Shown in pieces: positions 1-37,628 of a stretch of 37,628 nucleotides of DNA. Below the pieces are notes generated by a model, which had not been told where the DNA came from, did not search any database, and saw only the letters and a program-made list of their open reading frames with translations. The translations under genes and the position numbers were made by a program. Numbering within the stretch: position 1 is the first letter of the stretch; each line of letters opens with the position of its first letter. The stretch lies in the IMG/VR virus record IMGVR_UViG_3300030329_004866, positions 1 to 37,628 of that record. One strand, 5' to 3'. This stretch comes from a virus.

Positions 1-11
1 CCTGTACTTTG

Positions 12-64
12 TGTGGATAGCCACAGGGCCCTAGGACAATGTCCTAGGGCTCCCCCTATAGGGG
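12..64. terminator. Cluster of three hairpins, probable end of an upstream transcript
   Basis: Three inverted repeats follow one another: TGTGG/CCACA (12-16/21-25), a perfect 10-bp stem GCCCTAGGAC/GTCCTAGGGC with loop AAT (28-50), and the palindrome CCCCTATAGGGG (53-64). No clear T-run follows, so this is either a terminator or a processing structure of a transcript entering from the left. The stretch 65-154 holds no gene that I can support; it is AT-rich and contains a GCGGCCGC site at 111-118. Confidence 0.5.
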
Positions 65-154
65 TGTTTGGGATCCGATTTTGGATTAAATATAATACAC
101 TTTAGATAAGCGGCCGCAGGAAACCGCCAAACACTATATAATACTAAACCGACG

Positions 155-183
155 TTGACCAAGTTCGTGGTATACGATATAAT
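155..183 (+). promoter_or_regulatory. Early sigma70-type promoter
   Basis: TTGACC (155-160), 17-nt spacer, perfect TATAAT (178-183); start expected near 190. It is the first of a family of at least 14 promoters in the window with the same -35 and mostly the same spacer, and drives the tiny genes at 224-450. Confidence 0.8.
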
Positions 184-223
184 AAGATAATCAAACCGGA
201 AGGCTCACCGCCCCGGTATATAA

Positions 224-427
224 ATGTCCTGGAGCAGTGGCCACTGTGATGAAGGGTGCAGTAAGTGTAAAAACAATGGCAAAGAAGAATATCTTAGCTT
301 GGCACAGTCTGCAGTGGTGAATCATATACCTTCTTTTGTGGGGAAAATATTTTTATGGATGACTGGATCTACACGTGTTTGTTATACCTTCTTTTGGGGA
401 TTATCGGAGCTGCTGTCGTTGACCTAG
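224..427 (+). CDS. Small Cys-rich hypothetical protein (doubtful)
   Basis: A 67-residue reading frame begins about 34 nt after the predicted transcription start. Its N-terminus has His and three Cys closely spaced (HCDEGCSKC, residues 7-15), which could bind a metal. There is no convincing ribosome binding site: GGAAGG lies about 20 nt upstream, and the ATG sits in a TATAAATG context. The frame overlaps the membrane peptide at 355-450 in another frame. It may be only a leader region; I do not recognise it. Confidence 0.3.
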   Translation: MSWSSGHCDEGCSKCKNNGKEEYLSLAQSAVVNHIPSFVGKIFLWMTGSTRVCYTFFWGLSELLSLT

Positions 428-450
428 GTACCGGTACTAAGGATAATTAA
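355..450 (+). CDS. 31-residue single-span membrane peptide
   Basis: The frame encodes a 31-residue peptide with a hydrophobic segment at residues 8-22 (LLYLLLGIIGAAVV region) and a polar C-terminus. Its 3' end contains the promoter at 419-447, and its TAA overlaps an ATG at 450. A GGGGAA lies about 10 nt upstream of the ATG. The codons for its LYLLL segment lie in a 14-base repeat (383-396) also found in the membrane peptide gene at 675. Supported by composition and context only. Confidence 0.4.
   Translation: MDDWIYTCLLYLLLGIIGAAVVDLGTGTKDN
419..447 (+). promoter_or_regulatory. Early promoter nested in the end of the upstream gene
   Basis: TTGACC (419-424), 17-nt spacer, GATAAT (442-447); start expected near 454. 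It lies wholly inside the 3' end of the 355-450 frame and would drive the gene at 477. Confidence 0.75.
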
Positions 451-476
451 TGTACCGCAATCTTAGAGAGATACCA

Positions 477-659
477 ATGAAACTTACTCCAAACCACATC
501 TTCTTTGAAACATCCTCACCTCTAACAGAACAACAACTCGAAAAACTTAACTTCTTCATCGACGAAATACTATTCGATGATGAAGAGTTAGACAATATCC
601 CAGAATTGACAACTAATGTTGAACAATTCGATTCCTCTTTACCTAAATTTAACAACTAA
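477..659 (+). CDS. Small acidic hypothetical protein
   Basis: A 60-residue acidic protein of unknown function, rich in Asp/Glu in its second half (residues 23-42). I chose ATG 477 over the in-frame ATG at 450 because the promoter places the RNA start near 454, and because AGAGAGATACCA just before 477 matches the purine-rich leader of the gene at 5700 (AGAGAGATACA). Starting at 450 by TAATG coupling with the upstream peptide remains possible. No motif is recognised; by position it is an early gene. Confidence 0.6.
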   Translation: MKLTPNHIFFETSSPLTEQQLEKLNFFIDEILFDDEELDNIPELTTNVEQFDSSLPKFNN

Positions 660-674
660 CAACAACTAACAAAA

Positions 675-773
675 ATGAACACCCCTCCTTTATACCTTCT
701 TTTGTATAGATTTTTACTTGCACTATTTGTCGTGTCTGTGCCATTCGTGCTGCTTATCTGGTCTTTGTCGTGA
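675..773 (+). CDS. 32-residue membrane peptide
   Basis: The peptide begins with a short polar stretch and then is almost entirely hydrophobic (residues 6-30), consistent with one transmembrane helix ending in a C-terminal WSLS. There is no good Shine-Dalgarno, only an A-rich leader, so translation may depend on the gene at 477 just upstream. The LYLLL coding segment uses the repeat TATACCTTCTTTTG (691-704), shared with 383-396. Its TGA overlaps a GTG starting the next tiny frame. Function unknown. Confidence 0.5.
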   Translation: MNTPPLYLLLYRFLLALFVVSVPFVLLIWSLS

Positions 774-838
774 CAGGGATACTGTGGAGAATGGCTGTGA
801 TCGTTATTGGAATTTATTTGCTTGCGGTGTTGACCTAA
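770..838 (+). CDS. 22-residue membrane peptide (tentative)
   Basis: A GTG start overlaps the TGA of the preceding peptide (GTGA). The product would be 22 residues with a hydrophobic segment (VIVIGIYLLAV) to its end; an internal ATG at 791 would leave only 15 residues. Its stop codon overlaps the spacer of the next promoter. It could be chance, but tandem overlapping hydrophobic peptides are suggestive. Confidence 0.3.
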   Translation: MTGILWRMAVIVIGIYLLAVLT

Positions 839-858
839 CGGACATAGTGTAGTATTAT
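830..858 (+). promoter_or_regulatory. Early promoter
   Basis: TTGACC (830-835), 17-nt spacer, TATTAT (853-858). The sequence TTGACCTAACG is shared with the promoters at 19627 and 20800. The -35 overlaps the end of the previous frame. Start is expected near 865. Confidence 0.8.
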
Positions 859-888
859 AAGAGAATGATAAGAGAGAAGGAGAAAGAT

Positions 889-1128
889 ATGATGTTCGTT
901 CCATTCAGTTGCCATGAAGAGATTGACAGCACGACTGCTGATTACATTCTCACCGTGGCTGATGCTAACTCAATTTGGCAGATTCCGATTGAGGACATTA
1001 ACAGCTTCCTTGAGGGACTCGATGAGTACCATGATGAAGATGATGGTCAACCGGATTGGGCCCCAGACGGTGACGGTCAACCGGATTGGGCCCAGGAGTG
1101 GGCAGACTTTGGAGAGTGCTATGAGTAA
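889..1128 (+). CDS. Acidic protein with an internal 10-residue tandem repeat
   Basis: A 79-residue acidic protein of unknown function. I start it at ATG 889, since AAGGAG lies six bases upstream (877-882); an in-frame ATG at 865 coincides with the predicted RNA start and would give eight more residues. Near the C-terminus a 10-residue unit DGQPDWAPDG is nearly repeated, followed by a Trp/acidic tail. It is first in a four-gene early run (889-1654) whose members overlap or abut. Confidence 0.7.
   Translation: MMFVPFSCHEEIDSTTADYILTVADANSIWQIPIEDINSFLEGLDEYHDEDDGQPDWAPDGDGQPDWAQEWADFGECYE
1042..1101 (+). repeat. 30-nt tandem duplication inside a gene
   Basis: Two copies in 30-nt register share GGTCAACCGGATTGGGCCC (1045-1063 and 1075-1093). 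The unit keeps the reading frame and adds one acidic, Trp-containing 10-residue repeat to the protein at 889-1128. Confidence 0.9.
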
Positions 1129-1285
1129 TTTCAAGCCAGCTACACACGTGCTGTACAAGTCAGACTTCAACGATGAGAACTTCTGGAGCTGGCTGCTCGA
1201 GGCACATGGAATCGAGACGTCAGATGAAGACGGGATCGATTACGAAGAAATTACCATACGCGCGACTGTGGAGACTGTACAATGA
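1121..1285 (+). CDS. Small acidic hypothetical protein
   Basis: A 54-residue acidic protein containing FWSWLLEAHGIETS (residues 21-34). GGAGAG just upstream is a suitable ribosome binding site, and the ATG lies inside the end of the preceding gene (8-nt overlap). Its TGA overlaps the ATG of the next gene (ATGA), suggesting translational coupling. No family is recognised. Confidence 0.65.
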   Translation: MSNFKPATHVLYKSDFNDENFWSWLLEAHGIETSDEDGIDYEEITIRATVETVQ

Positions 1286-1437
1286 GCCGAAGCGCAGCTG
1301 TGCAATCAATGATTGAAGACTGGTACGATGAATTCTACCAGATGATCGTTGACCACAACCCGGAATGGTCCGATGATATGGTGATGAGAGAGGCTGAGGC
1401 CTTGGTTGAGAAACGTCTTGAAGAAAGAGGAGAGTAG
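1282..1437 (+). CDS. 51-residue hypothetical protein
   Basis: The frame begins in an ATGA overlap with the preceding stop and encodes a 51-residue, probably helical acidic protein (DWYDEFYQM near the N-terminus, EALVEKRLEERGE at the end). The end of the gene carries the AGAGGAG that serves as ribosome binding site of the following gene. Unknown function; support is the coupling on both sides. Confidence 0.6.
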   Translation: MSRSAAVQSMIEDWYDEFYQMIVDHNPEWSDDMVMREAEALVEKRLEERGE

Positions 1438-1438
1438 A

Positions 1439-1654
1439 ATGACACATGAAATCAATAAACGTCATGGTGGGCCATATGATCGTGGTGGTGCTGATTCGTA
1501 TTATCAGCGTGGGTACAAACCGCACTACTTTGCTGGTGCAACAAACCAGTCTTCTAGGATTGAGATGTCAGCAATGACACCAACCGAGCTGGCTGAGTAT
1601 GCAGCAGGATACCAGGACAACGAAGAAGCCGGTGATTTCAAGGATTGGGGTTGA
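1439..1654 (+). CDS. Phage protein with HGGPYDRG N-terminus
   Basis: A 71-residue protein whose N-terminal HGGPYDRGGADSYYQRG and C-terminal YAAGYQDNEEAGDFKDWG resemble small conserved proteins I recall from other large myoviruses; function is not known. ATG 1439 is preferred to an in-frame ATG at 1406 inside the upstream gene because AGAGGAG lies six to ten bases before it. It ends the four-gene early run. The resemblance is from memory and was not checked. Confidence 0.7.
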   Translation: MTHEINKRHGGPYDRGGADSYYQRGYKPHYFAGATNQSSRIEMSAMTPTELAEYAAGYQDNEEAGDFKDWG

Positions 1655-1698
1655 TGCACGCTTGGTGGGACATCCTTAATCAATGAACATTTTTGTTG

Positions 1699-1727
1699 TT
1701 GACTGCATCCCCAGGATGTAGGATGAT
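1699..1727 (+). promoter_or_regulatory. Early promoter
   Basis: TTGACT (1699-1704), 17-nt spacer, GATGAT (1722-1727), followed by a GA-rich leader (AAGAGAGTAGAGAGAGAAC). The -10 and leader resemble the promoters at 4143 and 19142. It drives the genes at 1760 and 1990. Confidence 0.7.
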
Positions 1728-1759
1728 AAGAGAGTAGAGAGAGAACAAGGAGATTTGTT

Positions 1760-1963
1760 ATGGGAAGAATGTCTGATTTGTGCATTGAGATCGACGAGCT
1801 CGTCGGTGAGGCATATGAGAATGGAGCTACGACACCGAATGGTATTGTAGCCTATGTTAACACGTACGTTTCTCATGCCCCGCTTCCAGTAAGCTGGATT
1901 GAGGATCGTGCTAACGTAATTCTAGGTGAGGGTGAGCCTGACCTAGATGATTGTCCGTTTTAG
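1760..1963 (+). CDS. Small acidic hypothetical protein
   Basis: A 67-residue protein with a helical N-terminal half (CIEIDELVGEAYENG) and an acidic C-terminus (GEPDLDDCPF). AAGGAG eight bases upstream supports the start. It is first in the two-gene unit from the promoter at 1699. The pattern IDELVGEAYENGATTPNGIVAYV might be a small helical binding domain, but I do not recognise a family. Confidence 0.7.
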   Translation: MGRMSDLCIEIDELVGEAYENGATTPNGIVAYVNTYVSHAPLPVSWIEDRANVILGEGEPDLDDCPF

Positions 1964-1989
1964 GGACCTAACTATAGAAAGGTGTTTTT

Positions 1990-2241
1990 ATGAATAGCAT
2001 GAAAACCAAGATCCTGGAATCCCTCCAGGATGGTAACGAAGTATCGGGTGCTCAGTTTGCATCTCGATACCGCACCGATACATCTTCGGTTGCAGCTCGT
2101 GTATCCGAGCTTCGTCGTGAAGGATACGCAATCTACAATAATCGGAAGTCTGATTCCCAAGGCCGGGTCACATATAAATATCGGCTGGGAACACCCTCCC
2201 GAGCTGTAGTGGCAGCAGGATATGCTGCTGGAGCATCGTAA
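1990..2241 (+). CDS. Winged-helix DNA-binding protein
   Basis: An 83-residue protein that reads as one winged helix-turn-helix domain: first helix TKILESLQDGNEVSGAQFA, recognition region SSVAARVSELRREGYAIY, then a beta-wing RVTYKYRLG, with a tail SRAVVAAGYAAG that I recall from other phage wHTH proteins. It is likely a phage transcription regulator. AAAGGTG about seven bases upstream supports ATG 1990; an in-frame ATG at 1999 is the alternative. A strong terminator follows. Target unknown. Confidence 0.75.
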   Translation: MNSMKTKILESLQDGNEVSGAQFASRYRTDTSSVAARVSELRREGYAIYNNRKSDSQGRVTYKYRLGTPSRAVVAAGYAAGAS

Positions 2242-2246
2242 CACAA

Positions 2247-2307
2247 AGCGGCAATATATTATAGCCGCTATAAAAGGGCGGTGGCACCTACGTCACCGCC
2301 CTTTTTT
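2247..2307 (+). terminator. Intrinsic terminator with a preceding hairpin
   Basis: A small hairpin AGCGGC/GCCGCT (2247-2252/2264-2269) is followed by an 11-bp stem AAAGGGCGGTG/CACCGCCCTTT (2273-2283/2294-2304) and a T-run to 2307: a classic Rho-independent terminator closing the unit from the promoter at 1699. Confidence 0.9.
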
Positions 2308-2324
2308 CTATTAACGAGGAGCAC

Positions 2325-2594
2325 ATGGTCAAGTATGTCATTGTCATTCTGCTTAACACTATCACACCATTCGATGATAATGTTATAATAATTAATGAAG
2401 ACGTCAATGGAAACAAGATCGTCTTCAATAGTATCGAAGAGTGTCAAGCACACGGACGAGCCAATTACCTCCAATTGTGGAAATACGGTACGGAAAGAGC
2501 AAAGCCGCAGACCGTCAATATGTTAAGCTGTATTCCTAAACATATTACAGATAAAATTTTACAAGAAAATGTAGGAGGAGATCAGAGTGTCTAG
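2325..2594 (+). CDS. Small protein with hydrophobic N-terminus and paired cysteines
   Basis: An 89-residue protein beginning with a short hydrophobic stretch (VKYVIVILLNTI) then a region with FNSIEECQAHGRANYLQLW and a second Cys near residue 69 (MLSCIP). The layout, a leader-like N-terminus and a Ser/Glu/Cys motif before a helix, resembles the genes at 6402 and 25787. GAGGAGCAC before the ATG is a good ribosome binding site. Export is inferred, not shown; there is no clear cleavage site. Confidence 0.6.
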   Translation: MVKYVIVILLNTITPFDDNVIIINEDVNGNKIVFNSIEECQAHGRANYLQLWKYGTERAKPQTVNMLSCIPKHITDKILQENVGGDQSV

Positions 2595-2769
2595 TAGTCT
2601 TCAAGAAAGCATACCATCTGCATCGACAGTTATGCAGCAGCGGTGTATCGAAGAGGAACTAATTTTACTCAATCACGACCCAGATTGCAATCCGTGTGTC
2701 ATAGAATATCTACAAGGACGGCTCGATTATTTGAATAAGTTGAATGCTAGGATCAATAGTCATGGGTGA
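2587..2769 (+). CDS. 60-residue hypothetical protein, GTG start
   Basis: The start is GTG at 2587, supported by AGGAGGAGAT eight bases upstream, the best ribosome binding site in this area; it overlaps the previous gene by 8 nt. The product is probably helical with a CxxC-like segment DCNPCVIEYLQGRLDYLNKL. It sits directly before the transporter-like gene at 2773. Function unknown. Confidence 0.65.
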   Translation: MSSSLQESIPSASTVMQQRCIEEELILLNHDPDCNPCVIEYLQGRLDYLNKLNARINSHG

Positions 2770-2772
2770 ATT

Positions 2773-3252
2773 ATGGAAGAACCAAAGAAGTTAATTAAAA
2801 AGGTGAAAAAGATGGATCTAGGGAACCCTGTTATTACTACTCTCGTCGGGCTTGTCGTATTCTATATTGGATTAAAGATGTTCTCTGGCGGGATGAAGTC
2901 GATGGGTAACCTCGACCATCTAGGCTACTTCATCCACAATCCATACTGGATGTTCCTCGGTGGTATTATTATGACTTTGCTATGGCAGTCGTCATCACTA
3001 AGTACAACAGCAATCATTGCACTTGTAGCATCAGGAGCAGTGCCTCTACCTGCTGCAGTTGCAGCTGTGCTTGGAGCTAATATTGGTACAACAGGAACAA
3101 TATGGCTAGCTGGTGTGTTGGTATCAGATGGAATGCCTAAAGGAGATACATTACGTATTGCTATGGCCCATACTGGTATGAATCTACTGATGGCTGTATC
3201 CTTGCTGCCATTCGTGCATCACATTGCACGATTCCTTGCAAGAGTCGGATAA
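2773..3252 (+). CDS. Half-length Na+/phosphate cotransporter-like membrane protein
   Basis: The 159-residue protein carries one copy of the signature of the Na/Pi cotransporter family (PF02690): WQSSSLSTTAI (residues 71-81) and LGANIGTTGT (100-109), with four likely membrane segments around 18-40, 57-80, 84-118 and 127-150. Family members such as NptA have two such repeats and are at least twice as long, so this is a single-repeat form that would have to pair with itself or a host subunit. A role in phosphate uptake during infection is inferred. It follows the gene at 2587 by 3 nt and shares its transcript. Confidence 0.75.
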   Translation: MEEPKKLIKKVKKMDLGNPVITTLVGLVVFYIGLKMFSGGMKSMGNLDHLGYFIHNPYWMFLGGIIMTLLWQSSSLSTTAIIALVASGAVPLPAAVAAVLGANIGTTGTIWLAGVLVSDGMPKGDTLRIAMAHTGMNLLMAVSLLPFVHHIARFLARVG

Positions 3253-3266
3253 TCCTATATACACTG

Positions 3267-3295
3267 TTGACCACACCCGACTTCTAGGATAATAT
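3267..3295 (+). promoter_or_regulatory. Early promoter for tRNA-Pro
   Basis: TTGACC (3267-3272), then TAATAT at 17-nt spacing (3290-3295) or GATAAT at 15-nt spacing (3288-3293). Transcription would start close to 3300, next to the 5' end of tRNA-Pro. Confidence 0.65.
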
Positions 3296-3302
3296 AGACA
3301 GT

Positions 3303-3379
<77 letters not shown>

Positions 3380-3391
3380 ACATAAGGAGCA

Positions 3392-3595
3392 ATGATGCTG
3401 TACTTTTCATTACTTTTGTTACTGCTGGTTGGATTCAGCTTCTATGCTGGGTACACCTATTTTGAATATAGGATCGGTAACGTCGTCGAGAAGGTATTGA
3501 TGCAACTGGAAGACGAAAGAGTCATACGTATAGTTGAGGAAGATGGGGAACACGAAATCTATAGTGGTACTAAGCACTACAATCCTGTTAAGTAG
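3392..3595 (+). CDS. Small membrane-anchored protein (possible inner-membrane spanin-like)
   Basis: A 67-residue protein with an N-terminal transmembrane segment (residues 3-20, YFSLLLLLLVGFSFYAGY) and a charged helical tail (VVEKVLMQLEDERVIRIVEEDGEHEI). AAGGAG precedes the ATG pair; the second ATG at 3395 has the better spacing. Its last 53 bases overlap, in another frame, the start of a lipoprotein gene. A membrane protein overlapping a lipoprotein recalls Rz/Rz1 spanins, but both parts are shorter or different from known pairs, so this is only a suggestion. Confidence 0.6.
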   Translation: MMLYFSLLLLLLVGFSFYAGYTYFEYRIGNVVEKVLMQLEDERVIRIVEEDGEHEIYSGTKHYNPVK

Positions 3596-3833
3596 TTGCA
3601 CTATACCTCCAACAATAGTTACAGGTCTAGTAGGAGCAGACGCTGCTTCATATGCCATTACTGATAAAAGTCTTCTTGATGCGTCTGTCTCAAGCATAAC
3701 CAATCAAAATTGTACGACTGCAAACGTGCTCAAGGGCAAGCGCGTGTGCAAAACGTACGTAGATTTGCTGCTCGAGCTAAACTGCAATACATTCTCATGG
3801 GATAAAAATAATCGTCCATACTGCAAAGATTAG
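3543..3833 (+). CDS. Predicted lipoprotein
   Basis: The 96-residue product has a basic N-terminus, a hydrophobic segment and a lipobox-like LLSSC (Cys at residue 19), so it is probably lipid-modified. The mature part has four more Cys (CTTANVLKGKRVC and CNTFSWDKNNRPYC), an arrangement I recall from small phage and alphaproteobacterial lipoproteins. Start ATG 3543 is supported by GAGGAAG immediately upstream; an in-frame TTG lies at 3534. It starts inside the preceding membrane-protein gene and is followed by the promoter at 3836. Confidence 0.7.
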   Translation: MGNTKSIVVLSTTILLSSCTIPPTIVTGLVGADAASYAITDKSLLDASVSSITNQNCTTANVLKGKRVCKTYVDLLLELNCNTFSWDKNNRPYCKD

Positions 3834-3835
3834 TG

Positions 3836-3864
3836 TTGACCGCAACCGGGATATGTACGATTAT
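3836..3864 (+). promoter_or_regulatory. Early promoter for a structured RNA
   Basis: TTGACC (3836-3841), 17-nt spacer, GATTAT (3859-3864); a TATAAT also lies at 3864-3869. No gene of normal size follows before the terminator at 4071-4131, so the product appears to be an RNA. Confidence 0.7.
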
Positions 3865-3870
3865 ATAATA

Positions 3871-4131
3871 GTCAGCTGGAGACATCCAGTGATACCGACC
3901 TAGGCGGTACGTCCTAGGATGTAGAGAATCAAATTTGTGGGATGCCACTCATGTCTTTCTCTGCAGTAGCATAACTGAAAGGAAGTGCTGGAATCCTGCG
4001 TTAGGGGGTTGGTCTGGAAATACCTAAGGAGTGACCTGCGGGACCAAACATTGTAAAATGGGCACAGGGGAAGGGCGTTACTGGAAGGATGTCTGAGAAA
4101 TCGGCACCGGAGGTAACGCCCTTTCTTTTTT
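3871..4131 (+). ncRNA. Orphan structured RNA, about 260 nt
   Basis: This stretch lies between a promoter and an intrinsic terminator and contains no credible gene; the longest ATG frames are 10-12 codons without ribosome binding sites. It can form hairpins CTGGA/TCCAG (3876-3889), TACCG/CGGTA (3893-3909), GTGG/CCAC (3937-3948) and TTGGTC/GACCAA (4009-4047), plus the terminator stem. CCTAGG occurs in the second hairpin loop (3899-3904) and again at 3913-3918, allowing a loop-loop or pseudoknot contact. I do not recognise 6S, RNase P, a riboswitch or a tRNA in it. Confidence 0.6.
4071..4131 (+). terminator. Intrinsic terminator of the orphan RNA
   Basis: An 11-bp perfect stem AAGGGCGTTAC/GTAACGCCCTT (4071-4081/4113-4123) is followed by TTTCTTTTTT (4122-4131). 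The 31-nt loop can itself fold (CTGG/CCGG). Confidence 0.9.
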
Positions 4132-4142
4132 CAAAAACGCTG

Positions 4143-4171
4143 TTGACCGAGTCCCCGGGATGTAGGATGAT
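4143..4171 (+). promoter_or_regulatory. Early promoter, duplicated cassette copy 1
   Basis: TTGACC (4143-4148), 17-nt spacer, GATGAT (4166-4171). A 23-nt block beginning in the spacer end (4165-4187) is identical to 19164-19186, and both are preceded by a T-run/A-run (CTTTTTTCAAAAACGC here). The start region contains GGTCAA (4177-4182), the inverse of the -35. Confidence 0.8.
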
Positions 4172-4208
4172 AAGGGGGTCAAGAGAGCAATTGAGAGAGA
4201 GATAAATC

Positions 4209-4361
4209 ATGTCCTACGAACACACAGTCAAATCCGGTAATTTTTCAGTCGTCTTTGCTGGCCGCATGAGCGCCTGCCAACGTTGGGTTGAACAGAACGG
4301 GAAGGGTGAAATCTGGCCCGATTACGACGGTTGTTGGCAGGTACGAATTTACCAAAAATAA
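4209..4361 (+). CDS. 50-residue hypothetical protein
   Basis: The 50-residue protein has aromatic and Cys residues (RMSACQRWVEQNG, IWPDYDGCWQVRIYQK) and looks like a small beta-rich domain. It is the only gene behind the promoter at 4143, preceded by the GA-rich leader GAGAGAGATAAATC rather than a classic Shine-Dalgarno, as for the genes at 477 and 5700. The next promoter starts four bases after its stop. Unknown; likely an early function. Confidence 0.65.
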   Translation: MSYEHTVKSGNFSVVFAGRMSACQRWVEQNGKGEIWPDYDGCWQVRIYQK

Positions 4362-4364
4362 CTG

Positions 4365-4393
4365 TTGACCCAAACACGGATATGTGGGATTAT
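4365..4393 (+). promoter_or_regulatory. Early promoter with no room for a leader
   Basis: TTGACC (4365-4370), 17-nt spacer, GATTAT (4388-4393). The first ATG of the next gene (4400) begins after exactly six bases, where transcription would start. Confidence 0.8.
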
Positions 4394-4399
4394 TAGAGT

Positions 4400-5464
4400 A
4401 TGGAAAAAGCAAACACGCATATGGAGCATTTCGAAGATCTGCTCTTTGAGAAGCCCGATCTCCTTGTTCGTATGATGCACCATGAGGTCAAGTTTACCCG
4501 TAAGTGGGATGGTGCTCCTTCAATATTCTTTGGTGTGGACGACGACGGCAGTCCTTGGATTGCTCGTAAGGGTCTGTTCAACAAGGATGCTAAGAAGTAT
4601 TACAAGCGTTCAGACTTCGATGCTGATGAGAAATTCCCTGAGGACCTGAAGATTCCTTTGTGGAACACTCTTGTGTATCTTGGTCGTGCTTGGGCTGGTC
4701 CTGAATCTGATAAGTACTTCGTGCAAGGTGATCTGATGTTCACCGATGGTCCTGACAATGGTCACTTCCATCCTAACACGATCCAGTACTTCAGCATGAA
4801 GATTCCTAAGAAGGCTAGGGTTGGCATCGTCTGGCATACTCGGTATGTCGACAATCGTGATCTACCTTATCCTGATGGTGGTCCTGATGAGTTGTGGATC
4901 GAGTATGGTTCTAGTGTCAAGGAGCATTTCAAGCTCATGGATGAGCTTTGGATGATCAATGCTCATGATGAGATCGAAGACTTCGTTCCTAACTTCGGTA
5001 TGGTTCCTGTTGTAGGTAACTATGCTCACCTGTCTTCTAAGACGAAAGATTTGTTCAAGATGTATCAGAATGCTGTGGTCAAGGGTCACGCTAACAATCT
5101 GATGGACTATCTGTTCGTTAAGATGACGATGGAAGTAGAGTCTGTTAAGCAAGACAACACTAAGCATCGTAAGATTCTTAGCTACAAGCCTGTGTTCGAA
5201 GAGCTTGCTGCTAATCCTAATCTCGAAAAGGATTATGCTAAGATGCAGGATTATAAGATGATGCTGCTGAAGCAGTTCAATGATCTGCCTACTGACTATG
5301 TACCTCAGCTGGTGAGGAAAGGCTTCGTCACTGGTCCTGAGTCTACTGATCATGAAGGCTATGCAGTGTTCGATCGTTATGGTAATGCTGCTAAGCTGGT
5401 TGATCGTAAGAGGTTCTCAGCAGCTAACTTCTCTGATGAGTATGTGAAAGGATGGTCGAAATGA
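4400..5464 (+). CDS. Ligase-like covalent nucleotidyltransferase (KWDG motif)
   Basis: The 354-residue protein carries what look like nucleic-acid ligase/nucleotidyltransferase motifs: motif I KWDG (residues 35-38; Lys35 would take the AMP), a motif III-like YFVQGDLMF (about 106-114), motif IV HEGYAVF (318-324) and motif V KLVDRK (332-337). The gap between III and IV is far longer than in ordinary ligases. It resembles a phage protein family with KWDGAP that I know only as uncharacterised (DUF6267-like, from memory). ATG 4400 lies at the predicted RNA start (leaderless); ATG 4421 is the alternative. Codons favour CCT, GGT and CTG, suggesting high expression. Confidence 0.7.
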   Translation: MEKANTHMEHFEDLLFEKPDLLVRMMHHEVKFTRKWDGAPSIFFGVDDDGSPWIARKGLFNKDAKKYYKRSDFDADEKFPEDLKIPLWNTLVYLGRAWAGPESDKYFVQGDLMFTDGPDNGHFHPNTIQYFSMKIPKKARVGIVWHTRYVDNRDLPYPDGGPDELWIEYGSSVKEHFKLMDELWMINAHDEIEDFVPNFGMVPVVGNYAHLSSKTKDLFKMYQNAVVKGHANNLMDYLFVKMTMEVESVKQDNTKHRKILSYKPVFEELAANPNLEKDYAKMQDYKMMLLKQFNDLPTDYVPQLVRKGFVTGPESTDHEGYAVFDRYGNAAKLVDRKRFSAANFSDEYVKGWSK

Positions 5465-5643
5465 TGAATCTGGCTAATAAGCATGTCGTTGTTGAGCGTT
5501 CAGGTAGCACTGGTCTGGATGGTAAGTCTAAGCCTGGTGGTGAATATCATATCATGGAATATGAGGATGATGAGTGGGTTGGTGGATGCTATGCAAATGC
5601 AGACAACCTGCATGAAAAGATCCAGGAGTTCCTTGTTGACTAG
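5461..5643 (+). CDS. Small hypothetical protein
   Basis: The 60-residue product contains repeated Gly and a C-terminal DNLHEKIQEFLVD helix. I chose ATG 5461 because it forms an ATGA overlap with the ligase-like gene and AAGGA lies nine bases upstream; an in-frame ATG at 5452 would add three residues. It is co-transcribed with the ligase-like gene and its stop codon overlaps the -35 of the next promoter. No family recognised. Confidence 0.65.
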   Translation: MMNLANKHVVVERSGSTGLDGKSKPGGEYHIMEYEDDEWVGGCYANADNLHEKIQEFLVD

Positions 5644-5664
5644 CACTCTGTGCTAGCCTATAAT
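5636..5664 (+). promoter_or_regulatory. Strong early promoter with a palindromic spacer
   Basis: TTGACT (5636-5641), 17-nt spacer, perfect TATAAT (5659-5664). The spacer holds an inverted repeat CTAGCAC-TCT-GTGCTAG (5640-5656), which could be an operator. The upstream gene's TAG (5641-5643) lies within it. Confidence 0.85.
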
Positions 5665-5699
5665 AGGGATAGTGAAACAGCATATAAGAGAGAGATACA

Positions 5700-6140
5700 A
5701 TGTATGCAAATAGTGAGATTGATGCTTACATATCTGAAAACTGGGATACTCTCAGAAAAGATAAAGACGCAGCAATTGCAATTGGTGTCATCAGAGGCAT
5801 AGCAGTTCAGAGAGTAGCTTCTGAAAATATGAATGGTGAGTTTGTAGCTGACTACGGTTATGATTACATGCACGATGAATATGGTCGTGTTGAAGTGAAG
5901 TCGACAGGCTATGTACAGCCTGGTGGATTGAGAATTAACAGCGTGATGTCCAAGAAAGACAATTGTGATCATATTCATATCATCGATATGGTCAATGATA
6001 AACAGTTCATGATACCACATGATGTCTTCTTCACAGAGTTGAATTTGAATGGTGATATGTTGTGGTGGTCAGCAACATACAACCAAGAAGACAAGATCAA
6101 GCGTGAGAATACAGCTATCTTGCTTGAGTTTGAAATATGA
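5700..6140 (+). CDS. Possible PD-(D/E)XK-type nuclease-like protein
   Basis: A 146-residue protein with DYGYDYMHDEYGRVEVKSTG around residues 51-70. The acidic residues followed by EVK in a beta-strand-like context resemble the D...(D/E)XK core of restriction-type nucleases, followed by another predicted strand (HIHIIDMV). The similarity is weak and based on pattern only; a non-catalytic role is possible. It heads the plus-strand run 5700-7756 from the promoter at 5636, with a GAGAGAGATACA leader. Its TGA overlaps the next ATG. Confidence 0.55.
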   Translation: MYANSEIDAYISENWDTLRKDKDAAIAIGVIRGIAVQRVASENMNGEFVADYGYDYMHDEYGRVEVKSTGYVQPGGLRINSVMSKKDNCDHIHIIDMVNDKQFMIPHDVFFTELNLNGDMLWWSATYNQEDKIKRENTAILLEFEI

Positions 6141-6412
6141 ACATCAATGAGATAAGCATTCATAGGCTAGTGCCTATATACCTCATGTCGTCTTATCTGT
6201 ATTACAGGAAAGACAGTCACAAGCTATCAGATGGTGAGTTTGATACACTGTGCAAAAGAATGTTGGATAACTGGACCAAGATCAGGCATCCACATAAGCG
6301 GCTAATCAAGAAAAAGGATCTTGAAGCTGGAACCGGGTATGCAATAAAGAAGTACCCAACAATTGTAATGTCATCGGCAGAGAGGTGGCTGGCAGGAGAA
6401 TATGATGATTAA
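6137..6412 (+). CDS. Small protein resembling the Ia region of NAD-dependent ligases
   Basis: A 91-residue protein with SYLYYRKDSHKLSDGEFDTLCKRMLDNW (split here as residues 19-46) and EAGTGYAIKKYP. The tyrosine-rich stretch followed by SDxExDxL recalls subdomain Ia of bacterial LigA, and I recall such short proteins being labelled LigA-related in phages; there is no catalytic lysine domain, so ligase activity is not expected. It starts in an ATGA overlap and overlaps the next gene by 11 nt. Confidence 0.55.
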   Translation: MNINEISIHRLVPIYLMSSYLYYRKDSHKLSDGEFDTLCKRMLDNWTKIRHPHKRLIKKKDLEAGTGYAIKKYPTIVMSSAERWLAGEYDD

Positions 6413-6713
6413 GGCTTTAATGGTAATAACAATGGTGTCAGGTGCTGAGTATACAGCTAAGCTACCCAGCATGGACGTATGTGCTGAACAGAAGGCTGTT
6501 GTAATGTCTCAAAACGATGTGAAGAGTGCAGCGTGTCTTCCACGTACAAATGAAATGGATGAGGAGTCTTTTGAGAAGTTCAGATACATCTTTGGATTGT
6601 TTCAAGAGATGATCGACTCAATCGAAGACAGACAGCTATGTGATTCATGGGGTGAGCCTCATCGTGATCACTACCTTTGGGAACCTCATCCTAAATGTGG
6701 TGACCAAGGATAA
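6402..6713 (+). CDS. Small protein with leader-like N-terminus and cysteines
   Basis: A 103-residue product with a short hydrophobic start (IKALMVITMVSG), then PSMDVCAEQKAVVM and ACLP, and a second Cys-containing region (LCDSW, PKCG) near the C-terminus. The first 45 residues match the layout of the genes at 2325 and 25787. AGGAG lies just before two ATGs (6402, 6405), the second having better spacing. Probably exported or membrane-associated; function unknown. Confidence 0.55.
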   Translation: MMIKALMVITMVSGAEYTAKLPSMDVCAEQKAVVMSQNDVKSAACLPRTNEMDEESFEKFRYIFGLFQEMIDSIEDRQLCDSWGEPHRDHYLWEPHPKCGDQG

Positions 6714-7110
6714 GGAGTGGGTCGATCTCGACCCATCCTTAATCACTTCTGAAGTTTGTATGCAGTGTGGCAAGTGCTGTAAGACAACCTGGATTCAAAA
6801 ACGATATTCTACACGTAAGAATGGTCCAGACAATGATAAGCTACCTTATCTCCAAGCAATGTTTGGTCGTAGTCCAAGATCATTCGTTGAAGAACGAGGA
6901 CCAGATAAGGTAGCTGTCGTCAATTGGTGCACGCAGCTTATGCCGGATCTGAAATGTAAAATATATAATAACAGGCCTCAGATGTGTCGAGATTACAATT
7001 GCTTTACAGCAGCCAATGGTAAGAAGACGCTACCTGAGTACTACGAATTCATACAAGGAATCATCGATGCTCAAAGAAGGTCAGAAGGTGAAGCTGAAGG
7101 GGAAGAGTAA
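6700..7110 (+). CDS. YkgJ-type Cys cluster protein
   Basis: The product has the YkgJ (PF03692) pattern: CMQCGKCC near the N-terminus, then C...KC..Y..RP..CR.Y.C towards the end (WCTQLM, CKIYNNRPQMCRDYNC). Such proteins are thought to chelate Zn or an Fe-S cluster; the target in phages is unknown. No ATG is available; GTG 6700 (or 6697) would put about 19 residues before the first cluster, while the frame is open back to a GTG at 6640 within the preceding gene. The exact start is uncertain. It overlaps its neighbours on both sides. Confidence 0.75.
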   Translation: MTKDKEWVDLDPSLITSEVCMQCGKCCKTTWIQKRYSTRKNGPDNDKLPYLQAMFGRSPRSFVEERGPDKVAVVNWCTQLMPDLKCKIYNNRPQMCRDYNCFTAANGKKTLPEYYEFIQGIIDAQRRSEGEAEGEE

Positions 7111-7318
7111 TTATGGACACAATGTGCTCAATGTACATGGTTACACGTGGACCATAACAGGATATCAGTTTTGTGCTAACATGCATCATTATTTTATAGA
7201 ATCTGAAAACAAAACCGTTGCCTCCGGAGGCATTTGGAGGGATACTATGTATGACGTCAAGGACGGCCGTTGGTTGAGGGAGGTCGATGAAGATTTTGAA
7301 ATCGAGGAGATCATATGA
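7067..7318 (+). CDS. Small beta-rich protein, paralogue of the gene at 18731
   Basis: An 83-residue protein with VKLKGKSNYGHNVLNVHGYTW at its start and VKDGRWLREVDEDFEIE at its end. The minus-strand protein at 18731-18949 has the same frame of residues (LKGKTRHGKNRIHQHGEVW ... FHDGRWVLKNNDPNFEI), so the two are paralogues. ATG 7067 is preceded by AAGGAATC and avoids an unlikely extension into the upstream gene. Function unknown; probably a small barrel-like fold by pattern. Confidence 0.65.
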   Translation: MLKEGQKVKLKGKSNYGHNVLNVHGYTWTITGYQFCANMHHYFIESENKTVASGGIWRDTMYDVKDGRWLREVDEDFEIEEII

Positions 7319-7689
7319 CAATAGAACGCATAGACATACCGAAGTATGTTAAAAACAGAGAGAAGCTAAAAGAATATATTCAATGGCTAGATTGGTCATT
7401 GAAGATCGAAGAGTATGTATATGTAAAAGTCCGAAAGTATCCCAAAGAGCAAATTTGGGGTTGGTGTGAACCAAATGAGAATACAGGTAACCTAGATGTG
7501 TGCATTAATACAATGCATGTGAAGGACGATGATGATTTCCTTGAAACGATTGCACATGAGTATGTTCATGTTGATCAACACGATAAGGATCGATTCGTTA
7601 ACCACAATGGCACATACAAGGATGATCCAAACGAGATTGAAGCCTGGAAAATGCAAAAGCAGCTAGTGGAGGATTATAAGCGCTCGTAG
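7315..7689 (+). CDS. Small zinc-metalloprotease-like protein
   Basis: The 124-residue protein contains HEYVH (residues 81-85) in the helix TIAHEYVHVDQH and, about 20 residues on, NEIEAW with Glu at 107 and 109 that could be the third zinc ligand, the layout of small HExxH zincins. A peptidase acting on a host or phage protein is inferred; no substrate is evident. It starts in an ATGA overlap, and its last 10 nt lie inside tRNA-Arg. Confidence 0.65.
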   Translation: MTIERIDIPKYVKNREKLKEYIQWLDWSLKIEEYVYVKVRKYPKEQIWGWCEPNENTGNLDVCINTMHVKDDDDFLETIAHEYVHVDQHDKDRFVNHNGTYKDDPNEIEAWKMQKQLVEDYKRS

Positions 7690-7756
7690 CTCAGCTGGAT
7701 AGAGCAACAGACTTCTAATCTGTGGGCCGGGGGTTCGAATCCTCCCGAGCGCGCCA
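7680..7756 (+). tRNA. tRNA-Arg (anticodon UCU)
   Basis: The 77-nt cloverleaf has acceptor GCGCTCG/CGAGCGC, anticodon stem ACAGA/TCTGT with loop CTTCTAA (anticodon TCT), T-arm GGGGG-TTCGAAT-CCTCC, discriminator G and encoded CCA. Its 5' end overlaps the stop of the zincin-like gene. It reads AGA, a codon usually rare in GC-rich alphaproteobacteria. Confidence 0.97.
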
Positions 7757-7757
7757 G

Positions 7758-7833
7758 GCTGGAGTAGCTCAGTTGGTAGAGCAGGGGTTTTGTAAACCTC
7801 AGGTCGGGGGTTCGAATCCCTCCTCCAGCACCA
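7758..7833 (+). tRNA. tRNA-Thr (anticodon UGU)
   Basis: The 76-nt cloverleaf has acceptor GCTGGAG/CTCCAGC, anticodon stem GGGGT/ACCTC with loop TTTGTAA (anticodon TGT), T-arm GGGGG-TTCGAAT-CCCTC, discriminator A and encoded CCA. One base separates it from tRNA-Arg, so both probably come from one precursor. Confidence 0.97.
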
Positions 7834-7873
7834 GACTAAATACTATGTAACGTCATGAAAGGAGTGAATTAAC

Positions 7874-8140
7874 ATGGCAGAGAAAAGTGATACTGACTTT
7901 ACCCATCTCGATCAGAAGCTATATGCTCTGGCCGCTATGGTCGATACCACAATCAGATATCATGCACATTGCATGGATGTCGATGAGATGGAGAAAGACT
8001 ATCTCTCTATCTGGTTGAAGAAGGAGCGTGATCCTCTGTTGGTTACGTTGATTGCAACGTTGACTGGAGATCGTAACCTTCAACCAAACGATGGAGCCGG
8101 TGATGAGGAATCAGGGAACGAAGTGGCAGACGCTGCGTGA
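7874..8140 (+). CDS. Hypothetical helical protein
   Basis: An 88-residue protein, helical and acidic (KLYALAAMVDTTIRYHAHCMDVDEMEKDYLS is the core, residues 15-45), ending in a disordered acidic tail. AAAGGAG about nine bases upstream supports the start. It is the first gene after the tRNA pair and overlaps the next gene. Function unknown. Confidence 0.7.
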   Translation: MAEKSDTDFTHLDQKLYALAAMVDTTIRYHAHCMDVDEMEKDYLSIWLKKERDPLLVTLIATLTGDRNLQPNDGAGDEESGNEVADAA

Positions 8141-8276
8141 AGAAATGGTCCATAGCCTAAAAGAGGCTAGCATGCTTTACCCAGACAAGACACAAGAGCA
8201 GCTGATTGAAACCGCAGCTAGACTTTCAGGTGTCCCAGAGTATATGTTTGGGTGGTTGGATGACAAAAGACAGTGA
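8103..8276 (+). CDS. Small hypothetical protein overlapping its neighbours
   Basis: About 57 residues, helical, with LKEASMLYPDKTQEQLIETAARLSG as a possible three-helix binding domain. The start is uncertain: ATG 8091, 8103 and 8145 are in frame; GGAG at 8095-8098 favours 8103. It overlaps the preceding gene by 38 nt and the radical SAM gene by 17 nt. Function unknown. Confidence 0.5.
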   Translation: MRNQGTKWQTLREEMVHSLKEASMLYPDKTQEQLIETAARLSGVPEYMFGWLDDKRQ

Positions 8277-9795
8277 TGAATATCACAAAGGATGGCATGA
8301 AAAACTAGGTAATGTTAGTCCCAGTTTTTGTCTGGCAAAGTGGAAGCAGGTAACACTGCATCTACAAATTGGTCATAAGCATAGCTGTCACCATCCAAAC
8401 ACGCATAAGATAGACGTAGAGGCTATCAAGAAAGACCCATCTGCCCTTCATAATACTGCCGAGTCCTTTAGAACCAGGCAGCAGATGAGGGAAGGTATCC
8501 GTCCGGACGAATGTGGGTATTGTTGGAAAGCAGAAGATACAGGTTCGTTTAGTGACCGTGTCTACAAAAGTGCCACACGTTGGGCATACCCTTTCTTCGA
8601 TGAGGTAGTCAACAATAAGAAGGATGAGAACATCTTTCCTTCTTATCTCGAGGTTAGTTTCAGTAACGTATGCAACTTCAAATGTACGTACTGTGCTCCA
8701 CATATCAGTAGCCAATGGTTCCAAGAAATTGAACAGCATGGTGGTTTCCCTTTGACGTATAAGGGAGCTGGATACACATACAATGATATGGCTATGCTCG
8801 AGCAGCAAGATAAGATGCCTATCCCACACAAGGAAGAAAACCCATATGTGGAGGCATTCTGGAAATGGTGGCCACAGCTATACAGACATCTACAGACGTT
8901 TCGTATAACTGGTGGTGAGCCATTGCTGACAAAGAACACATTCAAGGTTCTTGATTCTATCATCGACGATCCTATTCCAAACAAAAATCTTAGGCTAGAG
9001 ATAAACACCAATCTTTGTGTTCCTGATTCAATCTTTGATGACTTTGTTTCTAAATTAGATAGGTTGGCTACTGATAGATGTACTGGTCCAATCACAATAT
9101 ATTCAAGCTGTGAAGCTAAAGGTGAGAAGGCTGAGTATATTAGAACTGGATTAGATTATGAAAAACATTTACGTAGCTTGAAGACAATCCTAGATATGTT
9201 TTGTAAGCATAAGTTAAAACCTCATCACTACAAGGACCCTGTTAGATATAACCATATGGCATATATGTGCACGTACAATTTATTGAGCGTGACATCATTC
9301 AAAGGATTCTTAGAGGACATTGTTGAGATCAGGTCTGGTCTTGAGTTTTCTGATGAGCTACTTGAGCATGCCCAGGATATATGTGACCACCCTCAGAACC
9401 ATCTATACGAAACACAAGAGCGTGACAATATTAGATCATTAGCTGGTGGAGCTATGTACTTAGCAACTCAAGCTAATACAATAGACATTCCTTTTCTAAG
9501 ACACCCGGCTCATATGTGCATAGATATACTTACGGACGACTTCGATGAATACTTTGAAGAGTCCTATCAGTACATGAGAGACAACCCATGGTTCTCTGAA
9601 TTTGAAACAAGAAAGATGGAACGTGTGTGGAATGTTTATAAAAATAATACAATGCCTAATGAAAATAAAAGAATGTTACGTAAACAATTCCAACAATACG
9701 TTGACCAATTAGACAAAAGGAGGGATACTAACTTTTTGGAAGTATTCCCCGAATATACCAACTTCTATGATTATTGCAAAGGGTTACCAGCATAA
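8260..9795 (+). CDS. Radical SAM protein, twitch/SPASM type
   Basis: A 511-residue protein with the radical SAM signature CNFKCTYC (Cys 138, 142, 145) and a following GGEP motif (RITGGEPLL), so it should bind a 4Fe-4S cluster and cleave S-adenosylmethionine. Further Cys/His lie N-terminal to the core (SCHHP, ECGYCW), a possible auxiliary site. I recall similar large radical SAM proteins from marine T4-like phages with unknown substrates. I start it at ATG 8260; the frame is open further upstream but inside the preceding gene. Next come a small basic protein and a glutaredoxin. Confidence 0.85.
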   Translation: MTKDSDEYHKGWHEKLGNVSPSFCLAKWKQVTLHLQIGHKHSCHHPNTHKIDVEAIKKDPSALHNTAESFRTRQQMREGIRPDECGYCWKAEDTGSFSDRVYKSATRWAYPFFDEVVNNKKDENIFPSYLEVSFSNVCNFKCTYCAPHISSQWFQEIEQHGGFPLTYKGAGYTYNDMAMLEQQDKMPIPHKEENPYVEAFWKWWPQLYRHLQTFRITGGEPLLTKNTFKVLDSIIDDPIPNKNLRLEINTNLCVPDSIFDDFVSKLDRLATDRCTGPITIYSSCEAKGEKAEYIRTGLDYEKHLRSLKTILDMFCKHKLKPHHYKDPVRYNHMAYMCTYNLLSVTSFKGFLEDIVEIRSGLEFSDELLEHAQDICDHPQNHLYETQERDNIRSLAGGAMYLATQANTIDIPFLRHPAHMCIDILTDDFDEYFEESYQYMRDNPWFSEFETRKMERVWNVYKNNTMPNENKRMLRKQFQQYVDQLDKRRDTNFLEVFPEYTNFYDYCKGLPA

Positions 9796-10067
9796 TGGCA
9801 AAGAAAAAGAAACAACGAGACAAGCAGACCTCTAAAGGTATTGGCAAGAATGTCGACAGTAAGATTACAAACAGCATTCGTCGTGATCGTACTAAACTTG
9901 AAAAGGTTTTAGACAAGCAGCGTGCGTGGAAGGCTATGAAGAATCCATGGCTCACTGTTCCTAATGGAAACTCTAATGAGACTGCTAAGCAGTTTATTAG
10001 AGTTCGTGCTAATGATTTGTGGGGGGATCCAAGAAGGCAATATCGGATGAGCAATACTGATGATTAG
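9795..10067 (+). CDS. Small basic hypothetical protein
   Basis: A 90-residue basic protein with a Lys/Gln-rich N-terminus (AKKKKQRDKQTSKG) and a conserved-looking C-terminus (NPWLTVPNGNSNETAKQFIRV). The ATG overlaps the stop of the radical SAM gene (TAATG), which argues for this start over an upstream in-frame ATG at 9774. Nucleic-acid binding is plausible from charge only. Unknown. Confidence 0.7.
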   Translation: MAKKKKQRDKQTSKGIGKNVDSKITNSIRRDRTKLEKVLDKQRAWKAMKNPWLTVPNGNSNETAKQFIRVRANDLWGDPRRQYRMSNTDD

Positions 10068-10338
10068 TACCATGGCTATGGAAAACAAACGGTATGGTAG
10101 AGACGATGTAGTAATCTACACAAGAGACTTGTGTGGATATTGTGATGCAGCTAAGCATGAAATCACACAGCGTGGTTGGACCTATACTGAATACAATATT
10201 GGTGACCCTGCACTGAGAGAAGAATTAAAACAAAAAGCACCAGATGCTAAGACCGTTCCACAAATTTGGGTAGGTCAAAACCATATTGGTGGGTATGATG
10301 ACTTAATGCAATATTTTGAGGATACGTTAGGATGGTAG
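10060..10338 (+). CDS. Glutaredoxin
   Basis: The 92-residue protein has the thioredoxin fold of glutaredoxins with active-site CGYC (residues 25-28), the cis-Pro region TVPQIWV and the C-terminal HIGGYDDL glutathione-binding segment. Phage glutaredoxins usually supply electrons to ribonucleotide reductase; no reductase lies in this window. ATGs at 10060, 10072 and 10078 are all in frame; the later ones would fit the family start equally well. It overlaps the genes on both sides. Confidence 0.9.
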   Translation: MISTMAMENKRYGRDDVVIYTRDLCGYCDAAKHEITQRGWTYTEYNIGDPALREELKQKAPDAKTVPQIWVGQNHIGGYDDLMQYFEDTLGW

Positions 10339-11366
10339 CTCCGACACTTACGATACTGGATAGTAAGAAAGACATGTTTGAGTATGAGGATGGATGCTCA
10401 ACTGGATATGAAGTTAATGAGTTGAACGAGAAGGCTATGGGTGGCACAGAGTTGATGATGCATGGTTTGTTTAGTCGGGTTGATAAAGACCTGCTTGACA
10501 ATTTTCAAATCATCCCTTCCAGAGTACGTAAGCTCGATGGTACTAAAAAACGGATACTGTGGTGTCATGACTTAGCAGATGATGGTGAAGTCCAATTCCT
10601 CAAAGATGGTGGCTGGAGTCATTTTGATAAGCTAGTGTTTGTTTCTCATTGGCAGCAACAAGACTATCAAACCAAGCTAGGTGTTCCTCCTTCAATGTGT
10701 CATGTGTTGCAGAATGCTATTACTCCTATAAAGGATCACGAGAAGCCGGATGTCAAAGATCAGCTAAACATCATATACTTTTCAACACCACATAGAGGAT
10801 TAGATATCCTTATTCCTGTGTTTGATCATTTAAAGACAGAATATTGGAAAGATGATAACATCAAGCTCCACATATATTCTAGCTTTGAGTTGTATGGTTG
10901 GAAAGAAAGAGACGATCAGTTTAAACCACTATTTGATCAATGTAGAGATCATCCAGATATTGAATACCATGGGTCAGTAACAAACAACAAGATCCATGAA
11001 GTGTTAGAGGACATGCACGTATTTGCATATCCCAGCACGTGGCCTGAAACAAGCTGTATATGTTTAATGGAGGCTATGTCAGCAGGCTTGGTGTGTGTGC
11101 ATAGTGGGTTTGCTGGGCTACCTGAGACAGCAGCAAATTGGACTATGATGTATCCGTTTCATGAAGACAAGAATGCACATGCAAACATCTTTGCACAGAA
11201 CCTTTTCAACTCTATTAAGATGCTACGTGAAGGTTCATTAGACCAAAGATTGAGTATGCAAAAGGTATACTCTAATTCATTCTACACGTGGGAAACAAGA
11301 GCAATGCAATGGGATATGTTCTTGAACACGTTTCTACAAGAGGAGACTGGAGATGACAAGTCCTGA
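10332..11366 (+). CDS. Glycosyltransferase, GT-B fold, family 4-like
   Basis: The 344-residue protein has an N-terminal half with GGTELM (residues 37-42) and KRILWCHD, and a C-terminal half with FAYPSTWPETSCICLMEAMSAG, the E-x7-E donor-sugar motif of GT4 enzymes. It should transfer a sugar from a nucleotide donor; acceptor unknown, perhaps phage DNA, virion protein or host envelope. The start overlaps the glutaredoxin stop by 7 nt and the end overlaps the next gene by 14 nt. Confidence 0.85.
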   Translation: MVAPTLTILDSKKDMFEYEDGCSTGYEVNELNEKAMGGTELMMHGLFSRVDKDLLDNFQIIPSRVRKLDGTKKRILWCHDLADDGEVQFLKDGGWSHFDKLVFVSHWQQQDYQTKLGVPPSMCHVLQNAITPIKDHEKPDVKDQLNIIYFSTPHRGLDILIPVFDHLKTEYWKDDNIKLHIYSSFELYGWKERDDQFKPLFDQCRDHPDIEYHGSVTNNKIHEVLEDMHVFAYPSTWPETSCICLMEAMSAGLVCVHSGFAGLPETAANWTMMYPFHEDKNAHANIFAQNLFNSIKMLREGSLDQRLSMQKVYSNSFYTWETRAMQWDMFLNTFLQEETGDDKS

Positions 11367-11601
11367 GGAGTGGGCGGCTAAAGAATTAATTGAAGCACGA
11401 TCTAATGATCTTGAAGGTAACTTGGATCGTTGGACTAAATATGATAAACTCAGAATGAGTGAAGACCTCGATCAAATGTTTGAGTATCTGCTATCAGAGG
11501 CTCATCTAAATGAAAGAGGCAGACGAGTAGTAGAACAAGCAAAATTATCATACGAGAAAATATTCTATAATGAGGTCAGCCCAGCAAATCGAACACATTA
11601 A
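11353..11601 (+). CDS. Small acidic helical protein
   Basis: An 82-residue protein that appears all-helical (EWAAKELIEARSNDLE, LDQMFEYLLSEAHLNERG). It lies between the glycosyltransferase and an oxygenase-like gene and overlaps both (14 and 32 nt), with AGGAGACTGGAG before its ATG. Unknown function; the tight coupling suggests joint expression with them. Confidence 0.65.
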   Translation: MTSPEEWAAKELIEARSNDLEGNLDRWTKYDKLRMSEDLDQMFEYLLSEAHLNERGRRVVEQAKLSYEKIFYNEVSPANRTH

Positions 11602-12331
11602 AAACTATGTGTCCGATCCGTACATTGTAGAGAACTTGATCAACCAGGGAGAGGCAAATTACTTAGTTGATCTGTTCGAAGAAGAAGAGATACTGAAGGT
11701 CCACAAGAAGACTGGTCCAGTTACTATTGACTGGAAGCACGATGTTAATACTCATCTATATGAAGATGAAGTAGTACAGTTGGTGCTGAAACGGCTCGAG
11801 AAACACATAGGACCGTTTGATATTAATGCTGCTTTGTACTTCCACTGCAATGGCCCATTCACCCTACACAACGACGATAACTACGAGTTTGCACACGTAT
11901 ACAAGGGCATTACTTTACCTCTGAAGCTACATGGGCCAGGAGAAGATACACCAGGATTAGTAATGTTCAATCAGTTTTATTTCCATGGTCCTGCTAAGTT
12001 TTTGAAAGGTCTTGAAGAGACAGATCCATATACATACTTCAACAAAATACTGACTTCGTATGAGGGTGTAGAAGGACTGACGGATGTACCATTTGATGAA
12101 GAGTGGAGAGAGAAGTACATACCGCATATTGAACCTAAATACTTAGAGGGATTAAGTGTACATAGTGTAATGCCTTGGGTCCCTGGTAACGCTATTGTAT
12201 TTGATAGCACAAGAATACATTGTGCAACAAACTATAAACGATTAGGGTACACTAACAAACAAGCCATTAGTATATTTACTAGGCACAAACAAAGTTCACC
12301 ATACTACCAGCTGGAGGGTATAAATGGCTAA
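11570..12331 (+). CDS. 2OG-Fe(II) oxygenase-like protein
   Basis: A 253-residue protein with the facial-triad pattern of Fe(II)/2-oxoglutarate oxygenases: LHNDD (His-x-Asp) in the middle, then GNAIVFDSTRIHCATNY with the distal His, followed by a strand with a basic residue (NKQAISIFTR). Family members hydroxylate protein or nucleic-acid side chains; this substrate is unknown. About 100 residues lie between the two metal motifs, longer than usual. It ends in an 8-nt overlap with the next gene. Confidence 0.65.
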   Translation: MRSAQQIEHIKNYVSDPYIVENLINQGEANYLVDLFEEEEILKVHKKTGPVTIDWKHDVNTHLYEDEVVQLVLKRLEKHIGPFDINAALYFHCNGPFTLHNDDNYEFAHVYKGITLPLKLHGPGEDTPGLVMFNQFYFHGPAKFLKGLEETDPYTYFNKILTSYEGVEGLTDVPFDEEWREKYIPHIEPKYLEGLSVHSVMPWVPGNAIVFDSTRIHCATNYKRLGYTNKQAISIFTRHKQSSPYYQLEGING

Positions 12332-12503
12332 AAGGTATATGCAAATTAAGCAAGATGGCAAGCTGATCGTTCTCGAGTGTGAGAAGTATCCTGGTCAACT
12401 AGAAAAGATGAGAGCAGAGATTGATATGTTTCGTAAGAGATATAAGGGTGAGAAGCTAGCCACTTACGATGAGATGACTGTCGAACAAGACAAATATTTT
12501 TAA
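12324..12503 (+). CDS. 59-residue hypothetical protein
   Basis: The frame begins in an 8-nt overlap (ATGGCTAA) with the oxygenase-like gene, and CTGGAGG lies ten bases upstream. The product is basic then acidic and probably helical (GQLEKMRAEIDMFRKRYKG). It is the last plus-strand gene before the minus-strand operon, whose final stop it overlaps by 4 nt in a convergent arrangement; no terminator is visible between them. Confidence 0.65.
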   Translation: MAKRYMQIKQDGKLIVLECEKYPGQLEKMRAEIDMFRKRYKGEKLATYDEMTVEQDKYF

Positions 12504-13207
12504 TGTCGGTGTTGTAGTCTAGCTACAACCTTACCTACATTTTCTGTCGTGAATGGTACATTTAGAATAAGATGTATCGAGTTGTTAACCCAACTGATTG
12601 TCCTATGCATTTTTCGTGTATTAAGATAGTACAATCGTCCGTGCTCAATCTGCACTTTTTTGTCGTCCAGAATCCAATCATAATCTAATGGCCCACAATT
12701 ATTCAGGAATGCTATTAACCTGAAGTACCTTCTATTCATTATTGGGTAGTCTCTGTGTGGTACAAAGTACCCGCCTATATTGGCTTGAACAAGAAAAGTT
12801 CTAGCAAGAGGCATCCAAGGACTAAGAGAGTAATGCAAACTATGGCACCTATCGTAGACTTTAGTTGGCTTGCTGAATTCTTCTTCAAGAACTTTCCTCC
12901 CTAGTTTCTTTGTAGCTTCTGCTAATGATGGAGCGCCTCTGTGATCCCATTCTGGCAGGGTTGTCACAGATAGCGCTTTTCTATTATTAGGACGATCGGG
13001 CCGAGGCAAGTAGTCGACCCAATCTTTATCAAACTCCTTTATTTCATTTCTGAATTGAGATACATCTATTTTGTATTCCAACGGAACAACATCCCCAAGC
13101 TGCATCAATGCTAGCTCATTACCAAGTCTTTCGTTACTCCACTTACCATCATGGTCGTGAGGACGATTCAATACTTGCCCACTGATGCCGTCTGGCACTG
13201 TAGTCAT
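12500..13207 (-). CDS. 2OG-Fe(II) / aspartyl-hydroxylase-like oxygenase
   Basis: A 235-residue protein with YFVPHRDYP (His-x-Asp), RYFRLIAFLNN and a late GRLYYLNTRKMHRTISWVNNSIHLILNV containing the distal His and following basic strand, matching the double-stranded beta-helix oxygenases, closest in style to aspartyl/asparaginyl hydroxylases. Substrate unknown. It is the last gene of the minus operon from 18734 and overlaps the signal-peptide gene by 4 nt. Confidence 0.7.
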   Translation of the reverse strand: MTTVPDGISGQVLNRPHDHDGKWSNERLGNELALMQLGDVVPLEYKIDVSQFRNEIKEFDKDWVDYLPRPDRPNNRKALSVTTLPEWDHRGAPSLAEATKKLGRKVLEEEFSKPTKVYDRCHSLHYSLSPWMPLARTFLVQANIGGYFVPHRDYPIMNRRYFRLIAFLNNCGPLDYDWILDDKKVQIEHGRLYYLNTRKMHRTISWVNNSIHLILNVPFTTENVGKVVARLQHRH

Positions 13208-13563
13208 TTATATTTTGCACCCCACTTGTCTGTGTGTTTCATTATAAGGTCACCTACTACAGCCACACAAGCATACTGACCGACATCTTTGGTTTTTTCA
13301 GAACCCTTCTTCTTTGACGTCACTTCAACAAATTCAATTGTAGTTATTGAGTTGTCATTCTTGTTCCAATACACCATTACGGGGTACTCTGTTCCAGAAT
13401 GAACTGCCGAGTATATTTTTATTTCATCCTCATTTTGCTCGAAGTTCATCCAAGCTAATTGCATTGGTATGCAGGCTAGTGGTTTCTGTAAAATGATTGG
13501 CTCTGCACGCAATGCTGTTGCTGTTAGTAACACGGTAGCAACCACCGCAAGGATCCTATACAT
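13204..13563 (-). CDS. Exported hypothetical protein with signal peptide
   Basis: The 119-residue product has an N-terminal signal-like segment (MYRILAVVATVLLTATALRAEP) with a likely cut after Arg-Ala near residue 20, then a beta-rich body with two Cys (PLACIP, QYACVAVV). I use ATG 13563, preceded by AGGAAAGG, rather than the open frame upstream. It overlaps the exonuclease gene by 8 nt and the next gene by 4. Probably acts in the periplasm; function unknown. Confidence 0.75.
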   Translation of the reverse strand: MYRILAVVATVLLTATALRAEPIILQKPLACIPMQLAWMNFEQNEDEIKIYSAVHSGTEYPVMVYWNKNDNSITTIEFVEVTSKKKGSEKTKDVGQYACVAVVGDLIMKHTDKWGAKYK

Positions 13564-14221
13564 TATGCCTTTCCTTATATGTTTGTCTCCATTGTTGAAA
13601 GTAGCCGATGTGGTCATCACGTTCTTCAACAAAGAGCTGGGGCTCATCATTAGCAACGGCAATGATGGTAACCAAATTGACAATTGGTTTCCCTGTCATC
13701 TCTTCAAACATAACTGCGTACGCAGACTCTTGCATAAAATAATTACCTATCCATGATCTCCGTTTTCGTTTAGCAGCAGTTTTAAAGTCAATGATTGATG
13801 GCTTACCATCAAATATGCCCACAGCATCACACTGTCCGGCTACCCGGAGATAATCACTATAGAGTGGACACTCTACAGCCCATACCTCCTCTAAGTATAT
13901 ATCTAAAATTGGCTTAATTTGTTTGAACATAAACAAGTTTTCAGGACTGACGTCTTCGTACAACATTTCCATGTTGTTAACATAGTCCTCACACAATTTA
14001 TGTACTTTTGTGCCTGCTTTCGTAGCTTTATTAGATATACGATTGGCTTCTTGCTCACCAACACGTTTTCTCCATTTGGCAATAGACTTTGCCGAGGCTT
14101 GGCTGGTGATTGTTGTGACAGAGGGATACCGTTGACCATCTGGAGTAATGTAGTATCTCTTTCCGTCAATTACCTTTCTAGGAAGGTCTTCAAATTTATA
14201 TTTGTCACTATGTTTAAACAT
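13556..14221 (-). CDS. PD-(D/E)XK exonuclease
   Basis: The 221-residue protein has the RecB/Cas4-like exonuclease core: GTKVHKLCEDYV (His74), GQCDAVG (Asp132) and SIIDFKTAAK (Asp145-x-Lys147), followed by YFMQESAYAVMFEE. It resembles exonucleases found in T4-like cyanophages and is likely used in DNA degradation or recombination. It overlaps phoH by 8 nt and the signal-peptide gene by 8 nt, within the same operon. Confidence 0.85.
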   Translation of the reverse strand: MFKHSDKYKFEDLPRKVIDGKRYYITPDGQRYPSVTTITSQASAKSIAKWRKRVGEQEANRISNKATKAGTKVHKLCEDYVNNMEMLYEDVSPENLFMFKQIKPILDIYLEEVWAVECPLYSDYLRVAGQCDAVGIFDGKPSIIDFKTAAKRKRRSWIGNYFMQESAYAVMFEEMTGKPIVNLVTIIAVANDEPQLFVEERDDHIGYFQQWRQTYKERHNV

Positions 14222-14954
14222 AACCCATTCTATGCTTTGCTATGATATAAGATTTCACTAACTGGGATCGTACTATGTCTTGCTCTTCAAATTCATAATA
14301 CTTAAACCCATCAATATTATTTAGTATATCAAAAAAGCGCTTTAATCCTTCTCGTTCACTAGCATTAGTCAAATCACTTTGTCTGAAGTCTCCGCAGAAT
14401 ATTATCTTAGTAGATTTACCAGACCTTGTGATAAGGCTGTCGAGTTCATGAAAAGACATATTATTGACTTCATCGACAATTATAATTGTATGGTCGAAGG
14501 TTAGTCCTCTAAGAAAACTTGTTGTTGAGAACTCAATAATATTTTTAGTTTTCAAGATTTCGTAAGCATCACCCCTACCAAACAATTCATTATAGATTGC
14601 TCGGTATGGTTCTTCATATATTTGAGCTTTCTGCTTTACTGTACCAGGAAGATATCCCATATCTCTGGTTGGGACAACAGATCGGAATATGATAACTTTG
14701 TTATAATCACCACCAGCTATCACATCATCAACACCCAGATAACATGCTAACCAAGTTTTACCTGTTCCAGCCAACCCATGTAAGATTAGGTTGTTGCCTT
14801 CGTCATATGCTTCTATAACTTGCTTTTGCTTTTCAGTTAGGGCATACTCTCTGGTAATGTCTCTGATACGAAATTTAGATTGGTTCAATTTATTTTTCTT
14901 ATCAATGATACCATCTTGTCGAAGCTGCCTACGTCTCTTTCGGCTTATGCTCAT
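14214..14954 (-). CDS. phoH: PhoH-like P-loop ATPase
   Basis: The 246-residue protein has the PhoH family core with Walker A HGLAGTGKT (residues 59-67), Walker B TIIIVDEVNN (about 153-162) and IIFCGDFRQSD, the sensor-like motif. A basic N-terminus (SRKRRRQLRQDG) precedes it. PhoH is common in marine phages; its role is unresolved, with RNA metabolism and phosphate starvation both proposed. ATG 14954 overlaps the TGA of the upstream gene. Confidence 0.9.
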   Translation of the reverse strand: MSISRKRRRQLRQDGIIDKKNKLNQSKFRIRDITREYALTEKQKQVIEAYDEGNNLILHGLAGTGKTWLACYLGVDDVIAGGDYNKVIIFRSVVPTRDMGYLPGTVKQKAQIYEEPYRAIYNELFGRGDAYEILKTKNIIEFSTTSFLRGLTFDHTIIIVDEVNNMSFHELDSLITRSGKSTKIIFCGDFRQSDLTNASEREGLKRFFDILNNIDGFKYYEFEEQDIVRSQLVKSYIIAKHRMGYV

Positions 14955-15184
14955 ACGTTGATTTTGTTCCCACGGCCTGAGGCCTTTTTAATTGATTTCA
15001 ATGTATCCTTCCACCCATCGTCTGTGTGACGACCCAGTCCTCCTACACCACCTACAATGGCTGGTGCACTTGGTACTTGTCGGTGATCTGGATTCTCTAC
15101 TTTGTATGCATCGAGCTCAGACATTTTCATTTCAATGTCGAACTCTATGCCTGACTGTTCGTCAAAAAACGTATATGTTGGCAT
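14951..15184 (-). CDS. FmdB-like small protein lacking the zinc cysteines
   Basis: The 77-residue protein starts MPTYTFFDEQSGIEFD and continues MKMSELDAYKVENPDHRQVPSAPAIVGG, which follows the outline of FmdB zinc-ribbon proteins, but the two CxxC knuckles are absent. Similar Cys-less versions occur, as I recall, in T4-like cyanophages. The Gly-rich middle leads into a basic tail. It is coupled to its neighbours by TAATG and ATGA overlaps. Function unknown. Confidence 0.7.
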   Translation of the reverse strand: MPTYTFFDEQSGIEFDIEMKMSELDAYKVENPDHRQVPSAPAIVGGVGGLGRHTDDGWKDTLKSIKKASGRGNKINV

Positions 15185-15360
15185 TAGTACTCATCCTGTA
15201 GTCTCATTAATTCTTCAACATCACGTGAGTTCATTGCTGACTTCATCTTACGATTTGTCTTTCGTGTGATGTCCCTATGTTTGTCCTTTTTGCTTTCCTC
15301 ATAATCGTCATCATCATAAAATTCACTATTCCGAGACTTCTTCGACTGACGCTTGCTCAT
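15184..15360 (-). CDS. Small highly charged protein
   Basis: The 58-residue product alternates basic and acidic runs (KRQSKKSRN, DDDDYEESKKDKHRD) and ends NSRDVEELMRLQDEY. I start at ATG 15360, with AAAGGGAAAGG just upstream; the frame is open 12 residues further to 15396, overlapping the upstream gene. Probably disordered; unknown. Confidence 0.6.
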   Translation of the reverse strand: MSKRQSKKSRNSEFYDDDDYEESKKDKHRDITRKTNRKMKSAMNSRDVEELMRLQDEY

Positions 15361-15379
15361 TGGACCTTTCCCTTTGTTG

Positions 15380-15997
15380 TTAAGAGCCGATGACATCCCC
15401 GTAATTGAGATATGTCATTAAGAAATATTTGGCATATCCATTTGTAGGTGGATTTCCATGGTGTAAGTATGTCCACATTGGTGGAAATACTAACAGTTTA
15501 CCTTTCTCAGGTTTGATCTTGTCTCCTAGCAATGGAAACTCTGTCTCACCTTCCTCGAAATCATCGTTTAGGTAAACCATTAAAATTAAAAATCTCTTGG
15601 CGCCATCGTGACTGGTAACATCAACGTGTGCACCAAAACTCTCTCCAGTATCACAAAGGAATCTTTTCATTCTAAACTGTTCCCACCCATAGCCTGGTGG
15701 CCATTGGTGGTTTGATATCTGACAATCTGTTTTGTATTTTTCTATAGCTTCTTGGAATAGGTTGATAGCCATGGTATTTAAATATGTGAATCTGTCAAAC
15801 CCCATTGGATTCATTCTTTGACAGTTACAATTACCACATATCTGATGTCCATCGGGTCGTACAGGTCCTGTACATATGCTTGTTTTCTTAACTTCTTCTT
15901 TATCCACAACCATAGTTTCTTCAAAGTGAGATACGTATGCGTCACACATCTCATCTGTAAAGAAGTTAGGATATTCTCTCGTGAAGAAATTAGGCAT
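15380..15997 (-). CDS. 2OG-Fe(II) oxygenase, prolyl-4-hydroxylase type
   Basis: The product (about 205 residues) has GAHVDVTSHDGAKRFLILMVYLNDDF with His-x-Asp, GETEFPLLG, GKLLVFPP and LHHGNPPTNGYAKYFLMTYLN, the C-terminal His and basic residue of the P4H-type oxygenases. Four Cys lie N-terminal to it (ICTG, ICGNCNC). It is a tandem paralogue of the next upstream gene (shared NPMxFDxF and KYFLMTY). ATG 15997 forms an 8-nt overlap; ATG 16015 is the alternative. Confidence 0.85.
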   Translation of the reverse strand: MPNFFTREYPNFFTDEMCDAYVSHFEETMVVDKEEVKKTSICTGPVRPDGHQICGNCNCQRMNPMGFDRFTYLNTMAINLFQEAIEKYKTDCQISNHQWPPGYGWEQFRMKRFLCDTGESFGAHVDVTSHDGAKRFLILMVYLNDDFEEGETEFPLLGDKIKPEKGKLLVFPPMWTYLHHGNPPTNGYAKYFLMTYLNYGDVIGS

Positions 15998-16703
15998 GGT
16001 GGGGTGTCCAGTCAAAGTCTGGTCGAGCTACTTCTCGATGGCTGAAGTCAATACCATCATTGACCGTTGTCATATCAATGTAGTTGACATAGGTCATCAA
16101 GAAATATTTTGCCATGCGGGTTGATGGGGGTCGAGGAGGTATACCTCGATGAGATAATGTCCAGTCTGGTGGAAACAAAAAGATTCTACCTTGGACAGGT
16201 TTAATCGATTGCTTTAGTATGTTGAAGTATGTTTCACCACCTTCAAAGTCATCATTTAGATAACAGATCATGCCCAGAAATCTTTTAGCATGTGCGTGTG
16301 AATAGATATCCACATGGTTGCCGAGACCATGATAACCATGACTCTCGTTACCTTCTGGGTCAACCTTGAATCGTTTGATTCTTAGTTCCTCAAAACCAAA
16401 TTCATCTGGCCATTGGACTGGGTGCAGCTGTACGTCTTTTTTATACTGCTCGAGCACTGCATGTAGATTAGAGGTAAAGGTATAGTTAAGGTCCTTGAAG
16501 CAGTCAAATTCCATAGGATTGATTCTCAGACAGGAACAGTCCCCACACAACTTATCACCAGCTTTGTTGTAACAGACAGATAAGTCTCTTACTCTTTGTT
16601 GCTGATTGAGTACGACGCTTTCATATTTGTCGATATATGCATCACACTCATCTGGTGTTAGGTACCCATCGTATACTCTTAGGTACCAATCTATGTCACG
16701 CAT
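15990..16703 (-). CDS. 2OG-Fe(II) oxygenase, tandem paralogue
   Basis: A 237-residue protein with GNHVDIYSHAHAKRFLGMICYLNDDFEGGETYF, here read as His-x-Asp then a strand, and FLFPPDWTLSHRGIPP with the distal His, and KYFLMTYVNYIDM. N-terminal Cys cluster DKLCGDCSC matches the paralogue at 15380. Both begin with a helix-rich segment (LTPDECDAYIDKYE here). Duplication within the phage lineage is inferred. The substrate is unknown; free or protein-bound amino acids are possible. Confidence 0.85.
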   Translation of the reverse strand: MRDIDWYLRVYDGYLTPDECDAYIDKYESVVLNQQQRVRDLSVCYNKAGDKLCGDCSCLRINPMEFDCFKDLNYTFTSNLHAVLEQYKKDVQLHPVQWPDEFGFEELRIKRFKVDPEGNESHGYHGLGNHVDIYSHAHAKRFLGMICYLNDDFEGGETYFNILKQSIKPVQGRIFLFPPDWTLSHRGIPPRPPSTRMAKYFLMTYVNYIDMTTVNDGIDFSHREVARPDFDWTPHHA

Positions 16704-16705
16704 TT

Positions 16706-17137
16706 TTATCCTACATCAATTTGAGGGAACGCTTCTTTGACTACTGTTTTGCTAACGCCCTTGATAGAACCTTTTTTCATTTCTAACAACAGCTTTGCAT
16801 CTCCAGGAGCAATTGATTCTAATAGTTGGATAAAGATCGTTTCTCTTTTGATCTCGTGTACGTCAGGCTCTAATAAATTACCATCAACGCTGATAAAATA
16901 TTTCATCATACGCATCTTACCAAAGAATGCTCCTTCAAGGTCTGTGCCATCTTCGACAGCAGTATAAGGAGGGTCACCCTCTGGCATGATCCATTTGATG
17001 GTTGGATTGTAGGTGAGCTGAAATACGTCAATTAACTGTGATGATTCGTTGTCTTTGAGTATCTGAGCTTTGATCTTTACGTTCTTGCTCTTACGACACT
17101 CAGCAATGATCTCTGAGAGACCCTTTGTGTAAGCCAT
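16706..17137 (-). CDS. Conserved T4-like phage protein (DUF6433-like)
   Basis: A 143-residue protein ending ESIAPGDAKLLLEMKKGSIKGVSKTVVKEAFPQI, an ending I recall from a conserved protein family of T4-like cyanophages without known function (DUF6433, from memory). ATG 17137 is preferred over the frame open to 17179 because GAGGAAA lies seven bases upstream. It follows the 107-residue gene with a 10-nt gap in the same operon. Confidence 0.7.
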   Translation of the reverse strand: MAYTKGLSEIIAECRKSKNVKIKAQILKDNESSQLIDVFQLTYNPTIKWIMPEGDPPYTAVEDGTDLEGAFFGKMRMMKYFISVDGNLLEPDVHEIKRETIFIQLLESIAPGDAKLLLEMKKGSIKGVSKTVVKEAFPQIDVG

Positions 17138-17147
17138 AATAATTTCC

Positions 17148-17471
17148 TCATTGGTCTTCGAATGATATATCCGATTCATCCATATTTATTACATTCTCAG
17201 AAAACTCTTGGAGGGGATGCTTCATCTGTAATGATCTAAACATTGCCGATTTTATTGATTCACTTATCATGATTAGATCATATTTGATCTTCTCGTCTTG
17301 CTGCAAATCTATCCCTGCAGTTTCAAGTTTACCGAATAAATCAAAAGCTAAATCAACAGCTGTTGATGTCACGAATGACTCTCTTACTTTTGATATTGAC
17401 TTTTGCAACTCTGCTTCGTTTTGAGGAGCATGGTTGCGTTTGGTTAGTGGGAACTTCACCACATTCGACAC
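17148..17471 (-). CDS. Hypothetical protein of T4-like operon
   Basis: A 107-residue protein with a basic N-terminus (NVVKFPLTKRNHAP) and a helical middle (KSISKVRESFVTSTAVDLAFDLFGKLETAG), ending acidic. I recall similar small proteins next to the DUF6433-like gene in T4-like phages, without known function. It lies 29 nt after the 185-residue basic-tailed gene in the same operon. Confidence 0.7.
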   Translation of the reverse strand: MSNVVKFPLTKRNHAPQNEAELQKSISKVRESFVTSTAVDLAFDLFGKLETAGIDLQQDEKIKYDLIMISESIKSAMFRSLQMKHPLQEFSENVINMDESDISFEDQ

Positions 17472-17500
17472 TATATCGGTCCTTCCAGTGTTTCCTCTTG

Positions 17501-18058
17501 TTATTTAGCTTTTCTCTTTCTCCTGGTGCTTTTCTTTTTGGGTGCTGGTTTATCATCTGGAGCCATACCAACTTTGTCAATTGGTATACCATAATGCTCA
17601 GCATACACTTCTTTGGTCACGAATCCTACAATTGGATTGAATGTGTCCAGATCAACCTTGAGCATTCCACTATATGGACCCTGAAAATGGTATGCTGGCA
17701 CTCGGACTATTCTTCGTACCCTGCCTTCCATGTTCTCACCATATCGGAAGTCCTGATATATGCCAGTCCTCAGATATGTTTCCAGATTTTGAACGTAACA
17801 ATCAATGATATTGAAACGATCATTCATCTGGCGGTCATATTTGGTTCTCAGCTGCTTTTTCAGAGAAGAAAGCTCGTCCCTATTGGTTTTTATCCATTTC
17901 TTGATATTTTTGACATTCCATGGATGTCTATCGTCACGTGGGACGGCCTCGTGCACGGATTTGTACTCCGTAGGTGCACGATTAGCTCTGGCTTTTGCAA
18001 GCCGAGCCCTTCGTTCTTCTTTTTGCTTCTCAGAAAGAGGTTTGCGTTTTTTGGCCAT
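17501..18058 (-). CDS. Basic-ended conserved phage protein
   Basis: A 185-residue protein with a Lys/Arg-rich helical N-terminus (AKKRKPLSEKQKEERRAR), a folded middle (QNLETYLRTGIYQDFRYGE, GPYSGMLKVDLDTFNPIVGF) and a basic C-terminal tail (KKKSTRRKRKAK). The charged ends suggest nucleic-acid binding. I start at ATG 18058, overlapping the upstream TGA; the frame is open to 18085. Function unknown. Confidence 0.7.
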   Translation of the reverse strand: MAKKRKPLSEKQKEERRARLAKARANRAPTEYKSVHEAVPRDDRHPWNVKNIKKWIKTNRDELSSLKKQLRTKYDRQMNDRFNIIDCYVQNLETYLRTGIYQDFRYGENMEGRVRRIVRVPAYHFQGPYSGMLKVDLDTFNPIVGFVTKEVYAEHYGIPIDKVGMAPDDKPAPKKKSTRRKRKAK

Positions 18059-18228
18059 CAGTCTTTTTTCAACGACTGTGTCCATTCCCAGAATGCTGTT
18101 TTAGCCTCTTCAGGTGTCATTTCAAACGCGTGCTCCAACAAACGTGGAGCTTCCATCATATTTCTGTGTCCTTCTTCACGAAGGGCATTTAACCAATCAA
18201 AGATTTGTTTCTGACTACCAGTTGCCAT
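18058..18228 (-). CDS. Small helical hypothetical protein
   Basis: A 56-residue protein that reads as three helices (SQKQIFDWLNALREEGH, APRLLEHAF, TPEEAKTAFWEWTQSLKKD). ATG 18228 is supported by AGAGGATGG just upstream; the frame is open to 18261 within the preceding gene. It overlaps its upstream neighbour by 14 nt. Unknown. Confidence 0.65.
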   Translation of the reverse strand: MATGSQKQIFDWLNALREEGHRNMMEAPRLLEHAFEMTPEEAKTAFWEWTQSLKKD

Positions 18229-18700
18229 TGGCCATCCTCTTATTTTCAAGTTTAGCATCATACATTGTCACATTCGGATACGTCTTGAATGCGTCAACAA
18301 TCGGTTCTGCATCATCGTAGAATTCGTACCTGTAGTACTTATAAGGCTTCAATTGCTTAGTTTTGTACTCTGCATCAGGTAAATTCCAATGATGCGGTTT
18401 TCTGCAGGTATTTCTCTCCAAAATATGGTGATATTTCAAGCCGTTATCATCGAGAAAATCGTAATCATCCTGGCACATTTCACGTGCTGTGCAGATTACG
18501 ATGTAATATTCACCGGACGCATACATCATCTTCATCTTTTCAGCAAGAGGAAGCAGCGTGTCCTTGTAAATATTCTTTCGAGTACGAAGCTCAAAATACC
18601 CTTCCAGGTCCAAAGTACCATCTGGCCTGTTAGGAGTACGGTGAGATGAGTCGATTACTGTCCCATCTAAATCAAAAACTGCTATTTTCTTCTTCATCAT
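18215..18700 (-). CDS. HAD-superfamily phosphatase
   Basis: The product begins almost at once with the HAD motif I strand KIAVFDLDGTVIDSSHR, has motif II in YIVICTARE, and a late FYDDAEP motif IV. Such phage HADs act on nucleotides or nucleic-acid 3' phosphates. ATG 18700 lies six bases after the -10, so the promoter-proximal mRNA would be leaderless; ATG 18697, with AAGGG at good spacing, could be used on read-through mRNA. The frame open to 18718 runs into the promoter. First gene of the 13-gene minus operon. Confidence 0.8.
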   Translation of the reverse strand: MMKKKIAVFDLDGTVIDSSHRTPNRPDGTLDLEGYFELRTRKNIYKDTLLPLAEKMKMMYASGEYYIVICTAREMCQDDYDFLDDNGLKYHHILERNTCRKPHHWNLPDAEYKTKQLKPYKYYRYEFYDDAEPIVDAFKTYPNVTMYDAKLENKRMANGNW

Positions 18701-18706
18701 ACCCTT

Positions 18707-18734
18707 ATTATACCACATTTTCCCGCTTGGTCAA
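18707..18734 (-). promoter_or_regulatory. Early promoter of the large minus-strand operon
   Basis: On the minus strand TTGACC (18734-18729), 16-nt spacer, perfect TATAAT (18712-18707). The TGA stop of the upstream gene lies inside the -35. No other promoter or terminator is visible before 12500, so it probably serves all 13 genes. Confidence 0.85.
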
Positions 18735-18949
18735 CCGCAAATCTCGAAATTTGGGTCATTATTCTTCAAAACCCACCGGCCATCGTGGAATTTTTCACCC
18801 TTAACCTTGAAAGTTTTGTTTAGAGACTGCAAATGCCACGCGTCTGCACCCTGAAATTTGCCTTCACCAATGATATTCCACACTTCACCGTGCTGGTGAA
18901 TGCGGTTTTTCCCGTGTCTGGTCTTGCCTTTTAAGATAATCCGTGTCAT
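18731..18949 (-). CDS. Small beta-rich protein, paralogue of the gene at 7067
   Basis: The 72-residue protein (IILKGKTRHGKNRIHQHGEVWNI ... FHDGRWVLKNNDPNFEI) aligns along its length with the protein at 7067-7318, which has an insertion in the middle. The ATG forms an ATGA overlap with the preceding membrane peptide. Its stop overlaps the -35 of the operon promoter. Function unknown; carrying two diverged copies suggests separate roles. Confidence 0.7.
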   Translation of the reverse strand: MTRIILKGKTRHGKNRIHQHGEVWNIIGEGKFQGADAWHLQSLNKTFKVKGEKFHDGRWVLKNNDPNFEICG

Positions 18950-19044
18950 AATGCGGCTCCTCCGATGACAACCAGCATAACAAGCAGCTTGAAGCCGATA
19001 ACAGCTCCAAAAACTAGCGCTAAAAACCCTAAAAACTGAAACAT
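18946..19044 (-). CDS. 32-residue membrane peptide
   Basis: A 32-residue, almost wholly hydrophobic peptide (FLALVFGAVIGFKLLVMLVVIGG), one or two membrane passes. GAGAGGAG lies about seven bases upstream of the ATG, and its TGA overlaps the next ATG (ATGA). The good ribosome binding site, coupling and the dedicated promoter at 19067-19095 argue that it is real. Function unknown. Confidence 0.7.
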   Translation of the reverse strand: MFQFLGFLALVFGAVIGFKLLVMLVVIGGAAL

Positions 19045-19066
19045 GCGTTATCTCCTCTCATAATTT

Positions 19067-19095
19067 ATCATCCCATATATACGGATACCGGTCAA
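19067..19095 (-). promoter_or_regulatory. Early promoter, minus strand
   Basis: On the minus strand TTGACC (19095-19090), 17-nt spacer, GATGAT (19072-19067). It faces away from the plus promoter at 19142 and drives the membrane peptide and the paralogue at 18731. Confidence 0.8.
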
Positions 19096-19112
19096 CAGAC
19101 GATTTTCATAAA

Positions 19113-19129
19113 CTTTTTTTCAAAAAAAG
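19113..19129. promoter_or_regulatory. A/T palindrome between divergent promoters
   Basis: CTTTTTTT-C-AAAAAAAG is a perfect inverted repeat midway between two divergent promoters. A similar T-run/A-run (CTTTTTTCAAAAACGC) precedes the related promoter at 4143. It could act as an UP element for both directions or as a weak terminator remnant. Confidence 0.5.
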
Positions 19130-19141
19130 CGTTTTTGACGG

Positions 19142-19170
19142 TTGACCGCAAGCCCGGGCTATGGGATGAT
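19142..19170 (+). promoter_or_regulatory. Early promoter, duplicated cassette copy 2
   Basis: TTGACC (19142-19147), 17-nt spacer, GATGAT (19165-19170). The 23 bases 19164-19186 are identical to 4165-4187 and include GGTCAA (19176-19181), the inverse of the -35, at the transcription start. Confidence 0.8.
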
Positions 19171-19204
19171 AAGGGGGTCAAGAGAGAGATATGGAGTTAA
19201 TCAG

Positions 19205-19618
19205 ATGCAAGTAGAACTTAACCAAATCGAGCGGGAAGACCTGGAGTGCTTCATCTATGAGGGGCACAAAGACGCCTATGGTGTCAAGGGTCGGCACTAC
19301 AATTTTAGTGCCATGAGCATGGACGACCTTCGTAAGGAGGCCGATCGTATTGCTGACGCAATCGATGTTGCTCAGGCTGAGGAGAAGGCTCGTGAAGAGC
19401 AGGCTCTGGCCGAGTTCAAAGCTCGGATCACTGAGGTGATCGAGCTTGGTGCAGGCAACCGCATCAATGCTCTCCGGTGGATGACATCCACTGAGACGTT
19501 CTACCACAGCCAGTCTGTTGAGGGCTGGGTGTGGGAACAGGGCATCCTGTTCACCGACTACGGTCGGGAGCTTGTCAACGAGCTCATGGACATCGTTGAA
19601 TTTGAAGAATGGGAGTAA
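19205..19618 (+). CDS. Conserved hypothetical protein with central coiled coil
   Basis: A 137-residue acidic protein: a small N-terminal domain (VELNQIEREDLECF), a helical middle (LRKEADRIADAIDVAQAEEKAREEQ) and a C-terminal part with NRINALRWMTSTETFY. ATG 19205 has GGAG nine bases upstream; the frame open to 19142 lies in the promoter and can be ignored. Codons are more GC-rich than in later genes. Function unknown; by position an early protein. Confidence 0.75.
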   Translation: MQVELNQIEREDLECFIYEGHKDAYGVKGRHYNFSAMSMDDLRKEADRIADAIDVAQAEEKAREEQALAEFKARITEVIELGAGNRINALRWMTSTETFYHSQSVEGWVWEQGILFTDYGRELVNELMDIVEFEEWE

Positions 19619-19626
19619 ATTCGTTG

Positions 19627-19655
19627 TTGACCTAACGGTCGATGTTTGGTATTAT
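19627..19655 (+). promoter_or_regulatory. Early promoter
   Basis: TTGACC (19627-19632), 17-nt spacer, TATTAT (19650-19655). It shares TTGACCTAACGG with the promoter at 830 and drives the DUF932 gene. Confidence 0.85.
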
Positions 19656-19686
19656 AATAGAGTGAACAGCCAATAGGAGATATGAA

Positions 19687-20646
19687 ATGGCACATGAGTT
19701 AGAAATCGTTAACGGAGAAGCACAGATGGCTTATGTCGGGCAGCTGCCTTGGCATGGTCTCGGGACTGCGGTCGAAGATGACCTCACCCCATCTGAGTTT
19801 CAGGAAGTTGCTGGACTCGACTGGAAAGTCGTTCCTGTTCCTGCGTATGCAGAATTCAAAGGTAAAAAGATCGAGTCTGGTCACCAGATGCTGATCCGGG
19901 ATATTGATTCCAAGCCTTTGACGATGATCACAGGTAACTGGAATCCAGTTCAGAACGATGAAGCGTTTGACTTCTTCAATGAGTTCTGTGAGACCGGTGC
20001 AATGAAGATGGAGACTGCTGGTTCCCTCAAGGGTGGTCAGTGGGTCTGGGCACTTGCAAAGTCGACTGAGGCTTTCTCGTTGTTCGGTGGAGATGAGATT
20101 CAGTCTTATCTACTGTTCTCTAATCCTCACATTTATGGTCGTTCAATCGACATCCAGTTCACACCTACTCGTGTGGTCTGCAATAACACGTTGAATGTTG
20201 CTCTGTCAGAGGACAGCAAGAATCGTGTTCGTATGAACCACCGTCGTGAGTTCGATGCTGACATTGCCAAGGAGATGCTTGGTCTTGCAGCTGAGAAGAT
20301 GGAGAAGTTCAAGACCATGGCAATGTTCATGGGTACGAAATCCTACAAGGATGAGATCGTCAAAGAATACTTTGATGAGGTCTTCCCTGGCTACAGCAAG
20401 AAAGAAGGAGAAGAGCGTGAGTCTTCTCGGAATGCTGTACGGGCTTTCGAAGTTCTTGAAACTCAGCCTGGTGCAGAGTATGCTAAGGGTTCTTGGTGGC
20501 AGGCATTCAATGCCACGACTTACATGATCGATCATGAGATTGGTAAGTCTGAAGAGTCTCGTTTGACCTCCAACTGGTATGGTATGAACAAGACCAAGAA
20601 GATCAAAGCTCTTGAAAAGGCGGTCGAGTATGCAGAAGCAGCGTAG
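19687..20646 (+). CDS. DUF932 phage/plasmid protein
   Basis: The 319-residue protein matches the DUF932 family (known as phage/plasmid-like protein): PWHGLGTAV near the N-terminus, then a helical and beta body and a basic C-terminus (GMNKTKKIKALEKAVEYAEAA). The family is frequent on plasmids and phages but its activity is not known. TAGGAGAT precedes the ATG. Its end overlaps the next small gene by 17 nt. Confidence 0.85.
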   Translation: MAHELEIVNGEAQMAYVGQLPWHGLGTAVEDDLTPSEFQEVAGLDWKVVPVPAYAEFKGKKIESGHQMLIRDIDSKPLTMITGNWNPVQNDEAFDFFNEFCETGAMKMETAGSLKGGQWVWALAKSTEAFSLFGGDEIQSYLLFSNPHIYGRSIDIQFTPTRVVCNNTLNVALSEDSKNRVRMNHRREFDADIAKEMLGLAAEKMEKFKTMAMFMGTKSYKDEIVKEYFDEVFPGYSKKEGEERESSRNAVRAFEVLETQPGAEYAKGSWWQAFNATTYMIDHEIGKSEESRLTSNWYGMNKTKKIKALEKAVEYAEAA

Positions 20647-20803
20647 ACTGATCAAGCGCTTAACCATCGAGTATAGTGAGGAGGAGTCGGAAGACTCCTC
20701 CAAAACTCGTATCCATAAGCTCACTACCGAAGAGAAATATCTCACCGGTACGCAGTGGGAGGATCAACCACTAACCAGCACGAGGTCTGAATACCTTTGT
20801 TGA
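20630..20803 (+). CDS. Small charged hypothetical protein
   Basis: A 57-residue protein with a basic start (QKQRRLIKRLTI) and an acidic stretch (EYSEEESEDSS). ATG 20630 lies in the end of the DUF932 gene, with AAAGGCGG about nine bases upstream; an in-frame ATG at 20612 is less likely. Its coding region contains a 9-bp hairpin (20680-20701), and its TGA (20801-20803) lies within the next -35. Moderate support. Confidence 0.5.
   Translation: MQKQRRLIKRLTIEYSEEESEDSSKTRIHKLTTEEKYLTGTQWEDQPLTSTRSEYLC
20680..20701 (+). other. Perfect hairpin with GGAA tetraloop
   Basis: GGAGGAGTC-GGAA-GACTCCTCC forms a 9-bp stem closed by a GNRA-type loop. No T-run follows, so it is not a standard terminator. 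It lies just downstream of the DUF932 gene and could stabilise or process that mRNA. Confidence 0.7.
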
Positions 20804-20828
20804 CCTAACGCTCCACATAAGTGATAAT
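20800..20828 (+). promoter_or_regulatory. Early promoter
   Basis: TTGACC (20800-20805), 17-nt spacer, GATAAT (20823-20828). The TTGACCTAACG start matches the promoters at 830 and 19627. It drives the phosphatase gene at 20850. Confidence 0.8.
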
Positions 20829-20849
20829 TATATAATGAGGAGAAGTTAG

Positions 20850-21350
20850 ATGGATGTGATTTTCGATATTGATGGGACGTTGGTGGACATTAGCCATCGG
20901 CTGAAATACATTGGGGCTCCTAGGGAGCATACCAAACTCGATGATGATGAGCACAAGCGCCTGTCCAAAAAGGACTGGAAAGCGTTCCGTGATCCATTGA
21001 AAAAGCGGTGGGATGAGCCAATTTGGCCTGTTATCAGCACTTTATTGGCTCTCCACGCTGCTGGACACCGGATTCTCATTGCTTCCGGCCGGACTAAGTC
21101 GGAAAAAGAAGGTACCTTGGATTCTCTCAGGACATATATACCCTTCATAGACGATGTCCCTCTGTATATGCGTAGTGATGGAGACTTTCGAAAGGATACT
21201 GTCGTAAAGTCTGCAATGCTCGATAAGATGCTAGATGCTGGGTACAAACCAGTTATGGTCTTTGATGACAGACCTTCTGTCATAGAGATGTGGCATAGCA
21301 GAGGATTGAAAGTCATGGATGTGAGAGATCCATCCAAAGGAAATTTTTAA
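20850..21350 (+). CDS. PNKP-type 3'-phosphatase (HAD)
   Basis: The 166-residue protein reads as the phosphatase domain of T4 polynucleotide kinase: DIDGTLVDISHR (residues 6-17), then ILIASGRTKSEKEG, YMRSDGDFRKDTVVK (about 110-124) and PVMVFDDRPSVIEMWHSRG (about 134-152). It should remove 3' phosphates from nucleic acid ends. The kinase domain is absent, so it is a stand-alone phosphatase. GAGGAGAAG precedes the ATG. It may work with the ligase-like protein at 4400. Confidence 0.85.
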   Translation: MDVIFDIDGTLVDISHRLKYIGAPREHTKLDDDEHKRLSKKDWKAFRDPLKKRWDEPIWPVISTLLALHAAGHRILIASGRTKSEKEGTLDSLRTYIPFIDDVPLYMRSDGDFRKDTVVKSAMLDKMLDAGYKPVMVFDDRPSVIEMWHSRGLKVMDVRDPSKGNF

Positions 21351-21361
21351 GGAGATCCAAT

Positions 21362-21523
21362 ATGAGCTGGATTACAGATAGAGTAAAGGAACGTACATCT
21401 TGGGACGGTGCAGCATTGATTGCTGTAGGTGCCGTTGTACTTTTCTTGGGCCCATTTGCTAAGTGGGCAGCATATGCTGCCATTGCATGGGGTCTATGGA
21501 CAATGTGGAAGAAGGAAGACTAA
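21362..21523 (+). CDS. 53-residue membrane protein
   Basis: The product has an amphipathic start (SWITDRVKERTSWDG) and two hydrophobic stretches (ALIAVGAVVLFLGPF and WAAYAAIAWGLW), then MWKKED; it is probably a small inner-membrane protein. AAGGAG lies eight bases upstream of the ATG. It shares the transcript of the phosphatase gene. Function unknown. Confidence 0.7.
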   Translation: MSWITDRVKERTSWDGAALIAVGAVVLFLGPFAKWAAYAAIAWGLWTMWKKED

Positions 21524-21530
21524 TTCTTCG

Positions 21531-21559
21531 TTGACTATCAATCCATAATGGAGGATAAA
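21531..21559 (+). promoter_or_regulatory. Promoter of the tmRNA gene
   Basis: TTGACT (21531-21536), 17-nt spacer, GATAAA (21554-21559). GATAAATA (21554-21561) also comes close to the T4 late motif TATAAATA, so both early and late use are possible. Confidence 0.6.
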
Positions 21560-21569
21560 TAATAACGTA

Positions 21570-21858
21570 ACGCTGAAGAGGATCAAAAGCTAGACAGGAC
21601 CGGGGTGCAAATCCCCGCACCTCCACCATAAGCACTTGGCATCGAAAGTAAGTTCCTTGGCCAAGGCGGTGAAATCCAAGTGTTTATGGGGGGTGTGCTA
21701 GGATCGACTGGTAGTGATTAGTGAATTGGAGTTACGAGGCTGACCGCTTTATAGGTCAAACACTATAAATGCAAACGATAATTTTGCACCAATGGCACTT
21801 GCTGCTTAAGCAGTAAGGATACCGGAGTTCGGGAGGCACTTGGCAACAGAAGCCTCCC
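21570..21858 (+). ncRNA. ssrA: Circularly permuted (two-piece) tmRNA
   Basis: The acceptor piece comes first: T-arm CGGGG-TGCAAAT-CCCCG (21601-21617), acceptor strand CACCTCC, then A and CCA (to 21628). A linker (21629-21688) folds as an 11-bp helix (TAAGCACTTGG with CCAAGTGTTTA). The coding piece starts GGGGGTG (21689-21695), pairing with CACCTCC with one G-U, and continues with GGATCGAC like other tmRNAs. The tag frame starts at GCA 21771 and ends at TAA 21809, encoding ANDNFAPMALAA. A stem GGGAGGC/GCCTCCC (21831-21858) ends it. It should rescue stalled ribosomes and tag proteins for ClpXP-type proteolysis, using host SmpB. The 5' end is estimated. Confidence 0.93.
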
Positions 21859-21877
21859 ACTTATTTAAGGAGAGGAA

Positions 21878-22195
21878 ATGTCAGAAGTTCTAACAATTAC
21901 AGACAATGCTAAAGAATATATGAACAAGGTGGCTGATGGTAAGTATGTCACGTTGGGTGTTCGTAGTGGTGGATGTGCTGGTTTAGAATATGAGTGGGGA
22001 CTATCAGATAGTGTTGAACATGAGACTATTAAGTGGACTCCTATAGATGATATTTTGTTGATCGATCCTATGGCAGAAATGTTCATGTTTGGATCGGTTG
22101 TGGATTATGTTAATGAACTAGGAGGTGCATACTTGAAAGTGGTTAATCCAATGGCTCAATCACAGTGTGGGTGTGGTACTAGCTTCTCAGCATGA
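21878..22195 (+). CDS. iscA: A-type Fe-S cluster carrier (IscA/HesB)
   Basis: The 105-residue protein has the three family cysteines: GGCAGLEY (Cys33) and CGCGTSFSA at the C-terminus (Cys97 and Cys99). Such proteins carry Fe-S clusters to apo-proteins; a radical SAM enzyme in the same window is a possible client. HesB-like genes are common in marine T4-like phages. AAGGAGAGG precedes the ATG; it directly follows the tmRNA and may be read from the same promoter. Its end overlaps the next gene by 4 nt. Confidence 0.92.
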   Translation: MSEVLTITDNAKEYMNKVADGKYVTLGVRSGGCAGLEYEWGLSDSVEHETIKWTPIDDILLIDPMAEMFMFGSVVDYVNELGGAYLKVVNPMAQSQCGCGTSFSA

Positions 22196-22995
22196 TACAC
22201 TTTGATTGGAAGGGCAAGATTGGTTATGGAGATATTATAAGTCCAATCTGCTATGCACACACATTAGCACAACGCAATTGTGAGGATGTGCATTTCACTA
22301 TGCACTGGATGCATAAACGTGGAGAGAGATTCAAACCTACCGACGCAGAAACACTTGATGCCAGAATGAAGGTACTGTTTCGACAAGTCCAACCAATAAA
22401 CTATCACAAGGTTACCTACACCCAACATTTTTCTACCAATATGAATTACAATCATTCGAATTATGATGACTTTGATGATTATCATAACCTATGGTGGTCC
22501 AAGGTACAGAACGTAGATAATGGTAGGAAATCCATCGTTCTAAATACAACTGCCACCCACAAAGAACAATTTGAGGAGTATGCTCCAGAAAAGAACTGGA
22601 AAGATCCTGTTGGAGTTGATGGATGGCGGCATGTTGAACAAATTATTAAAGAACAATGGGGGTTCAATGTTGAATTTGTTGATTATACTACCCCGATAGA
22701 AGATGCTATGGATATCTACCGCAAAGCATTCTTGGCCGTTGGTTATCATGGCTCTGCAATGTGGATAGCTAGATATGTTGGTTGCCCAATGTTGATTTAC
22801 TCAACAAAGCCAATAACAAAAAGGGCATTTCCTTGGGCTCACGTTAGAAATAAATTTGATCGTGAGCAGTTTGTAGCTACAGATCCTTATAAGGTCCGAA
22901 GGTCCTCAAAGGCTAGATTAACAGAGGTGAAAAAACAATATGAGCTATTCCTCAACACTCCCAACTTACATCGGTTACGAGGCAAGAGAACATAG
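22192..22995 (+). CDS. Putative glycosyltransferase-like protein (GT-B style)
   Basis: The 267-residue protein begins IGYGDIISPICYAHTLAQ, as in GT-B enzymes of the heptosyl/fucosyltransferase kind, and ends its fold with AVGYHGSAMWIARYVGCPMLIYS, a donor-site-like pattern. Sequence support is moderate, but it is first in a block with two clear glycosyltransferases. It starts in an ATGA overlap with iscA and overlaps the next gene by 56 nt. Confidence 0.6.
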   Translation: MIHFDWKGKIGYGDIISPICYAHTLAQRNCEDVHFTMHWMHKRGERFKPTDAETLDARMKVLFRQVQPINYHKVTYTQHFSTNMNYNHSNYDDFDDYHNLWWSKVQNVDNGRKSIVLNTTATHKEQFEEYAPEKNWKDPVGVDGWRHVEQIIKEQWGFNVEFVDYTTPIEDAMDIYRKAFLAVGYHGSAMWIARYVGCPMLIYSTKPITKRAFPWAHVRNKFDREQFVATDPYKVRRSSKARLTEVKKQYELFLNTPNLHRLRGKRT

Positions 22996-23629
22996 AGCTT
23001 GGGAAGTTTGTGCTCGATCGATCGAATACTATAACGAACTACATGGTGCCAATAATGTTCAAGTGATCAAACTTAGATCACAAGACATACCTGAATACAA
23101 TAGAGACCATGGTGAGCCTCAATCTACAGATTTCACATTTACACGATTCTGGGTACCATACCTGACAGGGTTTAAAGGCACCGCTATTTTTGTTGACTGT
23201 GATTTTTTATTCCTTGAAGATATTAGTTTGATTGAATGGTATGCTCGTGACCATGCTGTAGCTGTTGTACAGCATCCTCCATATCAGCCTCATAGTGATG
23301 TTAAGATGGATGGTGTAGCACAGCATAGATCGTATAGAAAGAACTGGGCTTCTCTAATGGTATTCAATTGTGAGCATCCATCTAATGCTATCCTAACACC
23401 AGACTATCTTAACAACCATACACCAGGATTAGACTTTCACCATCTTTCGTGGTTGAAGGACGAAGAGATTAACTCGATTCCTTTGGATTGGAATTGTCTT
23501 GATGGTTATTATGATTTGATCGATCCTAGAGCAATCCATTATACAGATGGTGGCCCTTGGTTTGATGAATATAAAAATACAAAATATTCACATCTATGGA
23601 TAGACTTTGAAGAGAACTTTATGTCATGA
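22940..23629 (+). CDS. Glycosyltransferase, GT8-like
   Basis: The 229-residue protein has TAIFVDCDFLFLEDI with a D-x-D motif for metal and nucleotide-sugar binding, WASLMVFNCEH, and IHYTDGGPWF near the C-terminus, all typical of GT8-type (GT-A) enzymes. Donor and acceptor are unknown. AGAGGTG lies upstream of ATG 22940, inside the preceding gene. It overlaps the QueC-like gene by 4 nt. Confidence 0.8.
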   Translation: MSYSSTLPTYIGYEAREHRAWEVCARSIEYYNELHGANNVQVIKLRSQDIPEYNRDHGEPQSTDFTFTRFWVPYLTGFKGTAIFVDCDFLFLEDISLIEWYARDHAVAVVQHPPYQPHSDVKMDGVAQHRSYRKNWASLMVFNCEHPSNAILTPDYLNNHTPGLDFHHLSWLKDEEINSIPLDWNCLDGYYDLIDPRAIHYTDGGPWFDEYKNTKYSHLWIDFEENFMS

Positions 23630-24258
23630 GTGAAGACCTTGCTCCATATATCCAACACAATTTGAAATTACATAGAAAGATTGGTATGTTCATCTCGGGT
23701 GGGTTTGACAGTGCATTATTGCTGTACCTGGTCAATGAGATCAACAACCGCACATTTAAAAAAGAAAAGAATCGTAGTACGCTGACAGCATATACTGTTC
23801 CTAAGTACGATGGTTCATACGACCATTCACCCAACGTAGTTAAGTGGGTCAATCCAAACATTGAAATTAAGACTGTTGGTGATAAAGATTTGCCACACAA
23901 CAAACAGGTTGGTAGTGGTGTAAAGGAAGTTATGCTATCTGGTGAACAAGATCAAGTGTATATTGCACATACTGTGGTGCATGATTGGATGGACTTTCCA
24001 GGAGGCTTGAAGGTTGTCCGTCAGGAGAATAAACATCCTAAGTTCATATTCATGCCGTACATGGATATGAAGTTAGACAAAGCAGACACAATTCGTCTAG
24101 CTAAAGACTTATTAAGTGTGGATCAATTTAAGCAGCTTTGTGAAATCACACACTCATGCACACAGACAACAGGTAAGAGGTGCGGTGTGTGTTGGCATTG
24201 TCAAGAAAGAGCATGGGGATTCAAGCAAGCAGAAATGACAGATTATGGAGAAATGTAA
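23626..24258 (+). CDS. QueC-like PP-loop ATPase
   Basis: The 210-residue protein has the PP-loop SGGFDS (residues 24-29) and a C-terminal zinc site C-x8-C-x2-C-x2-C (HSCTQTTGKRCGVCWHCQERAWGF), exactly the layout of QueC, which makes 7-cyano-7-deazaguanine. None of QueD, QueE, FolE or a transglycosylase is in the window. Its place between glycosyltransferases leaves open a different ATP-dependent amidation or ligation on a sugar precursor. The start overlaps the upstream stop (ATGA). Confidence 0.75.
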   Translation: MSEDLAPYIQHNLKLHRKIGMFISGGFDSALLLYLVNEINNRTFKKEKNRSTLTAYTVPKYDGSYDHSPNVVKWVNPNIEIKTVGDKDLPHNKQVGSGVKEVMLSGEQDQVYIAHTVVHDWMDFPGGLKVVRQENKHPKFIFMPYMDMKLDKADTIRLAKDLLSVDQFKQLCEITHSCTQTTGKRCGVCWHCQERAWGFKQAEMTDYGEM

Positions 24259-24261
24259 GTA

Positions 24262-25047
24262 ATGAATGACATCACCTTCATAATAACCTACTATGGCCAG
24301 GTAGAGAGGTTATTGCATCATTGCAAATTCTTTGGTAGCGCTGACTCTGCTTTCAAACGTCACTTTAAAGTGATGTTCATAAACGATGGATTTGATGATG
24401 ATGGATTGTTTGAGGATATGTTAGAAGCCTATCAAACACAGTTTCGTCTTAGTGGATATAAGGTAACAGCAGATGTTGGTTTCAATAGTCATGGTTGTCG
24501 TAATCTGGGTATGTTGCAAAGTGATACACACTGGAATATATTGACAGACATCGATGTATATTGGGGTCACTATCTGCTCGAGCAACTAATAACACAAGAT
24601 CTAAGTAACGATAATTATTATGTGTTTAGAGTGTTGTTCAACTTCGAGGATAATCCAGAAGATTATGAGCATGTGGATCCTAAACGTATATTGAAGTTTG
24701 TAGCACATCCTAATGTGTTCCTAATGAGCAAGCCGTGCTTTTGGTCGACAGGAGGATACGATATTGAGTTCACAGGTCTTCGACATGGTGATGGTGAGTT
24801 TTTCCTTGCTGTTGACAAAGATAAATATGATCATGTACTGTTTCATCCATCATATGGAGAGAGTTATGAGGATTTCCCACACGTGCACGTGCAGGATCCA
24901 AATAGGGCGGGGTCGTATATTAATCAATCAACAGAACGAGCCGGCTATTTAAAAAGAACTGTTGACTTTGTCACCGTAAGGAACGAAGATAGAGAGAGAA
25001 AGTTTAAAAAGAGGATTATCTGCTTCCCCTGGCAGCGGGTAATATAA
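24262..25047 (+). CDS. Glycosyltransferase, GT2-like
   Basis: The 261-residue protein begins ITFIITYYGQVERLLHH, has GFNSHGCRNLGM, the D-x-D motif ILTDIDVYWG and GGYDIEFTGLRHGDGEFF, following the GT-A plan of family 2 (glycosyltransferases with the WGxEDxE-like region replaced by GLRHGDGE). Substrate unknown. It lies 3 nt after the QueC-like gene and 3 nt before the endolysin gene. GTAAGTA before the ATG is a weak binding site, so coupling is likely. Confidence 0.8.
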   Translation: MNDITFIITYYGQVERLLHHCKFFGSADSAFKRHFKVMFINDGFDDDGLFEDMLEAYQTQFRLSGYKVTADVGFNSHGCRNLGMLQSDTHWNILTDIDVYWGHYLLEQLITQDLSNDNYYVFRVLFNFEDNPEDYEHVDPKRILKFVAHPNVFLMSKPCFWSTGGYDIEFTGLRHGDGEFFLAVDKDKYDHVLFHPSYGESYEDFPHVHVQDPNRAGSYINQSTERAGYLKRTVDFVTVRNEDRERKFKKRIICFPWQRVI

Positions 25048-25050
25048 GAC

Positions 25051-25560
25051 ATGAAAACATGGAAGAGAGTAGTGCTGGTCGGTGGTACGATCGGTTTGAT
25101 AATGGGCTTGGTCGTTGGTCAAGCCCGTGGTTCACAAGAAATTAATGATGATTTGTATTGCTTGTCTGAGGCCATTTACTTTGAGGCGGGCAACCAACCG
25201 TTTGTTGGTAAGATGGCAGTTGCTGAAGTGATTCTTAACAGAGTAGAACATATCACATATCCAAATAATATTTGTGATGTTGTTCATCAAGGTCCTGTTA
25301 GAGAGAGTTGGAAAAGGGATGGAACATACTATCCTGTTCGTTGGAGATGTCAATTCACATATTGGTGTGATGGTAAGGCAGATGTGCCATTAGAATCCGA
25401 TACGTGGGAACAGTCTTTGTCAGCTGCATATCTAATGATTACCGGTAATGTGTCGGTGGTAGAAGGTGCAACGCATTATCATGCTACATATGTCAGTCCT
25501 TCGTGGGCCAAGAATCTAAGAAAATTAGTAACCATAGAGGATCACATATTCTACAAATGA
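25051..25560 (+). CDS. SleB-type cell wall hydrolase, probable endolysin
   Basis: The 169-residue protein has an N-terminal hydrophobic segment (residues 7-24, rich in Gly/Val) that could be a signal or signal-anchor-release sequence, then the Hydrolase_2 (PF07486) core: LSEAIYFEAGNQPFVGKMAVAEVILNR (Glu40 and Glu45 are candidate catalytic residues), ICDVV, CQFTYWCDG and THYHA. It should cut peptidoglycan at lysis, and the N-terminal segment suggests export without a holin-only route. Its TGA overlaps the gene 33 start. Confidence 0.85.
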   Translation: MKTWKRVVLVGGTIGLIMGLVVGQARGSQEINDDLYCLSEAIYFEAGNQPFVGKMAVAEVILNRVEHITYPNNICDVVHQGPVRESWKRDGTYYPVRWRCQFTYWCDGKADVPLESDTWEQSLSAAYLMITGNVSVVEGATHYHATYVSPSWAKNLRKLVTIEDHIFYK

Positions 25561-25790
25561 TTGATCTTAATATAAAGACGCCATCAGCATTTGCAGAAGA
25601 GATTGAACAGATGGTTAAGGACCTGTCTATATCTCACTTCGATGCTATCGTGCATTATTGTGATCGTAATGAAATTGAAATTGAGACTGTGGCTTCATGG
25701 GTCAAAGGTAGTCAAGTATTGAAGTCGAAGGTTATGTTAAACGCACAGGATCTAAATATGATCAAAAAGTCAGCAAGATTGCCAATATGA
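25557..25790 (+). CDS. 33: Late transcription coactivator, gp33-like
   Basis: The 77-residue protein (FAEEIEQMVKDLSISHFDAIVHYC ... LNAQDLNMIKKSARLPI) matches the pattern I know for gp33 of T4-like cyanophages, and it sits directly before genes 59 and 32 as in T4. gp33 bridges RNA polymerase with the sliding clamp at late promoters. ATG 25557 overlaps the endolysin stop (ATGA); the open frame to 25503 is inside that gene. No gp55 is in this window. Confidence 0.75.
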   Translation: MIDLNIKTPSAFAEEIEQMVKDLSISHFDAIVHYCDRNEIEIETVASWVKGSQVLKSKVMLNAQDLNMIKKSARLPI

Positions 25791-25984
25791 TGGAGGTAGT
25801 TTGGCAAATTATGTTGATTGTGTGCATGAATGTAAACTGCATAGATCAACCAGTAGAGGAATATAGTAGTGAAAAGGAATGCATCAAAGGGCTTGAATTC
25901 TATGAGCAGTTTCCTAAAGATAGAAATAGTAAATGGGATCGTGTGGAATACATTTGTAAGCCAAAAGGATCTCGATCAACATGA
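25787..25984 (+). CDS. Small protein with leader-like N-terminus and cysteines
   Basis: The 65-residue protein starts with a hydrophobic stretch (VVWQIMLIVCMNVNC) and continues YSSEKECIKGLEFYEQ and YICKPKG. Layout resembles the genes at 2325 and 6402: leader, Ser/Glu/Cys before a helix, then a late Cys. Possibly exported with a disulfide. It is inserted between 33 and 59, coupled to both by 4-nt overlaps. Confidence 0.6.
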   Translation: MMEVVWQIMLIVCMNVNCIDQPVEEYSSEKECIKGLEFYEQFPKDRNSKWDRVEYICKPKGSRST

Positions 25985-26550
25985 ATGAGTACGAATGCTA
26001 TACGACATATATGGCTTTGAAGAGGCACTTCACCTCTGACTATGATATATTTAAGTATCGTGGTAAGGTCAACAATACTGAAAAGTCAAGATTTGATGTT
26101 CGTAAAGACAAGTACTTTTTCTACAAGCTGTCTAAGCTAAAAGATCCTCGATCATTCATGTTAGCTAACATTGTTAATGATCCAAACTTCTTCCCTGGTG
26201 ACGTTAAGAATATGACCTGTCATGCAGTATATACTAATTGGCAGAAAAGACGTCAAAGCATGGGATACACATTTCGTAGTGAGATTGCCAAAATGCACGA
26301 GAAGTATGATGACAATCTCCTCGTCAAAGAATCACACCCTTATCTTATGAGATTAGTGTTAAGGGGTGATGTCTGTCTGGAGACATTTATTATTCTGAAC
26401 AAACTCACACCATTCTTTCAATATTGGAACAAGAAACTGGAAGGTGACATGATCTGGAATGATTTACGTTTGAAGGCAGTTAAGTATGAGCCGTTCTTAG
26501 ATGTTGACTTATATAAATATAAGCAGTATACTATGGAACACTTTGAATAA
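25981..26550 (+). CDS. 59: Helicase loader gp59
   Basis: The 189-residue all-helical protein follows T4 gp59: YTTYMALKRHFTSDYDIFKY at the start, then RKDKYFFYKLSKL, LANIVNDPNFFPGD, LVLRGDVCLETFIILNKL and a C-terminal MIWNDLRLKAVKYEPFL. gp59 loads the replicative helicase gp41 onto gp32-covered fork DNA. T4 gp59 is about 217 residues, so this is a little shorter. It sits between 33 and 32, as in T4. Confidence 0.9.
   Translation: MNEYECYTTYMALKRHFTSDYDIFKYRGKVNNTEKSRFDVRKDKYFFYKLSKLKDPRSFMLANIVNDPNFFPGDVKNMTCHAVYTNWQKRRQSMGYTFRSEIAKMHEKYDDNLLVKESHPYLMRLVLRGDVCLETFIILNKLTPFFQYWNKKLEGDMIWNDLRLKAVKYEPFLDVDLYKYKQYTMEHFE
26504..26532 (+). promoter_or_regulatory. Early-type promoter for gene 32
   Basis: TTGACT (26504-26509), 17-nt spacer, TATACT (26527-26532), inside the end of gene 59. 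The spacer contains a TATAAATA late element, so gene 32 seems to have overlapping early and late start signals. Confidence 0.65.
26512..26519 (+). promoter_or_regulatory. T4-type late promoter element for gene 32
   Basis: TATAAATA in the plus orientation, 82 nt before gene 32. The T4 late consensus is TATAAATA, recognised with gp55/gp33. Lying in AT-rich sequence, it could be chance, but two other copies precede late genes at 33 kb. Confidence 0.5.
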
Positions 26551-26600
26551 ACCGTACACGATTATATAACGCATATACCGCATATAGAAGGAGAAAACGC

Positions 26601-27509
26601 ATGGCTACAAGTTTTGCCGCAATGAAGAAAAATCGTCAATCTGACGTAGAGAAGCTAACAGCTTCTATCTCTAAACTCCAAGGAAATACTCAACGAGATG
26701 ATGATGGGTTCTGGAAGCCAGAAGTCGATAAGGCTGGTAACGGAATGGCTATCATTCGTTTCCTTCCTGCACCTCAGGGTGAGGAAGAGCCTTTCGTCCG
26801 TATCTGGGATCATGGATTCCAAGGTCCTGGTGGTTGGTTTATTGAGAAATCTTTGACAACCCTTGGTGACAAATGTCCTGTTTCGGAGTATAACTCTATG
26901 CTCTGGAACTCTGGTACTGAGGCTGATAAGACCTTCGTTCGTTCGAAGTCTAAGCGCCGTCTTGGTTACATCTCCAACATCTACGTTGTAAAGGATCCTG
27001 CTAATCCTGATAACGAAGGTAAGGTGTTCTTGTACAAGTATGGCAAAAGGATCTTTGATAAGATTGTTGAAGCTCAACAGCCCGAGTTTGATGATGAGAC
27101 ACCAGTCAATCCTTTTGATCTTTGGGATGGAGCTAACTTCCGTCTAAAGATTCGTAAGGTAGAGGGCTATCGTAATTATGATAAGTCTGAGTTTGATAGT
27201 CCAGCCTCTTTGCTGGATGATGATCAGGAACTTGAAGATGTATGGAAGCAAGAGAAGCCTTTACAGGAGTTTCTTGATCCTAAGAACTTCAAGAGCTATG
27301 ATGAGCTGAAAGCTAAGCTGTATCGAGTGCTAGCACTTGATGGTGGACCTACTGCCAATACTATGACTGCTGATGAAGTTGTCAGTGCTCCGGTAGTAGA
27401 AGCAAAGGCTGCTCCAGCTCCTAAAGCTGAAGAGTCAACTCCTCCTTGGGATGATTCTGATGATGATGACAGCTTGTCTTTCTTTAAGAAGTTAGCTGAC
27501 GACGAATAA
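26601..27509 (+). CDS. 32: Single-stranded DNA-binding protein gp32
   Basis: The 302-residue protein has the basic N-terminal LAST-like region (AAMKKNRQSDVEKL), the OB-fold core (MAIIRFLPAPQGEEEPFVRIWDHG, GGWFIEKSLTTLGDKCPVSEYN) and an acidic C-terminal tail (DDSDDDDSLSFFKKLADDE) that recruits other replication proteins. It coats ssDNA in replication and recombination. The zinc site of T4 gp32 (His and three Cys) is missing: only one Cys remains in CPVSEYN. AAGGAG precedes the ATG. Codon use suggests high expression. Confidence 0.95.
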   Translation: MATSFAAMKKNRQSDVEKLTASISKLQGNTQRDDDGFWKPEVDKAGNGMAIIRFLPAPQGEEEPFVRIWDHGFQGPGGWFIEKSLTTLGDKCPVSEYNSMLWNSGTEADKTFVRSKSKRRLGYISNIYVVKDPANPDNEGKVFLYKYGKRIFDKIVEAQQPEFDDETPVNPFDLWDGANFRLKIRKVEGYRNYDKSEFDSPASLLDDDQELEDVWKQEKPLQEFLDPKNFKSYDELKAKLYRVLALDGGPTANTMTADEVVSAPVVEAKAAPAPKAEESTPPWDDSDDDDSLSFFKKLADDE

Positions 27510-27514
27510 GACTA

Positions 27515-27561
27515 AAGGAAGGCTGTTTTAGAAGGGCGTTGCCCCTATAACAGTCTTCCTT
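27515..27561. terminator. Convergent hairpin between gene 32 and the tape-measure candidate
   Basis: A 13-bp stem AAGGAAGGCTGTT/AACAGTCTTCCTT (27515-27527/27549-27561, one G-U) encloses an inner GGGC/GCCC. It lies where the two strands converge and covers the last codons of the minus-strand gene. T-runs are weak on both sides, so it may terminate or protect RNA in either direction. Confidence 0.65.
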
Positions 27562-29933
27562 CCTATTCCTCCACTTGGAGGACTACCTGAAGGAATAATT
27601 GTGGTGCCCCCTCCACCACCGCTGCTAGCTTTAGCATCAACCTTAGCCATGGCAGAAATAACAGCTTGGGCTATTTGACCGTTTTGTTTAACCATCTCTT
27701 GTATTGCAGCTGCAGAATCTCCTCCACCTGCTTCACCATCAATAGCCTGAGCACCAATAGCAGCAGCCCCTGAGATTTTGGTATCTCCGTTAGCGGCCAA
27801 GGGCCCAACTCCAAACTCAGCCAGTTCCTCATCCGTGCCTTGTCGAACGGCTGACCCCCCAGGCACCATTACTCCGTTAACCATAGCGCCACCAGACATT
27901 AGTGCTTGTTTTTGTTTCTTGAGTGCCGCTAGTTTTTTCTCGTCATCTTCCCGAGATCCAATCCAATACGAACCTTCTAGGTCTTCTTCCGTATCTGCAA
28001 TTTCTTGATCAAGTTTTGCCATCTTTTCTTCTGGTGACATTGGTTTTTCAGGTTTATCAGATCCAAATCCTATAGCACCCATGACACTAGAAACGGCACC
28101 AGAAACTTTACTTCCAACAGCGCTAGCTGCACCGCCGACAGCTCCAAGCGCTTTTCCTCCCAATTCGGATGCTTTATCAGCTACTGCACCGGCAGCGCCT
28201 TTGATAACTCCGGCAACCTCACCAGCAGTTTCTTTGGCTGCATCATAGCCACTGCTAGCCATATCAGCAATGCCTTCTCCGATATCTTTAACTAACCCTG
28301 CTGCTGACTCAAATCCTTTACCCAGCAACTCACCAGCATCTTTTACAACGCCCTTAAATCCTTTCTTCTTCAAATACTCCCAAGCCTTTGCTGCTATTTC
28401 TTTGCCGCTTTTAAAGACAGCCAAAATAGTTGGTTTGACACCATCCTTACAACATCTGTATATGAATAATCCAAGGTTACCTCCAACAAATGCACCTATA
28501 ATACCACCTAATACACCGCCTACTAATGTACCCACAAAGGGTATGACTGTTAGCACCAATGCACCAACTACAGCACCCAAGACACCACCAGCGGCTTCAC
28601 CCAACATAACAAATCTATTCTCCATCCTTTTCTCATCACTGATGGAAGGGTCTAACTCGTTCTTGCCAAGCATAAACAATGTAATCAGCGCTGATATTGG
28701 TCCTAGCGCTCTAGCAATTCCTTTTGCTAACCACTTCATTCCAGTCATCTTGCCGAACCTGGCTGCTGCTCCTACTATAGTATCATAGATACCTTTTAAC
28801 ACACCACCAACCCTCTTAGCAAACTTCATAAAAGAGCCCGTTTTAGTTCTGGTAGTTGCTGGCCCAGCTGGTTTAATTGCTTCTGCTTTTGGTGCCGCAC
28901 CTGCTCCTTTAGCAGCATCGGCATCAGGTGCTGGTGCTGCTGGCGCGGCTCCTGGCTTAGCAGCCATTCTTTTATCAACTTCGGCTTGAGATGTTGCAGC
29001 TGGTGCTGTTCCTGGTCCAACAACCTTAGCTTGTGATGCTCTTGCTCTTGGTGCCTCAACTTCATCAGCCATTTTAACTGCTTTGGCTGAAGGTCCTTTA
29101 GCCCCTACATCATCTAATGCTTTTTTGGCATCGGCGGCACTAACACCGCCGCCCTTTGCCATGAACTTACCAGTATCCGGGTCAAGTTTTCCAAGCGTGC
29201 CGTCTTTCTTTACCCCAAGCCCTTTTTTGCCAAGTTCGGCTTTCTGCTTCTCCGATAGGTTTCGACCACGATCGTCACTTTCAATCCGCGTTTGTTGTGC
29301 AGTTCGTGCTACTTTTTCAGGTTTATCTGGTGTAGCTTTTGTTGTTGTTGTTGTTGGAGAAGGTGTAGGAGTTGGACCTTTGGTTTGAATACCTAATGCT
29401 CTTTTAAGAGAATCTCCTAAATCAACTTTCGACATGCGGTCGGTGAATTTGCTTAAACGATTCAAACCAACAGCAAAACCAGTAGTTAGAGCACCTAATG
29501 GATTCTTTAGTTCATCAAGTAAACCAGCAACACCATTTAGAGCATCACCAATTATAGAATCCTTACCAAACATAGTGTCAGTTAGACTCTTTACTCCTGA
29601 TTTAAAGCCACCAATTATTTCATCTTGGAAAGCTAGTCCTATGCTAGCTCCAAGGGCGCCCAATCCAAGCATCTTGGCTAGGCCACCCATTTCTGCTTTT
29701 TTTCTATTGGATTGAGCAGCAATGTTTTGCATAGGTTTCGGCATGTCTCTGGCCGCACCCATTTTCTTTTGCTTGAGACGTTCTTTTGCCTCTTCGGCAG
29801 AAGTCTGCCGATCTCTTTTTGCTTGCTTCTGTAAATCAACTCGAAGACCAGCAATATCCCTCTTTTGTTCCATCAATGTTGCATTGATGGATTGAAGAAT
29901 TTGAACTTGTTGTTTCTGGTCTTTGATAGCCAT
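27528..29933 (-). CDS. Large Ala/Gly-rich virion protein, tape-measure candidate
   Basis: The 801-residue protein has an N-terminal coiled coil (QQVQILQSINATLMEQKRDIA and a Lys/Glu-rich stretch to about residue 75), a Pro/Ala/Thr linker (about 190-375), a membrane-like glycine-zipper region (GGVLGAVVGALVLTVIPFVG and GGVLGGIIGAFVGG, about 450-500), an Ala-rich helical part and a Gly/Ser-rich end. Coiled coil plus membrane-active segments, and the position after the gene 26 frameshift site, fit a tail tape measure. T4 gp29 is 590 residues. No enzymatic motif seen. I call the role by context. Confidence 0.55.
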   Translation of the reverse strand: MAIKDQKQQVQILQSINATLMEQKRDIAGLRVDLQKQAKRDRQTSAEEAKERLKQKKMGAARDMPKPMQNIAAQSNRKKAEMGGLAKMLGLGALGASIGLAFQDEIIGGFKSGVKSLTDTMFGKDSIIGDALNGVAGLLDELKNPLGALTTGFAVGLNRLSKFTDRMSKVDLGDSLKRALGIQTKGPTPTPSPTTTTTKATPDKPEKVARTAQQTRIESDDRGRNLSEKQKAELGKKGLGVKKDGTLGKLDPDTGKFMAKGGGVSAADAKKALDDVGAKGPSAKAVKMADEVEAPRARASQAKVVGPGTAPAATSQAEVDKRMAAKPGAAPAAPAPDADAAKGAGAAPKAEAIKPAGPATTRTKTGSFMKFAKRVGGVLKGIYDTIVGAAARFGKMTGMKWLAKGIARALGPISALITLFMLGKNELDPSISDEKRMENRFVMLGEAAGGVLGAVVGALVLTVIPFVGTLVGGVLGGIIGAFVGGNLGLFIYRCCKDGVKPTILAVFKSGKEIAAKAWEYLKKKGFKGVVKDAGELLGKGFESAAGLVKDIGEGIADMASSGYDAAKETAGEVAGVIKGAAGAVADKASELGGKALGAVGGAASAVGSKVSGAVSSVMGAIGFGSDKPEKPMSPEEKMAKLDQEIADTEEDLEGSYWIGSREDDEKKLAALKKQKQALMSGGAMVNGVMVPGGSAVRQGTDEELAEFGVGPLAANGDTKISGAAAIGAQAIDGEAGGGDSAAAIQEMVKQNGQIAQAVISAMAKVDAKASSGGGGGTTIIPSGSPPSGGIGRKTVIGATPF

Positions 29934-29939
29934 TATACT

Positions 29940-30263
29940 TTACTTTTTGCTCATATATGCTGTCATACCCATGTATGCACCAACTATACCAGCCATAGCA
30001 ATATAGAACAAAGCAGACAAGTCTCCTAATAGCTTTAATCTTGTTTCAGGTATAATTCCTGGGATCATTAATATAATCGTGAACACAATAATGCAAATCA
30101 TAGAGATCCAAGCCATCCGTCTTTGAGCATCGGCCTTATCTTCTTGCATTTCGAGTTCTTCAATTTCTTTCATTTTAGCTAGTTCTTCATCAGTCACAAC
30201 ACCATCCCCATCTAAATCGTACTTGTTATAAGTCGATTCTTTCTGCAGTTTCTTTTGAACCAT
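29940..30263 (-). CDS. EF-hand membrane protein in the tail block
   Basis: The 107-residue protein has a textbook EF-hand calcium loop DLDGDGVVTDEE (residues 16-27: Asp at 1, 3, 5, Gly at 6, Glu at 12), a charged helix, and two hydrophobic segments (about 50-71 and 82-103). GGAG lies before the ATG. It sits between the gene 26 frameshift extension and the tape-measure candidate. A calcium-sensing membrane protein packed in or assembled with the tail is possible; function unknown. Confidence 0.75.
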   Translation of the reverse strand: MVQKKLQKESTYNKYDLDGDGVVTDEELAKMKEIEELEMQEDKADAQRRMAWISMICIIVFTIILMIPGIIPETRLKLLGDLSALFYIAMAGIVGAYMGMTAYMSKK

Positions 30264-30266
30264 CTA

Positions 30267-30440
30267 CTACTCCGACACTTCTTGTAATTCCTGTACATGT
30301 TGTACTAACATATCGAAGTATAAGTCACGTTCAAAAGGATATAGGTTTTCTATCTCTGTTATACTATATTTATGATGCTGAACCATTGAGAACGTAGAAA
30401 TGTAGTAATTAGTTAACGTACTATGGCCCAGCGCTACTAG
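30267..30440 (-). CDS. -1 frame extension of gene 26 (probable frameshift product)
   Basis: From the slippery site at the end of gene 26 the -1 frame is open for 57 codons (LVALGHST ... VQELQEVSE) to TAG at 30267-30269, giving a 289-residue fusion. The core ITEIENLYPFERDLYFDML resembles the T part of phage tail chaperones and small gp51-like hub proteins. A separate start at ATG 30386 would give 39 residues but has no Shine-Dalgarno, which favours frameshifting. Confidence 0.65.
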   Translation of the reverse strand, partial: LVALGHSTLTNYYISTFSMVQHHKYSITEIENLYPFERDLYFDMLVQHVQELQEVSE

Positions 30441-31135
30441 AAAAAATCGTTCAGACCCTCCAACGTCCTAGTTTTCTTTACATTCTTCTTACCAACTTTA
30501 ACAGTGTACTCAGCATCTAGCTTTACTCTTGGATACGTTACAAGATATTCTGAAACATCAGCCCATGCATTTGCTGGTAATTGATCGAGAAACTCAGTGA
30601 CTTCTTTTGGTTTAAAGTCACTTAGATCAAACTCCTCTTCACCTTGGTAAACCTTTTTGATGCATGATACAACAAATTCTGAGTTGCCCATCATCGACTC
30701 ACCATCTGGAATAATAAGAAGGTCTTCATATCTTGGGTATCTCACTTCAAGTTTAATGTCGTCAGACACGTCAATTAGTCCAGCCTTAAACTGAGAGTTA
30801 AGCTCCATCTTTGTTAGGTCAACTTCAACCTCAACCCAATCTTCTGTTTCTTCATCAAAAATGTTTATTTTAGAAGAGTCCTTGACACTATTTGCTCTTA
30901 GTTGTAAAAATGCATACTCAGTATCAGCAACTGGCCATTCAGTTGGTGTACAATCTATCATACAATTTGTTAGTACTTGATTGATAGCTGTAATGTAACT
31001 GTTAGGATCAGCTGCTTGTTGAGCTATGAGTAGGATCTTTTCTTCTTTGACTAAGAAAGGTCTGTATTTTATACTTTCACCCGTTGATGGTCTTTTCAAT
31101 TCAAAGATCGGGTGTTGGATTACTGGTAATCCCAT
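30437..31135 (-). CDS. 26: Baseplate hub protein gp26-like / tail chaperone
   Basis: The 232-residue protein begins LPVIQHPIFELKRPSTGESIKYRPFLVKEEKILLIAQQA, split here as the family's opening and the RPFLVKEEKILL motif of T4 gp26-like proteins (PF12322). T4 gp26 takes part in hub assembly. GGAGG precedes the ATG. The end NDFF is encoded by a slippery run before TAG, allowing a longer product. It follows the gp54-like gene by 16 nt and precedes tail genes, as G does in lambda. Confidence 0.8.
   Translation of the reverse strand: MGLPVIQHPIFELKRPSTGESIKYRPFLVKEEKILLIAQQAADPNSYITAINQVLTNCMIDCTPTEWPVADTEYAFLQLRANSVKDSSKINIFDEETEDWVEVEVDLTKMELNSQFKAGLIDVSDDIKLEVRYPRYEDLLIIPDGESMMGNSEFVVSCIKKVYQGEEEFDLSDFKPKEVTEFLDQLPANAWADVSEYLVTYPRVKLDAEYTVKVGKKNVKKTRTLEGLNDFF
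30440..30446 (-). promoter_or_regulatory. Slippery heptamer T_TTT_TTC
   Basis: Read in the gene 26 frame as GAT TTT TTC TAG, the last seven bases before the stop form the X_XXY_YYZ heptamer T_TTT_TTC (30446 down to 30440), right before TAG. P2 uses the very similar T_TTT_TTG for its E/E' tail frameshift. Confidence 0.7.
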
Positions 31136-31151
31136 TATATTCCTCCATTAA

Positions 31152-31985
31152 TTAAAAATTGGCACGCGCCACACTCAATACCTGTGCTGTGTTTCTTACC
31201 GCAGGACTATTCAACAACCTGCTTACTTGACCTATTCCGTTTTTGATCTGACCAAGAATACCTGCTGGATTAGCTGGTACTTGCGGCGGGTCAATCTCAC
31301 GAAATACGTAATACTTATATGTCCATGCAACAGCCAACGATTCAAAACTATCTTGAGCTGCCCACTCCATTTGCACATCAGACATTTGTAACGGAAAGCA
31401 TTCTCTCATCTCATATGATAACACCTTATTTGATGCAACATCAAAGGTTGATATTGTTATGTTACAAATATATTCTTTTCTGTACAAGCTAAGACCTGGA
31501 GAGTTTGGAATTGAACCTGGTTTAACACTATCAACACCTTTAGAATAATCTGAGTATGCCATAGCATTCATATACTGGTTGAAATATTTTAACGTAAAGT
31601 TTGCACCATCAACAAAAAACGTACATGAAAAGTCATTAACTCTTGCTTCACTTGCTCTGTTGGCTCTAAATCCATATCCATGGGGCTTATATTCAATTGG
31701 TGCAAATGTTCTACCAGGAAGAACTGCAGAGTTACATAAAAATGCCATTGTCTCCATATCTGGACCACTATATTGATCAGCAATACATGGAGGCACAGAC
31801 ATTTCAACAAGATATAAAGATGTTTTCTGTAAGCCGTTTAACTCACCAAGTTTTGAATTCAACTTGCTAACAGCAAACTTAGACTGACCTCCGTCAGCTC
31901 CCATTCCTAATAATCCACTGACAGCATTGACTCCAGCGCCGACTGCTCCCAGTCCAACTCCTACTTTATTAAGAAGATCAGCCAT
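31152..31985 (-). CDS. 54: Tail tube initiator, gp54-like
   Basis: The 277-residue protein has a hydrophobic Gly/Val-rich start, then the tail-tube fold: LYLVEMSVPP, FLCNSAVLPGRTFAPIEYKPHGYG, DFSCTFFVDGANFTLKYFNQYMNAM and a late DVQMEWAAQDSFESLAVAWTYKYY. These follow T4 gp54/gp19-type tube proteins. gp54 starts tube polymerisation on the baseplate; at 277 residues it is longer than gp19 (163) and near gp54 (320). The tube protein itself is possible. Coupled by TAATG to the gene upstream. Confidence 0.7.
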   Translation of the reverse strand: MADLLNKVGVGLGAVGAGVNAVSGLLGMGADGGQSKFAVSKLNSKLGELNGLQKTSLYLVEMSVPPCIADQYSGPDMETMAFLCNSAVLPGRTFAPIEYKPHGYGFRANRASEARVNDFSCTFFVDGANFTLKYFNQYMNAMAYSDYSKGVDSVKPGSIPNSPGLSLYRKEYICNITISTFDVASNKVLSYEMRECFPLQMSDVQMEWAAQDSFESLAVAWTYKYYVFREIDPPQVPANPAGILGQIKNGIGQVSRLLNSPAVRNTAQVLSVARANF

Positions 31986-32554
31986 TAAATGTTTCCTATT
32001 TTATCGGCAGAGTCTGCATAAACTCTACCTTTGCCTGCACCAACGAATCTCTCTGTTGGTAAAAATAATGCTACGTTCCATTCTTCTGGATAGATTGATA
32101 TGAACGAAGTTTTTACATAGTTATTTAGATATCTTTTCACACACGGCTTGAATAGTTTTAGACGTGAAGCCTTGTTTAACAGCTCGTAAGACGCTCGTAT
32201 ATTGCCGTCTTTAATTATCCCTGCTTGATCCATAGCATCAAACAATCTTGCCCGTGCTATGGGTGAAATATAATGCAGGTTCATACCCATAAATCCACCA
32301 GGAGCTCCTCCTATAGGAATAACTAAAGGAAACCTGTCCCAATATGGTAATTTGTCTTTTGTCTTTGCATTATATCCAAACATACACATCCCTCCAAAAG
32401 GAGGTACTCTGCTTCTTCTCTCAGATGGTGCGTTGGTAATCTGTGATTGCTGTACAGTTCGAACATTGCCTTGAATCCAGTTTCTTGCATCAGCAACGTT
32501 GTTTCGTATTTGTGTTGGTGCTTGATTCAACAAATCAGCAAATAAGTAAGCCAT
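31985..32554 (-). CDS. Virion protein of T4-like phages, unnamed
   Basis: A 189-residue protein with FGGMCMFGYNAKTKDKLPYWDRFPLVIPI and GGFMGMNLHYISPIARARLFDAM. I recall the PYxDRFPLV...GLNLHYL pattern from structural proteins of other T4-like phages but cannot name the role; an end-protector or connector protein is a guess from its place next to gene 4. It is coupled by TAATG overlaps to gene 4 upstream and the tube gene downstream. Confidence 0.6.
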   Translation of the reverse strand: MAYLFADLLNQAPTQIRNNVADARNWIQGNVRTVQQSQITNAPSERRSRVPPFGGMCMFGYNAKTKDKLPYWDRFPLVIPIGGAPGGFMGMNLHYISPIARARLFDAMDQAGIIKDGNIRASYELLNKASRLKLFKPCVKRYLNNYVKTSFISIYPEEWNVALFLPTERFVGAGKGRVYADSADKIGNI

Positions 32555-32997
32555 TAGATACCTAACTCTTTCTCAGTCATTATCTTGAAGTCCCATTTTC
32601 TATCATCACAGAACTCTTTTGCTGCTTTCCATTTGGCTTCGTTTATTCCCCATGTTTTTACTTCTCTCAAATATCTCCTACTAATTCGACCTGTAGGTGT
32701 GGCATTCTTTTTCTTTATATCTGGTGGAGCAGTCTGAGCTCTAGGTTTTACTTCGATTACCATTACTTGTCCGTCTTTCTTTTTTACCCAAAAGTCTGGA
32801 AAGTAACGATGATACCGACCATCTATTGGGCTTTTGTATGGTATTGCAAATTCCTCACTCGACCATTGGTCTATTTCAGGGTGATTATCTAAGTAAATCA
32901 TTAGTTTACGTTCCCACAAACTTCTATAAATAACATTAGTGGGGTCACCTTTGTATTTAGATGGATATTTAGGTTTGTAGTATCCCTTGTAGCTCAT
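32554..32997 (-). CDS. 4: Head completion protein gp4
   Basis: The 147-residue protein has YRSLWERKLMIYLDNHPEI, FAIPYKSPIDGRYHRYFPDFWVKKKDG and VMVIEVKPRAQ: the nuclease-like fold of T4 gp4, in which PDF...EVK are the D...ExK residues. gp4 helps finish DNA-filled heads so that tails can join. The ATG begins five bases after a minus-strand TATAAATA (33010-33003) and has no Shine-Dalgarno, so its late mRNA is probably leaderless. First gene of the minus late block. Confidence 0.88.
   Translation of the reverse strand: MSYKGYYKPKYPSKYKGDPTNVIYRSLWERKLMIYLDNHPEIDQWSSEEFAIPYKSPIDGRYHRYFPDFWVKKKDGQVMVIEVKPRAQTAPPDIKKKNATPTGRISRRYLREVKTWGINEAKWKAAKEFCDDRKWDFKIMTEKELGI
32925..32932 (+). promoter_or_regulatory. 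T4-type late promoter, plus strand
   Basis: TATAAATA inside gene 4, antisense to it, 77 nt before the plus-strand gene at 33010. It should start the 48-53-27-5 block near 32938. Confidence 0.7.
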
Positions 32998-33002
32998 AGG
33001 AT

Positions 33003-33010
33003 TATTTATA
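33003..33010 (-). promoter_or_regulatory. T4-type late promoter, minus strand
   Basis: On the minus strand TATAAATA (33010-33003) lies just before gene 4; the start would fall on its ATG. The element overlaps the first base of the start codon of the plus-strand gene at 33010. Confidence 0.7.
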
Positions 33011-33972
33011 TGGCACTTAATTCACAACACGAGAAAGTAATTAACGATCCTCAGGCAATTATTGCCAGTAAGGGCAAGGCTGAGACCGTAATGTTTCCAA
33101 TGGACTCGTCTGATTACAATTTCTTTTCACTAACATTCAAAGAATTTAAATATGCCACTGCTGCAAAGCAAAAAAAGTATGTTGTCAAAGAGCAGATCAT
33201 ATTACCACTACCAACTAACGGTCTTCAAGATAGTCTACAGTTAAGTTATGATAGTATGGATCTTGGAGCTCTGATGGGAACTGCCGCTAAGGAGATTGCT
33301 GGTAGCATTGATACAATTGGTGCTGCAATGAGTTCTGGAGGAACCTTTCAAGAGAAGGGTTTTAAAGCAATGAATGCATATATTGGAGAGGTAAGAAAGA
33401 AGATCAAGTCAGGTGCCTCAAAGATGAAAGATATGAAGCCTGCAGATGCGGCAGCTGCTGTTGCTGCAGCAGTAGGTGGAGGTGGAGACATTGCAGCGGT
33501 TATTGGTAATGCATTGGGTCAAGCTCCTAATCCTCATATTACAGCAATATTCAGAGGAGTTAATCTTAGAGACTTTAGCTTTACGTTTAAATTAATTCCA
33601 AACAACGAGCAAGAGGCTTACCAAATTAATAAACTAACAAACATTATTAGACAAAGGTCATTACCAATACGAAATAAGACAACCGGTGGTTTAACATTAA
33701 ACTATCCTCATGAGGCTCATTTAGCATTGCTTACAGGTTCGATGTCAACTGGTGCTGCAATGAATACAATATTGTTTAAACCTTGTCATGTGACATCAGT
33801 TGCAATAAATCATACGTCAGAAGGTGTGCAATTTTACAGAGATGGTCAACCATTAGGTCGAGATCTCACTCTTAGTTTTAAAGAGATTGATTTTTGGAGA
33901 GGTGATGATTATGATCCAAGTAAGGGTGGAGGAACACTACCTGTAGGCGCCGTGCAAGTAGGACCATTCTAA
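33010..33972 (+). CDS. 48: Tail tube cap / baseplate protein, gp48-like
   Basis: The 320-residue protein has an N-terminal tube-like part (VMFPMDSSDYNFFSLTFKEF, EQIILPLPTNGLQDSLQLSY), an Ala-rich helical insert (about 140-170) and the signature NPHITAIFRGVNLRDFSFTF, KLIPNNEQEAYQINKLTNIIRQRSLP. This fits T4 gp48, which sits between baseplate and tail tube. AGGA nine bases upstream is a weak site. It precedes gene 53 with a 1-nt overlap. Confidence 0.75.
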   Translation: MALNSQHEKVINDPQAIIASKGKAETVMFPMDSSDYNFFSLTFKEFKYATAAKQKKYVVKEQIILPLPTNGLQDSLQLSYDSMDLGALMGTAAKEIAGSIDTIGAAMSSGGTFQEKGFKAMNAYIGEVRKKIKSGASKMKDMKPADAAAAVAAAVGGGGDIAAVIGNALGQAPNPHITAIFRGVNLRDFSFTFKLIPNNEQEAYQINKLTNIIRQRSLPIRNKTTGGLTLNYPHEAHLALLTGSMSTGAAMNTILFKPCHVTSVAINHTSEGVQFYRDGQPLGRDLTLSFKEIDFWRGDDYDPSKGGGTLPVGAVQVGPF

Positions 33973-34502
33973 TGCTTTTTAATAAACTACCAAAAACAAA
34001 CTTCAAAAATGTTGACATTACTGATATTATAAGAGGTATTAAGCTAACTAGCTTTACATTTGATGTTAATTTTGCATTGAACGACTTTGTTATCCAATCA
34101 GAACACACTAGGCCTGACGTTATTGCAGAGCTATATTATGACGATCCAAGACTAGCTTGGGTAGTGTTGTTACCAAATGTTTCTATTGATCCATACTACG
34201 AGTGGCCTTTGTCACAAAGAGAGTTTGATAGATGGATGACAAAGAAGTATGGGAGCGTTCCAACAGCTCAAGCTACTGTTCTACATTATGAACACAAGAC
34301 AAAAGACCTTACTATATCAGAAGATACGTTTACATATTCTACTAGTGCAAAATATATTCTTGCTAGTGACTATCAACCAGTATATGCCTATAATCATTAT
34401 GATCGTATTAATGAAAACAGAAGATTTATAAAATTAATCGATTCACAATACCTTCCTATTATTATGGCAGATTTAAAGAGATTATTTAAGACAGATGGCT
34501 AG
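33972..34502 (+). CDS. 53: Baseplate wedge protein gp53
   Basis: The 176-residue protein has the gp53 signature: FVIQSEHTRPDVIAELYYDDPRLAWVVLLPN, then IDPYYEWPLSQREFDRWMTKKYGS, and a later beta part ending IDSQYLPIIMADLKRLF. gp53 joins wedges around the hub. The C-terminal half can bind cell wall in T4 relatives (LysM-like); I cannot confirm that here. It shares an 8-nt ATGGCTAG overlap with the next gene. Confidence 0.9.
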   Translation: MLFNKLPKTNFKNVDITDIIRGIKLTSFTFDVNFALNDFVIQSEHTRPDVIAELYYDDPRLAWVVLLPNVSIDPYYEWPLSQREFDRWMTKKYGSVPTAQATVLHYEHKTKDLTISEDTFTYSTSAKYILASDYQPVYAYNHYDRINENRRFIKLIDSQYLPIIMADLKRLFKTDG

Positions 34503-35829
34503 TCAACCCGGACTTGGTAAACCAGAGATACTTGCTTGTGTTTTATTTGTCCTTGATGAAAAAGGATTGAAAACGCAAGAATTTGATCTTCTAAAATACA
34601 ATCCTTCGTTATCTGTTATACAAAGTTTGAATAGCAATCATATAACAGCAACGGTGGAGTTTACTGAGTCAGAGGGTACGTTAACAAGATATAACAAAAT
34701 AGGTATACAAGGGCAAGAGTTTCTTATTCTTCATTTTAAGACTCCGGAGAAGAAAGAAGTAAGACTTGAGATGTTTGTACATCATATTGATGGTATAGAT
34801 TTTTCTCAACAAAACCAAACATCCTTGTTAACAATGCATTGTGTAACAAAAGAGTCTTTAATTAGTACAATTGGAAGTGTTAACAGAGCATTCACAAATT
34901 TGGAGTATGGTCAAACTGCAGCCTCAATATATTTAAATGATATTGTTAGTAATGGTGTTTATAAAAACTACTTTGGTGATAAAGTATATTCTCCATTTGT
35001 TAGCTTTAATGTAAGACCTTTTGATGTACATCCAACAGATGGTATGCAAGATTTTATTATTCCAGGATTACAACCAGATGATGCCATTGAGTTTTGTGCA
35101 AGGAGAGCTTTAGGTAAGGGTACACCAATGAATTTGTTCTTGTATTATGAAACCTTTGATGGGTATTGTTTTCATAATATAGAGAGACTAATTAAAGAGG
35201 GTATTAGTAAGGTAAAAGAAAATGGTTTAGTGTTTTCGTATAAACCTACTGAAGATATGACTGATCCTGTTGATCCTTTAAGAAAGGTAGAAAACATAGG
35301 AGGCGTTAATCTTGCAGATACATTAGAACGCACTGCATCTGGAGCATTTAAAAACAAAGTTCGAACTATAAATTTAATTAATCAAAACTTTACTGATATA
35401 CATTATAATTATCGTACTGAAGATAGAGCAGCCACACTAGGTGAAACATTTCTAGTTGATAAAGAGTGGCAAAAGATATTTCAAACAAATGATAATTATG
35501 AAACATTGTTGTTGAAGGACAACTCAAGATATAATCAATTCTTTGAGTACATACAAGGCCACAGAATGGGATACACACAACAACTAACTAGCATGACATG
35601 CTCTATAACTATATTGGGTGATACAGATTTAATGCCTGGCCAAGTTGTTGATTTTAGTATACCAGAAATGGCTGGTACATCGGGAATAGAACGTATAGAA
35701 CCAACAAAATTTTCAGGCAACTGGTTGGTTTCGGATGTTATTAATAGTTTTGATACCGAAAATCATCAAACATCTTTGAGCCTTATAAAAGATAAGACTG
35801 TTTCAACGGAGGGTTTTCCTAATGGCTAA
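34495..35829 (+). CDS. 27: Baseplate hub protein, gp27-like
   Basis: The 444-residue protein precedes the gp5-like spike, where T4-like and VgrG-type systems place the gp27 hub. Features that fit: an N-terminal beta domain (ITATVEFTESEGTLTRYNKIG, FLILHFKTPEKKEVRLEMFV), DFIIPGLQPDDAIEFCARRA, and a C-terminal beta domain (SMTCSITILGDTDLMPGQVVDFSIP) as in gpD/gp27-type hubs. It should form the trimer that carries the spike. Overlaps both neighbours by 8 nt. Confidence 0.75.
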   Translation: MASQPGLGKPEILACVLFVLDEKGLKTQEFDLLKYNPSLSVIQSLNSNHITATVEFTESEGTLTRYNKIGIQGQEFLILHFKTPEKKEVRLEMFVHHIDGIDFSQQNQTSLLTMHCVTKESLISTIGSVNRAFTNLEYGQTAASIYLNDIVSNGVYKNYFGDKVYSPFVSFNVRPFDVHPTDGMQDFIIPGLQPDDAIEFCARRALGKGTPMNLFLYYETFDGYCFHNIERLIKEGISKVKENGLVFSYKPTEDMTDPVDPLRKVENIGGVNLADTLERTASGAFKNKVRTINLINQNFTDIHYNYRTEDRAATLGETFLVDKEWQKIFQTNDNYETLLLKDNSRYNQFFEYIQGHRMGYTQQLTSMTCSITILGDTDLMPGQVVDFSIPEMAGTSGIERIEPTKFSGNWLVSDVINSFDTENHQTSLSLIKDKTVSTEGFPNG

Positions 35830-37435
35830 TTATGCAGGTGAGTTTCTAAAGTCTGTACAATTCTTTATTGGAGTTGTAGAAGATAGAAATGATCCATTGA
35901 ATCTTGGTAGGTTGCGTGTGCGTGCTTTTGGAGTACACAACGATGATCTATCTCAAATCCCAGTAAATACATTACCATGGGCTACTCCACTAATGCCTAT
36001 GAACAGCGGTTCACAAAGTGGTATTGGTCATAGTCCAACTGGACCTGTTGAAGGAACGTGGTGTTTTGGTTTCTTTGCTGATGGTCAAGAAATGCAACAG
36101 CCATTTATTATTGGTACAATGTATGGTGCTCCTACAGAAAAAGAAGCAAACGGAATAGGGTTTCAAGATCCTCTTGGTGTATATCCAAAAGAAAAATATA
36201 TGAATCAAAGTGGTGTCAATAAACTAGCTCGTGGTGATACAGCTTATGGTGAAGAGTCATTAGCAATCAAAACGAGGGATAGGATAACAGAGGTTCCTGT
36301 TGCAGTTCCTCCTCAGGTACCTTCTGTAAGAGATTTAGAAGGACCAGCAGAACCCAAAAATGATACTATCAACGCTGGACCTAAAGGCTCATTCTACTTT
36401 AGACATCGTTGGAATGAGCCTGTACCACGTTATGGTGGACAAGGTGGAGGATCAACTGCAGAAGAGAACTCCGATCCCTTGGATTATGATAACACACAAC
36501 AACCTTGGGAGCTGAAGAAAAACAAGAATGGTCAAGCACCAACTCAATATCCTAACTCTTCAAAGTATCCATTTAATCATACGTACACAACTGAATCAGG
36601 TCACGTTAAGGAGTTTGATGATACACCTGAAGGTGAAAGAATACATGAGTATCATACATCTGGTTCGTTTTGTGAAATACATCCTAGTGGATCAAAGACA
36701 ACAAAGGTTGTTGGTGATGAATATGAAATAATAATGAAGGGTAAGCATGTTCTTGTTAAAGGTCATATGAATCTTACTGTACAAGGTGATGCAAGAGTTT
36801 ATGTACAAGGCAATAGGTATGATGAGGTTGCTGGTGACTATCACATTAATGTTCATGGTGATATGATTACAAAGATTCAAGGTAATGAACAAAAGGTTGT
36901 GATGACTGATAAGGCAACACAGATCAATGGTAACGAACGAAAGAGAATAACAAAGAATAACCAAAAGACTATTGAGGGTACAAACGAAGAGAAGATTGTT
37001 GGTACATCAAACACAACTCATAGTGCAAACGTATTCATAAACACAAATGCCTGGAAAAGAGATATTATCAGAGGTTCATTAACATTGTTTACTGGTGCTA
37101 ACTGTAATATTACAGTAGGATCAAATAATCTTGTTGGTGAAGATGCTTTATGTTTTGATGGTGGTGGTCTTAGACAAAATGCAAATACAGGTCGATTAAA
37201 CATCAGTACATTGTCCAATACAAACATTGAAACGTCAGCTAACTTTAATCTTGACGCATCAGCTAAGGTGGATATGGACTCAGGTGCCAATACTGAAATA
37301 ACAGCTGGTGATCATGTTGATGTCGATGCAACAAGTGATATTGAAATGGATACAGCAGCTAAGTTTCTTGTTGGTACAAATACTAAGCCGGCCAATACTG
37401 TTATTGAGTCAACTAGAATTGACTTGAACCCGTAG
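35822..37435 (+). CDS. 5: Central spike protein, gp5-like without a lysozyme domain
   Basis: The 537-residue protein has an N-terminal OB-fold (VVEDRNDPLNLGRLRVRAFGVH, residues 18-39; GTWCFGFFADGQEMQQPFIIGTMYG), a Pro-rich linker, then HEYHTSGSFCEIHPSGSKTTKV and a long beta-helix of short repeats (YEIIMKGKHVLVKG, LTVQGDARVYVQGN, and later NTEITAGDHVDVDA). This is the gp5/VgrG needle. No lysozyme domain lies between OB-fold and beta-helix, unlike T4 gp5. The PAAR tip protein follows by 8 nt. Confidence 0.88.
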   Translation: MANYAGEFLKSVQFFIGVVEDRNDPLNLGRLRVRAFGVHNDDLSQIPVNTLPWATPLMPMNSGSQSGIGHSPTGPVEGTWCFGFFADGQEMQQPFIIGTMYGAPTEKEANGIGFQDPLGVYPKEKYMNQSGVNKLARGDTAYGEESLAIKTRDRITEVPVAVPPQVPSVRDLEGPAEPKNDTINAGPKGSFYFRHRWNEPVPRYGGQGGGSTAEENSDPLDYDNTQQPWELKKNKNGQAPTQYPNSSKYPFNHTYTTESGHVKEFDDTPEGERIHEYHTSGSFCEIHPSGSKTTKVVGDEYEIIMKGKHVLVKGHMNLTVQGDARVYVQGNRYDEVAGDYHINVHGDMITKIQGNEQKVVMTDKATQINGNERKRITKNNQKTIEGTNEEKIVGTSNTTHSANVFINTNAWKRDIIRGSLTLFTGANCNITVGSNNLVGEDALCFDGGGLRQNANTGRLNISTLSNTNIETSANFNLDASAKVDMDSGANTEITAGDHVDVDATSDIEMDTAAKFLVGTNTKPANTVIESTRIDLNP

Positions 37436-37443
37436 GAGACTTG

Positions 37444-37628
37444 AATGCCAGCAACACACAGACATGGAGATGCAAGAGTATGTGGTGCTACAACAATTGT
37501 TAGTGGTCAATCTACTGTTTTTATGAACGGAGTGCTACAATCAGTAAACGGTGATCCTAATACACATGGTGCTGGTAATTTGATAGCAGGAAGCAAAAAT
37601 GTTTTTGCAAGTGGTAAACTTTGTGTCA
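37444..37628 (+). CDS. PAAR-type spike tip protein (partial)
   Basis: The frame runs off the end of the window after 61 codons. It starts PATHRHGDARVCGATTIV and continues VFMNGVLQSVNGDPNTHGAGNLIAGSKNVFASGKL, with the His and Cys residues expected of a PAAR metal-binding cone (as T4 gp5.4). It should cap the beta-helix of the gp5-like needle. AGGAG lies eight bases upstream. Confidence 0.85.

Follow-up and report, generated by a model that had tools for sequence, protein, structure and literature searches.

A permuted two-piece tmRNA gene in a T4-like phage, with selection on its fold and tag

The window analysed here comprises an entire virus record of 37.6 kb, which is probably part of a larger genome, and carries a permuted (two-piece) tmRNA gene at 21566-21862. 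By every feature tested the locus is a permuted tmRNA. Its helices covary among related copies, its tag is conserved, and it has long been retained in the same neighbourhood of phage genes. We consider it likely that this is a working tmRNA of the phage's own, kept over a long time and serving ribosome rescue during infection.

Anatomy and genomic setting

ARAGORN called the gene with the tag ANDNFAPMALAA, and two Rfam models matched it over their full length: RF04321 (tmRNA_permuted) with 113.8 bits (E 1.1e-21, model positions 1-213 of 213, cutoff 47) and RF01849 with 107.3 bits (E 1.5e-28, model positions 1-355 of 355, cutoff 50). We saw no difference from RF04321 that would exclude membership in this family. 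An earlier note, made from the letters alone, had proposed a two-piece tmRNA of alphaproteobacterial type in a T4-like phage, and both covariance models, being over their cutoffs, as well as the gp32, gp33, gp59 and baseplate hub/lysozyme genes of the window bear this out. The acceptor piece, with its CCA, comes first, and an intervening sequence separates it from the coding piece (Table 1). All landmarks given in that note hold, namely the CCA end at 21628, the coding start at 21689, the 11-bp helix (11 of 11 pairs), the acceptor pairing and the tag; its span of 21570-21858 was right in the internal boundaries, but the gene starts slightly earlier, at 21566. The end of the -10 element is about 7 nt upstream of this position, which is where the 5' end of the acceptor piece would be expected.

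The identity elements of a tmRNA are complete, comprising a 7-bp acceptor stem, G3-U70, A73, CCA, a resume codon, a stop codon and an ALAA end. The alanine acceptor identity (G3-U70 and A73) is contained in 21618-21625 together with 21689-21695, and G3-U70 was found in all 117 permuted tmRNA entries collected. Of the 80 intervening sequences collected, 47 have a closing helix of at least 8 bp (1.9% of shuffles).

Table 1. Features of the tmRNA locus and neighbouring genes in the window
Feature	Position	Strand	Basis or remark
PNKP-type HAD phosphatase, upstream neighbour	20850-21350	+	PF25109, 93.8 bits; also adjoins the tmRNA in L123, L126 and L127
Predicted promoter: TTGACT (21531-21536), 17-bp spacer, GATAAA (21554-21559)	21531-21561	+	sigma70-like
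Acceptor piece (P2 strand, T-arm, acceptor 3' strand, CCA)	21566-21628	+	RF04321 and RF01849 alignments
T-arm CGGGG-TGCAAAT-CCCCG, loop with T54 and A58	21601-21617	+	T-stem cells 100% paired in 18 sequences
Acceptor stem 3' strand CACCTCC, U70 opposite G3; A73 at 21625	21618-21624	+	7/7 pairs
CCA	21626-21628	+	end of acceptor piece
Intervening sequence, 60 nt, predicted absent from mature RNA	21629-21688	+	11-bp closing helix
Intervening-sequence helix TAAGCACTTGG / CCAAGTGTTTA	21629-21639 / 21676-21686	+	11/11 paired
Coding piece (acceptor 5' strand, D-loop, pseudoknot region, tag, 3' hairpin)	21689-21862	+	Rfam alignments, covariation; 3' end approximate
Acceptor 5' strand GGGGGTG, 7 nt, pairs with CACCTCC 21618-21624 including G3-U70	21689-21695	+	
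GTTACG, joins both pieces by pairing with CGTAAC 21566-21571	21731-21736	+	two-sided changes in 5/6 pairs
Tag frame, GCA resume codon to TAA stop, ANDNFAPMALAA	21771-21809	+	
3' hairpin GGGAGGC/GCCTCCC around ...TTGGCAACAGAA	21831-21858	+	two-sided changes in 7/7 pairs in relatives
A-type Fe-S carrier-like protein, downstream neighbour	21878-22195	+	PF01521, 42.0 bits; 99% identical beside the L123 tmRNA
gp33-like, 65-aa ORF, gp59 and gp32 genes	25503-27509	+	neighbourhood common to Melnitz and freshwater relatives

The window comes from a T4-like myovirus, as judged by T4-type gp32 (phrog_224, 377.8 bits), gp59 (phrog_269) and gp33 (phrog_254), the structural genes for baseplate hub/tail lysozyme (phrog_430), tail tube cap (phrog_230), tail tube and head closure, and a PhoH-like protein; it thus has the replication, late transcription and tail genes of T4-like (Kyanoviridae/Straboviridae-type) phages. 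In two related records (L123 and L127) the tmRNA is likewise located 3' of DUF932 and PNKP-type phosphatase genes and 5' of gp33-gp59-gp32, and in L126 it occupies the corresponding place, with the contig breaking off inside the tmRNA. Freshwater relatives and the phage Melnitz also carry it upstream of gp33-gp59-gp32. Elsewhere in the window we noted a partial QueC-like match (23626-24258) and a short protein (6137-6412) that matches only the N-terminal NAD+-binding domain of DNA ligase.

The path from gene to function is probably that of two-piece tmRNAs in general. A single precursor would be transcribed from the tmRNA's own promoter and cut at the CCA end by host tRNA-processing enzymes, while an RNase P cut before 21689 would remove the 60-nt intervening sequence, the two mature pieces remaining paired. 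Charging by the host AlaRS via G3-U70 would follow, and host SmpB would bring the charged tmRNA to ribosomes stalled on broken mRNA, where trans-translation would add the tag, mark the product for degradation and set the ribosomes free. The likely benefit to the phage, and the simplest reason for having the gene, would be that ribosomes are kept free as mRNA is degraded during infection. As the earlier note had stated, a search of the window gave no smpB; none was found in 22 related records either (23 phage records, all fragments), so that host SmpB would presumably be used. This absence from fragmentary records and an RF01849 score far under that of host genes count against a working tmRNA.

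Selection on fold, tag and promoter

The tag of the relative L123 has the identical 12 residues and differs from the window tag only by synonymous codon changes, with TAG in place of TAA as the stop. The final two codons encode alanine in all 58 distinct viral tags, and all four alanine codons are used. These patterns indicate that the tag is evolving as a protein and is under protein-level selection. Long tags of 24 to 29 residues were observed in L029, L061, L089, L052, L279 and L290, for example ANDNASNVFSFVDFSNARKYVNEDFALAA.

The middle and the length of viral tags vary (about 9 to 29 residues), and the viral tmRNAs form a lineage distinct from host genes, as would be expected if the tmRNA were charged but competed with or redirected the trans-translation of the host, a different tag or affinity altering the fate of the tagged proteins. 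There is a precedent in the tagless phage tmRNA of DS6A, which inhibits the endogenous tmRNA (PMC11915505). We regard such interference as unlikely, since ANDN and an ALAA-type end are kept in nearly all viral tags as they are in hosts, so that the outcome looks alike, and the DS6A form lacks the tag that the window tmRNA has. Ribosome rescue remains the reading that we prefer.

The fold was examined in an alignment of 18 related tmRNAs with the intervening sequences removed and the structure read from the window copy. In total 91.4% of pair cells were paired, compared to 39-49% with slid partners, a percentage that is biased upward by deriving the structure from one of the 18 sequences; the bias is smaller for two-sided (compensatory) changes, which were found in 23 of 36 pairs and in six of seven helices. 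The covariation score was 0.454, compared to at most 0.109 when partners were slid by 1-3 columns, and was reached by none of 500 shuffles.

The T-loop TGCAAAT had been described in the earlier note as a departure from the usual form. Among 58 distinct viral tmRNAs, however, 17 have T54 with A58, which is thus a recurrent form; G with G occupies these positions in 39 viral genes and 25 host genes, with two exceptions to either combination. The collected alphaproteobacterial genes mostly have GGCRGTA, and the main viral forms are GGCRGTA or TGCRA... We therefore rejected the idea of a defect; the loop is a variant that recurs and in which the 54/58 pair is compensated.

Upstream of the gene, the stretch GATAAATA (21554-21561), which contains the -10 element, also fits the late motif NATAAATA of T4-like phages. 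The pattern TTGACW-N18-ATAAAT has a single exact match in the window, which is the tmRNA promoter, and 39 of the 57 viral tmRNA genes have a similar promoter at the corresponding position (0.07% of shuffles). The late motif DATAAATA is not enriched across the whole window (7 found, 7.3 expected), so that the argument for late use of the tmRNA promoter is purely one of position and conservation. Marine T4-like phages use the late motif NATAAATA, and an overlap of early with late promoters has been given as the cause of their middle-type expression (PMC2984593). The promoter of the tmRNA matches either type and may be used twice.

The covariance score below that of host genes, together with a T-loop and a -10 element (GATAAA) that differ from the commonest forms, might suggest a decaying, functionless passenger copy picked up from a host, but the complete pairing with compensatory changes, the synonymous-only evolution of the tag, the conserved promoter and the syntenic retention in diverged phages contradict this, and we consider it highly improbable.

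Relation to host genes and known phage tmRNAs

The two-piece form was described from phages in 2022, when it made up 53 of the 133 unique tmRNA structures of phages, 50 of these 53 being aquatic (PMC9004378). The window tmRNA is not novel in kind, this kind having already been reported from aquatic phages; the presence of a two-piece tmRNA in a T4-like phage stands, but in view of that publication and of the copy in Melnitz it is not a first.

Nucleotide searches of annotated phages with the window tmRNA and with the freshwater copy L148 gave no match, and the link to Melnitz, a Methylophilales phage (MZ577097, Kyanoviridae), was reached through the DUF932 neighbour. In this T4-like aquatic phage a permuted tmRNA of alphaproteobacterial type is annotated upstream of gp33-gp59-gp32, and the 7-bp acceptor stem and the promoter are of the same type as in the window. 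Melnitz differs in the tag ANDNYVPVDYALAA, in an intervening sequence of 142 nt and in a glutamine riboswitch adjoining the tmRNA, all of which the window lacks, whereas in the window Fe-S, queC-like and other genes are located between the tmRNA and gp33. The tmRNAs of the one-piece and tagless kinds (for example in mycobacteriophages and DS6A) are also phage-borne but not permuted, and DS6A has no tag frame (PMC11915505).

With the alphaproteobacterial genes behind RF01849 (e.g. Caulobacter) the window tmRNA shares the gene order, the acceptor stem, the resume codon context, an ANDN...AA tag and a 3' hairpin with GGCAACAGAA. It differs from them in the T-loop (TGCAAAT, not GGCRGTA), in a viral-specific sequence of the acceptor piece and in its separate tree branch, as well as in score. 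RF01849 was above cutoff in 174 of 190 genomes of the class of a Rhodobacteraceae bin, the listed scores being mostly 195-312 bits, while phage copies score about 58-141 bits (window 107), well below the host genes. The only match to the sequence pattern in the genome collection (L151, in the Rhodobacteraceae bin G023) was rejected as a host copy. This bin likely contains phage contigs, because it holds eight permuted tmRNA matches, of which only one is host-like (284 bits on RF01849).

A tree of 57 viral and 37 alphaproteobacterial ssrA genes splits the two groups at one branch (99/85), a result to be read with only about 160 columns used, a bootstrap that had not settled, a viral set mainly from one sequence pattern, and SAR11 possibly missing among the hosts. 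In a first tree two odd rows (L057 and L137) were found among the hosts; the split was obtained in a second tree, from which L137 had been left out and to which further hosts had been added. The nearest relative of the window tmRNA is L147, with 88% over 155 columns. The earlier note had inferred that the phage acquired its tmRNA. With caution, the syntenic copies in diverged relatives and the split in the tree look more like an old viral tmRNA lineage than a recent capture from a host.

Nested genes and a replacement cassette

Three viral tmRNA genes (L013, L029 and L073) have intervening sequences of about 203 nt that consist of a gene for a 62-aa protein. A search yielded 146 relatives, and the best 80 of these were checked for a tmRNA: 27 were nested in one (some near-copies), 22 had a tmRNA just downstream, and 31 had none in reach, nine of them at a contig edge. 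The loci with the nested form are 27 from L225-L294, along with L013, L029 and L073. The nested gene fills the intervening sequence exactly, starting 12-15 nt past the CCA, with its stop codon ending 1 nt short of the acceptor stem, and TAAGGACAT, which includes the Shine-Dalgarno sequence, can pair with ATGTCTTTA in the last codons, extending the acceptor stem as a linker helix. Differences among 20 nested copies are distributed over the codon positions as 2012/1110/3183, which is coding-like, and the surrounding tmRNAs still reach 58-117 bits with one of the two models. A near-identical 29-aa tag is shared by nested (L029, L294) and gene-free copies (L061 and L089, with intervening sequences of 53 and 68 nt), and L029, L061 and L089 stand together on the tree; the nested gene therefore comes and goes. 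At the window's own tmRNA the nested arrangement does not occur, and a diverged homologue of the 62-aa gene (25787-25984) is located between gp33 and gp59.

Intervening sequences in this viral tmRNA lineage can house protein genes, and we tentatively suggest that one transcript could give rise to either the small protein or, once folded and cut, the two tmRNA pieces, which would couple maturation to translation. Intervening sequences with a tRNA gene and with a repeat have been reported, one of each (PMC11915505). Our search, with most subscription papers outside its scope, found no publication on protein genes in tmRNA intervening sequences, and the exactly fitting 62-aa gene may be a new finding. 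Intervening sequences of 148-199 nt in L117, L017, L082, L060, L062 and L027 also resemble small-protein genes, the peptides of L060 and L062 being related. One viral contig (L092) carries two different permuted tmRNA genes (8159-8493 and 9090-9481) with tRNAs between them.

A different kind of insertion was found in freshwater relatives. In L137 (1770-2960, minus strand), L138, L146 and L149 an insert has destroyed the resident tmRNA. The insert contains a GIY-YIG homing-type endonuclease (PF19835, phrog_314) together with a second, complete tmRNA whose intervening sequence measures 8 nt and whose tag is ANDNSLLEMRLAA. An uninterrupted resident tmRNA is present in L148 (338-659), with flanks 100% and 99.2% identical to those of the interrupted version, and this copy looks to be from the same phage population. 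L144 (1589-2245) carries a hybrid, in which the resident acceptor piece and coding start are joined to the tag and tail of the cassette, followed by a 70-aa ORF and then the leftover resident tail; CCTAGCGGCTT.ATC flanks the insert on both sides. Judging from these copies, the freshwater tmRNA is replaced and not lost, which bears on the need of the phage for a tmRNA. This cassette, which wrecks a tmRNA and replaces it, may likewise be a new finding.

Insertions of this kind, and the fact that bacterial tmRNA genes are common insertion sites of islands (PMC11915505), could be taken to mean that the tmRNA matters mainly as a site of insertion or recombination and not as an RNA, but we give this hardly any credence, as the cassettes restore a complete tmRNA, no integrase match was found among the window neighbours scanned, and tag and helices are conserved in insertion-free copies.

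The window tmRNA, for which we favor a role in ribosome rescue, is a well-supported addition, in a T4-like phage, to the two-piece phage tmRNAs described. The comparative set adds evidence for an old phage lineage, for selection on fold and tag, and for a conserved promoter of early/late type, and this gives grounds, open to test, for a dependence of some phages on a ribosome rescue of their own. The comparative evidence might come as a surprise to the specialist, most of all the nested genes and the replacement cassette, which show that this gene survives being split and replaced.

Follow-up and report, generated by a model that had tools for sequence, protein, structure and literature searches.

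A candidate programmed -1 frameshift joining gp26 to a gp51-like extension in T4-like phages

The tail assembly chaperone (TAC) genes of T4-like phages have reportedly been identified by Vladimirov, Gautam and Davidson (Virology 2022, 566:9-15, doi 10.1016/j.virol.2021.11.003). According to a 2016 review, long-tailed phages widely share the G-T frameshift, "except T4" (PMC5009743). The 2022 study is cited in the PRFect paper for some T4-like phages that have one short and one longer, fused gene with no frameshifting (PMC10885494), and in the paper on phage Adele as the source on slippery poly-T sequences within the TAC-N gene of T4-like phages (PMC12846349). Because the 2022 study is credited with naming the T4-like TAC genes and is cited for poly-T slippery sites, the central idea considered here is, as the citing papers present that study, already published. 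A description of the RNA signal, of stem covariation or of the breadth of conservation was not found in the literature, in which the 2022 study was represented by the papers citing it.

The 3′ end of gene 26 and the encoded proteins

The DNA analysed here (the window) is a 37,628 nt stretch of a marine T4-like phage, taken from IMG/VR record IMGVR_UViG_3300030329_004866. On its minus strand, gene 26 (30437-31135) encodes a 232 aa baseplate hub assembly chaperone, the putative TAC-N and gpG counterpart, and ends with ...TTG GAG GGT CTG AAC GAT TTT TTC TAG, the stop codon occupying 30437-30439. An in-frame X_XXY_YYZ heptamer close to the stop, one feature of a -1 frameshift cassette, is present: T_TTT_TTC lies in the gp26 frame at 30440-30446 (minus strand) and directly abuts the TAG. 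The -1 frame runs from stop to stop over 30267-30467 (minus strand), and a shift at the heptamer would lead into a gp51-like extension (candidate TAC-C) of 57 codons plus stop (30267-30440, minus strand), reading LVALGHSTLTNYY...YPFERDLYFDML...QELQEVSE. The predicted fusion is 289 aa long. The original prediction, made from the letters alone, had placed a slippery heptamer in the correct frame against the stop, followed by 57 open, protein-like codons in the -1 frame. Both statements hold, the latter with a match of the extension to phrog_634 (E 2.9e-21); the coordinates given for gene 26 and the -1 frame were correct, and re-reading the junction returned the same predicted peptide, NDFFLVALGH.

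Shuffling predicts 23 TTTTTTY runs in the window and 14 are present, so a run by itself is not rare. When window ORFs of at least 100 codons were surveyed for a canonical heptamer touching the stop with at least 50 codons open in -1, just two heptamers qualified, the T_TTT_TTC of gene 26 and an A_AAT_TTT at ~21341-21347. The latter, on the plus strand, directly precedes a stop and has 58 codons open in -1; it was rejected as a frameshift site, as an AAGGAG and an ATG belonging to the next gene are present and the two look like ordinary neighbours.

The protein assignments came from profile and structure comparisons. Pfam family PF12322 matched gp26 with an E-value of 1.2e-42 (146.5 bits against a cut-off of 24.5) and phrog_150 with 2.2e-43, while the extension aligned with positions 55-109 of the 121 in phrog_634, "baseplate hub assembly catalyst" (gp51). 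An AlphaFold2 model of gp26 (pLDDT 91.9) was compared with known structures, and over ~85 residues its residues 1-94 resembled 3fgx, 2ob9 (HK97 tail assembly chaperone) and 3klu (YqbN), which have been described as TACs (PMC9603447). The Z values were 7.7, 7.3 and 6.9, respectively, with the next unrelated row at 2.9; they derive from realignment against Foldseek candidates, and the TACs stood out only at that step. Foldseek itself returned no PDB match to the gp26 model at E ≤ 0.001, no TAC appeared when profiles of gp26 and the extension were run against the sequences of solved structures, and no TAC was recovered when a model of T4-type gp51 was compared with known structures. Because Z stays below 8 and the plain Foldseek search of the PDB had no significant match, the modelled TAC-like fold at the gp26 N-terminus is supported, not proven. 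The best reading is that gp26 corresponds to TAC-N (lambda gpG) and the fusion to TAC-NC (gpGT).

The extension is followed by two further genes on the minus strand. The original prediction had noted that many tailed phages make tail chaperones G and GT by such a shift just before the tape-measure gene, but here the tape-measure-like gene does not directly follow the chaperone: a conserved gene for a 107 aa putative membrane protein (29940-30263) intervenes, so that the order is gene 26 with its extension, the 107 aa gene, and then a gene for an 801 aa protein (27528-29933). The 107 aa protein combines hydrophobic helices, which are likely membrane helices, with a loop, DLDGDGVVTDEE, that resembles an EF-hand, and it is 36% identical to a protein of pelagiphage HTVC008M and 34% identical to one of Melnitz, both encoded in the same place. 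The 801 aa protein is called tape-measure-like from its position and a weak similarity (E 2e-4) to the "putative tail tape measure" of HTVC008M; in PHROG it matches an uncharacterised family.

Conservation of the heptamer and selection on the -1 frame

Alignment of relatives had been proposed as a check on whether the heptamer and the frame that follows it are conserved, and both proved to be kept. In five phages with 33-36% identity, whose hosts are Synechococcus, Pelagibacter, Caulobacter, Methylophilales and Stenotrophomonas, gp26 ends with T_TTT_TTY and an open -1 frame encodes the same protein. An IMG/VR profile search yielded 80 loci, and in the first set as a whole T_TTT_TT[C,T,A] was found in the right frame in 86/86 loci with a complete 3′ end (83 distinct, the window counted once). 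It stands 0-3 codons before the stop, twice 8, with the extension following. Searching with the extension alone gave a second set of 65 new loci (63 distinct), and the heptamer was again upstream in the right frame in all 65. No loss of the heptamer with an intact extension was seen in close relatives among the 146 distinct loci. Beyond both sets, it was present in S-CAM4, ACG-2014d, Sinorhizobium phiM9 (as T_TTT_TTG), the KVP40-type Vibrio phages R10Z and 1.081.O, and Vibrio phages F86 and Bakedbeans.

Two natural variants of this arrangement were noted. At loci L083 and L088 the heptamer lies 8 codons before the stop, and the short form has extra residues after FF. In the distant Pseudomonas phage Cygsa01 (L100, 2072-2982), the only heptamer-less phage seen among those with an adjacent extension, gp26 ends ATT TTC ACC TAATG and the ATG of the extension overlaps the stop; the frameshift has possibly been replaced there by translational coupling.

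Codon choice at the site was strongly constrained. In the first set, the codon before the Phe pair encodes Ser, Asp, Thr or Asn and is always NNT, with TTT invariably as the first of the two Phe codons; against the loci's own codon usage, with relatedness ignored, the log10 P values are -17 and -10, respectively. The codon preceding the Phe pair likewise always ends in T in the second set. The T run is therefore under selection as nucleic acid.

We asked how the -1 frame itself behaves across relatives. Nei-Gojobori dN/dS, calculated from pairs with at least 70% nucleotide identity, was 0.088 for extension codons 2-18 and 0.039 for codons 19-50, ratios that are rough because synonymous sites are near saturation. 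The frame is thus under purifying selection from its first codons, ahead of the first ATG. The first ATG, GTG or TTG of the window's extension is codon 19, and no start with a ribosome binding site was found near the front of the extension. Among 79 relatives, 53 have an ATG, GTG or TTG within the first 12 extension codons and 26 have none; in 77 there is no start preceded by a Shine-Dalgarno sequence in that interval. Because early starts with a Shine-Dalgarno sequence are largely missing while the early codons are selected, the point at which ribosomes enter this frame must be the heptamer or lie very close to it. By the same sequence evidence the extension does not appear to be a T4-type gp51 gene with its own start, ribosome binding site and N-terminal domain; as its front lacks a start or Shine-Dalgarno sequence, an N-terminal domain could come only from gene 26, by frameshift. 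The pattern that would have spoken against the original prediction, with relatives giving the second part its own start and ribosome binding site and lacking the slippery run, was not the one found in these 79 loci.

These counts bear on translational coupling, in which ribosomes would terminate at the end of gp26 and then restart in the frame overlapping it to yield a free gp51-like protein and no fusion. While the early start codons in the 53 relatives, some of which almost touch the stop (S-ShM2, Cr30 and DLP6), the TAATG of heptamer-less Cygsa01 and the annotation of gp51 as a separate gene in GenBank records are all in its favour, coupling is very unlikely as the explanation here. There is no start codon for it in the window before codon 19 or in the first 12 codons of 26 relatives, and it is at odds with the lack of an early start with a Shine-Dalgarno sequence in 77 of 79. 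It also leaves unexplained both the invariant NNT TTT TTN and the presence of the extension in T4 only as a fusion.

Public annotations of this region vary. In S-CAM4 (L090, 1504-1683) and ACG-2014d (L092, 1504-1692) the extension is wholly unannotated in the public cyanophage records. More generally, it is common in deposited cyanophage genomes for gp51 to appear as a separate gene, to be given too late a start or to be missing from the annotation.

RNA signals and the proposed mechanism

A structure 5-9 nt downstream of the heptamer, a second feature of -1 frameshift cassettes, is present in the window. A 10 bp stem-loop, GCUGGGCCAU / AUGGUUCAGC (30377-30432, minus strand; arms 30423-30432 and 30377-30386), starts 7 nt after the heptamer, with a folding energy of -17.7 kcal/mol and a z-score of -4.65. 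Across the first set, the 60 nt downstream of the heptamer had a mean fold z of -2.3, compared to -0.4 to +0.4 in flanking 60 nt windows and about -0.2 elsewhere; the same 60 nt in the second set averaged -2.3 against +0.1. The register of the window's stem, scored as at least 8 of 10 pairs, recurred in 26/81 first-set and 25/63 second-set loci, while controls with a slid partner gave 0-4 and 0, respectively. The remaining loci form different hairpins, and 9/81 have no clear one.

Changes in the two arms were found to be coordinated through the genetic code. A Ser AGY codon in one arm goes with Ala GCT in the other, and Cys TGY with Ala GCA or GCG (23:4 against 1:6, p 0.001, combined sets with relatedness ignored), such that a Ser/Cys replacement is paired with the synonymous third base of the Ala codon. 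The second set alone was uninformative on this point, having no Cys cases. A pooled covariation and pair test on all 69 aligned sequences came out only slightly above shuffles. The idea of one stem common to all loci was rejected, given that weak pooled result and the share of loci with the window's register, about a third to 40%. A search of Rfam found no family matching the frameshift site.

Upstream, a Shine-Dalgarno-like GGAGGG (30456-30461, minus strand) ends 9 nt before the heptamer. An SD-like 5-mer ending at that distance was present in 40/82 first-set loci, and an SD-like sequence in 18/63 second-set loci. The Glu codon of the LEG motif was GAG in a ratio of 41:19, compared to a background of 484:1258. 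This internal element is best regarded as an optional stimulator that is not universal.

Two further explanations are weighed by these signals. RNA polymerase slippage on the T run would produce mixed mRNAs and the same fusion without ribosomal frameshifting, and every locus does carry a run of T6-T7. Runs of this length are short for transcriptional slippage, in the first set no further T ever precedes the run, and ribosomal frameshifting accounts better for selection on an RNA stem downstream; slippage by the polymerase is thus even less likely than coupling. The least likely of the readings considered treats the extension as a small gene in its own right, with the codon-19 ATG (30384-30386) as its start. 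That ATG has no Shine-Dalgarno sequence ahead of it and is itself part of the stem's 3′ arm, and the conserved residues L4, H6, L9 and F17 lie upstream of it, in codons 2-18 that are themselves under purifying selection. The HTVC008M and Melnitz records, in which the annotated gp51 begins with an internal ATG equivalent in position, agree with an independent start, but that annotation cuts off the conserved residues.

The locus is best explained by a programmed -1 ribosomal frameshift, which we consider highly probable and which would yield TAC-N (232 aa) together with TAC-NC (289 aa). At T_TTT_TTC, a minority of ribosomes would slip both tRNA-Phe back by one base, aided by the downstream stem-loop and probably by pairing of the internal GGAGGG with 16S rRNA. 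The slipped ribosomes would avoid the stop next to the heptamer and continue for a further 57 codons to make the 289 aa TAC-NC. If lambda gpG/gpGT is a guide, the tape measure protein may be coated by many copies of the short form and few of the long one, with the extension recruiting tube subunits or the hub. Slippage itself, its rate and the role in assembly are what we infer from these comparisons.

T4 and other described frameshift systems

T4 differs from the window in how the two parts are arranged. The gp26 proteins belong to the same family (PF12322, phrog_150), and the window's extension corresponds to the C-terminal part of T4 gp51 (phrog_634), to which it aligns with an E-value of 7e-4. 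T4 gp51 (249 aa) contains a PF12322 domain at 1-201 and a phrog_634 match at 147-246, and shows weak but significant similarity to T4 gp26 (E 2e-6). A model of T4-type gp51 is predicted to have the elements of gp26 in the same order, plus C-terminal helices. T4 gp51 therefore reads as a gp26-like domain fused to the extension. In T4 gp26, by contrast, FF is encoded by TTC TTT after GAG, so that there is no heptamer; the -1 frame is closed and no extension follows. T4 gp26 and gp51 are separate, divergent genes on opposite strands, as in phiAS4 and AM101. From the domain make-up of gp51 and its similarity to gp26, T4 would thus make the short and long forms from two genes, and the window from one gene and a shift. 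The original prediction's remark that T4 is not the textbook case agrees with this arrangement, and its suggestion that the T4-type hub proteins may be the counterparts of G/GT gains support from the likeness of the gp26 model to TACs and from the gp51 fusion.

KVP40-type and F86 Vibrio phages (L093, L095 and L091), Schizotequatrovirus-type Straboviridae, keep GAT TTT TTC and the -1 extension. The switch to two genes therefore seems to have occurred inside Straboviridae, and T4 is suggested to be a derived exception. The sampled marine and soil T4-like phages fall inside the G-T frameshift rule, and together with T4 they offer a before-and-after pair for studying the replacement of a frameshifted product by a second gene.

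A broader model, plausible but falling a little short of probable as a whole, joins these observations. The frameshift would be ancestral to the whole T4 superfamily and kept in KVP40-type Straboviridae, and in the enteric T4 lineage a duplicated gene, fused and moved to the other strand, would have taken its place. The RNA signal, made up of an optional internal Shine-Dalgarno element, T_TTT_TTN and, downstream, a stem formed by two conserved coding blocks that covary through synonymous codons, would represent a fast-changing and so far undescribed class of -1 stimulator.

The locus shares its layout with several known frameshift sites. Like E. coli dnaX, it has a heptamer with an SD-like element upstream and a stem downstream, while dnaX is an unrelated gene with an A-rich rather than T-rich heptamer and the SD-like element is not universal here. 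Phage Adele (Vandenendeviridae/Andersonviridae) also has a conserved poly-T -1 site ending TAC-N, although it belongs to other phage families and its motif is GTTTTT (PMC12846349). With respect to lambda gpG/gpGT, no sequence similarity to gpG or gpT was demonstrated, T_TTT_TTY is not lambda's own heptamer, and here the conserved 107 aa gene precedes the tape-measure-like gene. What the two systems have in common is a short form and a -1 extended form, a heptamer ending the short gene, a position just upstream of the tape-measure region and, as modelled, a TAC-like N-terminal fold.
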